This document shows, piece by piece, positions 1-64,000 of a stretch of 64,000 nt of DNA (its first letter is position 1; each line of letters begins with the position of its first letter). This DNA is from Zoogloea ramigera (GTDB lineage: Bacteria; Pseudomonadota; Gammaproteobacteria; Burkholderiales; Rhodocyclaceae), in contig NZ_BJNV01000010.1 of assembly GCF_006539865.1 (NCBI RefSeq), positions 1 to 64,000 on the forward strand, in the 5' to 3' direction. Under the pieces are notes generated by a model. The model did not search any database. It had not been told where the DNA came from and saw only the letters and a list, made by a program, of their open reading frames with translations. A program made the translations under genes and the position numbers.

Positions 1-82
1 GCTGCCAAGGGGGGGGCAGGGGGGTCTGGCTACGGCGGGATGACGCGCGTCCACGCTCGCTGCCCGTCCAACCCCTCCCCGG

Positions 83-104
83 CCCTCCCCTTGTCAGGGG
101 AGGG
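83..104. repeat. short GC hairpin upstream of the universal stress gene
   Basis: A perfect 9-bp inverted repeat (CCCTCCCCT / AGGGGAGGG) around a TGTC loop. It has no trailing T run on either side, so it is not a convincing intrinsic terminator. It resembles the short GC-rich intergenic palindromes common in high-GC proteobacteria. Confidence 0.4.
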
Positions 105-224
105 AGCACTGGCTTGAGGTACCTCGCCTTGTCTCGCCGCGGGAACTTTGCCCACCGGCGGGGTTCCGACTTGAAACAGCCGGCGCGCCGTGCCGGCCCA
201 CCACCCGGAAAGAAGGAGGGCTCC

Positions 225-1109
225 ATGAACCCCTTGCGCCGCATCCTGGCCACCACCGATCTGTCTGCCCCTGCCCGCCACGCCGCCGAGCGGGCCGCCC
301 TGGTCAGCGCGGAGACCGCCGCCCAGCTCGACCTGCTGCACGTGGCCAATCTGGCGCCGCTGGAGCGCTTGCGCCAGCTGATGGGCAGCAGCCAGGCCGA
401 GCTCGAAAACCGCGTGCTCGATGCGGCGCGGAGCAAGCTGGTCGACCTCGCCGGCCAGATCCATCAACGCTTCGGCGTCGTCGCCAACCCCCGCGTGGTG
501 GCCGGCGCGCTGCTGGCCGAGCTGGCGCGGGAGTCCGACGCCCTGGCCGCCGGCCTGCTGGTGTGCGGCGCCAAGGGCGAGAGCGTGATCCGCCACTTCG
601 TGCTGGGCACCACCGCGCTGCGGGTGCTCAGCACCACCCGCTGCCCGGTGCTGGTGGTCAAGCAGCCGCCCCACGAGCCCTACCGGCGCCTGCTGGTGCC
701 CGTTGATTTCTCGCCCTCGTCGCTGCGCGCCATCCGCCACGCCCGCAGCATCGCCCCCGGCGCCGAGGTCGTGCTGCTGCACGCCTTCGACGTGCCCTTC
801 GAGGGCAAGCTGCGCTACGCCAGCGTGGACGACGAGGTGATCCACCACTACCGCATCGTCGCCAAACAGGAGGCCACCCAGAAGCTCCAGGCCCTGCGCG
901 ACCTGGCCGGCCTGCCGGCGCTGGGCACCCGCCTGCTGGTGCTGCATGGCGACCCCACCTTCCGCATCATCGAGCAGGAGCAGGAATGCGACTGCGACCT
1001 GATCGTGGTGGGCAAGCACGGCGAGAGCGTGCTTGAAGAGCTGCTCCTGGGCAGCGTCACCAAGCACGTGCTGGCCGAATCCCAGGGCGACGTGCTGGTG
1101 TCGGTGTAG
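225..1109 (+). CDS. universal stress protein, tandem UspA domains
   Basis: 294-residue cytoplasmic protein made of two UspA folds in tandem. Domain 1 ends with the nucleotide-binding signature G-x2-G-x9-G-T (GAKGESVIRHFVLGT); domain 2 has its own copy near the C-terminus (GKHGESVLEELLLGS). Tandem Usp proteins bind ATP and act in stress survival; the exact role is not visible. ATG 225 is preceded by a strong Shine-Dalgarno AAGGAGG at 213-219. An in-frame upstream extension to 114 has no such site and reads as non-coding. It stands alone, with no operon partner in the window. Confidence 0.93.
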   Translation: MNPLRRILATTDLSAPARHAAERAALVSAETAAQLDLLHVANLAPLERLRQLMGSSQAELENRVLDAARSKLVDLAGQIHQRFGVVANPRVVAGALLAELARESDALAAGLLVCGAKGESVIRHFVLGTTALRVLSTTRCPVLVVKQPPHEPYRRLLVPVDFSPSSLRAIRHARSIAPGAEVVLLHAFDVPFEGKLRYASVDDEVIHHYRIVAKQEATQKLQALRDLAGLPALGTRLLVLHGDPTFRIIEQEQECDCDLIVVGKHGESVLEELLLGSVTKHVLAESQGDVLVSV

Positions 1110-1556
1110 GCCGGCGACAGGCAGGCATTGGCGGGGTCGCGGGGCGGGGGGCGGCCGCGGCCGGTGAAGCCGAACTCCGGCGCGAACAAGGCCGTGTAGC
1201 CGTGAAAGGCGACACGGGCCGCGCCGCCCTCGAGCCCACGCAGGCGGGGGCAGGCGACGCCCTCTTGCAGAACCTGGGCGAGCGCGTCATCGATCACGCC
1301 TTGCATATTTTCCGAGCAGACTCTAGAAAACATAAGGGCATATCGCCGGTAGCCCGGCGCCGGGCTACGTGCCCTGTACCAACAGGCCTTGCCGCGCTGT
1401 CTTTAACAAGAACGCTGCACCGCCAAAGTGCTCATGCCGGTATGGGTCACAGCCCGCGGGCCCACGTCTGGCCCAGGCCAGGCTCGATGCGCTGCGGGAT
1501 AGCGCGCGGGCATCGCCGCACGGCGACTCCATGAAAAACGAAATCGAGGAGATGAA
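1110..1556. other. intergenic region with a 20-bp palindrome; no convincing gene
   Basis: About 450 bases between usp and tae4. A perfect 20-bp palindrome lies at 1349-1368 (GTAGCCCGGC and its complement). Reading frames on both strands stay open here, including a minus-strand frame from about 1333 reading into the 3' end of usp. I recognise no domain and see no ribosome-binding site. Toward tae4 a weak AT-richer stretch around 1310-1345 could hold a promoter. Confidence 0.4.
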
Positions 1557-2057
1557 ATGGTTCGACCGTCCTTTGATAAAGCCTGGGCAGCCTCCAGGCA
1601 GATTTATGATGTTGCCGACCCGGCAAGCAAGGTAGCCAAGATGATTGGCGGCTATGTCGAGAAGAACATCAACAACTCGAACAGCGAGCAGAAGTGGAAC
1701 AACACCTGCGCGGTCCGCATGAGCTACATCCTGAACCAATCTGGTTTAATCATTCCTGCCTTCCGCGGTCAGACCGTATCCGGCGCCGACAAGCGGCAGT
1801 ATTTCTTCCGCGTCAATGACCTCATCCGCTTTCTGACCTCAAAATGGGGCAAGCCCGAAATCGTCGAGTTTCCACCGTCGGACGGTGGCTCGCTAGCCGG
1901 CAAGAAGGGCTTGATTCTGTTTGAAGTGTCGGGGTGGGACGACGCGCGTGGCCATGCGACCCTGTTCAATGGCAGCGTCTGCTACGACCACTGCTACTTC
2001 AACGAACCCAACGCCACTTACCGAACCGAACGCGCCAACTTCTGGAGCCTGCCGTGA
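1557..2057 (+). CDS. tae4: type VI secretion amidase effector, Tae4 family
   Basis: 166-residue protein matching the Tae4 family of peptidoglycan DL-endopeptidase toxins delivered by type VI secretion. The catalytic cysteine is in NNTCAVRMS (C51), followed by the family-typical pattern of a repeated Ser-Gly and the motif WGKPE. The catalytic histidine lies in GHATLFNG (H133), with an acidic residue in CYD (D144). There is no signal peptide, as expected for a T6SS cargo. Start ATG 1557 follows GAGGAG. The stop overlaps the GTG start of the immunity gene (GTGA), so the two are translationally coupled. No T6SS structural genes, Hcp or VgrG are in the window, so this is an orphan cassette here. 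Confidence 0.88.
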   Translation: MVRPSFDKAWAASRQIYDVADPASKVAKMIGGYVEKNINNSNSEQKWNNTCAVRMSYILNQSGLIIPAFRGQTVSGADKRQYFFRVNDLIRFLTSKWGKPEIVEFPPSDGGSLAGKKGLILFEVSGWDDARGHATLFNGSVCYDHCYFNEPNATYRTERANFWSLP

Positions 2058-2512
2058 AGAAATTCTGGCGTGGTGTTCTGGCGGCCCCCGCTCTCGCCAT
2101 CGGCCTCGGCCCTGGCTTCGCGGCCGGCGACCCGCCTGCGTCGCCCCAGGCCGGAGCGCGCAGCTATGCCCAGAATTACAAGGACATGGTTCTGGCCAGC
2201 TGCATCGCCCAGGCCTACACGAACGACAAGAACGCAGGCACCGACGCGGGGAGCAGTGTCAGCGCGCTGAGGGACTGGACATACTACGACCTGGAAAAGA
2301 GCCCGGACGCTGTCAAGGCCCTGGTCGATGCCTATCTGGCGCGCGACTACCACAACCCGCTGGTCGAAGCCGAGATCAAGGGCGTCCGGTTCGACCTCCT
2401 GAAATGCCTGGACCTCTACCACAGCAAGGCGCTGGACAGGCTGGTCAAGCGCGTGGTCATCAACCCCGGGCGCAGTTACCGTCAAGACAACCCGGCGCCC
2501 GCAAAGCCCTGA
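2054..2512 (+). CDS. tai4: type VI immunity protein, Tai4 family
   Basis: 152-residue periplasmic protein starting at GTG 2054, overlapping the tae4 stop by four bases. The N-terminus VKKFWRGVLAAPALAIGLG is a signal peptide with likely cleavage after GFAAG, as expected because Tae4 acts on periplasmic peptidoglycan. The mature part has a Tai4-like helical pattern with two spaced cysteines (SCIAQAY and KCLDLY). Known Tai4 dimers insert a loop into the Tae4 active site; here this is inferred from gene order and family resemblance. An ATG 120 bases upstream in frame lies inside tae4 and is unlikely to be used. Confidence 0.85.
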   Translation: MKKFWRGVLAAPALAIGLGPGFAAGDPPASPQAGARSYAQNYKDMVLASCIAQAYTNDKNAGTDAGSSVSALRDWTYYDLEKSPDAVKALVDAYLARDYHNPLVEAEIKGVRFDLLKCLDLYHSKALDRLVKRVVINPGRSYRQDNPAPAKP

Positions 2513-2747
2513 TGATCATCGGCCCGGATAGCCGCAAAAGGCGGCGGTTCGGCCTGTGTCGAAGCGCTTTGGTCTTGATGCCTCTGATGTCACGGACAGG
2601 GCTGGTGTCCGGACTCCGGGCGTGCCTTTGGCAAGCTTGCCGCCATGGGCTTTCAGGCACTCTGACTACAGGCGCCGAGCGGCCCGAGACCCGCGCCTGC
2701 GTGGCTCTTCAGGGCGCTCCCAGACGCCCGGCAGCGATGTGGACATG

Positions 2748-2775
2748 AAAAAGGCGCTCAAGCCGAGCGCCTTTT
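2748..2775. terminator. bidirectional intrinsic terminator
   Basis: AAAAA-GGCGCTC-AAGCC-GAGCGCC-TTTT: a perfect 7-bp stem extended by A/T pairs, with T runs on both strands. It lies between the plus-strand tae4/tai4 pair and the minus-strand gene ending at 2795 and can serve both. Confidence 0.8.
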
Positions 2776-2794
2776 GGCTTGCGTCAGCGTTGCC

Positions 2795-3163
2795 TTACGC
2801 TTCGGGCGGCCTGGGTTTGTTGCCGCCTTTCTTGCGCTCGGACTTCTTCTTCATGCCCAGGGCGGCATATTCGTTGGAGTCGTCTCCGTACTGGCTGCAC
2901 ACCGAATCCTTGGCCCCGAGCATCTTCTGGTGGGCGCGGTGTTCGGTGTGGGCAAGCTTGTCGCGGGCGGCGTCGAGGGCGACCTGGGCGCGGATCAGGC
3001 CCGCCTGGTCGGCACCCAGCTCGTCGAAGGTGGCGGCGATCGCTTCGAGCTTGAGCTCGGGGTCGTGGGGGGCGTAGCCCTCGATGGTGGCGAGGGCGTG
3101 GAAGGCCTTGGTATCGTCGGCGACGACCTGGGCCGGGAGACGTTTGCCGGGCGTATTGCTCAT
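2795..3163 (-). CDS. hypothetical protein, 122 residues
   Basis: Small, charged, soluble protein with no signal peptide or membrane segment. The middle is mostly helical (AATFDELGADQAGLIRAQ) and the C-terminus is a lysine-rich tail (MKKKSERKKGGNKPRPPEA). I do not recognise the family. ATG at 3163 is preceded by GGAGGAAAG. A longer in-frame start at 3397 would cross an AT-rich promoter-like stretch (3185-3250) and has no ribosome site. The terminator at 2748-2775 follows its stop. Confidence 0.7.
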   Translation of the reverse strand: MSNTPGKRLPAQVVADDTKAFHALATIEGYAPHDPELKLEAIAATFDELGADQAGLIRAQVALDAARDKLAHTEHRAHQKMLGAKDSVCSQYGDDSNEYAALGMKKKSERKKGGNKPRPPEA

Positions 3164-3409
3164 GCTTTCCTCCGGGTGCGGGATATTGGTATCAAATATA
3201 TTTGTTGCGCCTGGAAAATTAGCACCATGGGGTTTTTGGTGCAAGCAAATTACTTCGATATCATGGCCGGCGGGGCTGGCACGGGGCAGGGCCGCGCCCC
3301 GCTCGCGGCGACCGGCGGGGCGATACAGCCGCGGCGCGGCATGGCCTGGGCGGGTGGGGGCGTGGTGTCGGAGCACGCCACCGGGGGCGCGCTGCACGGC
3401 CTTGTGCCA

Positions 3410-3808
3410 TGTTCAAGCGGCGACGCATCACGATCACGCCGCTGCGTTTTTGTGATTCGGGGCTGCACGCTACACATACGCCCCCGCGTGATGCGGGCAA
3501 GCGGGCGCGAGATGCGATCTCGGGCCGGCGTGCTTCGATCACGAGGCCGCAAGTTGGCACCAGACGGCCGCTAATCCTTGATTCGTCGCCTCATCATTCG
3601 AGAACGATAGCTAAAGCTCGAATCATGCGGCCTCGTTTTTCGAGCTTTAGCTATCGTGATCGTGAAACGATAGGGCTGGCTCGCATCAAGAGGCCTCGAA
3701 TTGATGAAAAGTGCTATCGAATCACGATGTCGAGCGCGCTAATGACGATGTTGCAGGCACTCATCACGATCACGCGGGCCCGAGATCGTGATTCGGGCCC
3801 GCGTGATG
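3410..3808. repeat. array A: about 19 tandem degenerate 21-nt units with long inverted repeats
   Basis: From 3410 to 3808 the sequence can be cut every 21 bases with column conservation and no phase slip. Best consensus is roughly CGATCACG-n-GGCC-n8. Units starting at 3431, 3536 and 3767 begin CGATCACG, those at 3725 and 3746 begin CGATGT, and those at 3452 and 3788 begin GTGATTCGGG. Perfect inverted repeats arise between units: 19 bp at 3604-3622/3639-3657 and 15 bp at 3769-3783/3793-3807. Since 21 is seven codons, an open frame across it reads as a seven-residue repeat (RRRITIT, GRRASIT, QALITIT). It has no start signal and I take it as non-coding. The 3164-3409 flank holds only the promoter area of the minus-strand hypothetical gene. 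Confidence 0.8.
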
Positions 3809-3847
3809 GGGGCGGAGGGGCAAGATCCGCCCTCGGCCGGGGGCCGC

Positions 3848-6757
3848 TCAGGCCCGCTCGAGGTTGAGCTTGAGCAGCCGGCGCAGGATCTCGTCGTCGG
3901 CCATGGCGGGGCTGTAGTCGGACCAGCCGTAGGCGACGGCGACGGCCTGGTCGAGGGCCTGGTGGGCGTTGGCGAGCCAGGCCGGGCGCTGGTTGTAGAG
4001 GTTGGTGAGGGTGCGCTTTTTAAGCTCGGCCTCGTGGCCGGGGCGGGCCACCGGCCGCGCGGGGAAGCCGGCGGCGGCCTCCTCGGGGGTCACGACCCAA
4101 TCCACCCAGTCGGCGGGGTTGAGCCAGTTGCTGCGCAGTGTGTCGAGCCGGCGGGCGGCGGCGGCGATGGCCTCGGCCGCCGCGCCCTCGGGGGCGCCAG
4201 CGGCGGTGTCGGCGGGGGTCATGCCGGCGGGGAAGGGGAAGGTTTCGAAGGTGGTGCTGGGGGTGTAGCGGGGGTCGTTGCCGACGCCCATCCAGGTGCA
4301 CTTCCCCAAGGACCATAGCTCATGGAGGCGGGAGTGCAGAATGCCAAAGGTGGTGTCGTCCGAGCGAGCGATGACGACGACCTGACAGTCCGGCAGAACC
4401 GCTTTGTTCAACCAGACGAGAAGCCTGTGCTTTGCAACCCTAGCCGTGCCGATGAACCTTGGAAGACCAGCAAGCTTCAAGCGCATTGCAGGCATGATCT
4501 CCCCGTGACGCCACCAGTATTTTGCACGGGCAGGGCGGTTGTTCTTGACACGTTCAGGCTTGATGTTTTCGACGACGTAGTTGTAGGGCTCCTCGAACAA
4601 AGATGCGTCCTCTGCTCTCATGCTTCCGCCAAAGTCCACAATCCATCGGTCTGCAGGTCTACGCGTGATGTCGAGGCCATTTGCCCAAGGCCTTACAACC
4701 AGGGAATTCGATTCACCGTGAGGATTGGGGCGTGATAACCAGATGCGGGCCTGATCGCCAGGAATATCAAAAGGTCCGTTCTTCTGCGGACCAATGAAAG
4801 AAACGTCCAGGTTGTCATTTAGTCGCAGGGCACTTGTCAGATCGAGTCCGTCGCCCGCAGTGAGGTCTGTGTGGATGTGCTCCACTTCAACTCCATCCAG
4901 TTTGGGAGGAAGCACGGCATCCGATACGTGCCCGAAGGCAAGCAGCGACACCCGCACCGCGGCCCCCTCATTCACCCACGGCTCGTCGCTCCACGCCTCG
5001 AAGATCCGCGTCGTCTCGGCGATGCGGTCGAGCACCTTGCGGTTGGCGCCGCCGCGGATCGAGTTGGTGGCGACGAGGCCGGCGGCCTGGCACTGGCCGG
5101 CCGCGATCTGCTCGCGGGCCCGCTCGAACCAGTAGGTCACGAGGTCGGCGCCACCGGGGACGCGGCCCTTGTATTCGCGGCGCAGGCAATCGACGTAGGC
5201 GCTGCCCAGCTCGGCGCGCATCCGCTTGTCACCGAGGAAGGGCGGGTTGCCGACGATGACGTCACAGGTGGGCCACAGGACATTGCGGGCGACGCCCATC
5301 TCGCCGTGGATCTCCTCACCGGTGATCGGGTCGATGCCGTCCCAGTCGGTGCCCTGCTGGTAGTCGATTAGCGCGTCGCGGTTCTCGATGTGGTCGAGGC
5401 GGGCCAGGATGGGGTTGCGGCGGCAGTCGTAGCCGTGCTTGAGCATCCACTGGATCTCGCCGATCCACACCGTGACCCGCGCCAGCTCGGCGGCGTAGGC
5501 GTTGATCTCGAGGCCCAGCACGTTGTCGGGGCTGGTCTCGATGGTGAGCTGGCGGTGCAGGCCGAGGGCTTCGGCGTCGAGGTTGGCGCGGTGTTCGAGG
5601 TCTTTGAGGGCGCGCAGGCTGAGGTACAGAAAGTTGCCGGAGCCGCAGGCGGGGTCGAGCACGCGGAAGTTCCTGAGCCGCTCGAGATAGCCCAGAAAGA
5701 TGCCCTGGGCGTCCTGCATGGCCTTCTGCGAACCCTTGCCGCCGGCCTGGTATTTGTCGATCAGCGGGGCGAGGCGGGCCTTGGCGGCGTTCCACTCGCG
5801 CTCCAGGGGCTCGACGAGCACCGGGCCGACGAGCTTCATGATGGTCTCGGGGTCGGTGTAGTTGGCGCCCAGCGGGGCGCGCACCTTGGGGTCGAGGCCA
5901 CGCTCGAAGAGGGTGCCGAGGATGGAGGGCTCGATGGAGGACCAATCCATCTTGCTGGCCTTGAGCAGCGCGTCGATCTCGGCGGGGATCATCTCGACCA
6001 CGTCGATGTGCTCGAACAGCCCGCCGTTGAAGTAGGCGATGTCTTCGAGCAGAAAGTCGCCGCCCGAACGCATGGCGCCAAACAGCTCGGCCACCGAGCC
6101 GGCGAGCTTGCCGGCGTCGCCCTGGCGCTTGTCGATGACGCGCTCGAAGAGCTTACGAGGGAGCAGGCCGATGTCTTCGGCAAACATGCAGAACAGGCAC
6201 TGGATGAGGAAGTGGGCGACCTTCTGGGGGTCGTGGCCGCGCGTGGTCATCGACCGGGCGATGTCGGCGAAGCGGCCGGCGGCGTCGGTGGTGATGTCGA
6301 GCACCGTGCGGCCGGGGCGAAACTTTTCGGGGTCGGTGAACAGCCAGCGCAGCTTTTGCTGGTTTTCCGGCGTGCCGATGTCCTCGAGGCGGATGGTGTG
6401 CGTCTCGCTCGGGGTGCCGGTGAAGTGGGTGTGGATCTCGGTGAGCGCGCGGTTGCTCACCACCAGCAGCGGCGGGTTGTCGAGGGCCAGGGCGTAGGTC
6501 ATGAGCTGGCGCAGCGCGCCGGCCAGGTCACCGCCGGGGCCCTTGTTCTCCCAGCCGAAGTGCCCGCGCATCCACACGTCCGCCCAGCCATGCCCGGCCC
6601 CTGTGCGCGTGGCGCCACGCTCGAAGCAGTAGTTGTCGGGGTCGGTGGGGGTGGGCACGCCGAGCATGGCGCACAGATCGAGAAAGAACGGCTGCGCACC
6701 GGCACGCTCGGAGAGGGGGTTGTGTTGCCACTTGGCGATGAACTGGGCGGGGGTCAT
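3848..6757 (-). CDS. MmeI-like single-chain restriction-modification enzyme (type IIL/IIG)
   Basis: 969-residue enzyme (MmeI is about 920) combining endonuclease, adenine methyltransferase and target recognition. The N-terminal nuclease motif is D60 with E70-N-K72 (WADV ... GWENKG), the D-ExK arrangement of MmeI. Methyltransferase motif I DPACGSGNFLY is near residue 368 and motif IV NPPF near residue 503. Residues about 610-830 are the target recognition domain and are encoded by AT-richer DNA (50-57% G+C in samples at 4381-4440 and 4561-4620, against well over 70% on either side). No separate methylase or specificity gene is adjacent, as expected for type IIL. ATG 6757 is the first start matching the family N-terminus. 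The recognition sequence cannot be predicted. Confidence 0.9.
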   Translation of the reverse strand: MTPAQFIAKWQHNPLSERAGAQPFFLDLCAMLGVPTPTDPDNYCFERGATRTGAGHGWADVWMRGHFGWENKGPGGDLAGALRQLMTYALALDNPPLLVVSNRALTEIHTHFTGTPSETHTIRLEDIGTPENQQKLRWLFTDPEKFRPGRTVLDITTDAAGRFADIARSMTTRGHDPQKVAHFLIQCLFCMFAEDIGLLPRKLFERVIDKRQGDAGKLAGSVAELFGAMRSGGDFLLEDIAYFNGGLFEHIDVVEMIPAEIDALLKASKMDWSSIEPSILGTLFERGLDPKVRAPLGANYTDPETIMKLVGPVLVEPLEREWNAAKARLAPLIDKYQAGGKGSQKAMQDAQGIFLGYLERLRNFRVLDPACGSGNFLYLSLRALKDLEHRANLDAEALGLHRQLTIETSPDNVLGLEINAYAAELARVTVWIGEIQWMLKHGYDCRRNPILARLDHIENRDALIDYQQGTDWDGIDPITGEEIHGEMGVARNVLWPTCDVIVGNPPFLGDKRMRAELGSAYVDCLRREYKGRVPGGADLVTYWFERAREQIAAGQCQAAGLVATNSIRGGANRKVLDRIAETTRIFEAWSDEPWVNEGAAVRVSLLAFGHVSDAVLPPKLDGVEVEHIHTDLTAGDGLDLTSALRLNDNLDVSFIGPQKNGPFDIPGDQARIWLSRPNPHGESNSLVVRPWANGLDITRRPADRWIVDFGGSMRAEDASLFEEPYNYVVENIKPERVKNNRPARAKYWWRHGEIMPAMRLKLAGLPRFIGTARVAKHRLLVWLNKAVLPDCQVVVIARSDDTTFGILHSRLHELWSLGKCTWMGVGNDPRYTPSTTFETFPFPAGMTPADTAAGAPEGAAAEAIAAAARRLDTLRSNWLNPADWVDWVVTPEEAAAGFPARPVARPGHEAELKKRTLTNLYNQRPAWLANAHQALDQAVAVAYGWSDYSPAMADDEILRRLLKLNLERA

Positions 6758-7005
6758 GGGGGCGGGCGGCGAGGGCGACTAAATGAGGCCGGCATTGTCG
6801 CAGAGTTTGCGGGCGGGGCGGGCGGTGGGGAGATCGTGCCCGCTGCCCTTGCGCCTTCTCCTTGAGGAGGCTTTCCCGATCTCATGTTTTGGGAACAGGT
6901 TCTCGCGGAGGCGCGGCCGCTAATCAAACCCGTAACGACGAACGGGGGTGAGAGCAGACCTTGCTGATCGGCTAACGCAGTGATGTCTGGCGCTACTGGA
7001 CAAAC

Positions 7006-7039
7006 AAAACGCCCACCTGATGCCGAGGTGGGCGTTTTT
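7006..7039 (-). terminator. terminator of the higBA cassette
   Basis: AAAACGCCCACCT / AGGTGGGCGTTTT stem with loop GATGCCG and T runs on both strands, 28 bases past the antitoxin stop. Its reverse complement is nearly identical to the terminator at 7801-7834. The 250 bases from here to the MmeI-like gene contain nothing else I can identify. Confidence 0.85.
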
Positions 7040-7066
7040 ACTTGCAGGCTGGAGAAGCGCCAGCGA

Positions 7067-7345
7067 TCACGCCAGTTCGATACGCAGATTCTTGCCGAGG
7101 GCTTTGGCCGCGCTGGTGAGTGTGGTCAGGGTCAGGCTGGTGTCGGTCTCATCCAGCAAGCGGTTCAGCGCCGCGCGGCTGGTGTGCATCTTCTCGGCCA
7201 GCGCGGTCTTGGTCAGGTTCTGGGCTTTCATCTCCTGGGCGATCTGCCAGGCCACCACGCGTTTGATCGCCACGGCGGTGGTTTCCTGCAACACGGCCTC
7301 TTCCGCGAGGAAATCATCAAAGCTGCTGCCGATATGCGGGTTCAT
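7067..7345 (-). CDS. HigA-like antitoxin, helix-turn-helix
   Basis: 92-residue XRE/Cro-type regulator. The helix-turn-helix is in the C-terminal half (LTKTALAEKMHTSRAALNRL, followed by LTTLTSAAKALGKNLRIEL). ATG 7345 follows GAGGAGC and overlaps the toxin stop by four bases (ATGA), so toxin comes first and antitoxin second, the higBA order. Antitoxins of this class neutralise the toxin and bind the operon promoter; the palindrome at 7697-7716 is the likely site. Confidence 0.85.
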   Translation of the reverse strand: MNPHIGSSFDDFLAEEAVLQETTAVAIKRVVAWQIAQEMKAQNLTKTALAEKMHTSRAALNRLLDETDTSLTLTTLTSAAKALGKNLRIELA

Positions 7346-7689
7346 GATGCGCTCCTCAGTTGTTGCAGACGCCGTTTGGCGACGTCGAGTTCTTCGGGTG
7401 GTGTGGCTTGTGATTTCTTGATGAAACCGTGCAGCAACACCATCGTGTGGCCGACCACGGTGAACAAGACCCGGGCGATCCGATCGACAAGGTGAACGCG
7501 AACCTCCCAGAGGTCTTTGGCCAGCTTGCGTACCAGGGGCATACCCAGCGGCCAACCGAACTGCACCGTCTTGATGTCTTCACCGATGGTGCGCCGCTCG
7601 CTGCCCTGCAAGGACTTGAGCCATTCGCGTACCGGTTCATTGCCACCGTCGGAGGCGAAGAAGCGGACATCCAGGATGGGAGTATTCAT
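7342..7689 (-). CDS. HigB/RelE-like toxin (phage Gp49-like)
   Basis: 115-residue RelE-superfamily protein. Typical features are the PVREWLKSL helix, the core KLAKDLWEVRVHLVDRIARV and the strand VVLLHGFIKKSQ followed by EELDVAKRRL. Such toxins cleave mRNA, usually on the ribosome. ATG 7689 gives the family N-terminus MNTPILDVRF; the frame is open nine codons further but would run through the operator. Same transcription unit as the antitoxin. The cassette sits between the restriction gene and nrdJ. Confidence 0.85.
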   Translation of the reverse strand: MNTPILDVRFFASDGGNEPVREWLKSLQGSERRTIGEDIKTVQFGWPLGMPLVRKLAKDLWEVRVHLVDRIARVLFTVVGHTMVLLHGFIKKSQATPPEELDVAKRRLQQLRSAS

Positions 7690-7696
7690 GTCTGAA

Positions 7697-7716
7697 ATGT
7701 ACCAACATTGATACAT
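7697..7716. promoter_or_regulatory. probable autoregulatory operator of the toxin-antitoxin operon
   Basis: ATGTACCAA-CA-TTGATACAT: an inverted repeat with 9-bp arms and one mismatch, starting 7 bp upstream of the toxin ATG. Size and place fit an XRE-type antitoxin operator. It is seen in sequence; binding is inferred. Confidence 0.65.
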
Positions 7717-7800
7717 AAAGACAATCTCTCACCTCTGCTGGAGTTGAGTCTGCAAATTTACGAATTACCGTGATACCGATCTACCCGGACATAGCTAAAC

Positions 7801-7834
7801 AAAACGCCCACCTCGGCATGAGGTGGGCGTTTTT
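7801..7834 (-). terminator. terminator of nrdJ
   Basis: AAAACGCCCACCT / AGGTGGGCGTTTTT stem with loop CGGCATG, 31 bases past the nrdJ stop. It is nearly the exact reverse complement of the terminator at 7006-7039, so the toxin-antitoxin cassette lies between inverted copies. Confidence 0.85.
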
Positions 7835-7864
7835 GGTTACTGCTTTACGTTAGCTACCAGCCGC

Positions 7865-10747
7865 TCAGCCGCAGGTGCCCACCGCGCCGCAGGCGGTGCA
7901 GAAGTCGCAGCCGTCCTTGCGGATCACCGAGTGGTTGCCGCATTCGTTGCACAGGGCGCCCTGCATCACCTTGGGGGCGTTGGTGTCGCGGGGGGCTTCG
8001 AGGATGCCCATCTCGCGGGTGGGGTAGCCGGCTTCGTCGAGCACGCCGAGCATGGCGTAGCGGTGGATGATGAGCGCGGCCACGTAGGCGACGGTGGAGG
8101 GCCAGTTCTGCTGGCGGCGGGTGCCGGGCACGAAGGCCATGAAGTCGCCGAGGGGCTCGGGGTAGTCGATGAGCTTGCGCAGCTTCATGCCGATCCAGGC
8201 CGGGTCCATCACGCGCATGTCGAGCGACAGGATGCGCGACAGGCCATCCAGGGCGCGCGGGTAGTTGCCCGACAGCCACATGGAGTAGGGGCGGGTGACG
8301 CCGTCGGGGAGAGTGATCTCCTTGAGGCCGAGCACGAAGTCTTCGCCGGTGGCCGGGTTCTGGATGTCGACCGTCCACGACAGGGTGCCGTCGGTGCCGG
8401 TTTTGGGTTCGGCCAGGCTGAACACGCTGTCGAGCACCGGGGTCGGCAGGTCGCCTTCGAGGGCGTTGAGCTTTTCACAGCGGTAGCGCACCACCTGGGC
8501 GAAGGCGGACACCACGCCGGGCATCAGCTTCTGCTCGCCGTGGGGCGGGAAGCGGAGCTCGAAGGGCTTCTCGCCGACGGTCTTGGCGAGGGTCTCGAGC
8601 TTGAGCTTGAGCCAGCCGCGGTCGTTGGCGCGCATGTCCATCGACAGGGTCTTGGCCACGGCGCCCAGGCCGCGGGGCTGGTCGGCGCCATTCACCCACA
8701 CTTCGAAGGGGAAGGCGCCCTTGGCGGGGCTGTCCTCGGCCGGGTCCATGTGGCCCACGAAGAGCGCGAAGTTGCCCTGCGGGGTGTTGAGCATGTAGGT
8801 CCAGGCGGAGTTGCCGTCCGGCAGGTCGGGGCGGCCCGGCCAGCGCAGGGAGGAGAGCACCGGGGCCGGCAGGTTCTTGATGGACAGGCGGCGGTTGGTG
8901 TCGTCGGAGATCTCGACGTCCTGCGGCTGCTTCTGCTCGCTGCTCGGGGTGACCGACAGCACGGAGCCGAGGATGCTGTTGGGGCGATAGGTGGCGAGGC
9001 CCTTGAGGCCGGCCTTCCAGGCGTCGAGGTAGAGGTTCTCGAAGTCGGCGTAGGGGTAGTCCTCGGGGACGTTCACCGTCTTGGAGATGGAGGTGTCGAC
9101 GTAGGGGGCGACGGCCGCGACCATATCCTTGTGGGCCTTGGCGGAGATCTCCAGGGCGGTCACGAAGTAGTCGGGCAGCTTGCTCACGTCGCCGCCCAGG
9201 TGGCGGTAGAGGCGCCAGGCGTAGTCCTCGACGGCGTGCTCTTTGAAGGTGCCGTCGGCGGTGCGCTTCTTGCGGGTGTAGGTGTAGGAGAACGGCGGCT
9301 CGATGCCGTTGGAGGCGTTGTCGGCAAAGGCCAGGCTGATCGTGCCGGTGGGGGCGATTGACAGCAGGTGCGAGTTGCGCAGGCCGTGCTTGCGGATCTT
9401 GTCCTTCACCTCGTTGGGCAGGCGCGAGGCGAAATTGCCGCCCGACAGGTACATGTCGGCGTTGAACAGCGGGAAGGCGCCGCGCTCCTTGGCGAGCTCG
9501 ACGGAGGCCAGGTAGGCCTGGTCGCGCATGTATTCGCTGATCTTGCGGGCCATCTCGAGGGCGGCCTCGCTGTCGTAGCGCAGGCGCAGCATGGCCAGGG
9601 CGTTGCCGAGGCCGGTAAAGCCGAGGCCGACGCGGCGCTTGGACTGGGCTTCGGCGTGCTGCTGCTCGAGGGGCCAGTGGGTGGCTTCGAGCACGTTGTC
9701 GAGCATCCGGATCGAGGTCTCGATGGTCTTGCCGAAGCCGGTGAAGTCGAAGGCGGCCTTGTCGGTGAAGGCGTCCTTGACGTACAGCGTGAGGTTGATC
9801 GAGCCCAGGCAGCAGCAGCCGTAGGAGGGCAGCGGCTGTTCGGCACAGGGGTTGGTGGCCTCGATGGTCTCGCAGTAGTACAGGTTGTTGTCGCGGTTCA
9901 TCCGGTCGAGGAACAGGATGCCCGGCTCGGCGTGGTCGTAGGTGGAGCGCATGACCTGGTCCCACAGCTCGCGGGCGCGCACCTTGCGGTACACCCACAG
10001 GCTGTCGTCACGCTGGTAGCCGCCGGCCGCCTTGATGTCGTTGGAGGGCTCGGCCTTGTGGGCGAGCTCGACGTCGCCATCGGCCTCGACGGCCTGCATG
10101 AAGGCGTCGGTTACCGCGATGGAGACGTTGAAGTTGGAGAGGTCGCCGTGGTCCTTGGCGTGGATGAATTCTTCGATGTCCGGGTGGTCGCAACGCAGCA
10201 CGCCCATCTGGGCGCCGCGGCGGGAGCCGGCCGATTCGACGGTCTCGCAGGAGCGGTCGAAGACGCGCATGTAGGACACCGGGCCGGAGGCATTCGACTG
10301 GGTGCCGCGCACCATCGCGCCCTTCGGGCGGATCGACGAGAAGTCGTAGCCCACGCCGCCGCCGCGGCGCATGGTCTCGGCCGACTGGGCCAGCGCGGTG
10401 TAGATGCCGCAGCGGCCGTCGACGGATTCGGTGATCGAGTCGCCCACCGGCTGCACGAAGCAGTTGATGAGGGTGGCCGCGAGGTTGGTGCCGGCGGCGG
10501 AGTTGATGCGGCCGGCAGGCACGAAGCCGCGCTCCTGGGCCTCTAGAAACTTGGTCTCCCAGAACAGCCGCTTGTCTTCCGACTCGATGGCAGCGAGGGC
10601 GCGGGCCACCCGCAGGCGCACATCGGAGATGCTCTGCTCATTGCCCTTGGCGTATTTCTCGAGCAGGACCTCGTCACAGATCTCCTGCGGGAGGAGGTTG
10701 GCGGCGGTGGCGATCTGGGATTTTGCGTTCTTTGTGGTGGCGGTCAT
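7865..10747 (-). CDS. nrdJ: adenosylcobalamin-dependent ribonucleotide reductase (class II)
   Basis: 960-residue class II reductase making deoxyribonucleotides with a coenzyme-B12 radical, independent of oxygen. The active-site cysteine region INCFVQP is near the start of the barrel. The catalytic motif [14 protein letters not shown] is near residue 300 and the substrate-phosphate motif [17 protein letters not shown] near residue 465. The C-terminal third carries two repeats of a TSCPD-like domain and then a cysteine-rich zinc tail ([19 protein letters not shown]) that likely reduces the active site. ATG 10747 gives the family N-terminus; an in-frame start 28 codons upstream lies in the AT-rich leader. 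No other reductase gene is in the window. Confidence 0.96.
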
Positions 10748-11141
10748 GGAGGCTCTCGTACCGTTCTGGTGTCTTATTGGTAGAAAAGTTTTTGCGGTGC
10801 GTAGCTTACCGCGAAGCCGCTTATTCATCAAAAATATTTACTCGTTTAAAAACATACACTTAAAAAAATCAATAGTGGGAATAAAATAAATTTTCTACTA
10901 CATTTAGTATGTATCCAGCGCCTTAAAAATCAAGAAAAAAGTCGCACGAACGCACCCAGAGCCTTGATTTGTCGGGGAAATGGCGGGAGGAAGGAGGGTT
11001 TGGAGGGGTACCGGTGCGCCTGTTCCGGCACCGCTGCAGGCTACCGCCTAGCGTGAATCCGGGGTTCTGCCCGGCATGGGTTGGGCAACCGGCGGGGCGC
11101 CTCGCCGAGTGCGCGGCACAGCCCCGGCGCCCGGCGCCGGG
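10748..11141. promoter_or_regulatory. nrdJ leader and promoter region, AT-rich
   Basis: About 390 bases with no gene. 10780-10945 is strikingly AT-rich for this genome and should hold the nrdJ promoter. On the minus strand a GCGGT/ACCGC hairpin followed by A-rich sequence lies around 10790-10815. TACTA-CATT-TAGTA at about 10895-10908 is a small palindrome of unknown meaning. I do not see the conserved box of a cobalamin riboswitch. 10960-11141 is GC-rich with a GGCGCC-type palindrome near 11125. Confidence 0.4.
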
Positions 11142-11486
11142 TCAGGGTTTATCGCCCGCCGGCGTGTCGGCGTCGCTCAGCGGGTAGGCGTCGGCCACGT
11201 AGCCGGGGCCCTTCATCACCATCACGATGAAGGCCGACAGGCCCACCGTGAACACCACCGTCCAGTGCAGCACCACCAGGCTGACGCTGTAGATATCCAC
11301 GCTCATCACGAGGCTGCCGGCCCCGAGGAGCGGGTTGAACAGCGCCGCCCCGCGCACCGCCAGCGAGGGCAGGGCCAGCAGCGCGGTGCCGATGAGCAGG
11401 GCCTTGGGCAACATGCGCAGGATCTGCCGCTCGCGGCCGGCGGGCGTCCTGGGGTGGCCCGGGAGTCTGTTGAAGAGGCGGCTCAT
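11142..11486 (-). CDS. small membrane protein, unknown function
   Basis: 114 residues. A basic N-terminus (MSRLFNRLPGHPRTPAGRER) is followed by two or three hydrophobic segments (LLIGTALLALPSLAV; SVSLVVLHWTVVFTVGLSAFIVMVM). I do not recognise the family. It lies 24 bases downstream of the DUF3429 gene on the same strand and close to the SDR, so it probably belongs to that minus-strand unit at the left edge of the light-response locus. Confidence 0.7.
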   Translation of the reverse strand: MSRLFNRLPGHPRTPAGRERQILRMLPKALLIGTALLALPSLAVRGAALFNPLLGAGSLVMSVDIYSVSLVVLHWTVVFTVGLSAFIVMVMKGPGYVADAYPLSDADTPAGDKP

Positions 11487-11510
11487 GGCGGTCTCCCTGC
11501 GGGCGATTGA

Positions 11511-11987
11511 CTAATGGCTGACGGAAAACGCGCCCAGCGCAAGGCACACGCAGGCCACGATGCTGAGCTGCCGGCGCAGCGGCAGATACCAGGCGGGCAG
11601 CGCGACGCGCCCGGCGAGCCGGTGGTCCTGCCAGATGTGGGCCACAAAGCCCGCCATCAGCAGCGGCGCGCCGAGCACGGGCTCCAGCATCATCGCCGGC
11701 CAGGCGATCAGCGCCGGCCAGGCGATCAGCGCCGGCACCACGCTCCACACGAAGCAGTTGCGGCGCAGGGCCTGGGGCATCGACGGCAGCGCCATCGCGA
11801 AGCCCCAGTGCAGGGCCCCGACGAAGCTCAGGATCACCGCGCCGTAGGCCACCAGCGCGTCGGCCCACACGATGCCGTGGTGGCGGTCGACAAAGGCCGT
11901 CAGTGCCAGCCCGATGAAGGGCAGCAGGCCGCCGAAGCCGAGCCAGGCGGCGGAGCGGGGGAGGGCGGGGTTATGCGGCGTGTTCAT
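11511..11987 (-). CDS. DUF3429 family integral membrane protein
   Basis: 158 residues with about five transmembrane segments: WLGFGGLLPFIGLALTAF, LVAYGAVILSFVGALHWGFAM, VVPALIAWPALIAWP, LGAPLLMAGFVAHIW and LSIVACVCLALGAF. The motif AYGAVILSFVGALHWGFAM is typical of DUF3429, whose function is unknown but which is often found with photolyase and lipid genes. A perfect 18-bp tandem duplication at about 11699-11734 encodes the repeated ALIAWP inside a membrane segment. The start lies 9 bases from the stop of the SDR gene, so co-transcription is likely. Confidence 0.8.
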   Translation of the reverse strand: MNTPHNPALPRSAAWLGFGGLLPFIGLALTAFVDRHHGIVWADALVAYGAVILSFVGALHWGFAMALPSMPQALRRNCFVWSVVPALIAWPALIAWPAMMLEPVLGAPLLMAGFVAHIWQDHRLAGRVALPAWYLPLRRQLSIVACVCLALGAFSVSH

Positions 11988-11996
11988 GGATGCACC

Positions 11997-12737
11997 TCAT
12001 TTGACGAGCGGACGGATGCTTGCAAAGCCCCCGTCCATGGACCACACCTGGCCGGTCACCCGGCCCGCCTCGGGCGACAGCAGCCAGGCCATCAGCCCGG
12101 CGAGCTCGGCCGGGTCGCCGATGCCGGGCAGCGGATACTGGCGCGCGGCCGCCTCGCGGGCCGAATCGTTGGCGATGATGCGCGCCGAGGCCGGCGTCTC
12201 CATGATCCCCGGCGCCACCGCATTGATGCGCACGCCGGCGCCGGCGTAGGTGGCCGCAGCGCCGCGTACGAGCCCCTCCACGCCGGCCTTGGCGGCGGCC
12301 ACCGCCTCGTGGTTGGGCGTGCCGATACGCGCCGCGGCCGACGACACCAGCACCGCCGCGCCGGGCTGGCCGGCCTTGCCAAGCGCGCCGACGAAGCCGG
12401 CCAGGGTGTGGAAGGCGCTGATCAGGTTGGCCTCCAGGCAGTCCCGAAAATCCTGCTCTTTCGTGCGGTGCAGCGCACCCAGCCGGATGTTGCCGACACA
12501 GTGGGCGAGGGCATTGGGCGTGAGGCCCGCCGCGGCGGCTTCAGCGAAGATCTGCGCCACCCCGGCCGGCGTCGAACAATCGGCCACCACCTGCAGGTGG
12601 GCGTTGCCGAAGGCGGCCTCGAGGCGGGCGGCGTCGCGGCTCACCACCACCAGCTGCCAGCCGTCGGCGGCGAGCCGCTTGGCGAGCGCCTGGCCCACCC
12701 CGCCCGCGGCGCCGGTAATCAAGGCAACGCTGTTCAT
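11997..12737 (-). CDS. short-chain dehydrogenase/reductase lacking the catalytic tyrosine
   Basis: 246-residue Rossmann protein. The cofactor motif TGAAGGVGQA is at residues 8-17, and the substrate loop ends with the serine of LVSSAAAR (S133). Lysine K150 is in AAAKAG, but the position four residues before it, normally tyrosine of YxxxK, is valine (V146). The C-terminal LSPEAGRVTGQVWSMDGGF is typical of SDR proteins. The fold is clear but canonical redox chemistry is doubtful unless H143 or another residue substitutes. ATG 12737 follows CAGGAG. It shares an 85-bp divergent region containing a LitR-type palindrome with the flavoprotein gene, so light control is likely. Confidence 0.88.
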   Translation of the reverse strand: MNSVALITGAAGGVGQALAKRLAADGWQLVVVSRDAARLEAAFGNAHLQVVADCSTPAGVAQIFAEAAAAGLTPNALAHCVGNIRLGALHRTKEQDFRDCLEANLISAFHTLAGFVGALGKAGQPGAAVLVSSAAARIGTPNHEAVAAAKAGVEGLVRGAAATYAGAGVRINAVAPGIMETPASARIIANDSAREAAARQYPLPGIGDPAELAGLMAWLLSPEAGRVTGQVWSMDGGFASIRPLVK

Positions 12738-12756
12738 GTTTTCTCCTGAATGTAAT

Positions 12757-12769
12757 TTGTCTTGGACAA
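12757..12769. promoter_or_regulatory. LitR-type palindrome in the photolyase-side divergent promoter
   Basis: TTGTCTTGGACAA, the same palindrome found twice around litR (one base off). It overlaps the -35 box of the plus-strand promoter at 12763-12791. A half site TTGTCCAGG follows at 12809-12817, where its AGG is also the only Shine-Dalgarno of the downstream ATG 12823. Binding by LitR is inferred from the shared motif. Confidence 0.7.
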
Positions 12770-12791
12770 AACAATCTTACGCTCCTAAGAT
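12763..12791 (+). promoter_or_regulatory. sigma70-like promoter of the photolyase operon
   Basis: TTGGAC (12763-12768), 17 bases, TAAGAT (12786-12791), with the gene start 31 bases downstream. The -35 box lies inside the palindrome at 12757-12769, so a dark-state repressor bound there would block it. Confidence 0.6.
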
Positions 12792-12822
12792 TAGGTCAAT
12801 CAACCTAATTGTCCAGGCCATC

Positions 12823-13830
12823 ATGAAGGAAATCGAGAGCGTCGCAGTCATCGGGGCCGGCCTTGCAGGCTTGTCCTGTGCCCGTCATCTGCAGCAGCAG
12901 GGCCTCGAGGTGCGGCTCTTCGAGAAGAGCCGCGGCGCCGCGGGCCGCATGAGCACCCGGCGCGGTGACGACTGGCAGTGCGACCACGGCGCCCAGTATT
13001 TCACCGCCCGCGACCCGGATTTCCGCGCCGAGGTGGCGCGCTGGCAGGCCCTCGGTGTGGCCGCCGTCTGGCAACCGCGGCTGGAGGTCTTCGGTAGCGC
13101 CGATCTCCACACCCCCGACGAGACGCTCGAGCGCTTCGTGGGCACGCCGCGCATGACGGCCCCGGCCCGCTCCCTGGCCCTCACCCTGGACGTACGCCCG
13201 CAGAGCACCATCTCACGCGTCGAGCGCAGCCCGGCCGGCTGGCGCCTGAGCACCCTGGAGCACGGCGTGCTCGACGAACACTACGACGCCCTCGTCCTGG
13301 CCGTGCCGTCCCCCCAGGCGGTGCCCCTGCTGGCGCCCCACAGCCCGGTGCTGGCCAGCCTCGCCGCGTTGGCCCGAATGCGCGCCGCTTGGGCGCTGAT
13401 GCTGCGCTACGACGCGCCCATCGATCTTCACTTCGACGCGGCCTTCGTCAACCACGGCCCGCTGCGCTGGGTGGCGCGGGACAGCCACAAGCCCGGCCGC
13501 GGCCCCCAGGAAACCTGGCTGCTCCACGCCACGCCCCAGTGGAGCGAGGCCCACCTCGAAGACACGCCCGAGGCGGTGGCCGAAACGCTGCTGGCCGCCT
13601 TCGCCCGGCTCGGCGCCGAGGCCGCCCCGGCCGCCTGGAGCGCCCACCGCTGGCGCTATGCCGACACCGAAGCCAGCCTCGACCGCAACTGTTGCTGGGA
13701 CGAAGAGGCGCGCATCGGCCTGTGCGGTGACTGGCTCAACGGCGGAAAGGTTGAAGGCGCCTGGCTCAGCGGCCGCGGGTTGGCCCGCCGGATCGGCGCC
13801 GCGGCCCCGGTGATCGCCGCCCGGCCATGA
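12823..13830 (+). CDS. FAD/NAD(P)-dependent oxidoreductase, renalase-like
   Basis: 335-residue flavoprotein. The dinucleotide-binding motif is VIGAGLAGLSCARHL near residue 8, then RLFEKSRGAAGRMSTRR and DHGAQYFTARDPDF, a pattern typical of bacterial renalase-like oxidases. The C-terminal FAD motif is IGLCGDWLNGGKVEGAWLSG. The natural substrate is unknown; related enzymes oxidise misreduced nicotinamide dinucleotides. ATG 12823 is chosen for the flavin-motif N-terminus; the longer upstream frame crosses the promoter. The stop overlaps the start of the photolyase gene (ATGA), so it heads the operon under LitR-type control. Confidence 0.88.
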   Translation: MKEIESVAVIGAGLAGLSCARHLQQQGLEVRLFEKSRGAAGRMSTRRGDDWQCDHGAQYFTARDPDFRAEVARWQALGVAAVWQPRLEVFGSADLHTPDETLERFVGTPRMTAPARSLALTLDVRPQSTISRVERSPAGWRLSTLEHGVLDEHYDALVLAVPSPQAVPLLAPHSPVLASLAALARMRAAWALMLRYDAPIDLHFDAAFVNHGPLRWVARDSHKPGRGPQETWLLHATPQWSEAHLEDTPEAVAETLLAAFARLGAEAAPAAWSAHRWRYADTEASLDRNCCWDEEARIGLCGDWLNGGKVEGAWLSGRGLARRIGAAAPVIAARP

Positions 13831-15368
13831 GCCTCGGCGTCGTCTGGTTGAAGCGCGACCTGCGCCTCTTCGACCACGCCCCCCTCGTCAGCGCGGCCCT
13901 GCGCGGGCCGCTGCTGTGCGTCTACATCGTCGAACCCAGCCTGTGGGCCGCCCCCGACGCCGCGCGGCAGCACTACGGTTTTTTGCTCGAGAGCCTGCGT
14001 GAACTGTACCGGGCCCTGCGCGAGCTGGGCGGGCGGCTGCATGTGATCACCGGCGAGGCGGTCGACGTGTTCGAACGTCTCCACCGGGCCCAGCCCTTCG
14101 ACACGCTGTATTCCCACGAGGAGACCGGCAACTGGCCGAGCTTCCAGCGTGACATCGCGGTGGGTCGCTGGTGCCGCAGCCGGGGCGTGGAGTGGCAGGA
14201 GTTCCCCCAGTTCGGGGTGGTCCGCCGGCTGGCCGACCGCAACATCTGGCACAAGCACTGGGAGGCCTTCGTCACCCAGCCCTGCCTGCCGCCGCCGCAA
14301 GCCATCAGCTTCGCCCCGCTGCCCTGGCCCGACGCGCCTCCCCCCTGCGCCGACGCCCTCGGGCTGCCCCCCGCCGAGCCACCCCACCGCCAGGAGGGTG
14401 GGCGCAGCGCTGGGCTGGCGGTGCTCCACGCCTTCCTGCACGAGCGCAGCGGCCAGTACCGGGGCGGCATCTCGTCGCCCCTGTCGGCGCCCAGCGCCTG
14501 CTCGCGGCTCTCCCCCTATCTCGCAGCGGGCTGCCTTGGCCTGCGCGAAGTGGTTCAGGCCACCCGTCGGCAGCTGGCCGACCTCCCCCCCGAAGCCGAC
14601 CGCCGGCGGGCGGGCCTGACCGCCTTCATCAGCCGCCTGCACTGGCACTGCCATTTCATCCAGAAGCTCGAGAGCGAGCCCGAGCTGGAGTTCCGCAACC
14701 TCCACCGCGGCTACGACGGCCTGAGGCCTGTGCCGGGCGAGGGCGACGGCTGGAACCCGGCCCACTTTGAAGCCCTCGTCAGCGGCCGCACCGGCTGGCC
14801 GCTGGTGGACGCCTGCGTGGCGATGCTCCACGACACCGGCTGGCTCAACTTCCGGATGCGCGCCATGCTGGTCTCGGTGGCCAGCTACCCCCTGTGGCTG
14901 CACTGGCGCCCGGTGGGCGAATGGCTGGCCCGCGCCTTCATCGACTACGAGCCCGGCATCCACTGGAGCCAGATGCAGATGCAGGCCGGCACCACCGGCA
15001 TCAACACCACCCGGGTGTACAACCCCATCAAGCAGGCCCGCGACCACGACCCCAAGGGCCGCTTCGTGCGCCACTGGCTGCCGGCCCTGGCCCGGGTGCC
15101 CGACGCCTGGCTGTTCGAGCCCTGGCGCATGCCGCCCGACATCCAGGCTCGCTGCGGCGTGCGGGTGGGCGTCGACATCCCCCTGCCGCTGGTCGAGCTC
15201 GAAACCGCCACCCGCGAAGCCAAGGCCCGCGTGCATGCCCTGCGCGCCCAGCCCGAAGTGCGCGCCGCCAAGGCCGCCATCGTCGCCAAGCACGGCTCCC
15301 GCCGCCGCCCGGAGGCCCCCCGGCGCGGCAAGCGCCCACCCGCCGCCCAGCTCACCCTCGACATCTGA
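13827..15368 (+). CDS. cryptochrome/photolyase family flavoprotein
   Basis: 513 residues. The N-terminal alpha/beta domain starts with [16 protein letters not shown]. The C-terminal FAD-binding helical domain has [43 protein letters not shown] and [22 protein letters not shown], the flavin pocket signature of the family. Light-driven repair of UV lesions or blue-light sensing is expected; which one cannot be read from sequence. A basic, Ala/Arg-rich tail (about residues 470-505) is longer than in class I CPD photolyases. It overlaps the renalase-like gene by four bases and is followed by the DUF2256 gene. Confidence 0.9.
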
Positions 15369-15373
15369 AGCCC

Positions 15374-15508
15374 ATGCGCCGCAAATCCGACCTGCCCACC
15401 AAAACCTGCCCAGCCTGCGGCCGCCCCTTCGCCTGGCGCAAGAAGTGGGAACGCTGCTGGGACGAAGTCAGATACTGCTCCGAACGCTGCCGCCGCGCGG
15501 CACGGTAG
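15374..15508 (+). CDS. DUF2256 zinc-ribbon mini-protein
   Basis: 44 residues with CPAC and CSERC cysteine pairs ([17 protein letters not shown] ... [10 protein letters not shown]), a compact zinc-binding module. DUF2256 proteins are characteristic neighbours of photolyase/cryptochrome genes; the role is unknown. ATG 15374 lies 5 bases after the stop of the previous gene, so co-transcription is certain to be close. Confidence 0.85.
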
Positions 15509-15511
15509 CGA

Positions 15512-15602
15512 GGTAGGTCGGGTTAGCGCAGCGTAACCCGACGCGCCCATGCGGCAACGGCCTCGAGACGATGTCGGGTCACGCTACGCTGACCCGACCT
15601 AC
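15512..15602. repeat. REP/BIME pair between photolyase genes
   Basis: GGTAGGTCGGGTTAGCGCAG ... at 15512-15541 and an inverted, slightly diverged copy at 15572-15602, separated by about 30 bases. Each unit is itself palindromic (GTCGGGTTA / TAACCCGAC). The same element is seen at 18987-19020 and 19043-19075. It is a common proteobacterial REP-like element and may act as a transcription attenuator inside the operon. Confidence 0.8.
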
Positions 15603-15651
15603 ATGAGCACCGCCAAAACGCGGCGCTCCCACTCATCACCCTGTTCACCCC

Positions 15652-16935
15652 ATGACCACCCTGATCCACTGGTTCCGCAACGACCTGCGCCTCGCCGACA
15701 ACCCCGCCCTCAGCCACGCCGCCCGGCAGGCGGAGCGGGTGTTGCCGGTGTATGTGCATTCCCCTGCCGACGATGCCCTGACGCCCTGGGGCTTTCCCCG
15801 CCGCGGCGCCCACCGGCGGCGCTTTCTGCGGGCCGCGCTGGATGCCCTCCACGCCCGCCTAGTGGAGGAGGGTAGCGGCCTGCTCGAAATCCACGGCCGC
15901 CCATCCGACTGCCTGCCGGCCCTGGCCGTGCAGGTCGGCGCCGCCGGCATCAGCTGCGAGGCCATCGCGGCGCCCGAGGAAGAAGCCGAGCTCGCCGCGC
16001 TGCGCGGTGGCGACATCCCGGTGGAGAGCGTCTGGCAATCCAGCCTGCTCGACCCGGCCGCGCTGCCCTTTGCTGCCAGCCGCCTACCCGACGTGTTCAC
16101 CGCCTTCCGCCAGGCGGTGGAGCGGGCCGGCCAGACGCCGCCGCCTCCGCTGCCCGTGCCGCGCCTGCCCGGCTGGCCGGCGGGCATCACGCTGCCCCCC
16201 AAAACCACCGAACCCACCGCCGCCTTCGAGGTGGATGCCCGCTCCTCCTTCCCCTACACCCAGCCCGCCTTCCACGGTGGCGAGGCCGCGGCGCTGGCCC
16301 ATCTGCGCGCCTACTTCGGCAGCGACCGGCCCCACCGCTACAAGGCCACCCGCAACGGGCTCACGGGGGTCGGCTTCTCCAGCAAGTTCTCGCCCTGGCT
16401 CGCCAGCGGTGCCCTGTCGGCGCGCACCGCCTACGCCCACCTCAAGGCCTTCGAGGCGGAGCGGGGCGCCAGCGACGGCAGCTACTGGCTATGGTTCGAG
16501 CTGCTGTGGCGCGACTACTTCCGCTTCCTTCACCTCAAGTACGGCCGGCAGCTGTACCGCGCCGCCGGGCTCGGCAAGCAGCCCGTGCCAGGGCACGACC
16601 CCGCCGCCTTCGCCCGCTGGTGCCGCGGCGAGACCGGCGAGCCGCTGGTGGACGCCGCCATGCGCGAGCTCGCCGCCACCGGCTTCATGTCGAACCGCCT
16701 GCGCCAGCTGGTCGCCAGCTACCTCATCAACGACCTCGGCGGCGACTGGCGGGCCGGCGCCGCGTGGTTCGAGGCCCAGCTCATCGACTACGACGTGTAC
16801 AGCAACCAGGGTAACTGGCTCTACATCGCCGGGCGCGGCACCGACCCCCGCGGCGGGCGCCGCTTCGACCCCATCAAGCAGGCCCGCGAGCACGACCCCG
16901 ACGGCAGCTTCCGCAAGCTGTGGAGCCAGCCATGA
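15652..16935 (+). CDS. cryptochrome DASH / photolyase
   Basis: 427 residues. The N-terminus LIHWFRNDLRLADNPAL is the photolyase alpha/beta domain. The flavin domain has the DASH-type signature NQGNWLYIAGRGTDPRGG followed by RRFDPIKQAREHDPDGSF. Cry-DASH proteins repair CPD lesions in single-stranded DNA or act as blue-light receptors and carry FAD plus an antenna folate. The REP pair upstream and weak ribosome site suggest it may also be expressed separately from the genes before it. It overlaps the next gene by four bases. Confidence 0.9.
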   Translation: MTTLIHWFRNDLRLADNPALSHAARQAERVLPVYVHSPADDALTPWGFPRRGAHRRRFLRAALDALHARLVEEGSGLLEIHGRPSDCLPALAVQVGAAGISCEAIAAPEEEAELAALRGGDIPVESVWQSSLLDPAALPFAASRLPDVFTAFRQAVERAGQTPPPPLPVPRLPGWPAGITLPPKTTEPTAAFEVDARSSFPYTQPAFHGGEAAALAHLRAYFGSDRPHRYKATRNGLTGVGFSSKFSPWLASGALSARTAYAHLKAFEAERGASDGSYWLWFELLWRDYFRFLHLKYGRQLYRAAGLGKQPVPGHDPAAFARWCRGETGEPLVDAAMRELAATGFMSNRLRQLVASYLINDLGGDWRAGAAWFEAQLIDYDVYSNQGNWLYIAGRGTDPRGGRRFDPIKQAREHDPDGSFRKLWSQP

Positions 16936-18464
16936 ACGCGCCCACCCTCCGCCTCATCCTCGGCGACCAGCTGAACCCCCTGCACAGCTGGTTCGCGGCG
17001 CCCAGCGACGACGTCATCCACGTGCTCATCGAGATGCGCCAGGAGACCGACTATGTGCTCCATCACGCCCAGAAGATCCTGGCCATCTTCGCCGCCATGC
17101 GCGCCTTCGCGGGCCAGCTCCGCGAGGCCGGCCACCGGGTGCATTACGTGGCCATCGACAACCCCTCCAACCGCCAGACGCTACCCGCCAACCTCGACGC
17201 CCTCATCGTCGCCCACGGCGCCGGCGCTTTTGAGTACCAGCAGCCCGACGAATGGCGCCTCGACGCCCAGCTCGCCGACTACGCCCGCGGCCTCAGCATC
17301 CCAGCCCGGATGGTGGATAGCGAGCACTTCTACACCACCCGCAGCGAGGCCGCCGAGCTCTTCGAGGGCCGCAAGCAGTGGCTGATGGAGCACTTCTACC
17401 GCGCCATGCGCCGCCGCCACCAGGTGCTGCTGGAGGGCGACAAGCCGGTGGGCGGCCAATGGAACTTCGACCACGACAACCGCAAGCCCTGGCCCGGCAC
17501 GCCTGCCGAGCCCCGCGACCCGCGCCCCCGCCACGACCACAGCGCCCTGTGGCAGACAATCGAGGCGGCCGGCGTGGCCAGCTTCGGCAACCCCCAGGCC
17601 GGCAACCTGCCGTGGCCCCTCGACCGGGCCGAGGCGCTGGCCCAGCTCGACGCCTTCATCACAGATGCCTTGCCCCGCTTCGGCGACTTTCAGGACGCTA
17701 TGAGCACCCGCGGCTGGCGGCTGTTCCACTCGCTGCTGTCCTTCGCCCTCAACACCAAGATGCTCAGCCCGCGCGAGGTGGTGGCCCGCGCCGAGGCCGC
17801 CTGGCAGGCCGGCCAGGTGCCGCTGGCCGCGGCGGAAGGCTTCATCCGCCAGATCCTAGGCTGGCGCGAATACGTGCGCGGCGTCTACTGGGCCCGCATG
17901 CCCGCCTACGCCGAGGCCAACGCCCTCGGCCACGACCGCCCACTGCCCGCCTGGTTCTGGACCGGCAAGACCAAGATGCGCTGCCTCGCCGAGTCGGTGG
18001 GCCAATCCCTCGAGCACGCCTACGCCCACCACATCCAGCGCCTCATGGTGATCGGCAACTTCGCGCTGCTCGCCGGCCTTGATCCGGCCGAAGTGCACCG
18101 CTGGTATCTGGGCATCTACATCGACGCCTTCGAGTGGGTCGAGCTGCCCAACACCGTGGGCATGAGCCAGTTTGCCGACGGCGGCCTGCTCGCCACCAAG
18201 CCCTACGTGTCGAGCGCCGCCTACCTCGACCGCATGGGCGACTACTGCAAGGGCTGCCACTACGACAAGAAAGCCCGCAGCGGCAGCCACGCCTGCCCCT
18301 TCAACGCCCTCTACTGGGACTTCTTCGACCGCCAGCGCGAACGCCTGGGCAACAACCACCGCCTCGGCATGGTGTACCGGCAACTCGACAAGATGGAAGG
18401 CAACACCCTCGACGCCCTGCGCACCCAGGCCGCCAGCCTGCGCGAACGGCTCGACAGCCTGTAG
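16932..18464 (+). CDS. FeS-type bacterial cryptochrome / (6-4) photolyase-like protein
   Basis: 510 residues. N-terminus LRLILGDQLNPLHSWF is typical of the FeS-BCP group. The flavin pocket lies in the middle (ILGWREYVRGVYWARMP; FALNTKMLSPREV). Cysteines consistent with a 4Fe-4S cluster occur in MGDYCKGCHYDKKARSGSHA with a fourth in ACPFNALYWDF, close to the C-terminus. Members studied repair (6-4) photoproducts and use a ribolumazine antenna. The start at ATG 16932 overlaps the previous stop. It is the last gene of the light operon before repeats and the restriction island begin. Confidence 0.92.
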   Translation: MNAPTLRLILGDQLNPLHSWFAAPSDDVIHVLIEMRQETDYVLHHAQKILAIFAAMRAFAGQLREAGHRVHYVAIDNPSNRQTLPANLDALIVAHGAGAFEYQQPDEWRLDAQLADYARGLSIPARMVDSEHFYTTRSEAAELFEGRKQWLMEHFYRAMRRRHQVLLEGDKPVGGQWNFDHDNRKPWPGTPAEPRDPRPRHDHSALWQTIEAAGVASFGNPQAGNLPWPLDRAEALAQLDAFITDALPRFGDFQDAMSTRGWRLFHSLLSFALNTKMLSPREVVARAEAAWQAGQVPLAAAEGFIRQILGWREYVRGVYWARMPAYAEANALGHDRPLPAWFWTGKTKMRCLAESVGQSLEHAYAHHIQRLMVIGNFALLAGLDPAEVHRWYLGIYIDAFEWVELPNTVGMSQFADGGLLATKPYVSSAAYLDRMGDYCKGCHYDKKARSGSHACPFNALYWDFFDRQRERLGNNHRLGMVYRQLDKMEGNTLDALRTQAASLRERLDSL

Positions 18465-18482
18465 CCTGCTCTTTTGCGCACC

Positions 18483-18902
18483 CGGTGGAGTGTTCGCAGC
18501 GATCTCCGGCCGGAGCGGGCCTTGGTGCCGCGCACGCAAAGCCTTGGTGATGGCTGCACGAGTCCCCGTGACGCGTGCACATCCTTCTGTGACGGCCGCA
18601 CATCCTTCCGTGAGGCGCACCAATGCTGTTGTGAGGCGTGCACTTCCTTCATGCAGGCGTCGCAAGGCTGTTGTGACGGCACACAACACGATTGCGATAG
18701 TTTGCAATCGTGTTGTCAGCCGTGCAGATAAGGTAAACAGCTATCACAACAGTGTTGTCGGGCATCACAACGCCGTTGTGATAGTTTGCAACCGTGTTGT
18801 CAGGCATGCAGATAAGGTAAACAGCTATAACAATCGTGTTGTCACGCATCACAACACGATTGTTATAGCTTGCAATCGAATCTGCACGCGTGCATGCAAG
18901 AA
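18483..18902. repeat. array B: about 20 tandem degenerate 21-nt units with 84-bp higher order and strong hairpins
   Basis: 18483-18902 divides every 21 bases with no phase slip. The clearest block is 18546-18902 (17 units), consensus roughly yGTgA-n5-GCA-n8. Four consecutive units form an 84-bp block, so 18693-18776 is repeated at 18777-18860 with 12 differences by my count. Perfect inverted repeats: 13 bp at 18683-18695/18704-18716, 10 bp at 18741-18750/18775-18784, 20 bp at 18823-18842/18851-18870. Frames on both strands stay open and read as seven-residue repeats (DNTVANY, VYLICMP), a consequence of the period rather than evidence of a gene. G+C is well below the flanks. Confidence 0.85.
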
Positions 18903-18988
18903 AAAAACTATCGTCGACGGCGTTGCGGGGGTGGTGCACGCTTGCAGGCAAGGAAAAAACTATCGTCGACGGCGTTGCGGGGGTGGTG
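18896..18988. repeat. 41-bp direct repeat, 52-bp period
   Basis: 18896-18936 recurs at 18948-18988 with one mismatch. The shared core is AAAAAACTATCGTCGACGGC followed by a G-rich end. The block directly follows array B, and its right copy runs into the REP element at 18987. Confidence 0.85.
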
Positions 18989-19075
18989 TCGGGTTACGCT
19001 GCGCTAACCACGGACCTACGCAGGGGCAGCTGGGAAGGCCCGAGGTAGGTCGGGTTAGCGCAGCGTAACCCGACA
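18987..19075. repeat. second REP/BIME pair
   Basis: Inverted copies of the element also found at 15512-15602: TGTCGGGTTACGCTGCGCTA at 18987 in one orientation and GGTAGGTCGGGTTAGCGCAG at 19043 in the other. The inner bases are nearly identical to the first pair. It sits between array B and the type I restriction genes. Confidence 0.8.
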
Positions 19076-19177
19076 TCGATCGGGCAACCTCCCGTTATCT
19101 GCGTCCCGGCGTCGTGTCGCAGGCCTTGTCCTGGGGCACGAGGGTCATGTGGCCGGCGGCCGGGGCTTGGTGCGATG

Positions 19178-19239
19178 CCTTAAACTAGCGCACCCGATTC
19201 GCGTGCAGCCAGGCTGCACCACGCCGTCAGTTTAAGGAA
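19178..19239 (+). promoter_or_regulatory. nested hairpin in the hsdM leader covering the ribosome site
   Basis: Outer arms CCTTAAACT (19178-19186) and AGTTTAAGG (19229-19237) are perfect; inner arms GTGCAGCC (19203-19210) and GGCTGCAC (19212-19219) are also perfect. The right outer arm contains the AAGGA that is the likely Shine-Dalgarno of hsdM (TTG 19247). In RNA this could restrain translation of the methylase; in DNA it could be an operator. The 100 bases before it hold nothing clear. Confidence 0.55.
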
Positions 19240-19246
19240 CCCTCCG

Positions 19247-21340
19247 TTGCTCTCCCTCAACAAACCCAAGCTCGACAACCTCACCAACGAAATCTGGAAG
19301 TCGGCCGAGCGCCTGCGCGGCAAGTTCAAGGCCTACGAGTACCAGAACGTCATCCTGCCGATCATCGTCATCCGCCGGCTGGAATGTGTGCTCATCCAGT
19401 GGCGCGAGAAGATGCGTGAAGAGGTCAGCGGCAAGCGTGCAGCACTCAAGCCCGCCGAGCTGGCCAAGCTGGTGAAGAAACTCGAAGTCAGCCAGTCGCA
19501 CTTCTCCAACGCCACCGCCCACACCCTCGAGAGCCTCGCCGCTGAAGACCCGACCCTGCTGGAAGACAACTTCCGCGCCTACCTCAACGGCTTCTCCAAG
19601 AACGTCCGCGACATCCTCGACCACTTCAACTACCACGCCACCGTCACCCAGCTGGTCAAGAACAACCGGCTCGCCCCCATCCTCAACCAATACAAGCGCC
19701 TGGCGCTGGGCCCCGCGCAGCTCTCCAACCTCGAGATGGGCTATGTCTACGAAGAGCTGCTGCGGCGCTTCTCGGAACAAAGCGGCGAGGAGGCCGGGGA
19801 GCACTTCACCCCGCGCGAGGTCATCCGGCTGATGGTGGAGCTGCTCGACATCCCCACCCCGACCCATCACACCTCGATCTACGACCCCGCCTGCGGCACC
19901 GGCGGCATGCTCTCGGTGGCCAAGGAGCATCTGCTCGACCGCGCCCAGACCGACGCCGAGAAAAGACAGGTCGAAAGCTACGTCACCCTGCACGGGCAGG
20001 AGCTCTCGCCCAGCAACTACGCCATCTGCCGCGCCGACCTGCTGATCAAGCAAGACCAGGAAGCCCGGGTCTTTCTGGGCAACTCCCTGATCCCCCACGA
20101 CAAGAGCAGCAAGGAGCCCGGCGACCAGCTGGCCGGGGCCAACGACCGCTTCGACTTCATGCTCAGCAACCCGCCCTTCGGTGTCACCTGGGGCGGCAAG
20201 GACGGCTACGAGGACGAAGCGCGCCGCTATGCCGCCACCCGCTACCGGGCCGGCATGCCGCGCACCAACGACGGCGCGCTGCTGTTCCTGCAGACCATGC
20301 TCGCCAAGATGAAGCCGGTGGACGCCGCCAGCGGCCAGGGCGGCAGTCGCATCGCCGTCATCTTCAACGGCTCACCGCTGTCCAACGGCGACTGCGGGCA
20401 GGGCGAGAGCGAGATCCGCCGCTGGATACTCGAAAACGACTGGCTCGACGCCATCGTGATGCTGCCCGACCAGCTCTTCTACAACACCGGCATCTACACC
20501 TACATCTGGCTGCTGCGCAACGAGAAGCCCGCCAGCCACGCGGGGCAGGTCATGCTGATCGACGCCCGCCGCCAGTTCGAGAAAGAGCCCAAGGCCTTCG
20601 GCAACAAGCGCAACCGCATCGCCGACGCCCACCGCGAGTGGATCGAAGCCCGCTACCGGGCCGGCTGGGCGGAGGGCTTCGAGGACGCCGACGTCAAGCT
20701 GTTCCGCACCACCGACTTCGCCTACCACAAGGTCGGCGTTGTCTTCTGGCAGACCGGCGCCGACGAGCAGCCGGCCATCATCACCGAGCCCTACGAGAAG
20801 GCCTTCACCGCCGCCAACATCGCCAAAGAGCAGGCCTTCCACGCCAGCGAGCTGAGCTTTGCCGTGCGCGCCCGCCACGGCGACACCGCCGCCGACATTG
20901 CCGCCGACATCGCCTTCACGCTGCAGCCCGACAGCAGCTTCAACGCCGTCTGGGGCCAGGCCGTGCGCGAGGCCTTCGCCGCCGAGCTGGCCGAGCTCAC
21001 CCGGCCCATCACCGACACCCGCGAGCGCAACAAGGCCGTCAAGGCCTTCATCGACGGGCTGCAGCTTGCGGTCGTCTGGACCCACCGCCACTACATCGCC
21101 GACGACGAGTACATCCCCTTCGACCCGGCCGGCGAGCCCGCCGACTACATCCCCGCCTTCCTGGCGCGGGAGATCGCCAAGCCCATCATCCGCTGGCAGG
21201 ACAGCCCCCAGCTCGGCTACGAGATCCTGCCCAACAAGTACTTCTACCGCTACCAGCCGCCGAAACCGGCCAGCGAACTGCTGGCTGAGTTCTGGGCGCT
21301 GGAGAAGGAGGCGGAGGGGATGCTGGAGGGGCTCAGATGA
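19247..21340 (+). CDS. hsdM: type I restriction-modification methyltransferase subunit
   Basis: 697-residue N6-adenine methyltransferase of a type I system. The N-terminal HsdM helical domain has LTNEIWKSAERLRGKFKAYEY. The SAM motif YDPACGTGGML is near residue 212 and the catalytic NPPF of LSNPPFGVTW near residue 308. The C-terminal extension after residue 450 is longer than in EcoKI HsdM. Start is TTG 19247, where AAGGA lies 8 bases upstream; no ATG fits the family N-terminus. It overlaps hsdS by four bases (ATGA). With HsdS it methylates the target, and with HsdR it restricts unmodified DNA. Confidence 0.94.
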   Translation: MLSLNKPKLDNLTNEIWKSAERLRGKFKAYEYQNVILPIIVIRRLECVLIQWREKMREEVSGKRAALKPAELAKLVKKLEVSQSHFSNATAHTLESLAAEDPTLLEDNFRAYLNGFSKNVRDILDHFNYHATVTQLVKNNRLAPILNQYKRLALGPAQLSNLEMGYVYEELLRRFSEQSGEEAGEHFTPREVIRLMVELLDIPTPTHHTSIYDPACGTGGMLSVAKEHLLDRAQTDAEKRQVESYVTLHGQELSPSNYAICRADLLIKQDQEARVFLGNSLIPHDKSSKEPGDQLAGANDRFDFMLSNPPFGVTWGGKDGYEDEARRYAATRYRAGMPRTNDGALLFLQTMLAKMKPVDAASGQGGSRIAVIFNGSPLSNGDCGQGESEIRRWILENDWLDAIVMLPDQLFYNTGIYTYIWLLRNEKPASHAGQVMLIDARRQFEKEPKAFGNKRNRIADAHREWIEARYRAGWAEGFEDADVKLFRTTDFAYHKVGVVFWQTGADEQPAIITEPYEKAFTAANIAKEQAFHASELSFAVRARHGDTAADIAADIAFTLQPDSSFNAVWGQAVREAFAAELAELTRPITDTRERNKAVKAFIDGLQLAVVWTHRHYIADDEYIPFDPAGEPADYIPAFLAREIAKPIIRWQDSPQLGYEILPNKYFYRYQPPKPASELLAEFWALEKEAEGMLEGLR

Positions 21341-22560
21341 TAAGGATTCCGGAAGATTGGTCTAAAGCGCTTCTCAAACGTCGGGTGCGCTTTGCGTATG
21401 GGGACTCGCTGGCTGCCGATGACCGCAACGACGGTAAGGTGCCCGTGTATGGCTCGAATGGTGTCGTCGGTTTACACGATCGTTCGATCACTGGAGCCCC
21501 CACTATTGTGATTGGACGCAAGGGTTCGTCTGGAAAGCTCACATGGAGCGACATTCCATGCTTTCCCATTGATACGACCTATTTTGTCGATGAGACACAG
21601 ACACACGAGGACATCCGGTGGCTTTTCTATGCGCTGAGCAGTCTCGATCTGGATAAGATTAACTTTGATAGCGCAGTCCCTGGATTGAATCGGGAGCTTG
21701 CATATTCTCTACCGCTGCTTTTCCCTCCAATAGAGGACCAACGCCGCATCGCCGCCTACCTCGACGCCAGCTGCGCCGCCATCGATGCCGCCGTCGCGGC
21801 CAAACGCCGGCAGATCGGAACACTCGATGCCCTCCGAGAGAGCCGCATTGAGCGAGCGATTACACATGGCCTGCAAGAATCATCCATGCAGCCCGTTGGG
21901 CTGGATTGGATCGAGTCTCTGCCGATTCACTGGAAGGCTGTTCGGGTGAAGCGGGTGCTGGCAGCCATGGATTACGGAATATCCGTCAGCACCAACGATG
22001 AGGGGCGATTTCCGGTTCTCAAGATGGGGCACATCCAGAATGGCGAAATTGAGTATGCCAAGCTGGACTATGTGGACGACGTACCTGAGACCCTGCTGCT
22101 CGAGGAGAACGACGTGTTGTACAACCGCACGAACAGCCCTGATCAAGTTGGCAAGGCGGCCATCTTCAGAAAGACCAAGGGCGAAGCAATCACCTTCGCA
22201 TCCTACCTGGTCCGCTTGAGGCTCAATCACCGCGTCTTGCCCGAGTTTTTCAATTACGTGGCGAACAGCGTTGCTTTTCTTGGGTTTGCCCGCCGCATGG
22301 CAATTCCATCAGTACAGCAGTCAAACCTAAATTCAACCCGCTATGGGCGTCTGTGGATTCCGTTGCCGCCACTGGAGGAGCAGCATTGCATCGTGAATTC
22401 GCTGAATGCGATGTCCCTTGAAGTCCACGCGACGCAGTCAGTACTGAGAAAGCAGATCGACACCCTCACCGCCTACCGCAAGTCCCTGATCCACGAATGC
22501 GTGACCGGCCAGCGGCGCATCGGCGAGGCCGAGCTGGCCGCCGCAGGGTTGGCGCCGTGA
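21337..22560 (+). CDS. hsdS: type I restriction-modification specificity subunit
   Basis: 407 residues in the usual order: target recognition domain 1 (about 1-130), a conserved spacer helix (IEDQRRIAAYLDASCAAIDA ...), domain 2 (about 175-365) and a second conserved helix (LEEQHCIVNSLNAM ... QIDTLTAYRKSLIHE). Each domain reads half of a bipartite target. The recognition domains are AT-richer (50-55% G+C in samples at 21481-21540 and 21601-21660), while the spacer around 21741-21830 is about 75%. This mosaic is typical of specificity exchange. Start overlaps hsdM, and its stop overlaps the next gene (GTGA). Confidence 0.93.
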   Translation: MIRIPEDWSKALLKRRVRFAYGDSLAADDRNDGKVPVYGSNGVVGLHDRSITGAPTIVIGRKGSSGKLTWSDIPCFPIDTTYFVDETQTHEDIRWLFYALSSLDLDKINFDSAVPGLNRELAYSLPLLFPPIEDQRRIAAYLDASCAAIDAAVAAKRRQIGTLDALRESRIERAITHGLQESSMQPVGLDWIESLPIHWKAVRVKRVLAAMDYGISVSTNDEGRFPVLKMGHIQNGEIEYAKLDYVDDVPETLLLEENDVLYNRTNSPDQVGKAAIFRKTKGEAITFASYLVRLRLNHRVLPEFFNYVANSVAFLGFARRMAIPSVQQSNLNSTRYGRLWIPLPPLEEQHCIVNSLNAMSLEVHATQSVLRKQIDTLTAYRKSLIHECVTGQRRIGEAELAAAGLAP

Positions 22561-23078
22561 GCGAGGCGAAGTGCGTCATCGTGATCGCGGGGCCGAACGG
22601 CGCCGGCAAATCCACCTTCGCGCGGGAGTTCCTGCCCAACGAGGCGGCCTGCCCGGTGTTCGTCAATGCCGACCTGATCGCCGCGGGGCTGTCGCCCTTC
22701 GCCCCCGAGAAGGCGGCCATCCGCGCCGGCCGGCTGATGCTTGAAGAGCTGCAGCGCCACGCGGCGGGCGGTGCGAACTTTGCGTTCGAGACCACCTTGT
22801 CGGGCCGGGGCTATGCGCCGCTGATCCAGCGCTGGCAGGCCGCGGGATACCGGGTGCACCTGGTCTTTCTGCGGCTGCCCTCCGTGGATGTGGCCGTGGA
22901 GCGCGTGGCGGCCCGGGTGGCACAAGGGGGGCACGACATCCCCCCGCAGGTGATCGCCCGCCGCTTCGTGAAGGGTTGGCAAAACTTTGAACAGCTCTAC
23001 CGGGGGCTGGTCGATACCTGGCAGGTGTTCGACAACTCGGGTGAGCTCGCCATGCTGCTGGAAGAGGGAGAACGATGA
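22557..23078 (+). CDS. zeta-toxin-like P-loop kinase inside the hsd operon
   Basis: 173 residues. Walker A GPNGAGKSTFAREFLP is near residue 12, followed by FVNADLIAAGLSPFAPEKAA, FETTLSGRGYAPLIQRWQAAG and a Walker-B-like VHLVFLRLPS. This is the zeta toxin / predicted ABC-type ATPase family. Classical zeta toxins phosphorylate UDP-N-acetylglucosamine; whether this one does is not known. GTG 22557 overlaps the hsdS stop and the gene overlaps its small downstream neighbour (ATGA), so it is translationally coupled on both sides. A role linked to the restriction system is likely from position. Confidence 0.82.
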   Translation: MSEAKCVIVIAGPNGAGKSTFAREFLPNEAACPVFVNADLIAAGLSPFAPEKAAIRAGRLMLEELQRHAAGGANFAFETTLSGRGYAPLIQRWQAAGYRVHLVFLRLPSVDVAVERVAARVAQGGHDIPPQVIARRFVKGWQNFEQLYRGLVDTWQVFDNSGELAMLLEEGER

Positions 23079-23272
23079 TGAGTGATGCAGACAAACTGCA
23101 GGGGCATGCCCTGCCTGGCGTGGCCGAGGCCCTGCGGCGGGCGGCGCTGCGCGCGCGGGAGCTGGCCCGCCAGACCCACACGCCGGTGGTGGTTTATCGC
23201 AATGGCAAGGTGGAAAGCCAGATCCCGGACGACACGGCCCGGGCCGGAGGCGCTGAACGCAGGGAGGGGTGA
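23075..23272 (+). CDS. small protein after the zeta-like gene, candidate antitoxin
   Basis: 65 residues: a helical alanine/arginine-rich segment (LPGVAEALRRAALRARELAR) and then a beta motif TPVVVYRNGKVESQIP. The length, coupling by ATGA to the zeta-like gene and position fit an antitoxin, but the sequence is not a classical epsilon. I infer the role from context only. The alternative frame at 23082-23282 is a shadow. Confidence 0.6.
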   Translation: MMSDADKLQGHALPGVAEALRRAALRARELARQTHTPVVVYRNGKVESQIPDDTARAGGAERREG

Positions 23273-23278
23273 GCCGTC

Positions 23279-26209
23279 TTGACGCCAGAACTCGAATTCC
23301 AGCAGCACATCGCCGACTTTCTCGAACGGGAGCATGGTTACGAGCGGCTCGGCACGAGCGCGGCCATCGACCCGGCGGAGGGCTGGATGGCCGATGTGCT
23401 GTGGTCCTTCGTCGCCGATACCCAGCCGCAGGCGCTGGCCACCTTGAGCGGGCAGTATGGTTCGGCGGCGCGGGATGAGTTCTTCCGCGCCCTTCGGGAG
23501 GCATCGCGGCAGATGCCGCTGTGGATGCTCCTGCGCAATGGGCTGATGGTGCGGGGCATAAGTTTTCGGCTGTATTACCCCAGGCCACGCTCGGCACAGA
23601 GCGCCGCCGCAGCCCACTACGGACGTAACCGGCTGGCCTTCCGCCCCAACTTCCGCTTCGGCGCCCGGCACGAGGAGATCGACCTGGTGCTGTTCCTCAA
23701 CGGGCTGCCCATCGTGTTGCTGGAGCTGAAGCACGAGGCTGGCGCCCAGGGCTGGAACGTGCACACCGCGGTGTCCCAGTACGCCCGGCGCGACCACGCC
23801 CAGCGCATCTTTCAGCTGCCCTTCCTCTATATCGCCGCCGATACCTCGGAGGTGAAGGTGGCGACCGATCCGCGGCGGGAGGAGAACTTCCGCTGGTTCA
23901 ACACCGGGCTGGCCAACCAGCCGATGACGCCGGGGGAGTACCCGGTGGAGTTTCTTTACCGGGAGGTGCTGGGCAAGGACAGGCTGCTGGAGGCCCTGGC
24001 TTTCTTTCTGGTGCATGTGCCGGCGCGAGAGGTGGAGGAGGGCAAGCCGGCGCGGCCGGCGTTTTCGATCTTCCCCCGTTACCACCAGGGCCGCATGGTG
24101 CGGCGGGTGGCAGAGGCGGCGCTGGCGCGCTTCGTGGAACATGGGGACATCGGCTGCAAATTCCTCATCAACCATTCGGCCGGCAGCGGCAAGACGCTAT
24201 CGATCTGCTGGCTGGCGGACCGCCTGCATGGCTTGTTCAAGCCGGGTAGCGACGAGAAGCTGGTGGATAGGGTGATCGTGCTCAGCGACCGCAAGGCGCT
24301 GGACAAGAACATCCGCGACGAGCTGGCCAACTTTTCACACCTCAAGGATGTGGTGGGCCTTGCCAGGACGTCGGCTGAGCTGGAACGTTTTCTCAAGCAA
24401 CAGACCTCCATCATCGTCACCACCCAGCAGAAGTTTGCCTGGCTGCTGGAGCGGATCGAAGACGACCCGCAGCTCAAGGCGCTGCGGGTGGCCTTTCTGA
24501 TCGACGAGGCGCATCGCTCCCAGGAGGGGCAGATGGGCGTGGCGATCCGCTTGCCCTTCCGCGACCCGCAGACCCCCGATGGAGACGACGCCGTCAATGA
24601 TGACGCTACCGAAGAGGACGAAGAGGACAAGCTGGCGCGCATCATCCGGGAGCATGACCGCAATCAGCTTTTCGTGGCCTTCACCGCCACGCCCTCCGCG
24701 GCAACGGTGCAGTTGTTCGGGGCTGCCTTCGACAACTACACCGAAGCCGAGGCCATCGAGGAGGGCTACATCGTGGATGTGGCCGAACGCATCATTGCGT
24801 ACAAGACCTTGTTCCACCTGCATTGCCCGATCGCCAGGCCTGATCAGACATTTCCGCAAGGGGTGCTCGCCAAGGCCTTGTTGAACGTGGCGTTCCAGGA
24901 TGAAGAGCTGATCCAGTACAAGGCCGAGGTGATGCTGCGCATCTTTGAAGAGCAGGTGAAGCCGCTGATCGGCGGCCGGGCCAAGGCGATGATCGTGGCG
25001 ACCTCGCGGCTGGCCGGGCTGCGCTACTTCGAGATCCTCCAGGAGAAGCTCCGGGAGCGCGGCGCCGGGTTCAAGGTGCTGTATGCCTTTTCCGACTTCG
25101 TCCATCCCGTGACCGGGACGACGGTGACCGAGTATGCGTTGAACGGGCTCGGGGCCGGGGAGCTGATCGAAGACCGCTTTGAGGGCGACGACTATCGCCT
25201 GATGGTGGTGGCCAACAAGTTTCAGACCGGGTTCGACCAGCCCTTGTTGGCAGGCATGTTCCTCGACAAGGTGGTGACGGACCGCAACGCGGTGCAGACG
25301 GTTTCACGCCTGAACCGCTGCCATGAGGAAAAGCGCAATGTGGTGGTGGTGGACTTCACCAACAACGCCGCCAGGATCATCCAGGCCTTTGCGAAATATC
25401 GCGAGGGCACGCCTTACGCGCCGACCGAGCCCGATCAGACGCAGTGCGTGCGGCTGTACCGGGAGATCCTGGACGCGGAGGTTTTCACGCAGGACAACGC
25501 CCGATCGTTTGCCGTGCTGGTGGCCGAAGGAAACGATGCGGCGATCCAGGCCGAGGTGCAGTTGCTGCGCTTGCACTTTCAGGCTGTCGTGGTGGAGCCG
25601 GAGGAGCGCAAAGCCTTTGTCCATCTGCTGGGAAGGTTTGTCGGCAGCTTCCGCTTCTTGAACTGTTTCTTTTCTTACGATTACCCACTGCGGGAGTTCG
25701 TGGATTTCGCCGAGATGGTTGGGCCCCAACTCATCAAGGCGGGCACCGAGTCGGAATTGATGAAGCAGGTGCGGGCAACCACGGTCGTACGGGCGAGCGT
25801 CCAGGAGGCCGGGACGCTTACGCGGGCTGCGGCCGGGCCGCGAGCCAAGCCTCGAGGCGGCGGAGGTGGCGGCGGCTCACCTCCTGAGCGGGTATCCATC
25901 GATGACATGCTCGAAAAATTCCGCCAGCAGTTTCCCATTTCGGAGGACGAGGCGTTGTTCATTCGCCAGGTTACCGAAGAGAAAGCCCGCGATACCGACA
26001 TTCGGGCTACCGTGCTGAGCCATCACGGCGACCCCATCTTTCTGGGCGAGGTGTTCCGCAAGCAGGTCAAAGCGATGATCCAGACTCGCTATGTCGAACT
26101 GGGGCGCTACGAAGAACTCACTGACGAGAAATACACTGACGACGGCGCCATTTTCGACATCATGGCGGTGACGGTGATTGGGCAGCAGGCAGGGGCCGTT
26201 CACTACTGA
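23279..26209 (+). CDS. hsdR: type I restriction endonuclease subunit (translocase/nuclease)
   Basis: 976 residues. The N-terminal PD-(D/E)xK nuclease is HEEIDLVLFLNGLPIVLLEL with the ELK lysine at about residue 152. The translocase has Walker A INHSAGSGKTLSICW near residue 300, DEAH in FLIDEAHRSQEGQ near residue 408 and helicase motifs FTATPSAATVQLFG and VANKFQTGFDQP. A glycine-rich linker (GGGGGGSP) precedes the C-terminal HsdM/S-docking part (ISEDEALFIRQVTEEKAR). The start is TTG 23279, 6 bases past the small gene. It completes hsdM-hsdS-x-y-hsdR; the gene converges with the minus-strand cluster 24 bases further on. Confidence 0.94.
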   Translation: MTPELEFQQHIADFLEREHGYERLGTSAAIDPAEGWMADVLWSFVADTQPQALATLSGQYGSAARDEFFRALREASRQMPLWMLLRNGLMVRGISFRLYYPRPRSAQSAAAAHYGRNRLAFRPNFRFGARHEEIDLVLFLNGLPIVLLELKHEAGAQGWNVHTAVSQYARRDHAQRIFQLPFLYIAADTSEVKVATDPRREENFRWFNTGLANQPMTPGEYPVEFLYREVLGKDRLLEALAFFLVHVPAREVEEGKPARPAFSIFPRYHQGRMVRRVAEAALARFVEHGDIGCKFLINHSAGSGKTLSICWLADRLHGLFKPGSDEKLVDRVIVLSDRKALDKNIRDELANFSHLKDVVGLARTSAELERFLKQQTSIIVTTQQKFAWLLERIEDDPQLKALRVAFLIDEAHRSQEGQMGVAIRLPFRDPQTPDGDDAVNDDATEEDEEDKLARIIREHDRNQLFVAFTATPSAATVQLFGAAFDNYTEAEAIEEGYIVDVAERIIAYKTLFHLHCPIARPDQTFPQGVLAKALLNVAFQDEELIQYKAEVMLRIFEEQVKPLIGGRAKAMIVATSRLAGLRYFEILQEKLRERGAGFKVLYAFSDFVHPVTGTTVTEYALNGLGAGELIEDRFEGDDYRLMVVANKFQTGFDQPLLAGMFLDKVVTDRNAVQTVSRLNRCHEEKRNVVVVDFTNNAARIIQAFAKYREGTPYAPTEPDQTQCVRLYREILDAEVFTQDNARSFAVLVAEGNDAAIQAEVQLLRLHFQAVVVEPEERKAFVHLLGRFVGSFRFLNCFFSYDYPLREFVDFAEMVGPQLIKAGTESELMKQVRATTVVRASVQEAGTLTRAAAGPRAKPRGGGGGGGSPPERVSIDDMLEKFRQQFPISEDEALFIRQVTEEKARDTDIRATVLSHHGDPIFLGEVFRKQVKAMIQTRYVELGRYEELTDEKYTDDGAIFDIMAVTVIGQQAGAVHY

Positions 26210-26233
26210 TCGACGGTTTGCCCCACGCCGCCA

Positions 26234-26704
26234 TCACCCCACCCCCGGGCTCGCCAGTCGCTTTTTCAGCCAGCGCATCAGCGCGCCGATGAGGGGCAGA
26301 CGTTCGTAGAGCTCTTCGGCCGGGTCCCAGTAGTCGCGGTGCAGGCATACCAGGCCGTCAGTGTCGAAGCTGAGGTGGGTGACGCCGTGGATCACCACCG
26401 GGCGGCCGCGCAGGCGGAGGTGGAAATCCCAGCCGAGCATGGCCTCGCGGCCGGTGAGGAGGCGGGTGGTGACCTCGAAGCGGGGCGCCTCGACGGTTGT
26501 GAACATGTGCCGGAAGATGCCCGTGATGGCGGCGATGCCCACCACGTCGTTGAACGGGTCCTTGAAGCGGGCGTCGGCGGCGTACAGCCCGGCCAGCTGG
26601 TCGAGGGTGTCCGGGGCCAGGGTTTCGTAGAAGCGCACGATGCCGGCAAGGGCCGCCCGGCAGTTGCCGGGCTTGTGGTCTGACTGCAGTTTCATGAGTT
26701 CCAT
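26234..26704 (-). CDS. SnoaL/NTF2-like protein of the LitR locus
   Basis: 156 residues with an NTF2-like cone fold: LAGLYAADARFKDPFNDVVG, MFTTVEAPRFEVTTRLL, FHLRLRGRPVVIHGVTHLSF and DYWDPAEELYERLPLIG. Proteins of this group are conserved in LitR-regulated clusters but have no known reaction. It is the last gene of the long minus-strand operon that starts at 34204. The gap to the SDR gene before it is 60 bases. Confidence 0.82.
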   Translation of the reverse strand: MELMKLQSDHKPGNCRAALAGIVRFYETLAPDTLDQLAGLYAADARFKDPFNDVVGIAAITGIFRHMFTTVEAPRFEVTTRLLTGREAMLGWDFHLRLRGRPVVIHGVTHLSFDTDGLVCLHRDYWDPAEELYERLPLIGALMRWLKKRLASPGVG

Positions 26705-26764
26705 CGAGTTCCCCCGGAGGCCCTCCGGCCCCCGACACGCGCCCCCACACCCCTCGCAAACCGC

Positions 26765-27553
26765 TTACAGGCCGGTGAGCCGGTGGATCAGGGCAAAGTA
26801 AAGCCGCCTGGGCAAGAGGCGCAGCAGCTTCAGCACCATGGTGAAACGGCGGGGGAAGTGGATCTCGAAATCCCCCCGGGCGAAGCCGGCCAGCATGGCC
26901 TCGGCGGCGGCTTCGGGCGTCATCAGGGCCGGCATCGTAAAGTCGTTCTGGGCGGTCAGCGGGGTGGCCACGAAGCCCGGGTTCACCAGAAACACCGACA
27001 CGCCCGCCGGCGCCAGGTCGAGGTACAGGGTTTCGGCAAAGTTGATCAGCGCCGCCTTGCCCGGCCCATACACGGTGGCCTTCGGCAAGCCGCCGTAGCC
27101 GGCCACGCTGCCCACCAGCGCCACCCCACCGCGCCCTTGCCGGGTGAACAGTGGCACGACCGCGGCCACGCCGTCCATTATGCCGAGCAGGTTGGTGTGA
27201 AGGGTGTCGCGGATCGCCTGCGGGGTGAGCTCGCCTGCGCGCAGGGGGCGGTAGGTGCCAGCATTGAAAACCACCAGGTCGAGCCGGCCCCAGGCCGCCA
27301 GCAGGCGCTCGCGCACGCGCTCGAAATCTTCGGGGCAGGTCACGTCCATGGGCTCGACCAGGGCCTCACCGCCGCAGGCGGCGGCGATGTCTTCGAGGGC
27401 CTCGCGGCGCCGCGCCGACAGGGCCACCCAGGCGCCGCGCGCGGCCAGCGCCCGGGCCAGCGCCGCGCCGATGCCGCTGGAGGCACCGACGATCCACACC
27501 CGCTGGCCGTCCCAGCGGCGGATCGGCGGGTTGAGGGGACGCAGGAAGCCCAT
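26765..27553 (-). CDS. short-chain dehydrogenase/reductase
   Basis: 262 residues. Cofactor motif VGASSGIGAALARAL near residue 22, serine in LVGSVAGYGG and an intact active site TVYGPGKAALINF (YxxxK). It is thus a canonical SDR, unlike the one at 11997. A C-terminal hydrophobic basic segment (FTMVLKLLRLLPRRLYFALI) suggests membrane association. ATG 27553 overlaps the stop of the DUF3833 gene by one base (TGATG). It is part of the light-locus operon; the substrate is probably lipid-like, by inference. Confidence 0.88.
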   Translation of the reverse strand: MGFLRPLNPPIRRWDGQRVWIVGASSGIGAALARALAARGAWVALSARRREALEDIAAACGGEALVEPMDVTCPEDFERVRERLLAAWGRLDLVVFNAGTYRPLRAGELTPQAIRDTLHTNLLGIMDGVAAVVPLFTRQGRGGVALVGSVAGYGGLPKATVYGPGKAALINFAETLYLDLAPAGVSVFLVNPGFVATPLTAQNDFTMPALMTPEAAAEAMLAGFARGDFEIHFPRRFTMVLKLLRLLPRRLYFALIHRLTGL

Positions 27554-28095
27554 CACCGCTTGTGGAACGACAGGGTGACGTCGCCCAGGTGGAAGCCCCA
27601 CTTGCTCATCGCCGAGCGGTTGAGCATCACCTTGTCGTCCATCAGGAACATCCAGTCGTCGAAGTCCACGTGGTACACCTTGCCGTCCACCGGCAGGGCC
27701 ATCACGTAGCGCCAGCGCAGCGCGTTGCCGGCCGCCTCGCCGCGGGCCTCGCCCACCACGTCGTCGGCGCGGCCGGTGTAGCGGCCGTCGCCCAGGTGGG
27801 TGATGGTCCAGACGCGGCGCTGGGTGCTGCCGTCGGAGTAGGTGAAGCGCTCGTCGAGGGTGCCGGTGTCGCCCTTCCAGCTGGCGTCGATCACCACCTT
27901 GAAGCGCTTGACGACTTCGCCGGAGCGGTCCTGGAAGACGCCGTGGGCGTCCAGCGTGCCGTTGAAGTATTCGCGCAGGTCGAGGGTGGGCGTCTGGCCG
28001 CGGTATTTGTCGACCTCGACGGTGGAGCAGCCCCCCAGCCCGAACAGGCCCACAAGGGCGGTGAGGAAGGCGGCAATGCGTTTCATGCTCGTCAT
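27553..28095 (-). CDS. DUF3833 lipoprotein
   Basis: 180 residues with a lipoprotein signal (FLTALVGLFGLGGCST, lipobox cysteine about residue 23) followed by a beta-rich domain (LREYFNGTLDAHGVFQDRSG ... FDDWMFLMDDKVMLNRSAMS) typical of DUF3833. Function is unknown; the family is a constant member of LitR-type clusters and is probably exported. ATG 28095 overlaps the transporter stop (ATGA); a second ATG at 28086 is possible. Confidence 0.85.
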   Translation of the reverse strand: MTSMKRIAAFLTALVGLFGLGGCSTVEVDKYRGQTPTLDLREYFNGTLDAHGVFQDRSGEVVKRFKVVIDASWKGDTGTLDERFTYSDGSTQRRVWTITHLGDGRYTGRADDVVGEARGEAAGNALRWRYVMALPVDGKVYHVDFDDWMFLMDDKVMLNRSAMSKWGFHLGDVTLSFHKR

Positions 28096-29420
28096 GGTCT
28101 GGCTCCAGGTAGCGCGGCGGTGGCCGCATCGTCAAACGAAGGTGAAGGTTCGAGCCGCCGGCGCCAGGCCCACAGCAGCGCCATCGCCCCCAGCTTCAGC
28201 ACGAGGGGCACGAGGGCATACACCGCGGCCAGCGCCGAGACGCCGCCGGCCTCGCGGCTGCCCGGGCTGTAGCCGAGCAGCGCCAGCAGGGGCAGGGCCA
28301 GCCCGGCGGCCAGCGCCAGGTTGGCCTTGGTCACAAAGTTCCACCAGCCGAAAGCGGCGCCCGACGCGGCTCGCGGCGCCTGCGGTGCGCCGGGCCGGGC
28401 CAGCAGATCGGCCAGCAGCGATGGCGGCAGCGCCAGGTCGGCTCCCAGCGCGAAACCCGACAGCACGCAGATCAGCCCGTAAGCCCAGGTGTCGCCGGGC
28501 CCCAGCAGGCCAGCCCAGGCGAACACCAGCAGCGCCAGGGCCATGCCGGCCAGCCAGGCGCGCAGTTTGCCGAGGCGCGCAGCGGCGGCCACCCACAGGG
28601 GCAGGCTGCAGGCGGCGGCGAGGAAGTACAGCGCGAGGAAGAGCCCGGCCAGCTCGGCAGCCCGAAGCACGTCGGCCACGAAGAACAACACGGTCGCCGA
28701 GGGCACCGCGGCGGCGATGCCGTTGAGTGCAAACACACCGAGCAGGCGTGCGAAGTCGCCGTCCCGCAGCGCCGCCGGCAGGCTGGCCAGCGACGTGGTG
28801 GCCGCCGACGGGCAGGCCGGTGCCCGCGGCGCGAACCCCAGGGTCCACGCCGCGCCACCGATCAGCAGTGGGATGAACACCCACGGCAACGCTGCCAGCC
28901 CGGCCGCCTCGCCCGCATCGCCGGCCAGCACGCCCGGCAGCACCGCGGCCAGCAGCACGCCGACCAGCGCGAAGCCCTCGCGGCTCGCCACCACCCGGGT
29001 GCGCAGCGCGGGTGTGGGCGCCACCTCGGCACCCCACACGGCGTAGGCGATGCTGGCCATCGAATAGCCCAGCGACACCAGCACCAGCAGCGCGAACAGC
29101 CACCCGAGGCCGGCCGCGGCCGGCGGGGCCAGCAGCAGCGGCAGGCTGACCGCGAGAATCACCAGCCCGCCCAGCAGAATGCCGCGCCCACTGCCCCGGG
29201 CCCCAAAGCGGTCGTTGGCCCAGCCGATCAGGGGGTCGGACACCGCATCCACCGCCCGCGCGGCGAGCAGCACCGCACCCACGCCGGCCAGCGGCAGGCC
29301 CAGGGCCTCGGTGTACAGCCGCGGCACATGCACATACAGCGGCAGCGCCGCGAAGGCAAGGGGCAGGCCCAGCGCGCCGTAGGCCAGCACCGCGCGCCGG
29401 GGCAGGCCGGCGGCCGTCAT
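28092..29420 (-). CDS. MFS transporter, GPH/MelB-like
   Basis: 442 residues with about 12 transmembrane segments. N-terminal LAYGALGLPLAFAALPLYVH, then LLAARAVDAVSDPLIGWANDRFGARGSGR, the MFS signature loop between helices 2 and 3 typical of the GPH sugar:cation symporter group. In this locus the transported compound is more likely a lipid or pigment precursor than a sugar; that is inference. Start and stop overlap the neighbours by four bases. Confidence 0.85.
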   Translation of the reverse strand: MTAAGLPRRAVLAYGALGLPLAFAALPLYVHVPRLYTEALGLPLAGVGAVLLAARAVDAVSDPLIGWANDRFGARGSGRGILLGGLVILAVSLPLLLAPPAAAGLGWLFALLVLVSLGYSMASIAYAVWGAEVAPTPALRTRVVASREGFALVGVLLAAVLPGVLAGDAGEAAGLAALPWVFIPLLIGGAAWTLGFAPRAPACPSAATTSLASLPAALRDGDFARLLGVFALNGIAAAVPSATVLFFVADVLRAAELAGLFLALYFLAAACSLPLWVAAAARLGKLRAWLAGMALALLVFAWAGLLGPGDTWAYGLICVLSGFALGADLALPPSLLADLLARPGAPQAPRAASGAAFGWWNFVTKANLALAAGLALPLLALLGYSPGSREAGGVSALAAVYALVPLVLKLGAMALLWAWRRRLEPSPSFDDAATAALPGARP

Positions 29421-29974
29421 GGCTGGGCCAGCCCAAGCAGTCGCGCGCGGAGCCTGGGCTCGCGGGTGCGGGCGTCGAGCCAGATGCCGAAGAAGGCGCC
29501 GGCCAGCTCGGCGTCGTCGATGCGGGCGGTGAGCTGGCCCTGGTGCCAGAAGCTGGCGCCGCGGCCGGGCTCGTGGAGGCCAACCAGGGTGTCGCCGGGG
29601 GCCACCGAGGGCAGGGCCTTTTCGAGGAGGGGTTTCCAGCGGGCCAGGCGGCCCTCGTTGGTCTCGCCGAGCCGGCGGATCTCCTCGATGCTGGCCGTCA
29701 CCAAGGCTTCGCCGGAGATGGCGCGGGTATAGCGCAGCGCGAGGGCGTAGGGCTTCTGCAGCGCCGGCCCGGCGCCGGCCGGCTGGGCGCTGTCCACCCA
29801 CAGCGCGGCGTCGTAGAGCTTGAGGCCGAACCAGCGCATCTCGCCCGTGCCGGCCATCTGCAGCGCCCCCGCCGTGGCCAGCACCGGCCGGGGCAGGGAA
29901 ACCGCCGCGGCCGGCTGGGCCAGCGCCAGGGCACTGGCCAGCAGCAGGGCGTGCAGGACGCGCGGGCAGGTCAT
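29417..29974 (-). CDS. chalcone-isomerase-like exported protein
   Basis: 185 residues with a cleaved signal peptide (VLHALLLASALALAQPAAAV). The mature domain has GEMRWFGLKLYDAALWVDSA, ALALRYTRAISGEALVTASIEEI and LTARIDDAELAGAFFGIWLD, matching the chalcone isomerase-like family of bacteria, for which no isomerase activity is assumed. Probably periplasmic. It overlaps both neighbours by four bases in the light-locus operon. Confidence 0.82.
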   Translation of the reverse strand: MTCPRVLHALLLASALALAQPAAAVSLPRPVLATAGALQMAGTGEMRWFGLKLYDAALWVDSAQPAGAGPALQKPYALALRYTRAISGEALVTASIEEIRRLGETNEGRLARWKPLLEKALPSVAPGDTLVGLHEPGRGASFWHQGQLTARIDDAELAGAFFGIWLDARTREPRLRARLLGLAQP

Positions 29975-31221
29975 CCGCGGCCGCCTTCGTCGGCGTGGGC
30001 GAACACGTAGTGATGTACGTCCACGTCGCCCGAGTTGAAGCCGGCCTCGCAGTAGGCCAGGTAGAAACGCCACATGCGGATGAAGCGCTCGTCGAAGCCC
30101 TGGGCCCGCACGGCGCCGAGCTGGGCCTCGAAGCTGCGGTGCCAGTGGGCCAGGCTGCGGGCGTAGTCGGGCCCGAAGGCAAAGTCTCCGACGATCGCCA
30201 AACCGGCTTTGCGGGCCTGCTGGCCGACGCTCTTCGGGCAGGGCAGCATGCCACCCGGGAAGATGTGGCGCTGGATGAAGTCGGTGCCGCGGCGGTAGCG
30301 GGCAAACAGGTCGTCGTCGATGGTGATGGCCTGCACCACGCAGCGCCCGCCGGGCTTGAGGCGGGCCGACAGTTGGGCGAAGTAGGTGGGCCAGAAGCGC
30401 TCGCCGACGGCCTCGATCATCTCGATGGACACGATGTGGTCGTAGCTGCCGCGCACGTCGCGGTAGTCGCACAGCTCCAGGTCGACCCGGTCGGCGTAGC
30501 CGCCGCGCTCTGCGCGCTCGCGGGCGAAGGCCAGCTGGGCCGGCGACAGGGTGAGGCCGAGCACCCGGCAGCCGAACTCGGTGGCGGCGACCTCGGCGAA
30601 GCCGCCCCAGCCGCAGCCGATCTCGAGGATGGTCTGGCCCGGCTGGGTATCGAGCTGGGTAAGGATGCGCCGGTACTTGCGCAGCTGGGCGGCCTCCAGG
30701 CTCTCGTCGGGGTGGGCGAAGACAGCGGACGAGTAGGTCATCGTCGGGTCGAGCCACAGGCGGTAGAAGTCGTTGCCCAGGTCGTAGTGGGCCTCGATGT
30801 TGCGCCGGGCGCCGCTGCGGGTGTTGGCCCGCAGCATGTGCGTGATGCGGTGGCCGATGAGGCGCAGCACCCGCCCGTGGATGGCGTCGGCCAGCACCGC
30901 GCGGTTCTTCGACAGCAGGGTGAGCAGGGCGGCCAGGTCGTCGGTACACCACTTGTCGTCCATCCAGCTCTCGGCGAAGCCGATGTCGCCGCGGGCCAGC
31001 ACCTCGTCGAAGACGGCGTGGTCGCGCACCCGCAGGTGGGCCACCAGCGGGCCGTGGCCGGTGCGCACGCGCACGCCGTGGGGCAGCTCGACGGCGAGGG
31101 CGCCGCCCTCCAGGCGGTCGAGCATCTCTAGCGCTAGCCGGGTGGCCCTCGGCAGCTGGAACAGGCGCAGGCTGGAGAGGGGCAGCAGGATCGGGGCGAG
31201 GCTATTTTCCAGGGAGTTCAT
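29971..31221 (-). CDS. cyclopropane-fatty-acid synthase-like methyltransferase
   Basis: 416 residues. The SAM motif ILEIGCGWGGFAEVAATEFG is near residue 200, preceded by IEAHYDLGNDFYRLWLDPTMTYSS and followed by IVSIEMIEAVGERFWPTYF, the hallmarks of Cfa-type enzymes that methylate double bonds of membrane lipid acyl chains. The N-terminal lipid-binding domain is present, and the C-terminus has FYLAYCEAGFNSGDVDVHHY. Length is close to E. coli Cfa (382). In a photooxidative stress locus this points to membrane protection. The start overlaps the DUF1365 stop by one base. Confidence 0.92.
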   Translation of the reverse strand: MNSLENSLAPILLPLSSLRLFQLPRATRLALEMLDRLEGGALAVELPHGVRVRTGHGPLVAHLRVRDHAVFDEVLARGDIGFAESWMDDKWCTDDLAALLTLLSKNRAVLADAIHGRVLRLIGHRITHMLRANTRSGARRNIEAHYDLGNDFYRLWLDPTMTYSSAVFAHPDESLEAAQLRKYRRILTQLDTQPGQTILEIGCGWGGFAEVAATEFGCRVLGLTLSPAQLAFARERAERGGYADRVDLELCDYRDVRGSYDHIVSIEMIEAVGERFWPTYFAQLSARLKPGGRCVVQAITIDDDLFARYRRGTDFIQRHIFPGGMLPCPKSVGQQARKAGLAIVGDFAFGPDYARSLAHWHRSFEAQLGAVRAQGFDERFIRMWRFYLAYCEAGFNSGDVDVHHYVFAHADEGGRG

Positions 31222-32012
31222 CAGGTCGTCTCCTCGAGCGGGGGCGCGGGTTTGCGGTGGAAGCTGACGCGCTTGGCGGCCAGGCGCAGGGCCTGCCAGT
31301 GGATGCGGGCGATGACGCCCAGCGTAAGAAAGGGGTGACGCAGCAGCCACTTGCCCATCGCCCGCCCGTCGAGGGCCTGGGCGCGGCCGGCGAGGCAGGT
31401 GCCGAGCTGGCGCTGGCCATCGTCCCACAGGTCGATGTGCACCACGTGGGCCGGGCCGCGGGTGTCGAAGCGGAAGCGATATTCGCCCCGCAGCGGGAAG
31501 AAGGGCGACACGTGGAACAGCTTGCGGGCCGTGAGTTCGTCGCGGGGCTGGATGGGCGCGAGGTCCGGGTGGTGCACCAGGTAGTTGTGCCGCTCGCCGA
31601 AGGTGTTGCTGACTTCGGCCAGCACCACGCGCAGCGCGCCATCCCGGTCGTGGCAGAACCAGAAGCTCACCGGGTTGAACACGAAGCCCATCACCCGCGG
31701 CATGGTCTGCAGCATCACCTCGCCATCGCACACCGCGGCCAGCCCGCGCTCGGCGAGGATGCCGCGCAGCCACGGCAAGAGCGGCGAGCCGTCGCGCCGG
31801 CCGTGGTCGCGGGTGCGCACCGAGAACACGTTGAAGCGGTCGATGCCCAGCAGCGGCGCGTGGATCTCGCCCAGGCGCGACAGGGGCAGCCGCACGAAGG
31901 CGGTCGGGTAGGTGAAGCGATTGTGGGCCTGCACCAGCCGCTCGTGCATGACGGCGCCGAAGCATACGGCGGGCGCCAGGGCGTCGGGGGCGGCAGGGCG
32001 GGGGGAGGGCAT
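31221..32012 (-). CDS. DUF1365 family protein
   Basis: 263 residues. Family motifs: FGAVMHERLVQAHNRFTYP, LLGIDRFNVFSVRTRDHGRRDGS, RVMGFVFNPVSFWFCHDRDG and LAEVSNTFGERHNYLVHHPD. The reaction is unknown, but DUF1365 is nearly always encoded between an amine oxidase-like flavoprotein and a Cfa-like methyltransferase, as here, suggesting a joint role in fatty-acid modification such as furan fatty acid formation. ATG 32012 is used because it overlaps the upstream stop (TGATG); GTG one codon earlier is possible. Confidence 0.9.
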   Translation of the reverse strand: MPSPRPAAPDALAPAVCFGAVMHERLVQAHNRFTYPTAFVRLPLSRLGEIHAPLLGIDRFNVFSVRTRDHGRRDGSPLLPWLRGILAERGLAAVCDGEVMLQTMPRVMGFVFNPVSFWFCHDRDGALRVVLAEVSNTFGERHNYLVHHPDLAPIQPRDELTARKLFHVSPFFPLRGEYRFRFDTRGPAHVVHIDLWDDGQRQLGTCLAGRAQALDGRAMGKWLLRHPFLTLGVIARIHWQALRLAAKRVSFHRKPAPPLEETT

Positions 32013-33355
32013 CACGCGGCCTCGCGCAGCAGGCTGGCGGGCGCGGCTTCGGCGGACGGCTGCCAGGGGATCTCGGCCCCCAGCGCCCGTGCCACCACCA
32101 GCGCCGACTTGAGCCCGTCCTCGTGGAAGCCGTAGCCGGTCCAGGCGCCGGCAAACCAGCTGCGCTGGCGGCCCTGGATGGTCGGCAGCGCGGCCTGGGC
32201 GTCAACGGCAGCCTGGTCGAACACCGGGTGGGCGTATTCGATGCGGCGGATCAGCTTGTCCCGCGCCGGCTCGGTGAAGGGGTTGAGCGACACCACCACC
32301 GGCGTCTCGAAGGGCAGCGGCTGCAGGCGGTTGATGAGGTAGCTCACCGACACCGGGCGTTCGTCGGGCCGGCCGGCGCCTGCCAGGTAGTTCCAGGCCG
32401 ACCACACTTTGCGGCGGCGCGGCAAGAGCGCGGTGTCGGTGTGCACCAGCGCGAGATTGGGCTGGTATTTGACCGCGCCCAGGATGCGCCGCTCATCAAG
32501 GCTGGCGCCCGCGCCCAGGATGGCCAGGGTCTGGTCGCTGTGGCAGGCGAACACCACTTCGTCGAAGCGCTCGGCGCCGTCGCGGCAGCGCAGCCACACG
32601 CCGTCGGGCCGCCGATCGACGCCCAGCACCGGGGTGGCCACCTGCACATCGTCGAGCTCGTCGAGGATACGCCGCACGTACTCGCGCCCGCCGCCGGCGA
32701 CGGTGCGCCAGCGGGGCCGGTCGAAGATCTGCAGCAGCCCGTGGTTGTGGCAGAAACGCGCGAAGGTGGCCAGCGGGTAGTCGAGCATGGTGCGCGTCGG
32801 GCACGACCAGATCGCCGACGCCATGGGCAGCAGGTACCAGTCGCGGAAGGCGCTGCCGTAGCGGCCGGCAGCGAGGTAATCACCCAGGCTCACCGGCGGC
32901 GCGTCGCCTTCGGCGGCCATCCGGGTGGTCTCCCGGTTGAAGCGCAGGATGTCGGACAACATGCCCAGAAACGCCGGCCGCAACAGGTTGCTGCGTTGGG
33001 CGAACACGGTGCCCAGGTCGGAGCCGGCCCATTCGATCTCTGGCTCGGCGAGGCTCACGCCAAAGCTCATCTCGCTCTCCACCGAGGCCACGCCGAGGCA
33101 CGCAAACAGCGCGCACAGGTTGGGGTAGGTGCGGTCGTTGAAGACCAGAAAGCCGGTGTCGATCGGGTGGCGGTGGCCCTCCACCGCGATGTCGATGGTG
33201 TTGGTGTGGCCACCCACGTAGTCGCCCGCCTCGAACAGCGTCACCCGGTGCCGCCGCGACAGCAGCCAGGCCGAAGCGAGGCCTGCGATGCCGCCACCGA
33301 TCACTGCGATGCGTTTGGGCACAACGCCTGCCCGGTCGAATTCACTCATGTTCAT
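32012..33355 (-). CDS. NAD(P)/FAD-dependent amine oxidase-like flavoprotein
   Basis: 447 residues. Dinucleotide motif RIAVIGGGIAGLASAWLLSR near residue 15, followed by YVGGHTNTIDI and PIDTGFLVFNDRTYPNL. The C-terminal part SWFAGAWTGYGFHEDGLKSA is the flavin-end motif. It is the protoporphyrinogen-oxidase-like family typical of the cfa/DUF1365 gene set and probably works with them on lipid acyl chains; the substrate is not known. Two ATGs (33355, 33349) are possible; the first has GGAGCC upstream. The gap to the peroxidase gene is 19 bases. Confidence 0.9.
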   Translation of the reverse strand: MNMSEFDRAGVVPKRIAVIGGGIAGLASAWLLSRRHRVTLFEAGDYVGGHTNTIDIAVEGHRHPIDTGFLVFNDRTYPNLCALFACLGVASVESEMSFGVSLAEPEIEWAGSDLGTVFAQRSNLLRPAFLGMLSDILRFNRETTRMAAEGDAPPVSLGDYLAAGRYGSAFRDWYLLPMASAIWSCPTRTMLDYPLATFARFCHNHGLLQIFDRPRWRTVAGGGREYVRRILDELDDVQVATPVLGVDRRPDGVWLRCRDGAERFDEVVFACHSDQTLAILGAGASLDERRILGAVKYQPNLALVHTDTALLPRRRKVWSAWNYLAGAGRPDERPVSVSYLINRLQPLPFETPVVVSLNPFTEPARDKLIRRIEYAHPVFDQAAVDAQAALPTIQGRQRSWFAGAWTGYGFHEDGLKSALVVARALGAEIPWQPSAEAAPASLLREAA

Positions 33356-33374
33356 GTCTGTGGCTCCGGCCGTG

Positions 33375-33968
33375 TCAGGGTTTTGCGACGAGCAGACGCT
33401 CGATGGTGGTCACCAGCAGCGCGTTGTCGGGGGACACCTCGCTGGGGAAGCTCTTCACCGTGTTGCCGCTGCGGTCGATGAGATATTTGTGGAAGTTCCA
33501 GCGCGGGCGCTCGCCCGTCAGGTCGCCCAGCTGGCGATACAGCGGGTTGGCGCTGCGCCCCACAACGGTGGAGCGCGCAAACATCGGAAAGCGCACGCCA
33601 TAGGTGAGCCGGCAGAAATCGGCGATCTCCTTGTTGGAGCCGGGCTCCTGGTTGCCGAAGTCGTTGGACGGGAAGCCCACCACCATCAGCCCGCGCGCCT
33701 TGTATTTGTCGTAGAGGTGCTCGAGGCCCTCGTACTGGCCGGTGTAGCCGCAGAAGCTGGCGGTGTTCACAACTAGCACCACCTTACCGACGTACTGGCA
33801 CATGGAGCGGGGCTTTTCGTCCTGCAGCCCGGGGAAGGTGTGATTGAGGAGGGCGGGGCAGGCCGCGGAGCCCTCGGCCGAGGGCGTCGCGGCGGCGGGC
33901 GCCAGCGCCGTCTTCAGCATCACCACGGCCGCAATCAATGCGCCGATGACGAGGCTCAGGCGTTTCAT
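33375..33968 (-). CDS. exported glutathione peroxidase-like protein
   Basis: 197 residues with a signal peptide (LSLVIGALIAAVVMLKTALA). The peroxidase core has the active cysteine in VVNTASFCGYTGQYEGLE (cysteine in the selenocysteine place), the glutamine region VVGFPSNDFGNQEPGS and the tryptophan motif RWNFHKYLIDRSG. It should reduce lipid or organic peroxides in the periplasm, matching a photooxidative stress locus. ATG 33968 overlaps the upstream small gene by four bases. Confidence 0.9.
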   Translation of the reverse strand: MKRLSLVIGALIAAVVMLKTALAPAAATPSAEGSAACPALLNHTFPGLQDEKPRSMCQYVGKVVLVVNTASFCGYTGQYEGLEHLYDKYKARGLMVVGFPSNDFGNQEPGSNKEIADFCRLTYGVRFPMFARSTVVGRSANPLYRQLGDLTGERPRWNFHKYLIDRSGNTVKSFPSEVSPDNALLVTTIERLLVAKP

Positions 33969-34204
33969 CGGGCGGCTCCTTCAGGCGGAGGGGCGAGGCT
34001 GGCCTGGCGATGCAGGAAGAGTTTGTAATCGAGGCTCTCGTCGACATAAGTGTCCTGGACAACGGCGTTGTCCGGGTGAGGGCGTGCGCTGAGCCCCTGC
34101 GTCTCGGCAGAGCGGGCGATCACGACGCTGGAAACGAGGGCGAGCAAGACCAGTCCGGCGGTGGCGGCGGGCTTTGCGTGGTTGCGGATGGCTTTTGATT
34201 TCAT
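33965..34204 (-). CDS. small membrane-anchored protein, first gene of the LitR-divergent operon
   Basis: 79 residues: basic N-terminus, one hydrophobic segment (AATAGLVLLALVSSVVIA) and a polar tail with DNAVVQDTYVDESLDYKLFL. I do not recognise a family. ATG 34204 is preceded by AGGA inside the palindrome at 34210-34222; the TTG at 34222 is less likely. It is coupled to the peroxidase gene by ATGA. A further copy of the palindrome (TGTCCTGGACAA, 34051-34062) lies in its coding sequence. Confidence 0.75.
   Translation of the reverse strand: MKSKAIRNHAKPAATAGLVLLALVSSVVIARSAETQGLSARPHPDNAVVQDTYVDESLDYKLFLHRQASLAPPPEGAAR
34051..34062. promoter_or_regulatory. intragenic copy of the LitR-type palindrome
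   Basis: TGTCCTGGACAA, one base short of the 13-bp motif, with a half site TTGTCC at 34069-34074. It lies about 150 bases downstream of the predicted operon promoter, where a bound regulator could act as a roadblock, or it may be chance. Confidence 0.4.
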
Positions 34205-34209
34205 CGTCT

Positions 34210-34222
34210 TTGTCCTGGACAA
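34210..34222. promoter_or_regulatory. LitR-type palindrome 1 in the litR divergent region
   Basis: TTGTCCTGGACAA, a perfect palindrome apart from the centre. On the minus strand its AGGA is the Shine-Dalgarno of ATG 34204; on the plus strand it overlaps the -35 of the litR promoter at 34216-34244. Confidence 0.75.
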
Positions 34223-34244
34223 TGCGTGATTGCAGTTCTACCAT
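34216..34244 (+). promoter_or_regulatory. predicted litR promoter
   Basis: TGGACA (34216-34221), 17 bases, TACCAT (34239-34244), 55 bases before the litR ATG. Its -35 lies in palindrome 1, which suggests autorepression. Confidence 0.5.
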
Positions 34245-34268
34245 AGAGCCGTGTCGTTCCGATGTCAA
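34240..34268 (-). promoter_or_regulatory. predicted promoter of the minus-strand light operon
   Basis: On the minus strand TTGACA (34268-34263), 17 bases, TATGGT (34245-34240), a near-consensus sigma70 promoter. It would drive the ten minus-strand genes from 34204 down to 26234. It is bracketed by the two palindromes. Confidence 0.6.
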
Positions 34269-34283
34269 GCCAATGCAGATTAT

Positions 34284-34296
34284 TTGTCCAGGACAA
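34284..34296. promoter_or_regulatory. LitR-type palindrome 2, overlapping the litR ribosome site
   Basis: TTGTCCAGGACAA ends two bases before the litR ATG (34299), and its AGGA serves as the litR Shine-Dalgarno. The same arrangement (TTGTCCAGG just before ATG) is seen at 12809-12823. Confidence 0.7.
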
Positions 34297-34298
34297 CA

Positions 34299-35225
34299 AT
34301 GAACAACGCACTGAACAACGCGGCCGCCCTGTGTATTGCGGCAGTGGAGCGTGATACCGGCCTCGGCAAGGACACGCTGCGGGTCTGGGAGCGTCGCTAC
34401 GGCTTTCCCAAGCCCGACCGTGACGCCAAGGGCGAACGCCTTTACCCGGCCGACCAGGTTGAGAAGCTGCACATCATCCGCTGCCTGCTCGACCGGGGGC
34501 AGCGCCCGTCAAAGGTGGTGGGAGCCTCGACCGAAGAGCTGCGCGCCATGCTGGAGGTGCCGGACGAGCCCAGGGCCGCCGACGCGCCCGTCGGCGGAAG
34601 CGATCTGCTGCAGTACGTGCGGCTGGGGCGCACCGTCGAGCTGGCGGTGAGCCTGCGCAAGGCCTTGCTGCGGCAGGGGCTGCAGCGCTTTGTGGCCGAG
34701 ACCGTGGCGCCGCTCAGCGAGGAGGTCGGCGCGGCGTGGATGCGCGGCGAGATCCAGATCTCCGACGAGCACGCCTACACTGAGCAGATGCAGAACGTGC
34801 TGCGGGGCGCCATCGGCAGCTTCGGCCCGGCCGGGGAGCGGCCGCGGGTGCTGCTGAGCACCTTGCCCGGCGAGGACCACGTGCTCGGCCTGCTGATGGT
34901 GGAGGCGACCCTGGTGTCCGAGGGCACCGCCTGCCTGTCGCTGGGCGCGCGCACGCCGATGGCCGACCTGGGCCGCGCCGCGGTGGAGAACGCCATCGAC
35001 GTGGTCGGAGTGTCCTTCAGCGGAGCCTTCCCGGCCCGCCAGGCCATCGACCGGCTGCTCGAGCTGCGCGCCATGCTGCCGCCGCAGATAGCCCTGTGGG
35101 CTGGCGGCGCCGCGGTGCGCGGCAAACAGAAACGCCTGCCCGGCGTGCGAGTGGTCGCCGACCTGGACGACACCCGGCAAGCCCTGGCCGAATGGCGCAG
35201 CGCCCATCTTCCCGCGCGGGCCTGA
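34299..35225 (+). CDS. litR: LitR/CarH-type B12-dependent photoreceptor, MerR family repressor
   Basis: 308 residues. MerR helix-turn-helix at the N-terminus (IAAVERDTGLGKDTLRVWER then RYGFPKP). The four-helix bundle has W-x9-EH (W147, E157, H158), which caps the adenosyl group in CarH. The cobalamin domain has ExHxxG in GEDHVLGL (H194 the expected lower ligand) and later SFSGAFP and GGAAVRG. In the dark such proteins bind AdoCbl as tetramers and repress; light breaks the Co-C bond and releases DNA. Palindromes lie around its own start. ATG 34299 is chosen because the helix-turn-helix follows at the usual distance. Confidence 0.93.
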   Translation: MNNALNNAAALCIAAVERDTGLGKDTLRVWERRYGFPKPDRDAKGERLYPADQVEKLHIIRCLLDRGQRPSKVVGASTEELRAMLEVPDEPRAADAPVGGSDLLQYVRLGRTVELAVSLRKALLRQGLQRFVAETVAPLSEEVGAAWMRGEIQISDEHAYTEQMQNVLRGAIGSFGPAGERPRVLLSTLPGEDHVLGLLMVEATLVSEGTACLSLGARTPMADLGRAAVENAIDVVGVSFSGAFPARQAIDRLLELRAMLPPQIALWAGGAAVRGKQKRLPGVRVVADLDDTRQALAEWRSAHLPARA

Positions 35226-35295
35226 CGCACGGCACGGCACAGCGCAGCCGCGCCCATCCCTTCACCTTTTCACGTTGATCACTGTGAATCCAGCC

Positions 35296-35856
35296 ATGCA
35301 CCCTTTGCGTAAAGCCGCCGTTTCGGTTCTCCTGTGCCTCGGCGCCACCCAGGCCCTGGCCGAAACGCCATCAACCCCGCCGCCCCTCGCCAGCGTCGCG
35401 TCCCTCGACGTGCAGCGTTACATGGGCAAGTGGTATGAAATCTCCCATTACCCCAACTGGTTCCAGAAGAAATGCCAGGGCGCGTCCCGGGCCGAATACG
35501 CGCTGAAGGACAACGGAGAGGTGCAGGTGGTGAACCGCTGCCGGCTCGAGAACGGCGAGACCAACGTGGCGAGCGCCGTCGGGCGGCAGGTGGGCGGCGC
35601 AGACTCTGCCCGGCTGAAGGTGAGCTTCGCCCCGGCGTGGCTGTCGTTCATCCCGGCGGTGTGGGGCGATTACTGGGTGGTCGATCTCGACCCAGAGTAC
35701 AGCCTCGTCGCGGTGAGCGAGCCGAAGCGTGAATACCTGTGGGTGCTCTCCCGCACGCCCCAGGTGGACGCGGCCCGCTACACCGCGCTGCTGGCTCGCC
35801 TCGAGGGGCTGGGCTTCGATGTCTCGAAGCTGGTCACGACGAAGCAGATGGATTGA
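35296..35856 (+). CDS. blc: outer-membrane type lipocalin, Blc family
   Basis: 186 residues. Signal peptide (KAAVSVLLCLGATQALAE), then the lipocalin motif RYMGKWYEISHYPNWFQKKC, strand GEVQVVNRC and the third motif YSLVAVSEPKREYLWVLSRT. There is no lipobox cysteine, so the mature protein is probably soluble and periplasmic rather than anchored like E. coli Blc. Lipocalins of this group bind fatty acids or lysophospholipids, fitting the lipid genes nearby. It follows litR by 70 bases and is probably co-transcribed. TTG 35275 is an alternative start. Confidence 0.9.
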   Translation: MHPLRKAAVSVLLCLGATQALAETPSTPPPLASVASLDVQRYMGKWYEISHYPNWFQKKCQGASRAEYALKDNGEVQVVNRCRLENGETNVASAVGRQVGGADSARLKVSFAPAWLSFIPAVWGDYWVVDLDPEYSLVAVSEPKREYLWVLSRTPQVDAARYTALLARLEGLGFDVSKLVTTKQMD

Positions 35857-35883
35857 GGGCGGCCCCTTCGCCGCCCTTTCTTT
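35857..35883 (+). terminator. intrinsic terminator after the lipocalin gene
   Basis: GGGCGGC-CCCTTC-GCCGCCC followed by TTTCTTT, starting right at the lipocalin stop. It ends the litR unit. Confidence 0.85.
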
Positions 35884-35962
35884 GATGATGCGTGGGGCTC
35901 GCCCCACGTCTCTCGCCCCACGTCTCTCTCGCCCCCCACTGCAGGCCCGGCCCTGGGGGCGC

Positions 35963-37354
35963 TCAGTAGGCGTTCGGGTCCTTGTGCATCAAGCCCACGG
36001 TGCGCAGGATGATCCGCAGGTCCAGCCCGAAGGACCAGTGGCGCAGGTATTCGAGGTCGTAGTCGATGCGCCGCTTCATCTTGTCGAGCGTCTCGGTCTC
36101 GCCCCGGCAGCCATTAACCTGGGCCCAGCCGGTGATGCCCGGGCGGACCTTGTGGCGCACCATGTAGCCCTTGATGAGCTTGCGGTAGGTCTCGTTGTGG
36201 GCCACCGCGTGGGGCCGCGGCCCGACGATGCTCATGCGCCCCTGCAGCACGTTGATGAACTGGGGCAGCTCGTCCAGCGAGCTGCGCCGCAGGAAAGCCC
36301 CGAGCGGCGTCACCCGGCGATCGTTGGCCTGGGCCTGGGTGATCCGGTCGCCGTTCTCGCACACCGTCATCGAGCGGAATTTATAAACCAGGATGCGCTC
36401 CCCATCGAGGCCGTAGCGGTGCTGGCGAAACAGCACCGGCCCCGCTGAGGTGGCCTTCACGGCGATCGCGATGGCCACCATCAGCGGCGAGATCAGCACC
36501 AGGATCATGGCCGCCGCCACGAAGTCGAAGGCCTGCTTCACCACCGCATTGAGGCCCGTGAAGGGCGTCTCGCACACCGCCACCACCGGCACGCCGCCCA
36601 GATCGTCCATGCGCGCCTGGATCAGGTCGGTCATGAACAGATCCGGCACGAAATAGATCGACACCGTCGTGTCCCGCAGCTCATCCAGGAGCTGCAGGAT
36701 GCGCGGCTGGTTGCTCATCGGCAGCGCGATGTAGATCACATCCACCGCGTGGCTGTGGACGTAGTCGGCCAGCTCGCGGATCCGCCCCAGGCATTCGATG
36801 CCGCCGCGGGCGTGGCGCTCGGGCTGGCGGTCGTCGAAGAACCCCAGCAGGCGCTTGCCGGTGCTGCGGGAACGCTCGATCCGGTCGGCCACCGCCAGGC
36901 CCGCCGGGCTCGCCCCGACGATCACCGCATGGCGGAAATAGCCTGCCCGCGCCATCACCAGCGGGGTCAGGGCGTGGGCCGCGTGGCGCAGCAGCGCCGA
37001 GGCCAGCGGCCCCAGGATGAACCAGCCGAGCAGCACCCGCGAGTCGTAGGCCTTGCCGTAGCCCGTCGCGAGGCCGGCCAGGGCGAGGCCCGAAAACACC
37101 ATCAGCGCCTTCACCCAGCTCCCCCGGTAAAGCGCCCGCAGGCCGCTGTCGATGCGCATCGGAGACGGCTGGGCGAGCAGGAACACCGTCACCGCCAGCA
37201 CCACATAGGCCGGATCGCCGGCCACCCCGTGCAAGGCCGCAACGGCGAGCAGGCTGCCGCTGAAGGCGATCGGGTCGAGGAGGGCCTCGAAGAGGGAGAC
37301 GAGGGACAGGTGGGGCTTCAGGCCCGACGCCTGCCTGTCGATGGCGACCTGCAT
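35963..37354 (-). CDS. undecaprenyl-phosphate sugar phosphotransferase (initiating EPS glycosyltransferase)
   Basis: 463 residues of the WcaJ/CpsE type, starting EPS synthesis by placing a sugar-1-phosphate on undecaprenyl phosphate. The N-terminal half has four to five membrane helices and a Rossmann-like central domain (AVIVGASPAGLAVADRIERS). The catalytic C-terminus carries FRSMTV, SLDELPQFINVLQGRMSIVG, PRPH and the ending ITGWAQVNGCRGETETLDKM. Its TIGR-type annotation is glucose phosphotransferase; the sugar is not certain. It is divergent from epsL over a 200-base AT-rich region. ATG 37354. Confidence 0.93.
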   Translation of the reverse strand: MQVAIDRQASGLKPHLSLVSLFEALLDPIAFSGSLLAVAALHGVAGDPAYVVLAVTVFLLAQPSPMRIDSGLRALYRGSWVKALMVFSGLALAGLATGYGKAYDSRVLLGWFILGPLASALLRHAAHALTPLVMARAGYFRHAVIVGASPAGLAVADRIERSRSTGKRLLGFFDDRQPERHARGGIECLGRIRELADYVHSHAVDVIYIALPMSNQPRILQLLDELRDTTVSIYFVPDLFMTDLIQARMDDLGGVPVVAVCETPFTGLNAVVKQAFDFVAAAMILVLISPLMVAIAIAVKATSAGPVLFRQHRYGLDGERILVYKFRSMTVCENGDRITQAQANDRRVTPLGAFLRRSSLDELPQFINVLQGRMSIVGPRPHAVAHNETYRKLIKGYMVRHKVRPGITGWAQVNGCRGETETLDKMKRRIDYDLEYLRHWSFGLDLRIILRTVGLMHKDPNAY

Positions 37355-37563
37355 GGTGATTTTTTCTTTATTTAGAGTTCCGCCGGAGTGTCGAGGAATT
37401 TACTGCACTCTAGACAACAAAAACGTCAAATTTCTCATCGTCGTGAAAATATTTGCAAAAGTGTGTCTTCCGGGAAGCCTCTTTTGCAGATTGCGTAAAA
37501 TTTCGCTTGATTTCGGGTGTGCGTCCCTCAAGATGCACAAACTCGCAATTTTGGTTGGCGGAT
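37355..37563. promoter_or_regulatory. divergent promoter region of the EPS locus
   Basis: AT-rich stretch (about 45% G+C, low for the window) between the sugar transferase and epsL. It must hold both promoters. I looked for a sigma54 -24/-12 pair; the closest candidate around 37478-37493 has wrong spacing. A short reading frame starting at ATG 37533 (MHKLAILVGGFG) stops at 37571. Confidence 0.45.
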
Positions 37564-38955
37564 TTGGGTGATTTTGACGTTCGTGTCGGAGGTTTATTGC
37601 TGTTGCTCGGGACGGGCTTGCCGGCCCTGGCGAGCGATGTGCCGCCCTTGCGGGTGAGCACCCTGCTGGGCGAAGCCCGGCGTCCGGTGACCTTGTTCGA
37701 AAGCGATGAGCTCGATCCGCCCGAACTGGGCATGAGCCGCAGCCTCGGCGAAGCGTCGCAGCAAATGCAGCAGATGGCGGCCGTGGAGCAGGGCAGCGAG
37801 GCGAGCGACGTGCCGCTGGGCAAGGGGATCGGCACGCGGATCAGCGCCAGCGAGACCCTGGCCTACGACAGCAACCTGTTTCGCCTGAGCGGCCCTGCGG
37901 CGGCGCGGGCCGCGGGCCTCGCGGGGATGGGCAGCTGGGCGAGCCAGACCCGGCTCGGGCTGGGGCTGGAGAAGTCCCGGGCCGGGCAGCAGTGGGTGCT
38001 CGACTACGAGCTGGGGGTGCACCGCTTCGGCAGCTTCGGGTTTCTCGACCACACCACGCAGACGGCCATCGGCCGCTGGCGCTGGACGGCGGGGCCGGAC
38101 TGGAAGGGCGAGCTGTCGGCCGAGCGCCGGGAGGCGCTGGACGACTTCGCCTACTACCGCAACCAGCGGCGCAGCGTCGCACTGACCCAGCAGGCAACGG
38201 GAAGCGCCTTCTACCACCTGGGCGCCGGCTGGCATCTGGGCGTGCAGGCGGGGCAGGGGAGCCGGCGCTACCCGGACGGCGCGCGGCCGGGCAACGAAAT
38301 CGATTTTGCCGGGCTGGACACGGTGCTGCGCTACGCGCCCGAGTCCGGCGCGGTGGTGGCGGTGACCCGTCGGCGGGCCAGCGGCAGTTACCCGAACGTG
38401 CCCACCGGCAGCGGTGCGCTGGCCGAGACGAGCTTCGACCAGGACGAACTGTTCGCCGAGGCGACGCTGCCGCTGAAGAGCGGCACCCGCCTGCAGCTGC
38501 GGCTCGGCAACGTAAGCCGCAGCTACGGGCGCTACGCCCAGAGCGATTTTTCGGGCCGCAACGGGCTGGCCGGGCTGGACTGGCAGCTCACCCCGCGGAC
38601 GCGGGTGAGCGCAGCGCTGCGCTACGACACCGAGCCGGCCCAGGACTTTGTATCCAGCTACGTGGCGGTGCGCGGGCTGCGGCTGGGCAGCCTGTGGGAG
38701 TACTCGCCGAAGCTGCGCGTCGAGGGCCGCCTGGAATGGCGCGACGCGGAATACCGGGGCGACCCGGGCTTCGGGGCACGGGCAGCGGCCCGGCGCGAAG
38801 ACAAGGGCGTGCTGGCCGCACTGGCCGGCAACTGGCAGATCGGGCCGCGCACGCGCGGCGTCGCCACGCTGATGCGCGAGCACCGGGGCTCCAGCGCAGC
38901 GGGGCTGGATTTTGACTATTGGACATTGAGCGGGAGTCTGCAGTGGGTGTTTTGA
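37564..38955 (+). CDS. epsL: EpsL-like exopolysaccharide biosynthesis outer-membrane beta protein
   Basis: About 463 residues. Signal-like segment VRVGGLLLLLGTGLPALASD, then a spacer and about 14 strands of amphipathic beta sequence ending in YWTLSGSLQWVF, typical of an outer-membrane barrel with C-terminal aromatic residue. It resembles EpsL of Rhodocyclales/Methylobacillus-type EPS loci; role in export is inferred. The start is doubtful: no ATG is in frame near the signal peptide, so TTG 37564 is used here, while ATG 37533 in another frame begins a plausible signal peptide that stops at 37571. A small frameshift near the start is possible. It overlaps the next gene. Confidence 0.8.
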   Translation: MGDFDVRVGGLLLLLGTGLPALASDVPPLRVSTLLGEARRPVTLFESDELDPPELGMSRSLGEASQQMQQMAAVEQGSEASDVPLGKGIGTRISASETLAYDSNLFRLSGPAAARAAGLAGMGSWASQTRLGLGLEKSRAGQQWVLDYELGVHRFGSFGFLDHTTQTAIGRWRWTAGPDWKGELSAERREALDDFAYYRNQRRSVALTQQATGSAFYHLGAGWHLGVQAGQGSRRYPDGARPGNEIDFAGLDTVLRYAPESGAVVAVTRRRASGSYPNVPTGSGALAETSFDQDELFAEATLPLKSGTRLQLRLGNVSRSYGRYAQSDFSGRNGLAGLDWQLTPRTRVSAALRYDTEPAQDFVSSYVAVRGLRLGSLWEYSPKLRVEGRLEWRDAEYRGDPGFGARAAARREDKGVLAALAGNWQIGPRTRGVATLMREHRGSSAAGLDFDYWTLSGSLQWVF

Positions 38956-39779
38956 CGGCGCGCTTGCGCACACGTTTCTGGGCCGGCCTGGTGCTCTTCG
39001 GCCTGACGCTCGTCGCGCTGGTTCCGGCGGCCCGGGCCGACGAGGGCCCGGCCCTGGAATACCGCCTCGGGCCCGGCGACGGGGTGAAGATCAGCGTCTT
39101 CCAGAACCCCGACCTCGGCCTCGAGACCCGGGTTTCCGACACCGGGGCGATCAGCTATCCGCTGGTCGGCAGCGTGCAGATCGGCGGGCTCACCGTGGCG
39201 GCCGCCGAGCGGGCGATCGCCGACGGCCTGAAAAAGGGCGGCTTCGTGCTGCAGCCCCAGGTGACGCTGGTGATCCAGCAGGTGCGCGGCGCCCAGGTGG
39301 CGGTGCTCGGCCAGGTGGCCCGGCCCGGGCGCTACCCGCTCGAGAGCACCGCGATGAAGGTCACCGACGTGCTGGCGCTGGCCGGCGGCACCGCGCCCCA
39401 GGGGGCCGACCGGGTGATCCTGACCGGCGTGCGCAATGGCCGCCGGGTAAGGGCCGAGATCGACGTGGCCGACCTCTTCGTCGCCTGGACGCCCGAGAAG
39501 GACGTGGCGGTGATGGCCGGCGACACCCTCTATGTGCACCGCGCGCCCCAGTTCTATGTGTACGGCGAAGTCCAGCGCGCCGGCGCCTACCGGGTCGAGC
39601 GCCAGATGACGGTGCTGCAGGCCCTCGCCCTGGGCGGCGGCCTCAGCCCCCGCGGCACCGAGCGCGGCATCCGCATCCATCGCCGCGGCGAGGACGGCGC
39701 CGTGCGCGTGACCAACCCGCAACTCAACGACCCGGTGCAGCCGGACGACGTGATCGTCGTCCGCGAGGCGCTGTTCTGA
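38943..39779 (+). CDS. epsE: polysaccharide export protein EpsE (Wza-like)
   Basis: 278 residues. Signal region FWAGLVLFGLTLVALVPAARA, then Poly_export domain EYRLGPGDGVKISVFQNPDL, SDTGAISYPLVGSVQIGGLT and two SLBB-type repeats (VAVLGQVARPGRYPLES; FYVYGEVQRAGAYRVERQM). It forms the outer-membrane channel side of EPS export. GTG 38943 is used; TTG 38952 overlapping the epsL stop is possible. No ATG fits. Confidence 0.9.
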   Translation: MGVLTARLRTRFWAGLVLFGLTLVALVPAARADEGPALEYRLGPGDGVKISVFQNPDLGLETRVSDTGAISYPLVGSVQIGGLTVAAAERAIADGLKKGGFVLQPQVTLVIQQVRGAQVAVLGQVARPGRYPLESTAMKVTDVLALAGGTAPQGADRVILTGVRNGRRVRAEIDVADLFVAWTPEKDVAVMAGDTLYVHRAPQFYVYGEVQRAGAYRVERQMTVLQALALGGGLSPRGTERGIRIHRRGEDGAVRVTNPQLNDPVQPDDVIVVREALF

Positions 39780-39792
39780 CCCGGACACCCCC

Positions 39793-41178
39793 ATGGGATT
39801 CACGCAAGTTCTCGCCGTCCTCAAGTCCCGCCGCCGGGCGCTGTTTGCCGTCTGGGGCGGCGTGGTGGTGCTGGCGCTCGTGGTCAGCCTGGTGCTGCCG
39901 CGCCAGTACCTGGCCTCCGCCGAAGTGGTGGTGGAGCCCCGCGGCGGCGACCAGCTGGCCAGCCAGCCGGGCAGCAGCGGCACCACGCCGGGCTTTCTGG
40001 CCACCCAGGCCGACATCATCGCCAGCGAGCGGGTGGGCGCCCGCGCGGTGGCCGCCCTCAAGCTGGCCGCCGATCCCCGCTGGGCCGGGCGCTGGCAGAA
40101 GGCCTCGGGCGGGCAGGGCGATGCGAACCGCTGGATCGCCGGGCGCCTCAAGAAGAACGTCAAGGTCAGCCCGTCCCATGAGAGCAACGTGCTGACCCTC
40201 ACCGTGACCGCCGACGACCCGCGCTTTGCCGCCGATTACGCCAACGCGCTGGCCCGCGCCTACCTCGAGACCGACCTCGAACTGCGCGTCGAGCCGGCCC
40301 GCCAGTCGGCCGTGTGGTTCGACGAGCACACCCGCCAGCTGCGCGGCGAACTCGAAGGCGCCCAGGCCCGGCTGGCCGAGTTCCAGCGCGCCAACGGCCT
40401 GGTGGGCGACGACAAGCTCGACCTCGAGAGCGCCCGCCTCGCCGAGCTGTCGACCCAGCTCACCGCCGCCCAGGCCCAGACCAGCGAAGCCAGCTCGCGC
40501 CAGCGCCAGGGCGGCGGCATGAACGACGTGACCGCCAGCCCGCTGATCCAGGCCCTCAAGGTGGACCTCGCCCGCCAGGAGGCCAAGCTCATCGAACTCG
40601 CCGGCTACCTCGGCGAAAACCACCCCCAGTACCAGCGCGTGAAGGGCGAGGTGGACTCCCTGCGCGCCCGACTGCGGGCCGAATCCGGCCAGGTGGCGGC
40701 GGTGGTGGGCACCAACAGCCGCATCAACCAGGCCCGCGAGGGCGACATCCGCGCCCGGCTCGACGCCCAGAAGCAGCGCGTGCTCGAGCTCAAGCGCCAG
40801 CGCGACGAGATGGGCGTGCTGCTGCGCGAGGTCGACAGCGCCCAGAAAGCCTATGACCTGGTGCTGGCCCGCCTCACCCAGACCAGCCTGGAGAGCAAGT
40901 CGCGCCAGGGCAACGTGGCCCTGCTGTCGTCGGCGGTGGCGCCCACCGAGGCGGCCAGCCCGCGGCCGCTCCTCAACCTGGGGCTGGCCCTCGTCATCGG
41001 CGGCCTGCTCGGGGTGGCGGTGGCCATCGTGCGGGAGCTCTTCGACCGGCGCATCCGTGGGGCCGACGACCTGGCCGAGGCGCTCGGCGCGCCGGTGCTG
41101 GCCGAGATCGGCAGCGGGGCTGATGCATCACCGGGGCTGCTCGGCGGCCTCTTGCCGGCCGCCCTGCGTCGGGCCTGA
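39793..41178 (+). CDS. epsF: chain-length determinant protein EpsF (Wzz-like)
   Basis: 461 residues. The N-terminal membrane segment ALFAVWGGVVVLALVVSLVL begins near residue 16; a long periplasmic coiled-coil region follows (about 170-370, with ELEGAQARLAEFQRANGL), then a C-terminal membrane helix LLNLGLALVIGGLLGVAVAI. This Wzz/PCP fold controls polymer length together with the ATPase encoded next. ATG 39793, 13 bases after the epsE stop. Confidence 0.93.
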   Translation: MGFTQVLAVLKSRRRALFAVWGGVVVLALVVSLVLPRQYLASAEVVVEPRGGDQLASQPGSSGTTPGFLATQADIIASERVGARAVAALKLAADPRWAGRWQKASGGQGDANRWIAGRLKKNVKVSPSHESNVLTLTVTADDPRFAADYANALARAYLETDLELRVEPARQSAVWFDEHTRQLRGELEGAQARLAEFQRANGLVGDDKLDLESARLAELSTQLTAAQAQTSEASSRQRQGGGMNDVTASPLIQALKVDLARQEAKLIELAGYLGENHPQYQRVKGEVDSLRARLRAESGQVAAVVGTNSRINQAREGDIRARLDAQKQRVLELKRQRDEMGVLLREVDSAQKAYDLVLARLTQTSLESKSRQGNVALLSSAVAPTEAASPRPLLNLGLALVIGGLLGVAVAIVRELFDRRIRGADDLAEALGAPVLAEIGSGADASPGLLGGLLPAALRRA

Positions 41179-41197
41179 CGAGATGAGGGGGATGGAC

Positions 41198-42082
41198 ATG
41201 AAACATTTTCACGGCCACGGTGCCGCTGCGAGTCACGCGGCAGGGCGGATGGCCTTTCCGCACCTGGGCGAGCTCCTGGTTTCGGGCGGCGTGCTGCCGG
41301 CCGAGGCGGTCGGCCGGGTGATGGCGCGCCAGCGCGAGCTCGGCGTGCCCTTCGGCGAGGCCGCGGTGGACCTCGGCCTGGTGAGCCAGGCCGACGTGCA
41401 GGTGGCCCTGGCCCACCAGTTCGACTACCCGGTGCTGCCGGTGGGCGACCAGGGCGTCTCGCCCGAGCTGGTGGCGGCCTTCGAACCCAACTCCGGGCGC
41501 GTCGAAGCCCTGCGCCAGCTGCGTAGCCAGCTGGTGCTGCGGCGGGCGGCCAACCCGCAGCTCAACACCGTCGCGGTGGTCGGCGCGGGGCGGGGCGAGG
41601 GCCGCAGCTGGCTGGCCGCCAACCTGGCCGTGCTGTTCTCCCAACTGGGCGAGCGGACCCTGCTGATCGACTGCGACCTGCGTTTCCCGCGCCAGCAGAG
41701 CCTGTTCCGACTGGCGCCGGCCGGCGGGCTGGCCTCGCGCCTGGCCGAGCGCGGCGAGAAGGGCGCGATCCTGCCCCACCCGCGCTTCGCGCAGCTGTCG
41801 GTGCTGCAGGCCGGCATCGTGCCGCCCAACCCGCAGGAGCTGCTGGCCCGCCGGGCCTTCGGGGCGCAGGTGGCGGTGGCCCGCGACACCTTCGACATGA
41901 CCCTGATCGATACCCCGGCCGCCGAGGTGGGCGCCGACGCCCAGCTGGTGGCGGCCACCTGCGGCAGCGCCATCGTGGTGGCGCGGCGCCACGCCAGCGC
42001 CCACCCGCGCCTGGCCCGGCTGGGCGCGAGCCTGCGCGACGCCGGCGTCACCGTGATCGGCGGCGTGCTGCTGGATTTCTGA
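41198..42082 (+). CDS. epsG: EpsG-type chain-length ATPase (BY-kinase-like)
   Basis: 294 residues. N-terminal part resembles the GspE-N/type II fold (FPHLGELLVSGGVLPAEAVG), then the P-loop domain with GAGRGEGRSWLAANLAVLFS near residue 128, Walker A' TLLIDCDLRFPRQQ and Walker B MTLIDTPA. The usual lysine of GK[ST] is arginine here (GEGRS). I recall this as typical of the EpsG group rather than a defect. No tyrosine-rich C-terminal tail is seen. ATG 41198 follows AGGGGG; 41192 is possible. The stop overlaps the next gene. Confidence 0.9.
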   Translation: MKHFHGHGAAASHAAGRMAFPHLGELLVSGGVLPAEAVGRVMARQRELGVPFGEAAVDLGLVSQADVQVALAHQFDYPVLPVGDQGVSPELVAAFEPNSGRVEALRQLRSQLVLRRAANPQLNTVAVVGAGRGEGRSWLAANLAVLFSQLGERTLLIDCDLRFPRQQSLFRLAPAGGLASRLAERGEKGAILPHPRFAQLSVLQAGIVPPNPQELLARRAFGAQVAVARDTFDMTLIDTPAAEVGADAQLVAATCGSAIVVARRHASAHPRLARLGASLRDAGVTVIGGVLLDF

Positions 42083-43323
42083 TGATCGCCATGCCCTCCG
42101 CCTCCCGGCACCCGGCCAAGCCCACCGCGGCGCGCTTCGAAGCGCGCGTGACGCGGGCTTTCGCCTGGGCGCTGTTCGGCGGGCTGTGGGCCAAGCTGCT
42201 GGTGGCCGTGCTGCTGAGCCAGCCGACGCTGGATGCCGAGGTCGACTCGGTCTACAACCGGGCGGCCGACCTGCTGCTGCTGGGCGGGCTGTTTGCCGCG
42301 CTGCTGGCCTACGCCGACGACATCCTGCGCCACTCGCCGCGGCTGGTGGTGGTGGTGATCCTGGGGCTGGCGTCCTTCCTGATCACCGAAGCCCTCACCG
42401 GGCTCAGGCTGCAGACGGCGATCTTCGAGTACCTCAAGATCGTCACCCCGGCGCTGCTGTCGCTGGTGCTGATGCGCCTTTATGCGCGCGATGCGGCGCT
42501 GGTGCTGCAGCTGTGCCGCATCACGCTGACCCTGGTGTGGTGCCTGGCGTGCTTCGCGCTGGTGTTCCTGCCCGCGTCCCTCAACCGGGGCGGCGAGAAA
42601 TTCTGGCCGGTCTATTTTGCGTCGCTCCACACCGCGTCCTACCTGATGGTGGTCTGCGCGGCCTTGTCGCTCTATCTCTTCGAGGCTGGCCAGCTGGGGC
42701 GCCGCCTGCTGATCGGGCTGGTGGCCTTTTCGTGCGTGCTGGTCTTCTACGGCTGGGGCGTGCGCACCTCGATGGTGGCGGCGCTGGCCTTCGGGCTGGT
42801 GTACCTCGGCCAGCGCAGCCGCGTGCTGCCGCTGGCGGTGCTGCTGGTGGTGGCCTTCGGGCTGGCGGCGGCGCTGGTGCCGCTGCTCTTCGGCATCATC
42901 CATCTGCCCACCTGGGACGAGATGGTGGAGATGTCGTCCGGGCGTGTGTCGATGTGGCTGCAGAAGGCCGCCATCCTGGCCGACAGCAGCCTGGCCGAAT
43001 GGCTGTTCGGCCACGGCGAGGGCTCCGACTGGATCGTCTCCGAGGTGTGGTGGTGGAGCGCCAAGGATTCGCACAACGACTTCATCCGCCTGCTCAACCA
43101 GCAGGGCCTGGTGGGGCTCGGGCTGGTGCTGGCGATGCTGGTGACGTGGGCCGGCGTGTTTCCGCCGGGCGTGGCGGCGCCGCTGCTGGCCGCGCTGGCT
43201 GCGTCCACGGCCTTCAGCAACGGCATCATGTTCCGGCCCCAGGCCAGCCTGGTGATGCCCCTGGCGCTGGTGGCCGCCACCGCCGCGTGGCAGCACCGCA
43301 CGGCGCGAGGGGCCAGCCAATGA
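42082..43323 (+). CDS. O-antigen/EPS polymerase-like membrane protein (Wzy candidate)
   Basis: 413 residues with about ten hydrophobic segments and a large loop (GIIHLPTWDEMVEMSSGRVS ... SAKDSHNDFIRLLNQQG), the pattern of Wzy/WaaL polymerases; HNDF in the loop before a helix is typical. Sequence alone does not separate polymerase from ligase; position after epsG and before the flippase favours polymerase. Start overlaps the epsG stop (TGATG). Confidence 0.82.
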   Translation: MIAMPSASRHPAKPTAARFEARVTRAFAWALFGGLWAKLLVAVLLSQPTLDAEVDSVYNRAADLLLLGGLFAALLAYADDILRHSPRLVVVVILGLASFLITEALTGLRLQTAIFEYLKIVTPALLSLVLMRLYARDAALVLQLCRITLTLVWCLACFALVFLPASLNRGGEKFWPVYFASLHTASYLMVVCAALSLYLFEAGQLGRRLLIGLVAFSCVLVFYGWGVRTSMVAALAFGLVYLGQRSRVLPLAVLLVVAFGLAAALVPLLFGIIHLPTWDEMVEMSSGRVSMWLQKAAILADSSLAEWLFGHGEGSDWIVSEVWWWSAKDSHNDFIRLLNQQGLVGLGLVLAMLVTWAGVFPPGVAAPLLAALAASTAFSNGIMFRPQASLVMPLALVAATAAWQHRTARGASQ

Positions 43324-44546
43324 GCCGCCGTGCCCAGCTGCTGCAGCGCGTCGAGGTGCTGGCCGTCACCGCCGCGCCGGGCGGCCAGCGGCTGCTCCAC
43401 TTTGCGCTGGTGCAGGCGGTGTGCGGCACCGAGGCGCTGGGCCGCTTTGCCAACGACCTCTCCATCGCGATGATGCTGGGCCTCTTCTCGGCAGTAGGCT
43501 GGTCGGCCCTGGTGCTGGCCCGCGTACCGGTGGCGGCCCGCAGCGCGCCGGTGATGCTGGGTCTGGCCCGCGGCGCCGGGCTGTTCACGCTGCTGGCCTG
43601 CCTGAGCCTGCCGCTGCTGGCGTGGGGCGACTGGATCTTCGAGCCCGCCTGGACCGCGCTGCTGCTGGCCGGCTGGACGGCCTACACGCTGGCCCGTCAC
43701 TACGGCCTGGCGCTCGGCTCTTACCGCTGGCTGCTGGCGCTCGAAACGCTGCTCGTCGTGCTGCTCGTGGCGGGGCTGGGGCTCTTTGGCGACGGCCGGC
43801 CGTGGCTGGCCTACGCGGCCCTGGCAGTGCCGACGGCGCTCTTCGGAGCAGTGGCTCTGGCGCTGCTGGCCCTGCGTGCCAAGGGCGGCGACGCACGCCT
43901 GCCGGCGGGCAGCCTGCGCACCGCTGGCGAACAGGCGGCCCTCAATTTCGTCAGCGGCGGCATGTCGATGGTGCTGGTGCCGTGCACGGTGCAGGTGGCC
44001 GGTGCGGCCTATGGCGGCCTGGTGGCCCTGATCGGCAGCCTCACCAGCGTGCTGCTGCTGTTTCCGCGGGCGCTCAGCTTCAACGCGCTGCCGGCCCTGG
44101 CGCGGGTGGTGCATCACCAGGGCGTGGACGAGGTGCGCAGCGTGCTGGGCAGCCTGCGCCGCAACCTGCTGCGGGTGAACAGCGGCCTCAGCCTGCTCGC
44201 CGTAGCAGCCTGGGGCGTGCTGGTGTGGCAGGGGCAGCGGGCCAACTTTGCGCTGGCCGGTGCGAGCGCGATCTTCCTGCTGCAGCTGGCGAGTTTTTAT
44301 GTGGGCCAGCTGGTGCTGCCCGAAGCCAATTACCTGCAGACCGTCGAAGAGACGCGCCTGCCGCTGCGGGTGAATGTCCTGTCGCTGATCCTGTTCGTGC
44401 TGGCCTGCGGGGGCGTGATGGCCATCGTGCCCCCCGGCGCCGACGCGGTGATCGGCCTTTTTTCCGTTCTTCTTGGTGCCACGCTGACGCGCAACCTGCT
44501 GTTGCGCCGTGCCGTGCTGCGCCGTGCCCCGGAGGTTTTTGCATGA
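43320..44546 (+). CDS. polysaccharide flippase-like membrane protein (Wzx candidate)
   Basis: 408 residues and about twelve hydrophobic segments spread along the chain (LGLFSAVGWSALVLARVP; LLVVLLVAGLGLFG; VLVPCTVQVAGAAYGGLVAL). It resembles MOP-superfamily exporters that flip lipid-linked repeat units, but I see no diagnostic motif, so this rests on topology and context. It overlaps both neighbours by four bases. Confidence 0.75.
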   Translation: MSRRAQLLQRVEVLAVTAAPGGQRLLHFALVQAVCGTEALGRFANDLSIAMMLGLFSAVGWSALVLARVPVAARSAPVMLGLARGAGLFTLLACLSLPLLAWGDWIFEPAWTALLLAGWTAYTLARHYGLALGSYRWLLALETLLVVLLVAGLGLFGDGRPWLAYAALAVPTALFGAVALALLALRAKGGDARLPAGSLRTAGEQAALNFVSGGMSMVLVPCTVQVAGAAYGGLVALIGSLTSVLLLFPRALSFNALPALARVVHHQGVDEVRSVLGSLRRNLLRVNSGLSLLAVAAWGVLVWQGQRANFALAGASAIFLLQLASFYVGQLVLPEANYLQTVEETRLPLRVNVLSLILFVLACGGVMAIVPPGADAVIGLFSVLLGATLTRNLLLRRAVLRRAPEVFA

Positions 44547-46162
44547 GCCCCCTCACTCTTTCCCGTACGCCGTCGTCCGCCCTTCGGCTCGCCATCTTCG
44601 TGCCCGGCGGGCCGGTGCCAGCCTGGGTCGCGCGGCTGGTGGGCGACTGCACCGGGCTACCGGACATCGAGCTGGTGGCGCTGCTGCGTGACGGTGTGGC
44701 GCTGCCCGAGGCCGACTGGGCCGACCGGCTCGACGGGCTGGTGTTCGACCGGGGCAGCTCGCCCCTGCGCCTGGTGCCGCTTGAGGCACCGGCCGGCGCG
44801 GCCGAATGGTCCGGCGCCGACGCCAACGTGGCGGCCGGCTGGCTGGCCGGGCAGGGCTGCGATGTGCTGGTCGACCTGCGCCTGTCGCCCTTCGCGCTGG
44901 CCCCCGGCCCGGCCCACCACTGGACGCTGATGCTGGCCGGCCGGCCGGCGGTGGACCCGCTGGCCGGCGCCGCGCCGGTGGTGGACGGCGAGGACAGCAC
45001 CGAGATCCGCCTCGAGGCGGTGGCCGACGGCGCGCCTGTGGACGCCTCGCTGGGCGCCTCGTGCAGCTTTTCGATCCGCCGCAACCGCCGCCGGGCGATC
45101 GCCAAGGGCATGGGCATGGTGCGCCGGGCGCTGCTGCGCCTGGCCCGGGGCAGCGCCGGCGAGGGCACGGATGCCGGCACGCCGGCCGCCGCCTGGGTGC
45201 CGGCCGAGGCGCCCGCCGCCGCCGCGCGCTTCACGACGCTGCTGCAGCGGGGGGTGTCCCGCTCGGCGCTGAAGGCGCTGCACCGCGATCAGTGGGGCAT
45301 CGCGCTGGCCCTCGGCGAGGCCATCTGCCTCGACCCGGCCCGGGCGCGCCTGATCTACCCGCCCGCCGACCGCTTCTGGGCCGACCCGATGGTGTGGCCG
45401 GCCGAAGGCGGGGGCTGGTGGGTGTTCATCGAGGAGGTGATCTACCGCGAAGGCAAGGGCACGCTGCAGGCCATCCGGGTGCACCCCAACGGTGACTGGG
45501 AGCCGCCGGTGCCGGTGATGCGGCGGCCGTGGCACTTGTCCTACCCCTTCGTCTTTGAATGGAACGGCGAGCTGTGGATGGTGCCCGAGAGCGGCGCCAA
45601 CCGCACGGTGGAGCTGTACCGCTGCGTCGGCCTGCCCGACCGCTGGGAGAAGGTGCAGGACATCTTCACCGGCATCGACCTGGTGGACGCCACCCTGTTT
45701 GCCCATGACGGGCGCTGGTGGCTGCTCGGCAACGTGAGCGAGCCCGGCGCCGACAAGCACGACGAGCTGCACGCCTTCCACGCCGAAACGCCGCTGGGCC
45801 CATGGCTGCCCCACGCGGCCAACCCGGTGGTGGCCGACGCGCGCTTTGCCCGGCCGGCGGGGCCGGTGTTCATGCACGAGGGCCGGTTGCTACGCCCGGC
45901 CCAGGTGTGCGTGCCCGAATACGGCCACGCATTGAGCCTGCAGTGCATCGATCGCTTGACGCCCAGCGAATACGCCGAGCACACCGAGGGCCACATCGCC
46001 CCTGGCTGGCGGCCCGGTATCGACTGCGTGCACACCCTCAGCCACCAGCCGGGCCTGACGGCCTTTGATTTCCTGGTTCGCCGGCCGCGCTTTGCGCCCT
46101 GGCGTCTCCCCCAGTCCGCGCCGCTCACCGCGGCCGGCAACGACGAGGGCACGCCAGCATGA
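44543..46162 (+). CDS. two-domain protein with C-terminal glycosyltransferase-linked beta-propeller
   Basis: 539 residues. The N-terminal half (about 1-200) has a formyltransferase-like alpha/beta look (LRLAIFVPGGPVPAWVARLV), then an arginine-rich linker. The C-terminal half (about 260-520) is propeller-like with YPPADRFWADPMVWPAEGGG, WHLSYPFVFEWNGELWMVPE and IDLVDATLFAHDGRWWLLGN, the glucosamine inositolphosphorylceramide transferase N-terminal-type domain found in EPS loci. Likely modifies or transfers a sugar; reaction unknown. Coupled by ATGA to the flippase. Confidence 0.75.
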   Translation: MSPLTLSRTPSSALRLAIFVPGGPVPAWVARLVGDCTGLPDIELVALLRDGVALPEADWADRLDGLVFDRGSSPLRLVPLEAPAGAAEWSGADANVAAGWLAGQGCDVLVDLRLSPFALAPGPAHHWTLMLAGRPAVDPLAGAAPVVDGEDSTEIRLEAVADGAPVDASLGASCSFSIRRNRRRAIAKGMGMVRRALLRLARGSAGEGTDAGTPAAAWVPAEAPAAAARFTTLLQRGVSRSALKALHRDQWGIALALGEAICLDPARARLIYPPADRFWADPMVWPAEGGGWWVFIEEVIYREGKGTLQAIRVHPNGDWEPPVPVMRRPWHLSYPFVFEWNGELWMVPESGANRTVELYRCVGLPDRWEKVQDIFTGIDLVDATLFAHDGRWWLLGNVSEPGADKHDELHAFHAETPLGPWLPHAANPVVADARFARPAGPVFMHEGRLLRPAQVCVPEYGHALSLQCIDRLTPSEYAEHTEGHIAPGWRPGIDCVHTLSHQPGLTAFDFLVRRPRFAPWRLPQSAPLTAAGNDEGTPA

Positions 46163-46890
46163 GAATCCAGATGATGGGTTGCGCCGTGGACAACCTCGAC
46201 ATGGAGGAGAGCCTCGCGGTGGTCGAGGGCTTCATCCGCTCCGGGCGGCCGCACCAGCACGTGGTGGTGAACGTGGACAAGATCGTCAAGGCCAGCCGCG
46301 ACCCGGGCCTGCGCCGGATCATCAACGACTGCGACCTGATCAACGCCGACGGGATGCCGGTGGTGTGGGCCTCACGCCTGCTCGGCAAGCCGCTCAAGGA
46401 GCGCGTCACCGGCGTCGACCTGTTCGAGGCACTTATGGCGCGGGCCGCCCAGAAGGGCTGGCGGGTGTTCCTGCTCGGCGCCCGCGAGGAGGTGGTGAGC
46501 GGCGTGGCGCGGCTGTACCCGGCGCGCTACCCGGGCCTCACCATCGCCGGCTACCGCAACGGCTACTGGAGCAAGGCCGAAGAGGAAGAAGTGGTCGCCC
46601 AGATCAGCGCGGCGCGGCCGGACATCCTCTTCGTGGCGATCAGCTCGCCCACCAAGGAGGCCTTTCTGGCCCGCTACCAGGCGGCCATGAAGGTGCCCTT
46701 CGCGATGGGCGTCGGCGGCACCTTCGACGTGGCGGTGGGCCACGTGAAGCGTGCGCCGGTGTGGATGCAGAAGGCCGGGCTGGAGTGGTTCTACCGTTTC
46801 CTGCAGGAGCCGCGGCGGATGTTCCGCCGCTATTTCATCGAAGACATGGCCTTCGTCGCGCTGTTTGCGCGCGAATGGGTCCGCCGCTAG
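46159..46890 (+). CDS. WecG/TagA/CpsF family glycosyltransferase
   Basis: 243 residues. Family motifs: VVVNVDKIVKASRDPGLRRI, INADGMPVVWASRLLG with the key aspartate of DG, RVTGVDLFEAL, and the Gly-rich VGGTFDVAVGHVKRAP followed by GLEWFYRFLQEPRRM. These membrane-associated enzymes add ManNAc or a similar sugar to a lipid-linked acceptor, the second or later step of repeat-unit assembly. Four-base overlap with the gene before it. Confidence 0.92.
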   Translation: MRIQMMGCAVDNLDMEESLAVVEGFIRSGRPHQHVVVNVDKIVKASRDPGLRRIINDCDLINADGMPVVWASRLLGKPLKERVTGVDLFEALMARAAQKGWRVFLLGAREEVVSGVARLYPARYPGLTIAGYRNGYWSKAEEEEVVAQISAARPDILFVAISSPTKEAFLARYQAAMKVPFAMGVGGTFDVAVGHVKRAPVWMQKAGLEWFYRFLQEPRRMFRRYFIEDMAFVALFAREWVRR

Positions 46891-46907
46891 CCGACGGGAG
46901 ACACCGC

Positions 46908-48338
46908 ATGGGCATCGAAGACTGGGGCTACCGCTGGCTCAAGCGCTACATGGACGCCCCCCAGTGGGTGAAGGCCCCCCTCGGGCGGCTCTACAGCCTG
47001 CTGCCCGACCGCCTGCGCCACGGCCGCGACTTTCCGCGCTACCGGGCGGAGGCTGGCCTGCAGTCGGCCGACGACATCGCCCGGCTGGCCGACAGCCGCC
47101 TGCGCGAGACGCTGCAGTGGGCGGTGGCCACGGTACCGGCCTACGCCGCAATGGCGGCCCAGTTCGCCCTCGAGATACCGGCCGAAGAGCTGCTGGCGCT
47201 GTTCCCGCTGATGACCAAGCTGGACTACAAGCGCGACCCGGAGCGCTACATGTCGACGGCCTGCAGCGAGGCCGAGCGCCTGCCCATGCAGACCAGCGGC
47301 TCGGTGGCCGAGCCCTTCCGCTTCTTTCTGCACAAGGGCGTCTCGCGGGCCAAGGAGAGCGCCTACATCGAGGCCTTCGGCCAGCGCATCGGCCTGACGC
47401 GCCAAGACGTGGTGCTGTCCCTGCGCGGCCGCAACATCCGTGGCGCCAGCGCGGAAGGCGGCTCGCTGCACAGCTACGAGCCGATCAAGCGGATGTTGTG
47501 GATCAGCCCCAACCACCTGGACGCGGCCTACATGCCGCTCCACGTGGAGGCCGCCGTCACCCACCGGGTAAGCTTCATCCAGGGCTATTCGTCGGCGGTA
47601 TATGAGCTGGCCTGCTGGCTGGAATTCCACCCGGCGCCGGGTTTCACCGAGGCGGTGCGCGGCGTGCAGCTGTTCTCCGAGAGCGCCGACGAGGGCATGG
47701 TGGCGCTCATCGAGCGCGTCTTCGGCTGCCCGGTGCTGGTGCACTACGGCCACTCCGAACGCGCCGTGATGGCCGGCTCGATGCCCGACGATCACCGCTA
47801 CTTCGTGTGGCCGCTGTACGGCCACGTGGAGCTGATCGACGAAGCCGGCCGGCCGATCACCGAACCCGGCGTGCAGGGCGAGGTGGTGGCCACCGCCTTC
47901 GACAACAAGGTGATGCCCTTCATCCGCTACCGCACCGGCGACCTGGCCATGTGGTCGGCCGGCCCGGCCCACCCGGCGCTGCCCGGCTACCCGGTGCTGG
48001 AGCGCATCGACGGGCGCAACAACGACTATTTCGTCGGCCACGACGGGCGGCGGATTCCGGTGGCGTCCCTCGGCGGGCTACGTCCGCCCGAGTTCCTGCA
48101 GGTGGAGGCGAGCCAGTACGAGCAGTTCGAGCCGGGGCAGCTGATCGTCCGCCTGCAATCGGCGGTACCGCTGTCACCCGAGGCGCTGGCGGTGCTCGAC
48201 CGCTACTTCCGCACCAAGCTACTCGGCTGCGTGGAGCCGGAGCTCCGCGTGGTGCCGCAGATCGAGCGCACCGCCCGGGGCAAGCGCCGGCTGATGATCC
48301 AGCACATCAAGGCCGAGGAGGGCGCGCGTGCCGCGTGA
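46908..48338 (+). CDS. PaaK/CapK-like adenylate-forming enzyme
   Basis: 476 residues. AMP-binding pattern with LPMQTSGSVAEPFRFFLHKG (P-loop-like TSGS), GYSSAVYELACWLEF, and the acceptor motif YGHSERAVMAGSMP and FIRYRTGDLAM. It resembles phenylacetate-CoA ligase-like CapK proteins of capsule loci, which are thought to activate acyl or amino groups for decoration of the polymer; the substrate is unknown. A second such enzyme is at 49418. ATG 46908 follows GGGAGAC. Confidence 0.85.
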   Translation: MGIEDWGYRWLKRYMDAPQWVKAPLGRLYSLLPDRLRHGRDFPRYRAEAGLQSADDIARLADSRLRETLQWAVATVPAYAAMAAQFALEIPAEELLALFPLMTKLDYKRDPERYMSTACSEAERLPMQTSGSVAEPFRFFLHKGVSRAKESAYIEAFGQRIGLTRQDVVLSLRGRNIRGASAEGGSLHSYEPIKRMLWISPNHLDAAYMPLHVEAAVTHRVSFIQGYSSAVYELACWLEFHPAPGFTEAVRGVQLFSESADEGMVALIERVFGCPVLVHYGHSERAVMAGSMPDDHRYFVWPLYGHVELIDEAGRPITEPGVQGEVVATAFDNKVMPFIRYRTGDLAMWSAGPAHPALPGYPVLERIDGRNNDYFVGHDGRRIPVASLGGLRPPEFLQVEASQYEQFEPGQLIVRLQSAVPLSPEALAVLDRYFRTKLLGCVEPELRVVPQIERTARGKRRLMIQHIKAEEGARAA

Positions 48339-49398
48339 CGCCGCCCCGGCGCTGGTGATGCTCGGCCCCGACCTGCGGGCCCGGGGCGGCATCGCCTCGG
48401 TGCTGCGGGTCTGGCAGGAGGCCGGCCTCACCGCCGGGCGGCCGGTGCTGCACCTGGCCACCTACGTGGACGGCGGCGCGCTGGCCAAGCTGGCGGCGCT
48501 GGCGCTGGCGCTGCTGCGCTTTGGCGGGCTGCTGCTCACCGGGCGGGTGGCGGCGGTGCATGCCCACTCGGCCTCCAACGCCAGCTTCCGCCGCAAGAGC
48601 CTGTTCCTGGCGCTGGCCCGGCTCGCCGGCAAGCCCTATGTGTTCCACCTGCATGGCGGCGCCTTCGACCGTTACCACGCCGGCCTCTCAAGCCTGGAGC
48701 GGGCCTGGGTGCGGCGCAGCATCCAGGGCGCGAGGGTGGTCCTCGTGCTGTCGGAGAGCTGGGCCGACTGGCTGCGGCAGGCCATCGGCCACCCGGACGT
48801 GCGCGTGCTGCCCAACCCGGTGCTGCCGGCGGTGCTGCCGACGGACGTGCCCCGCGAGGCGCAGACCCTGCTGTTCCTGGGCCGGCTGGAGCCCGAGAAG
48901 GGCGTCTTCGTGCTGGTCGAGGCCCTAGCGCGGCTGGCGCCCGCCCACCCGCAGCTGCGCGCCGTGCTGGCCGGCGAGGGTGACGTGGACGGCGTGCGGA
49001 AGGCCGCCGTCGACGCCGGTGTGGCAGGGCGCGTCGAGCTGCCCGGCTGGGTCGACGGCGAGGCCAAGGCCCGCCTGCTGGCCCGGGCCGGCATCTTCGT
49101 GCTGCCGTCACGCTTCGAGGGCCTGCCGATGGCCCTGCTGGAAGCCCAGGCCGCCGGGCTGCCGGTGGTGGCAACGCGGGTCGGCGGCATTCCGCAGGTG
49201 GTGCGCGAGGACAACGGCCGCCTGGCCGAGCCCGACAACGTGGCCTCACTGGTGGTGGCGCTGGCCCCGCTCCTCGACAACCCCGCCGAGGCGGCCCGGA
49301 TGGGCGCCCGGGGGCGTGAGCAGGTGCTGGCCGGCTACGGGGTCGCGCGGGTGCGCGCGGTGCTGGACGCCGCCTGGGCCCGGCTCGCGACGAAATAA
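48328..49398 (+). CDS. GT4 glycosyltransferase
   Basis: 356 residues, GT-B fold. N-terminal glycine-rich loop DLRARGGIASVLRVW, VHAHSASNASFRRKSL and FHLHGGAFDRYHA; C-terminal donor site LFLGRLEPEKGVFVLVEALA and the EX7E-type region PSRFEGLPMALLEAQAAGLP followed by ATRVGGIPQVV. It adds a sugar to the growing EPS repeat unit. The GTG at 48328 overlaps the previous gene by 11 bases; no better start is seen. Confidence 0.9.
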   Translation: MPRDAAPALVMLGPDLRARGGIASVLRVWQEAGLTAGRPVLHLATYVDGGALAKLAALALALLRFGGLLLTGRVAAVHAHSASNASFRRKSLFLALARLAGKPYVFHLHGGAFDRYHAGLSSLERAWVRRSIQGARVVLVLSESWADWLRQAIGHPDVRVLPNPVLPAVLPTDVPREAQTLLFLGRLEPEKGVFVLVEALARLAPAHPQLRAVLAGEGDVDGVRKAAVDAGVAGRVELPGWVDGEAKARLLARAGIFVLPSRFEGLPMALLEAQAAGLPVVATRVGGIPQVVREDNGRLAEPDNVASLVVALAPLLDNPAEAARMGARGREQVLAGYGVARVRAVLDAAWARLATK

Positions 49399-49417
49399 CT
49401 TACGAGCGTCCGGACAA

Positions 49418-50800
49418 ATGTTTTCGAGTCATTCTGCCCTCTACCGAAGCGTCGCCCCCGCGCTGCAGGAGCGCCTGCTGGCGGCGCAGAGCCATCTGCG
49501 CGCCCTTCTCACCGAACAGGCCAGCCTGCGCCGGGCCCGCCGGGCCCTCGAGCAGAGCCAGTGGCTGCCGCCCGAGGGCTGGCAGGCCCTGCAGCTGGAG
49601 GAGGCGCGCAGCCTGGCCCTGCATGCGGCCCGGCGGGTGCCCTATTACCGCGAGCTGTTCGGGCGGCTGGGCGTCGACCCGCTGGCCTGGCGCAGCCTCG
49701 ATGACCTGCACGCCTTGCCGGAGCTGTCCAGGGACGACGTGATCGAGGCGGGCGCCAGCCTGCTGGCCGAGGGCGGCCCGTGGCTGCGCTTCAAGGGCTC
49801 GACCAGCGGCACCACGGGCCGGGCCATGCTGGGCTGGCGCGACCGGGCCTCGATCGCCGTCGAGCAGGCCTTCGTCGAGCGCCAGGCGGCGTGGGCGGGC
49901 TATCGCCCGGGCGAGCGCCGGGCCTGGCTGCGGGGCGACCCGGTGGTGCCGGCGCACCAGTCGGAAGGCCCCCTGTGGCGCCTGAACCGGGCGGAGAACA
50001 TGCTGATGCTGTCCTCCTACCACCTGTCGCCCGGCAACGGCGCCGCCTACATCGAGGCCCTCGAACGCTTCGACCCGGTGCTGCTGCAGGCCTACCCCTC
50101 GTCGATCAGCTATCTGGCCCGCTGGCTGGAAGAGCACGACCGGGTCTATCGGGGCCCGTCGCTGCGGGGCATCGTGACCTCGTCGGAAACCCTCAGCCCG
50201 GCCGACCGGCAGGTGATCACCGAGCGCTTCGGCTGCCGGGTGTTCGACTGGTATGGCGCCTTCGAGCGGGTGGCCGCCATCGGCACCTGCGAACACGGCA
50301 ACTACCACGTGCTGGAGGACTACGGCTGCGTGGAGTTCGAGCCCAACGGCGACGGCACCGCCAACCTCATCGGCACCGGCTTCGGCAACCGCAGCATGCC
50401 GCTCATCCGCTACCGGGCCGACGACGTGGTGGTGCCCGCCGACCCGGGCTACCGCTGCCCCTGCGGGCGCAGCTTCCGGGTCGTGGAGCGGGTGCTGGGG
50501 CGGGTGGACGACGTGATCCGCACCCCCGACGGCCGCCACGTGGTGATGCTGGACTGGATCTTCGCCGGGCTGTTCGGGCTGATGGAGGCCCAGGTGGTGC
50601 AGGAGAGGCTGGACGAGGTGCGCATCCGCATCGTCGCCGGCAGCGAGTTCGGCTTCGCCGACGAGCAGGCCCTGCTGGCCCGGGCGCTCGAGCGGCTGGG
50701 GCCGCGGGTAAGGATTCGAATCGAGCGCGTCGCGCAGATCGAGCGCACGCGCAATGGCAAGTTCCGGCAGATCGTCAGCCGACTGAGTGGTGAACAATGA
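49418..50800 (+). CDS. second PaaK/CapK-like adenylate-forming enzyme
   Basis: 460 residues. P-loop motif RFKGSTSGTTGRAMLGW, then YPSSISYLARWLEEHDRV, the acceptor motif FDWYGAFERVAAIGTCEHG and PLIRYRADDVVVP, followed by a cysteine pair in GYRCPCGRSFRVVERVLG. It has better-preserved motifs than the enzyme at 46908. The pair suggests two acyl-type activations, or one active and one divergent copy. ATG 49418; coupled to the next gene by ATGA. Confidence 0.87.
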   Translation: MFSSHSALYRSVAPALQERLLAAQSHLRALLTEQASLRRARRALEQSQWLPPEGWQALQLEEARSLALHAARRVPYYRELFGRLGVDPLAWRSLDDLHALPELSRDDVIEAGASLLAEGGPWLRFKGSTSGTTGRAMLGWRDRASIAVEQAFVERQAAWAGYRPGERRAWLRGDPVVPAHQSEGPLWRLNRAENMLMLSSYHLSPGNGAAYIEALERFDPVLLQAYPSSISYLARWLEEHDRVYRGPSLRGIVTSSETLSPADRQVITERFGCRVFDWYGAFERVAAIGTCEHGNYHVLEDYGCVEFEPNGDGTANLIGTGFGNRSMPLIRYRADDVVVPADPGYRCPCGRSFRVVERVLGRVDDVIRTPDGRHVVMLDWIFAGLFGLMEAQVVQERLDEVRIRIVAGSEFGFADEQALLARALERLGPRVRIRIERVAQIERTRNGKFRQIVSRLSGEQ

Positions 50801-52785
50801 AAACAATGCCGTCCTTCAACCAGGTGGAGTGGTACTGGAACCGCCTGCGCTGCATGTCCGTCTCCGAGATCATGGGCCGCGCCGGCAAGCAGGCGAGCCA
50901 CGCCATGGCGCGGCGGCGCGGGCCGGTGAGCGTGCCCCAGCCGCGCTTCGAGCGGGCCGGCGCACGCTGGCTGCCGCGGGAGATCCCGGAGAGCGCCGGG
51001 CAGGCAGTCGCCCGCGCCAACGAGGTGTTGTCGGGCCACTGGCGGATCTTCGCCCGCGGGGCGCTGCCGCTGGGTTTCCCGCCCGAGTGGAACCGCAACC
51101 CCGACAAGGGCGCGCTTCTGCCCATGCACTTCGGCAAGGCGATGTCCTTCCGCGACCCCGCCGAGACCGGTGACATCAAGTACCTGTGGGAGCCCAACCG
51201 CCACCTGGAGCTGGTGTGCCTGGCCCAGGCCTGGCAGGTCACCGGCGATTCGCGCTACCTCGAGGCGATCGGCACGGCCCTCGACAGCTGGTTCGTCCAG
51301 TGCCCCTATCCCCTCGGCGCCAACTGGTCGAGCGCGCTGGAGGCGGGCATCCGCCTGATCAACTGGGCGACCGTGTGGCAGCTGATCGGCGGCCTGCAGT
51401 CGCCGCTGTTCGCCAACCCGCTGGGCAAGGTGCTGCGTACCGACTGGCTCAATTCGGTGTGGCGCCACGCCGAGTTCATCCGCGGCCACCGCTCGGGGCA
51501 CTCGTCGGCCAACAACCACCTGATCGGCGAACTGGCCGGGCTGTTCGTGGCGGGCGCCACCTGGCCCTTCTGGGAGGAGGCCAAGCTGTGGCGGCGCAGC
51601 GCCCGGGACGGCCTCGAGCACGAGATCGCCACCCAGAACAGCGAGGACGGCGTCAACCTGGAGCAGTCCAGCGCCTACCAGCAGTTCGTGTGGGATTTCC
51701 TGCTGATGGCCGAACTGGCCGCCCGGGCCACCGGCAAGCCCTTCTCCGAGCGCTACCGGCAGCGCCTCGAGGCGATGGCCGAATACGTGGCGGCGATCAT
51801 GGATAGCGGCGGCAACGTGCCCATGTTCGGCGATGCCGACGACGGGCTGGTCTCGGGACTGTCCCTTGGGGCCGGCGGCTGTCCCTTCCAGAGCCAGCTC
51901 GCCACCGCGGCGCTGCTCTTCGCCAATCCGTCCCTGGCCCGCAAGGCGGGCGTGGTCGACCTGCGCACCCGCTGGCTGCTGGGCGGCGAGGCCTGCGCCC
52001 AGTTCGACAACCTGCTGCTGCGGGCGGCGCCGGCCACGGTACGCAAGGACTTCCCGGAAGGCGGGATGTTCGTGCTGGGCGCCAACCTCGACACCCCCGA
52101 CGAGTTCCGCGTGGTGGCCGACGCCGGCCCCCTGGGCCTTGGCGGCATCGCCGCCCATGGGCACGCGGACGCCTTGTCGTTCACGCTGTCGGTGGCGGGG
52201 CGGGAGTTTCTGGTCGATCCGGGCACCGGCACCTATCACGGCCCCCGGGCCTGGCGCGACGGTTTCCGCGGCACCGCGATGCACAACACGCTGTGCATCG
52301 ACGGCCACGACCAGGCGGTCTCCGGCGGCAAGTTCATGTGGGTGCGCAAGTACCGCAGCACGGTGATCGAGCGCGGCGGCAACCGGGTGCTCGACAAGCT
52401 GGTCGCCGAACACGACGGCTACAAGCGCCTGCCGGGCAAGCCGGCCCACCGGCGCAGCTGGGAGCTCGACAAGCTGGGCGACGTGCTGGTGGTGCGGGAC
52501 GAGATCAGCGGCTCCCGGGCCCAGCTGGTGGCGCTCAACTGGCACTTCAGCGAGGAGTGCAGCGTCACCTGCACCCCCGACGGCCTGCTGGTGGCCAACG
52601 GGCCGGTGAACCTCGAGATCGTTCTGCCGCCGAACGGCGAGGTCAGCCTGCTCCGCGGCAGCGACTCGCCCCTGGCTGGCTGGGTATCCCGGGGCTACGA
52701 CCGCATCGTGCCCAGCACCACCGTGACGTGGCGCGGCCGCATCGAACCGGGGGAAGAACTGGAGACGCGGATCAAGCGCGTCTGA
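50797..52785 (+). CDS. heparinase II/III family alginate lyase-like protein
   Basis: 662 residues. N-terminal alpha toroid (about 60-360) with RHLELVCLAQAWQVTGD, GANWSSALEAGIRLINW, SGHSSANNHLIGELAGL and LEQSSAYQQFVWDFLLM; C-terminal beta-sandwich with IAAHGHADALSFTLSVAGRE, FLVDPGTGTYHGP and TAMHNTLCIDGHDQA. The H/N/Y residues in these motifs are typical for polysaccharide lyase activity. No signal peptide is evident, so it may be cytoplasmic or membrane-associated. Lyases in EPS loci usually trim or edit the polymer. It ends the locus. Confidence 0.9.
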   Translation: MKTMPSFNQVEWYWNRLRCMSVSEIMGRAGKQASHAMARRRGPVSVPQPRFERAGARWLPREIPESAGQAVARANEVLSGHWRIFARGALPLGFPPEWNRNPDKGALLPMHFGKAMSFRDPAETGDIKYLWEPNRHLELVCLAQAWQVTGDSRYLEAIGTALDSWFVQCPYPLGANWSSALEAGIRLINWATVWQLIGGLQSPLFANPLGKVLRTDWLNSVWRHAEFIRGHRSGHSSANNHLIGELAGLFVAGATWPFWEEAKLWRRSARDGLEHEIATQNSEDGVNLEQSSAYQQFVWDFLLMAELAARATGKPFSERYRQRLEAMAEYVAAIMDSGGNVPMFGDADDGLVSGLSLGAGGCPFQSQLATAALLFANPSLARKAGVVDLRTRWLLGGEACAQFDNLLLRAAPATVRKDFPEGGMFVLGANLDTPDEFRVVADAGPLGLGGIAAHGHADALSFTLSVAGREFLVDPGTGTYHGPRAWRDGFRGTAMHNTLCIDGHDQAVSGGKFMWVRKYRSTVIERGGNRVLDKLVAEHDGYKRLPGKPAHRRSWELDKLGDVLVVRDEISGSRAQLVALNWHFSEECSVTCTPDGLLVANGPVNLEIVLPPNGEVSLLRGSDSPLAGWVSRGYDRIVPSTTVTWRGRIEPGEELETRIKRV

Positions 52786-52873
52786 GTGCCCCCAGGGTAG
52801 GGCTCCGCCCCCGGGGGCAAAGCAAACCTGGGTTGGCCCTGCGTTTCCCTGAAAGGGCGCAGCGCAGCGGGCT

Positions 52874-53731
52874 TCAGTTGCCGCCCTGGGCGGGAAAGAA
52901 CAGCGCGATCACCGCGCCGAGCCCTTCTTCGGCCTCCGCCCGGATGTCGGCGATCTGGGCAGGCTCGAGCTCCAGCATCGCGACACTCAGCGGGTCGAGC
53001 AGGGCCAGGGCTGCCTCGTCGGGGGTGTCGTGTTCCCGGGTGGCGAGGACCTGGTTGGCCAGGTGGAGCAAGGCCGCCTCGTTGACGTGGGGGCCGGCGA
53101 GGGCCGGCATCAGCTGGGCGCCGATCGCCTTCGCAAAGCCCCCCGGCAGCCGCCAGGCCGACGCCAGCGCCGCACCCACCTCGGCAAAGTTGCAACCCAC
53201 GATGCGGGCCTCGGCGTCCTGGATGGGCTCCTTGTCGCGGGCTGCGCTCTCGAGGGCCGCGGCGCTGGGCTCGGGCGCCACCTGGAACATCACCAGATGG
53301 CCGATATCGGCCAGCAGCCCCTCGACGAACATCCGCTCCGGGTCGCCCATGCCCAGCCGGCGCGCCGCGGCCCGCGCGACGAGGCCGCGGAACACCGAAT
53401 CGCTCCAGAAGCGCCCCATGTGCATGCGGGCCGGCCGGATGCCGTTGAAGGCTGCCACCACCAGGGTGCTCAGCACCAGATCGTGGATCTGCTGCATGCC
53501 CATCAGGTTGACCGCCCGGGAGACGGTCTCGACCTTGCCCGGAAAACCATACAGCACACTGTTCACCACCCGCAGCACGCGGGCGGTGATCGCCGCATCG
53601 CCGGAGACGGCCTCAGCGAGCTCGAGCACCGAGCTGTCGGGGTCGTCGAGCAGATCGCGGATTCGGTGATAGACGGCCGGCAGGCTGGCAAGTTTTTCGA
53701 CACAGGCAACGAGTTCTTGGGGTGTGGACAT
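52874..53731 (-). CDS. HDOD domain signalling protein
   Basis: 285 residues with a single HDOD domain: CVEKLASLPAVYHRIRDLLD, DDPDSSVLELAEAVSGDAAI, ARVLRVVNSVLYGFPGKVET and LLADIGHLVMFQVAPE. HDOD proteins act in regulatory and second-messenger-linked pathways and lack proven hydrolase activity. It is transcribed alone toward the EPS locus end. Between it and the heparinase gene only a GC-rich hairpin-like stretch (52789-52819) is seen. The 264 bases upstream hold its promoter and that of the EEP gene; no further gene. Confidence 0.88.
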   Translation of the reverse strand: MSTPQELVACVEKLASLPAVYHRIRDLLDDPDSSVLELAEAVSGDAAITARVLRVVNSVLYGFPGKVETVSRAVNLMGMQQIHDLVLSTLVVAAFNGIRPARMHMGRFWSDSVFRGLVARAAARRLGMGDPERMFVEGLLADIGHLVMFQVAPEPSAAALESAARDKEPIQDAEARIVGCNFAEVGAALASAWRLPGGFAKAIGAQLMPALAGPHVNEAALLHLANQVLATREHDTPDEAALALLDPLSVAMLELEPAQIADIRAEAEEGLGAVIALFFPAQGGN

Positions 53732-53995
53732 GATGGCTATAATCAGCGGGCGACAAGGCCATTTACGGCAGGTGGGCAGAGTGCTTTAGGGCGGCGCCGC
53801 GAGCCTTGGCCGGGGCGGCAGCCGTCGTGACATAAATCCTCGTTCTCAGCAAGTCCTGTGCCGGTTTCGGCAATCGGACACGGCCACTTGACGATTTACC
53901 AAAGAGGAAGCCGGCTGGCCTTGCTATGCTCCTTTGCGACGATCCCCTGACGGCTTGCCGAGGGGCCTCGTGAAACCTGGAGAAAAGAGTCCTTG

Positions 53996-54856
53996 ATGAA
54001 ACTACTGAGCTGGAACATCCAGTGGGGACGGGGCGCTGACGGTGAGACCACGCTGCGGCGAACGGTGTCCGCCATCCGTACGCTGGGCGATTTTGATGTG
54101 ATCTGCCTTCAGGAGGTGGCCGTCGGATTCGCCGGCCTGCAGGGCGGCTCGCCCGTGGATGGGGTTGCCGTGCTGGCGGCGGCCTTTCCCGGCTACAGCG
54201 CCCATTTCGCCGAGGCCGTCGACATGCCCGACGGCCAGGGTGGGCGCAGCCTGTTCGGCAACCTCACGCTGTCGCGCGTGCCGGTGGGGCAGGTGTTCCG
54301 GCACAGCCTGCCGCGCCCGCCCGAAGAGGGCGTGCCGAGCATGCCGCGGGTGTGCCTCGAGGTGATCGTCGAGGGCCCGCAAGGCCCCCTGCGGGTGATG
54401 AACACCCACCTGGAGTACTACTCGCGCATCCAGCGCATGACCCAGATCGCTGCGCTGCATACGCTGCAATGCGACGCGGTCCGTCTGGCCGCCATGCACC
54501 CCGCTGCCGAGGGTGAAGACGCCAAGGCCGGCTCACCCTTCGCGACGCTGCCGAGGCCGGCCTCGGCGGTGATCTGCGGTGACTTCAATTGCGAACCGGG
54601 CAGCCCGGAGTACTACCGCATGACGGCTCCCATCAGCGCCGATGTGTCGGGCTGGGAGGACGCCTGGCGAGCCTGCTACGGCGACATCGCACACCTGTGC
54701 ACGGTTGGTCTGAACGGTGCGGAGTGGCCGGATCGAGCCTACTGCTGTGATTACTTCTTCGTGAGCGCCGACCTCGTCGACCGCGTCGAGGCGGTGGCCG
54801 TCGACCAGAACACCGCCGCCTCCGATCACCAGCCCATCATCCTCACCATCGGCTGA
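53996..54856 (+). CDS. endonuclease/exonuclease/phosphatase family protein
   Basis: 286 residues with the EEP motifs: MKLLSWNIQWGRGADG, VICLQEVAVGF (catalytic glutamate), HLEYYSRIQRMTQI, VICGDFNCEPGSPEYY and the ending SDHQPIILTIG (catalytic histidine). Such metal-dependent enzymes cleave phosphodiesters; substrate may be nucleic acid or lipid. ATG 53996 is taken over TTG 53993 by family start. It stands alone. Confidence 0.9.
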   Translation: MKLLSWNIQWGRGADGETTLRRTVSAIRTLGDFDVICLQEVAVGFAGLQGGSPVDGVAVLAAAFPGYSAHFAEAVDMPDGQGGRSLFGNLTLSRVPVGQVFRHSLPRPPEEGVPSMPRVCLEVIVEGPQGPLRVMNTHLEYYSRIQRMTQIAALHTLQCDAVRLAAMHPAAEGEDAKAGSPFATLPRPASAVICGDFNCEPGSPEYYRMTAPISADVSGWEDAWRACYGDIAHLCTVGLNGAEWPDRAYCCDYFFVSADLVDRVEAVAVDQNTAASDHQPIILTIG

Positions 54857-54968
54857 AAGCGGCCGGCGAGGCATGCCCCGGCACGCCACCGGGACAACAC
54901 AGGGTCGCCCCAAGGCTTTCTTGATCCCCGACGGTGAGCGGGCTGGGTGAAGGCCGGCCCTGGGGCAA

Positions 54969-55490
54969 TCAGAGCTGGACCAGCTTGTCCTCGTAGCGCC
55001 GGGCGTTGTGCACGTAATTGGTGGCGCTGGCCTTGAGCTTGGCGATTTCGTGGTCGGTCAGCTCGCGGATGATGCGGCCTGGCGAACCGCACACCAGCGA
55101 ACGGTCGGGAATGACCTTCCCTTCGGGAATCAAGGAATTGGCGCCGATCAGGCAGTGCTTGCCGATCACCGCGCGGTTGAGCACCACGGCATTGATGCCG
55201 ATCAGCGAGCCTTCACCCACCGTGCAGCCATGCAGCATGGCCTTGTGGCCGATGGTGACGTCACGGCCGATGTCGAGGGGCACGCCGTCGTCGGTGTGCA
55301 GCACCGCGGCGTCCTGGACATTGGTGTTTTCGCCGATGGTGATCGGGTCGTTGTCGCCCCGCAGGATGGCCCCGAACCACACATTGACGTTGCGTCCGAG
55401 ATGGACATCGCCAATCACCGTGGCATTGTCTGCAATCCAGACACCCTCATGCAGTTGCGGGCTGTGGTCTCCGAGGCGGTAAATCGGCAT
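54969..55490 (-). CDS. gamma-class carbonic anhydrase-like protein
   Basis: 173 residues of left-handed beta-helix with hexapeptide repeats ([20 protein letters not shown]). Zinc histidines are in [30 protein letters not shown]; the residues of the gamma-CA site GDN and NVQD are present. The family is widely called YrdA/PaaY-like, and carbonic anhydrase activity is not always found. ATG 55490 follows AGGAAAA. The 100 bases downstream to the EEP gene form a convergent gap. Confidence 0.9.
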
Positions 55491-55691
55491 GTATTTTTCC
55501 TGTTTTTGGTTGAGTTTCGCCCGTGCCGCCGAATGGCCAGGCGAAGAGCGCGCCATAATATCAGGGTAATGATCGAGTGCAAGGGAAAAGCGCCCGCGCT
55601 GCCGCTTTCCGCAAGGGAACCAAGGGCTTAGTGGGCTTCGGAGGCGGTCTTTCGAGTGCCACGCCCCCCACGACAACAGGAGAAAAAACCC

Positions 55692-56483
55692 ATGACCGGC
55701 CAGAATTTCGTGCTTTTCGAGCAGCGTGAGGCCATCGTCACGCTCACCCTCAACGCCCCCGAGGCCCGCAATGCGCTCTCCAGCCAGGCGCAGTGGGACG
55801 CCGTGGTGGCCGCCTGCGAGCGGGTGCAGGCCGACCCGACTGTGAAGGTGGTGATCCTCACCGGCGCCGGCAGCGCCTTCTGCGCCGGCGGCAACGTCAA
55901 GGATTTCCGCGACAAGCGCGGGCTGGCGGCCGGCAGCGGGATGGAGATCCGCGACAACTACCGGCGCGGCATCCAGCGCATCCCGCTGGCCTTCCACCGC
56001 CTTGACGTGCCGACCATCGCCGCGGTGAACGGCCCGGCCATCGGCGCCGGCTGCGACCTCGCCTGCATGGCCGACATCCGCATCGCCTCCGAGAAGGCCA
56101 GCTTCGCCGAGAGCTTCGTGAAGCTGGGGCTGATCCCCGGCGACGGCGGCGCGTGGCTGCTGCAGCGGGTGGTTGGCTACGCCCGGGCCGCCGAGATGAG
56201 CTTCACCGGCGAGCTTGTCGGCGCCCAGGCTGCGCTGGCGATGGGGCTGGTGTCGCGGGTAGTGCCCCACGAAACCCTGCTCGACGAGGCCAATGCCCTG
56301 GCCGAGCGCATCGCCGCCAACCCGGGCCAGGCCCTGCGCATGACCAAGCGCCTGATGCGCGAGGCCCAGACCAGCCGGCTCGACTCCATCCTCGAGCTCT
56401 CCGCCGCCTACCAGGCCCTCACCCACGGCTCGGCCGAGCACGACGGCGCGGTGGCCGCCTTCCTCGACGGCCGCAAGGGCTGA
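55692..56483 (+). CDS. enoyl-CoA hydratase
   Basis: 263-residue crotonase. Oxyanion-hole loops [18 protein letters not shown] and [20 protein letters not shown]; the catalytic glutamates lie in [20 protein letters not shown]. The C-terminal helix [20 protein letters not shown] closes the trimer. It hydrates trans-2-enoyl-CoA in fatty-acid or related degradation; chain-length preference is not visible. ATG 55692 has AGGAG upstream. It is followed after 3 bases by the MazG-like gene. Confidence 0.9.
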
Positions 56484-56486
56484 GCG

Positions 56487-56846
56487 ATGGGCGCCGACCT
56501 CGCCGAGCTGAGCCGCCTCGTCACCGCCTTCCGCGACGCCCGCGACTGGGCGCAGTTCCATTCCCTGCGCAGCCTCATCGTGTCGCTCAACCTCGAAGCC
56601 GGCGAGCTCCTCGAGCTCACCCAGTGGAAGGCCGACGACGAGATCGAGGCGCTGCCGGCCGATCTCCACGGCCGCGAGGCGCTGGAAGATGAATGCGCCG
56701 ACGTACTGATGTACCTGCTGCTCATCGCCGACCGGGCGGGCATCGACCTGGAGGCCGCAACCCGCGCCAAGCTCGTCAAGAACGAGGCCAAGTACCCGGT
56801 CGAACGTTTCCGCGGCTCATCCCGCAAGTACGACGCCGCGGGCTGA
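56487..56846 (+). CDS. MazG-like nucleotide pyrophosphohydrolase
   Basis: 119 residues. Signature [20 protein letters not shown] followed by [20 protein letters not shown] provides the metal-binding EExxE...ExxD pattern of all-alpha NTP pyrophosphatases (dCTPase/RS21-C6 type). It likely removes non-canonical nucleotides. The start is 3 bases after the hydratase stop. Confidence 0.9.
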
Positions 56847-56852
56847 CCTCCG

Positions 56853-56889
56853 CCGCCCGGCCGCCCACGCAAAACCGGCGGCCGGGCGG
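56853..56889. repeat. 13-bp-arm GC hairpin before rlmJ
   Basis: CCGCCCGGCCGCC (56853-56865) and GGCGGCCGGGCGG (56877-56889), perfect arms with an 11-base loop. There is no T tract, so it may act as a weak terminator or attenuator between the MazG-like gene and rlmJ. Confidence 0.5.
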
Positions 56890-56946
56890 TCGAGGTGTTA
56901 GCATCGCGCCCCTGATCTTTCGTTTCTGCGCCGCTGCGCCAACGCC

Positions 56947-57795
56947 ATGCTGAGTTATCGCCACGCCTTCCACGCCGGCAACCACGCCGACGTGCTCAAG
57001 CACTTCGTGCTCGTCCAGTTGCTCGAATACTTCAACCAGAAGGACAAGCCCTACTGGTACATCGACACCCACGCCGGGGCGGGCTGCTACGCGCTGGACG
57101 AGGCCTTTGCCCGCAAGAACGCCGAGTTCGATGAGGGCGTCGCGCGCCTCCTCGGGCGCAAGGACGTGCCCTCCGAAGTGAAGAGTTATCTCAAGGTGGT
57201 GCGCGACCTGAACAACAACACCGGCAAGCTGCGCCTCTACCCGGGCTCGCCGTGCTGTGCCGCGCCGCTCTTGCGCGCCGACGACCGGATGCGCCTGTTC
57301 GAGCTCCACCCGGCCGACTGCCGGCTGCTGCGGAAAACGTTCGAGGACGAGGGGAGCAAGGCCATCGTGCTGGAGCAGGACGGCTTCACCGGCATCAACG
57401 CCTTCCTGCCGCCCCCGACGCGCCGCGCGCTGGTGCTGATCGACCCGCCCTACGAGGTCAAGACCGATTACCGCACGGTGGTGGCCATGCTCAAGGAAAG
57501 CCTGCGCCGCTTCCCGACCGGCACCTACATGGTGTGGTACCCGAAGCTCCACAGCATGCAGTCCCGCGAGCTGCCCGAGAAGCTCAAGCGCCTGCCCGAC
57601 ACCAAATGGCTGCATGTGAGCATGGACGTGCACAAGCCGGCCGACGATGGCTTCGGGATGCACGGCAGCGGGCTGTTCATCATCAACCCGCCGTGGACAC
57701 TGCCGGCCACCCTGAAAAAGGTGATGCCCTGGCTGGTCGAGGTGCTGGGGCAGGACGAGGGCGCGTCGTTCAAGCTGGAGTTCGAGATCGCCTGA
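56947..57795 (+). CDS. rlmJ: 23S rRNA (adenine-2030-N6)-methyltransferase
   Basis: 282 residues. The N-terminus MLSYRHAFHAGNHADVLKHF is diagnostic of RlmJ. SAM site in YIDTHAGAGCYALD and catalytic DPPYEVKTDY (about residue 163). The C-terminus IINPPWTLPATLKKVMPWL matches the family. It methylates 23S rRNA. ATG 56947, single gene with terminator downstream. Confidence 0.95.
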   Translation: MLSYRHAFHAGNHADVLKHFVLVQLLEYFNQKDKPYWYIDTHAGAGCYALDEAFARKNAEFDEGVARLLGRKDVPSEVKSYLKVVRDLNNNTGKLRLYPGSPCCAAPLLRADDRMRLFELHPADCRLLRKTFEDEGSKAIVLEQDGFTGINAFLPPPTRRALVLIDPPYEVKTDYRTVVAMLKESLRRFPTGTYMVWYPKLHSMQSRELPEKLKRLPDTKWLHVSMDVHKPADDGFGMHGSGLFIINPPWTLPATLKKVMPWLVEVLGQDEGASFKLEFEIA

Positions 57796-57825
57796 TCACC
57801 CGGCGGCTTTGCCCGGGTGAACGAG

Positions 57826-57862
57826 CGAGGGGCCTGCATGACTGCAGGCCCCTCGTGTTTTT
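57826..57862. terminator. bidirectional terminator between rlmJ and the CoA-transferase gene
   Basis: CGAGGGGCCTGCA-TGAC-TGCAGGCCCCTCG: a perfect 13-bp stem followed by TGTTTTT on the plus strand. It lies in the gap between converging genes. Confidence 0.85.
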
Positions 57863-57889
57863 ACTGCGCCCGGCGGACGCTGCTGCAGC

Positions 57890-59185
57890 TTACAGCAGGT
57901 TCATCTTCTTGGCGGCTTCGGTAAGCTGACCGCGGAAGTCCGGGTGGGCGATGCCGATCAGGGCCTGGGTGCGCTGCTTGGCGCTCTTGCCGCGCAGCTG
58001 GGCCACACCGTACTCGGTCACCACGTAGTTGATGTCGTTCTTGCTGGTGGATACGTGGGTGCCCGGGGTGAGGGTCGGGACGATGCGCGAGATCGTGTTG
58101 TCCTTGGCCGTCGAGGGCAGCACGATGAAGGCCTTGCCGCCCTTGGAACGGTTGGCCGAACGCACGAAGTCGGACTGGCCGCCGGTGCCGGAGTAGGGCA
58201 GCGGGCCGAGGCTCTCTGAACCGCACTGGCCCAGGAAGTCGATCTCCAGCGTGGCGTTGATGCACATCAGGTTGTCGTTCTGGCCAGCGATGTACGGATC
58301 GTTGGTGAAGTCGACCGGGTGCATCTCGACCATCGGGTTGCGGTGCAGGAACTTGTAGAGCTTCTTGGAGCCGAGGGCGAAGGTGGCGACCATCTTGCCG
58401 GGCATGAAGTTCTTGCGGCGGTTGGTGACGGCGCCGGCCTCGAGGAGCGTGAGGATGCCGTCGCCCACCATCTCGGTGTGGATGCCGAGGTCGTGCTTGT
58501 GGGTGAGCTGCATCACCACGGCGTCGGGGATGCCGCCGTAGCCGATCTGCAGGGTCGAGCCGTCTTCGATCATGTCGGCCACGTACTTGCCGATGGCTTC
58601 CTGCACCGGCCCGATGGTCGGCAGGCCAACCTCGAGCACCGGCTCATCGTTCTCGACCAGCGCGGTGACCTGGGAGATGTGGATGTGGCAGTTGCCGAAG
58701 GCGAACGGCACGTTGGGGTTCACCTCGACGACGACGGCGCGGGCCTTGCGGATGGCGGCCATCGTGTAGTCGGGGGCCAGGCCCAGCGAGAAGTAACCGT
58801 GCTCGTCCATCGGCGAGACCTGGGTGAACACCACCTCGGCGGGCATCAGGCCACGGTCGATGAGCTGCGGCATCTCGGAGAAGTAGCTGGGGTAGAAGTC
58901 ACCCACGCCCTCCTTGAAGCCCGGACGCGTGGCGCCGCTGAAGAAGTAGGCCACGTGGCGCACGTTTTCGGCGGTGGTCGGGTCGAGGTAGCCGAACTTG
59001 CGCACGGCCAGGATCTGCGACACCTTGACGTCGCGGAAGTCGCGACGGTGCTCGGACAGGGCGTTGAGGAGCGCCGGCGGCTCGGCAACGGCGGTCGGCA
59101 CGACGATGGTGTCGCCGTTATGAACATTACGGATCGCCTCGGCGGCGGTGACGCGCTTGGCTGCGTACTGGGCGTGAACTGTCAT
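57890..59185 (-). CDS. acetyl-CoA hydrolase / CoA-transferase family protein
   Basis: 431 residues. AcetylCoA_hydro domains: VVPTAVAEPPALLNALSEHR, VSPMDEHGYFSLGLAPDYTM, LQIGYGGIPDAVVMQL and TLEIDFLGQCGSESLGPLPY (the glutamate of LEIDFLGQ being the likely catalytic residue), then GTGGQSDFVRSANRSKGGKA. It matches 4-hydroxybutyrate/butyryl-CoA:acetate CoA-transferases and acetyl-CoA hydrolases; the acceptor cannot be told apart. ATG 59185 has GGAAAAA upstream. It is transcribed alone. Confidence 0.92.
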   Translation of the reverse strand: MTVHAQYAAKRVTAAEAIRNVHNGDTIVVPTAVAEPPALLNALSEHRRDFRDVKVSQILAVRKFGYLDPTTAENVRHVAYFFSGATRPGFKEGVGDFYPSYFSEMPQLIDRGLMPAEVVFTQVSPMDEHGYFSLGLAPDYTMAAIRKARAVVVEVNPNVPFAFGNCHIHISQVTALVENDEPVLEVGLPTIGPVQEAIGKYVADMIEDGSTLQIGYGGIPDAVVMQLTHKHDLGIHTEMVGDGILTLLEAGAVTNRRKNFMPGKMVATFALGSKKLYKFLHRNPMVEMHPVDFTNDPYIAGQNDNLMCINATLEIDFLGQCGSESLGPLPYSGTGGQSDFVRSANRSKGGKAFIVLPSTAKDNTISRIVPTLTPGTHVSTSKNDINYVVTEYGVAQLRGKSAKQRTQALIGIAHPDFRGQLTEAAKKMNLL

Positions 59186-59324
59186 CTGTTTTTTTCCCTC
59201 GTGGCTGTCTTATAAAAGCATCAAACCATACTTTCTCAGCATGGTGAGTACTGAATTGTATCGCTCCCCCGTGCCCCGTCGTCTGGCCTGGGTCAAGGAA
59301 TGCACTTCTGGAAACCCGCCGTCG

Positions 59325-60611
59325 TCACGGGCTCGCCGAGCGATCGCGGCCAAGGCAGGTGCGATGGCGGCTGTCGACCCGCTCGGCGAACCAGGCGGTG
59401 GTGAGCTTGCGCTGGATCTTGGGGCTTTTGAGGTCGATCCGGGGCATCGCCTCGCGGGGCTGGCGGCTGCCGGCCCGGGCATCGGCCGCGGCAAAGACGC
59501 GGCTGTAGAGGCTGGTCTGGGCGAAGGCGGCGCTCTTCTCGAGGCGCAGGTCGCGCTTGATCTCGGCCGGGCTGAGGCCGAGCCGGGGGACGAGCTCGAG
59601 GAGGGCGCTGAAGGTGGCGCTCGGCTCGTCGGAGGGCTGGCCGCCCTGGTAGCGCAGCAGGTCGCCGTCGAGGGTCAGGCTGCGCCCGCCGAGCTGCGCC
59701 ACGGCGGCCTGGAAGGCCACGTTGCGGCTGCTGTAGCGGCCGGCGTTGAAGTCGGCGAAGCGATACAGGGGGCGGCTGTAGGGCGCGGGGTAGTCGAGCA
59801 GGATCGCGATGCCGAAATAGAGGCCTCCGCGGCGGGTGAAGACTTCGTTGCGGACGCTGCCACGCCGGGGATAGGGGTAAGCCTTTTCGCGCACCTGTTC
59901 CTCGGCAAACGCCACGCTGACCTGCATCGGGCCGCCGGTGCGCACCGGGTTGTAGCCCCCGAGCAGGGCTTTGCCGTTGGGGAGTTCGGAGATCATGTCC
60001 TCGAAGAGGGCGTTCATCTCCTTCTCGGTGCGCAGGGCGTCGATGCGCGCCTTGTAGCTGCGCCCGTCGGGGGAGGTCTTGAGCATGGCGGCATCCACCA
60101 GCAGGCGCGGCAGGTGCAGGCGCTCGCGGCGGACGTCGATCTCCTTCCAGACGATCTGGGGCAGGCCGGGCACCACCGGGTCGGCCTGGAAGGTGGATTC
60201 CTGCTCGATCACCGCCACGGCCGCGCAGATGTTGTCGGGCGTTGGCGGGATCTTGAGCGCGGCGAAAGCCGAGAAGATGTCGGCCGCCCAGCCGTCCCGG
60301 TCGCGCACCTGGGGCGGCAGGAAACCCGCGACCCGCGCCCGGCCCTCACGCTCGGAGGGGTAAGCGGGCTGCGGGGCCGGCCTGGCCGGGGTCGTCGGCG
60401 GGGCGACAACTGCGGGCGGCAGTGGCGGAGGCAGGCCCGGGGCGGGCGCGGAGGGCTGCTGCCGCGGCTGGGTTTGTACCGGCGGGCTGTCGGGCAGGCT
60501 CGGCGAACGGCGAGACTCCACCGGACCGGTGGTGGCGCAGGCCGACAATAGCACGCCCAGGCCTGCGGCGATGCCAATGCGCAGCGCTCCGGCCGTACGT
60601 GGAGCCTTCAA
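59325..60611 (-). CDS. DUF1615 lipoprotein, lytic-transglycosylase-like
   Basis: 428 residues. Lipoprotein signal with LGVLLSACATT, a proline-rich linker (about 45-95) and a DUF1615 domain: AAVAVIEQESTFQADPVVPG (a lysozyme-like catalytic glutamate pattern), GGYNPVRTGGPMQVSVAFAE and DFNAGRYSSRNVAFQAAVAQ. It probably acts on the cell wall. TTG 60611 overlaps the DUF485 stop (TTGA); no ATG fits. The long in-frame extension upstream is through other genes and not real. Confidence 0.82.
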   Translation of the reverse strand: MKAPRTAGALRIGIAAGLGVLLSACATTGPVESRRSPSLPDSPPVQTQPRQQPSAPAPGLPPPLPPAVVAPPTTPARPAPQPAYPSEREGRARVAGFLPPQVRDRDGWAADIFSAFAALKIPPTPDNICAAVAVIEQESTFQADPVVPGLPQIVWKEIDVRRERLHLPRLLVDAAMLKTSPDGRSYKARIDALRTEKEMNALFEDMISELPNGKALLGGYNPVRTGGPMQVSVAFAEEQVREKAYPYPRRGSVRNEVFTRRGGLYFGIAILLDYPAPYSRPLYRFADFNAGRYSSRNVAFQAAVAQLGGRSLTLDGDLLRYQGGQPSDEPSATFSALLELVPRLGLSPAEIKRDLRLEKSAAFAQTSLYSRVFAAADARAGSRQPREAMPRIDLKSPKIQRKLTTAWFAERVDSRHRTCLGRDRSASP

Positions 60612-60847
60612 GATTTTGCGGCGTCCTGTTCGGCCTTCGCCAGCCGGCTCAGCGTGCGGGTGTAATAGGCTGCGTAGGCAAGACCGACGAAGGCCATCAG
60701 GCCGGTCATCAGCAGCGCGCCCTCGACGGGCTGGCCCGCGAGGACGTTCACCACGAAGGAGTAGCCGAGGACGAGGGCCGCGGCAAAGCCGCCGATGATG
60801 CGGATCAGCGCAAAGGTCTTTTGTTGCTTGGGAGTCGGACTGGCCAT
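60608..60847 (-). CDS. small two-helix membrane protein
   Basis: 79 residues: a charged N-terminus, two membrane helices (ALIRIIGGFAAALVLGYSFVV and GALLMTGLMAFVGLAYAAYYT; both are given in part) and a charged tail LSRLAKAEQDAAKS. Family uncertain; I recall no function. ATG 60847 follows a purine-rich stretch. Coupled to the DUF1615 gene. Confidence 0.7.
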   Translation of the reverse strand: MASPTPKQQKTFALIRIIGGFAAALVLGYSFVVNVLAGQPVEGALLMTGLMAFVGLAYAAYYTRTLSRLAKAEQDAAKS

Positions 60848-60949
60848 TGGATCTGGAAATGGAATTGAGGCTGCAGATGTGGAAAGGGCGACGCGGATGA
60901 ATCGGCTTCGATTCTCCCACATCGCCCGGCGGGCGGAAGCGCCTGCAGT

Positions 60950-61957
60950 TTACAGGACCACGCGCCCCAGCCAGTAGCCCGCGGCGGCGATCAGGGCCGA
61001 GCACGGGATCGTCAGGACCCAGGCCCACACGATGCTGCCGGCGATGCCCCAGCGCACTGCCGCCGTCCGGCGCACCGAACCGACACCGACGATGGCGCCG
61101 GTGATGGTGTGGGTGGTGGACACGGGAATGCCGAGGGAGGTGGCCAGGAAGAGCGTAATGGCGCCACCGGTTTCGGCGCAAAAGCCGCCGACCGGCTTGA
61201 GCTTGGTGATGCGCTGGCCCATGGTCTTGACGATGCGCCAGCCGCCGAACAGGGTGCCGAGGCCGATGGCCATGTAGCACAGCACCACGACCCAGTTGGG
61301 CACGGGGTCGTTGGTGCCGGTGACGCCCGCGGCGATAAGCAACATCCAGATGATGCCGACGGTTTTTTGCGCGTCATTGCCGCCGTGCCCCAGGCTGTAG
61401 AGCGCCGCAGACACCAGCTGGAGGCGACGGAACCATTTGTCGACACGGCGCTGGGTCTTGTTGCGGCATATCCAGGCCACCGCGACCAGGATCAGCGAAC
61501 CCAGCACATAGCCGAACAGCGGTGAGATGACGATGAAGGCCACCGTCTTCATGATGCCGGAACCGATCAGCGGGTCGGTGCCGGCCTTGGCGATCGCGGC
61601 ACCGACGATGCCGCCGATAAGCGCGTGGGACGAGCTCGACGGGATGCCGTAGTACCAGGTGACGATGTTCCAGGCGATGGCGCCGAGGAGGGCGCCGAAG
61701 ATGAGGTAGTGGTCAACCACCCCGGGATCGATGATGCCCTTGCCGACGGTGCCGGCCACCTTGAGCTGAAAGATGAAGAGCGCGATGAAGTTGAAGAAGG
61801 CCGCCCAGGCAACCGCCTGGTGGGGCTTCAGCACCCCGGTGGAGACGACGGTGGCGATGGCGTTGGCGGCATCGTGGAAGCCGTTCATGAAGTCGAACAG
61901 CAGGGCGATGACGACCAGCCCGGCGATGACCCAGAACCCGATCTGTACGTGTTCCAT
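60950..61957 (-). CDS. pit: PiT-family inorganic phosphate transporter
   Basis: 335 residues with about ten membrane helices. Both family signatures are present: FMNGFHDAANAIATVVSTG in the N-terminal half and GHGGNDAQKTVGIIWMLL in the C-terminal half. It imports phosphate, metal-phosphate or runs with the proton gradient. It follows the DUF47 gene by 8 bases, the usual pair for low-affinity phosphate uptake. Confidence 0.95.
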   Translation of the reverse strand: MEHVQIGFWVIAGLVVIALLFDFMNGFHDAANAIATVVSTGVLKPHQAVAWAAFFNFIALFIFQLKVAGTVGKGIIDPGVVDHYLIFGALLGAIAWNIVTWYYGIPSSSSHALIGGIVGAAIAKAGTDPLIGSGIMKTVAFIVISPLFGYVLGSLILVAVAWICRNKTQRRVDKWFRRLQLVSAALYSLGHGGNDAQKTVGIIWMLLIAAGVTGTNDPVPNWVVVLCYMAIGLGTLFGGWRIVKTMGQRITKLKPVGGFCAETGGAITLFLATSLGIPVSTTHTITGAIVGVGSVRRTAAVRWGIAGSIVWAWVLTIPCSALIAAAGYWLGRVVL

Positions 61958-61965
61958 GGCGATGC

Positions 61966-62592
61966 TCAGGCGTTTTCCAGCACGATGCCTTCAACGATCT
62001 TGGCGACGTCCTCGCAGCGGTCCGTGATGGATTCGAGCTGCTCGTAGATGGCCTTGAGCTTCATGACCTGCAGGGCGTCCCGCTCGTCGCGGAACAGCCG
62101 GGACATGGCGCCGCGCATGATGCGGTCGGCGTCGGTCTCGAGCTGGTCGATCTCCTGGCAGGTTTGCAGGATGGCGCTGGCGTTGTCCATGTTGGAGAGC
62201 AGCCCGACGACGATCTTGACCCGGTTGCAGCACGACAGGCTCACGTTGGTGAGCTGGACGGCTTCGGGGGTGATGCGCTGGATGTGGTAGAGCGTGGTGC
62301 ACTCGGCGACGTCCTGGATGGTGTCGAGGATGTCATCCATGGCGTTGATGAGGCTGTGGATCTCGTCGCGGTCGAGGGGGGTGATGAAGCTCTTGTGGGC
62401 CTGGGCGACGGTCTCGTGGGTGATCTTGTCGGCGGTCTGTTCGATCGTCTCGATGGCGGAAATGTGCTGCTCGGCCCCGGCGAGGTCGTCCATCAGGGCA
62501 ACCAGCTGGTGGGCGCCGAGGACGATCTGCTCGGCGTGGTCGTTGAAGAGTTCGAAGAAACGGCCCTCTTGGGGCAACAGGCGTCCAAACAT
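61966..62592 (-). CDS. DUF47/PhoU-like accessory protein of the Pit transporter
   Basis: 208 residues, all helical: MFGRLLPQEGRFFELFNDHA, IEQTADKITHETVAQAHKSF, LDRDEIHSLINAMDDILDTI and ETDADRIMRGAMSRLFRDER. Proteins of this group sit before pit and are thought to regulate or gate phosphate uptake. ATG 62592 gives the family N-terminus MFGRL. It is the first gene of the pit operon; the promoter lies in 62593-62700. Confidence 0.93.
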   Translation of the reverse strand: MFGRLLPQEGRFFELFNDHAEQIVLGAHQLVALMDDLAGAEQHISAIETIEQTADKITHETVAQAHKSFITPLDRDEIHSLINAMDDILDTIQDVAECTTLYHIQRITPEAVQLTNVSLSCCNRVKIVVGLLSNMDNASAILQTCQEIDQLETDADRIMRGAMSRLFRDERDALQVMKLKAIYEQLESITDRCEDVAKIVEGIVLENA

Positions 62593-62772
62593 GGCGTCGA
62601 GTGTTACACGGTGATGAATGTAACGTGACATTTTACCAGAGCCCCCTTTCCCGTGTGGCTTGCTCCATGGGCTTCTCCGGGGTCCAGTCATCCCGCCCCG
62701 TGCCGTAAATACCAAATTGGGCAAAGTCTGGAAGGCGTCCTGCCAGAAGGACAGGCTGCCCGGGAGAGCGAC

Positions 62773-64000
62773 ATGCCGCTGGGTGGATTGACACTGTCGG
62801 AGCTGATCGGGGCCTTGAGCCATGCCCTCGACATCACGGAAGGCCAGGCAGAGGGGCACTGCGTGCGCAGCTGCTGGATAGGCATGCACGTGGGGCGTGC
62901 GATGGGCCTCCCCGACGAGACGCTGTGGGAGCTCTACTACACGCTGCTGCTTAAAGACCTGGGCTGCAGCAGCAACGCGGCGCGGATCTGCGAGCTCTAC
63001 CTCACCGACGACCTCTCGTTCAAGCACGACTTTAAGACGGTGAATGGCAGCCTGCCCAAGGTGCTGAAGTTCGTGATCGGCCACACGGGGCTGGGGGCTG
63101 GGCTCACGGAACGCTTCAAGGCGATCGCCCATATCGTCCAGCACGGCGACGAGATCGCCCAGGAGCTGATCCAGACCCGCTGCACGCGGGGCGCCGACAT
63201 CGCGCGGCAGCTGCGCTTCGGCGATGGCGTGGCGGCCGGAATCCACAGCCTGGACGAGCACTGGAACGGCGGCGGGCGGCCGGAGCGCCTGAAGGGCGAG
63301 GCGATCCCGGTGCTGTCGCGGATCGCCCTGCTGGCCCAGGTGGTGGATGTGTTCAACGTGTCCGATGGCGCCGACGCAGCCTGCTGGGAGGTGGAAGACC
63401 GCTGTGGCAGCTGGTTCGACCCGGCGGTGGTGTCCGCCTTCCGGCGCTGCGCGGCAGACCCGGCGTTCTGGGAACAATTGTCGGCGCCGAGCCTGGAGGC
63501 GGCCGTCTTCGCCCTGGAGCCGGGGCGCTTCGTGGTGGCGCTGGACGAGGATTACCTCGACGAGATCGCGATTGCCTTTGGGCAGGTGGTGGACGCCAAG
63601 AGCCCCTACACGGCCGGGCACAGCGCCCGGGTGGCGCTATACACCGAAGGGATCGCCGCCGAACTGGGGCTCGACGAGCAGCGGCGACGCTGGCTGAGGC
63701 GCGCAGCGCTGCTCCACGACATGGGCAAGCTGGGCGTCAGCAACGCGGTGCTCGACAAGCCGGGCAAACTCGACGAGGACGAATGGGCGGCGGTGAAGCG
63801 CCATGCCCAGTACACCGAATCGATCCTGTCGCGCATCGACGCCTTCGGCGAGCTGGCCCAGGTGGCCGGCGCCCACCACGAGCGCCTCGACGGGCGGGGC
63901 TACCCCCGCGGTCTGCAGGCGGCCGAGATCAGCCTCGAGACGCGGATCATCACCACCGCCGACATCTTCGATGCGATCACCGCCGAGCGCCCCTACCGGG
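62773..64000 (+). CDS. HD-GYP domain protein, incomplete at the window end
   Basis: At least 409 residues, read from ATG 62773 (GGGAGAG upstream) to the last base without a stop. The C-terminal part is a canonical HD-GYP: ALLHDMGKLGVSNAVLDK, KRHAQYTESIL and GAHHERLDGRGYPRGLQ. The N-terminal part has a degenerate second HD-like copy, ending with HSLDEHWNGGGRPERLKGEA followed by RIALLAQVVDVF. Such tandem HD proteins are known; the last domain would hydrolyse cyclic di-GMP. No membrane segment or receiver domain is seen in the part present. Confidence 0.9.
   Translation, partial: MPLGGLTLSELIGALSHALDITEGQAEGHCVRSCWIGMHVGRAMGLPDETLWELYYTLLLKDLGCSSNAARICELYLTDDLSFKHDFKTVNGSLPKVLKFVIGHTGLGAGLTERFKAIAHIVQHGDEIAQELIQTRCTRGADIARQLRFGDGVAAGIHSLDEHWNGGGRPERLKGEAIPVLSRIALLAQVVDVFNVSDGADAACWEVEDRCGSWFDPAVVSAFRRCAADPAFWEQLSAPSLEAAVFALEPGRFVVALDEDYLDEIAIAFGQVVDAKSPYTAGHSARVALYTEGIAAELGLDEQRRRWLRRAALLHDMGKLGVSNAVLDKPGKLDEDEWAAVKRHAQYTESILSRIDAFGELAQVAGAHHERLDGRGYPRGLQAAEISLETRIITTADIFDAITAERPYR

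Follow-up and report, generated by a model that had tools for sequence, protein, structure and literature searches.

Why should an intergenic region of Zoogloea ramigera be built of contiguous 21-bp units, and does anything in the cell recognise them? The window analysed here is the whole stretch of 64,000 nucleotides at the start of contig NZ_BJNV01000010.1. The region in question, Array B, is a 21-bp phased array rich in dyads at positions 18546-18914, with no strand assigned. It lies between a deoxyribodipyrimidine photolyase-related gene (Pfam DPRP; 16920-18464, plus strand) and a type I DNA methyltransferase gene (HsdM; 19247-21340, plus strand). Below, labels beginning with G denote genomes (G000 is the own genome) and labels beginning with C denote contigs or loci, among which C2, C24, C39 and others belong to the own genome.

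Structure of the array

Lag-21 identity reaches 0.439 over 18483-18902 and 0.458 over 18546-18902. Dinucleotide shuffles of the latter stretch (n=2000) gave 0.249±0.025 with a maximum of 0.345, which places the array at z 8.3, and a 210-base scan found Array B to be the top lag-21 place of the window. The 21-bp periodicity claimed by the original prediction is thus borne out. The extent given there, 18483-18902, holds in that the period is kept over 18546-18902, but the units fade 5' of ~18546 and the register continues to 18914, with ~17 units in number. Lags 84 and 42 exceed lag 21 (identity 0.641 and 0.511). The duplicated 84-bp unit that had been described, 18693-18776 against 18777-18860, shows exactly the 12 differences counted, but is better read as part of three 84-bp super-units in register on the plus strand, at 18663-18746, 18747-18830 and 18831-18914. 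The third holds a terminal A-tract and ACTATCGT. The super-units have a G+C content of 45.6%, and the 5' module at 18546-18662 consists of simple units of GTGACGCGTGC-ACATCCTTC type with a G+C content of 62%.

The perfect inverted repeats of the original prediction were all recovered, with arms of 20 bp (18823-18842/18851-18870), 13 bp (18683-18695/18704-18716) and 10 bp (18741-18750/18775-18784). Dyads of 44 nt with hairpin potential lie at 18741-18784 and at 18825-18868, the latter inside the perfect 20-bp inverted repeat. Across 148 array units, a GC-like centre is flanked by A (134) and T (124), and no other axis shows as strong a dyad as this centre (complementarity 0.448 versus a median of 0.248 over axes). 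A 52-bp tandem duplication with 94% matches marks the 3' edge of the array (18883-18986) and is followed by an adjoining inverted pair of GTAG-type REPs (18988-19074), for which the own genome holds dozens of matches elsewhere. Array B does not have the makings of a CRISPR array, as its 21-bp units are contiguous, column conservation is graded and no class of spacers exists.

Copies of the array in Zoogloea

Array B belongs to a family of copies. The own genome carries three further related arrays, C24, C2 and the truncated C39, and window-type arrays occur in 4 of 23 genomes of the genus, own included, hence in 3 of the 22 others (E<=1e-4). A super-unit profile search across 395 genomes of the taxonomic family matched seven at E<=0.01, namely the four Zoogloea genomes and three weak matches in other genera that were viewed and judged to be chance. 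Among eight named contigs with a pattern derived from Array B, five are Zoogloea MAGs, and the three non-Zoogloea contigs were likewise taken as chance. Array B DNA had no match in plasmids and phages, and the pattern was found in 0 viral contigs. The claim that no known family looks like this array holds for the libraries searched.

When nine copies were cut into units, three 84-bp super-units stood in register in eight copies and two in C24. In eight pairwise alignments of these copies, gaps measure 21, 42 or 126 nt (126 against the truncated G004 copy), all multiples of 21; the only others, of 1-2 nt, lie at the 3' end and involve one particular copy. The same REP adjoins six of the nine copies read to their 3' end, and another REP adjoins one. 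One and the same sequence (GAGTGTCAGTAATTTTGTGTTC), perhaps the end of an insertion sequence, interrupts the arrays G000:C39 and G004:C111, and a CRISPR-like array directly follows the cut array in G000:C39. G007:C150 (L055:1270-1560) also carries a tandem array whose 21-bp repeats are nearly perfect and alternate at 42 bp; it closes with a hairpin beside a REP and had no match among the gene-linked arrays compared with it (E<=1e-6; described below).

Linkage to a small-protein gene family

Scanning loci for lag 21 showed that many hold 21-bp arrays of quite different sequence, and several of these adjoin relatives of one small-protein gene, the neighbour of the C2 array, which lies upstream of it. 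The own genome holds eight members of this protein family at E<=1e-6. A gene was scored as linked if, out of lags 12-59, identity in the upstream DNA (up to 900 bp) peaked at 21 or 42. All eight own members passed this rule, as against 10 of 141 background segments of the window, three of which fall at Arrays A and B. The own genome's ninth relative, a weak one at C21, has no lag 21 or 42 on top upstream. One of the eight members, a 122-aa protein predicted to be mostly helical, is encoded in the window itself (2795-3163, minus strand), and the gene-linked 21-bp array upstream of it (3389-3808, no strand assigned; approximate limits, interrupted) has a different sequence and is probably the Array A of the original prediction.

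The linkage extends beyond the own genome. A profile search of the genus found 66 places in 15 of 23 genomes. After removal of duplicates and with at least 300 bp upstream required (two further matches had too little upstream DNA), lag 21 or 42 was on top upstream in 51 of 65 Zoogloea matches versus 3 of 65 downstream. These 65 items are profile matches rather than genes, some being fragments and others a single gene matched in two pieces, and fragments or split matches also occur among the 14 of 65 without lag 21 or 42 on top upstream. In a second genus, 13 family places in seven genomes (395 genomes of the taxonomic family searched) gave 12 of 13 upstream versus 1 of 13 downstream. The protein family is rare elsewhere, the own genome being the only one with it among 369 genomes of the class and 269 of the phylum. 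The only plasmid homolog is encoded on a megaplasmid of Nostoc sp. UHCC 0926 (NZ_CP117772.1; 27.7% identity, E 1e-6); a 21-bp array precedes its gene, and another like it lies ~1.4 kb further upstream. Gene-array linkage is thus found in two genera and on one Nostoc plasmid.

Several observations stand beside this pattern. The two 21-bp arrays on the Nostoc plasmid pn1 (L250:1365-1533, 2720-2880) closely resemble each other and are accompanied by a stray unit near 2466. For the family genes at G014:C17 and G003:C47 (L209, L210), the strongest upstream lags are 41 and 20, perhaps reflecting alternating 20/21 spacing. A 21-bp array of other sequence in Aquimarina aquimarini (NZ_OMKE01000062.1; L128:1053-1240) lies upstream of what by eye is a DNA cytosine methyltransferase-like gene, and none of the ORFs listed there belongs to the small-protein family.

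Array sequence tracks the protein subfamily. Among 46 gene-linked arrays with lag-21 identity of at least 0.5, all 23 protein pairs at >=70% identity have matching arrays (E<=1e-6), compared with 5 of 93 pairs at 50-70% and 0 of 919 below 50%. Such tracking of protein by array sequence fits private specificities, but could also stem from joint inheritance of a single locus. The array can exist without the protein: in genome G004 (98% complete), one array shares 92.6% identity with Array B over 231 nt, and no family member was found.

The array-associated protein and its neighbours

The family protein is ~122 aa long with a basic C-terminal tail of GLKKKSERK type. Seven positions are invariant in 54 members (M1, Y30, G93, G103, K105, K106 and S108), and the protein is under purifying selection, with dN/dS of 0.05-0.69 in 44 close pairs. 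An AF2 model of the window member (pLDDT 86, pTM 0.56) predicts helices at 11-24, 39-92 and 97-101, hence one long helix with short ones, and no strand. Searches of Pfam, PHROGs, NCBIfam and PADLOC returned scattered matches at E 0.0021 or worse in at most four of the 54 members, which were taken as chance. The best match among PDB sequences had E 0.18, Foldseek against PDB and BFVD gave none at E<=0.001, and no transposase family matched. In viral contigs, 33 pattern stretches were seen and none was confirmed as a family member; phages yielded none.

Genes that match defence models lie near several arrays. PADLOC models were matched by five of eight scanned array neighbours, a biased choice of neighbours; no defence enrichment is claimed because these neighbours were picked partly for their defence-like looks. 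The member at C51 (L261) neighbours GajA of Gabija and a UvrD-type helicase gene, C2 (L022) neighbours a HEC-01A/HEC-01B pair, Array A neighbours a type IIG enzyme (3848-6757 of the window), and the methyltransferase gene beside Array B is itself a PADLOC match. Three neighbours of C9b and C4a had no PADLOC match.

Solo arrays

Six own arrays beside which no family gene was found were compared with 890 bp upstream of the eight own family genes. Array B and C39 match the C2 upstream array only, and the C2 upstream array is also the best match of C24 (267 bits); a match of C24 to C9a at 32 bits was taken as chance. C14 matches the C9a upstream array only, and C49 and C93 match none of the eight gene-linked upstream regions. 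No family gene lies within 900 bp of Array B, and since it nevertheless matches the gene-linked C2 array, it is by its sequence a solo array of C2 type. In a stricter comparison with gene-linked arrays trimmed to their periodic core (E<=1e-6), a partner was found only for Array B and C14 among ten arrays tried; the window-type arrays of G004 and G007:C355 had none because the trimmed cores contain only part of the array. The C14 solo array (L020:1585-1892), of C9a type with a CACTTTGGCAAAGTG core, lies between two REPs and, by eye, inside a branched-chain amino acid transporter operon.

The C24 copy is absent at the matching place in three relatives, with ~550-570 bp between aligned flanks in the own genome versus 17, 17 and 49 bp in G005, G007 and G012. 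As the matching place is nearly empty there, the C24 array was probably inserted in the own lineage; the ends of this place have diverged so far that no target duplication can be named. Array B is common to the own genome and G005 at the photolyase site, where the photolyase flank is shared and the gene on the methyltransferase side is by eye a different one. Its super-units are identical between the two genomes at 227 of 252 positions (90.1%), compared with 182 of 226 (80.5%) fourfold sites of the neighbouring photolyase-related gene and 45 of 100 positions in the rest of the intergenic DNA. Array B is hence conserved above fourfold sites. It is closer to its G005 ortholog (identity 0.880) than to the C2 copy of the own genome (0.762), which favours constraint in place over recent conversion. 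Unlike Array B, the gene-linked C2 site shows 75% identity in the array between G000 and G005 and 90% DNA identity in its gene.

Coding and RNA-level explanations

Two explanations place the function of the array outside DNA as such. The units could be a coding relic, the 21 nt (3 x 7) of each encoding a heptad-peptide repeat of a protein gene, and in two frames none of the nine array cores indeed contains more than one stop. However, no frame is stop-free throughout. Substitutions in several copy pairs favour one position class of three (e.g. 12, 12, 29), but this class is not the third position of the two near-open frames, and the spacing at the two family genes with upstream top lags of 41 and 20 would break a frame. 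With no frame open in all copies and no matching third-position bias, a protein-coding heptad repeat is not supported, the non-coding character assigned by the original prediction is supported, and a coding relic is scarcely credible. The array might alternatively be transcribed as a chain of hairpins, acting as partner of the protein or as leader of its mRNA. Folding is far more stable than expected (z-scores of -8.1 and -7.8 on the two strands, with 0 of 100 shuffles as stable), and one stem shows compensatory changes. Across 17 hairpins of 44 nt, 90.2% of cells are paired and the arms covary, with 14 double-changed cells versus 5.7 in shuffles (0 of 500), but pairs with double changes (3) and pair types (11) are no more numerous than in shuffles. 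The chain of RNA hairpins envisaged originally is a folding prediction only, made for both strands. The near-equal folding of both strands speaks against a role as RNA, as does single-strand folding with DNA parameters (z -7.8), and DNA dyads covary too. RNAalifold found no common pairs on 26 super-units, and the nine Rfam matches (eight miRNA models and one snoRNA model) all fell under gathering scores and were taken as chance. A fixed 21-bp period in unrelated sequences is also explained more easily by helical phasing, and we consider an RNA-level element quite unlikely.

Comparison with known systems

The Omega protein of pSM19035 is a small ribbon-helix-helix protein that binds contiguous short repeats of one heptad motif. 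The arrays resemble its operators in being contiguous short repeats, with 3 x 7 = 21, but here the sequences differ per member. An explanation without any host role would see the arrays as a selfish or domesticated dispersed repeat, that is, a non-autonomous mobile element (MITE-, REPIN- or BRE-like) with a 21-bp register produced by unit-wise recombination only. The several copies per genome, the filled C24 place, the 3' ends adjoining REPs, and four solo arrays that each best match one gene-linked array are all in line with this. Among MITE hallmarks, neither a long terminal inverted repeat nor a target duplication was recognised, with the ends at C24 too diverged to define them. REP/BIME elements with RAYT (GTAG and CGTC families; PMC3733652) are likewise dispersed palindromic repeats and a REP pair touches Array B, but their hallmark is a palindrome of 20-40 bp with a terminal GTAG or CGTC tag. 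Array B, in contrast, has a strict 21-bp period and 0 GTAG and 0 CTAC in 18546-18914, with the REP pair lying outside. The beta-proteobacterial repeat element BRE, compared by description only, comes close in unit length (75-91 bp, in tandem, mostly intergenic and of variable number in Betaproteobacteria) to the 84-bp super-units; its average G+C is 69% as opposed to 45.6%, and the accessible part of its description includes no linked protein or 21-bp sub-period (PMC3110155). A purely selfish origin would further leave unexplained the placing upstream of one gene family, the conservation of Array B beyond fourfold sites and a linked protein without likeness to transposases. We therefore regard a selfish repeat as unlikely.

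A centromere-like site, with array and small protein forming a parC/ParR-type partition or anchoring complex, offers the closest functional analogy. In parMRC, the gene for a small protein adjoins tandem repeats that vary from paralog to paralog, a non-cognate ParR fails to bind, and the parC repeats of pSK41 are 20 bp long, about two helical turns (PMC9426499). Tandem repeats beside a small-protein gene are also found at the gene-linked arrays, though not at Array B, and the Nostoc homolog sits on a megaplasmid. By analogy, the array-protein unit would work most like ParR-parC. We do not file it as a member because the strandless, helical model contains no ribbon-helix-helix; up to eight members per genome and the existence of solo arrays also set it apart. 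Among the neighbours scanned, the P-loop ATPase genes near three of the eight own members (C51, C2 and C4b) are of GajA, HEC-01A and KAP types, not ParM or ParA. A true partition site seems very unlikely.

Proposed function of the arrays

We suggest, at roughly even chances, that Array B is a one-face platform at the DNA level for a cognate protein, and a solo copy of a cis-element that is otherwise linked to the gene for that protein. This platform reading draws on the two-turn period in unrelated sequences, on units that are dyads, and on a small linked protein with a basic tail. The consensus of the units scores higher for palindromy than its shuffled versions (4.83 versus 4.00 of 8 pairs, 47 arrays), and the covariation of the hairpin arms also speaks for dyads. 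With units two helical turns apart, the cognate protein could bind side by side on one face of the DNA and build a nucleoprotein array. The idea of one-face binding in the original prediction gains indirect support from the 21-bp period in arrays of unrelated sequence in two phyla. For Array B, the cognate protein would be the paralog encoded at the C2 locus. Gene-linked arrays may control the gene of their own protein or mark the locus, and solo arrays such as Array B may serve as secondary targets, put in place by some form of copying. From these patterns we infer DNA binding, one-face assembly, regulation or marking, and the copying of solo arrays from C2.

A broader picture is possible, and we hold it tentatively. 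The small helical protein and its private 21-bp, two-turn operators may constitute an undescribed, patchily distributed two-part unit, in which both parts evolve jointly, matched like a lock to its key, to give many pairs per genome. Arrays without a gene, such as Array B, would be remote addresses, bound in trans by the C2-locus protein to organise, silence or mark chromosomal sites. A literature search did not meet the array-protein system, and with bioRxiv and most subscription journals outside its scope does not establish absence from print.

Taken at face value, the linkage would mean that in some bacteria whole families of private protein-array pairs continue to evolve new specificities; such pairs have been met in Proteobacteria and on one cyanobacterial plasmid. 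A strange intergenic repeat thereby becomes a directly testable claim of one small protein for one array. If true, the proteins would amount to naturally orthogonal DNA binders that act at multiple sites, and the arrays to chromosomal addresses of a new type.
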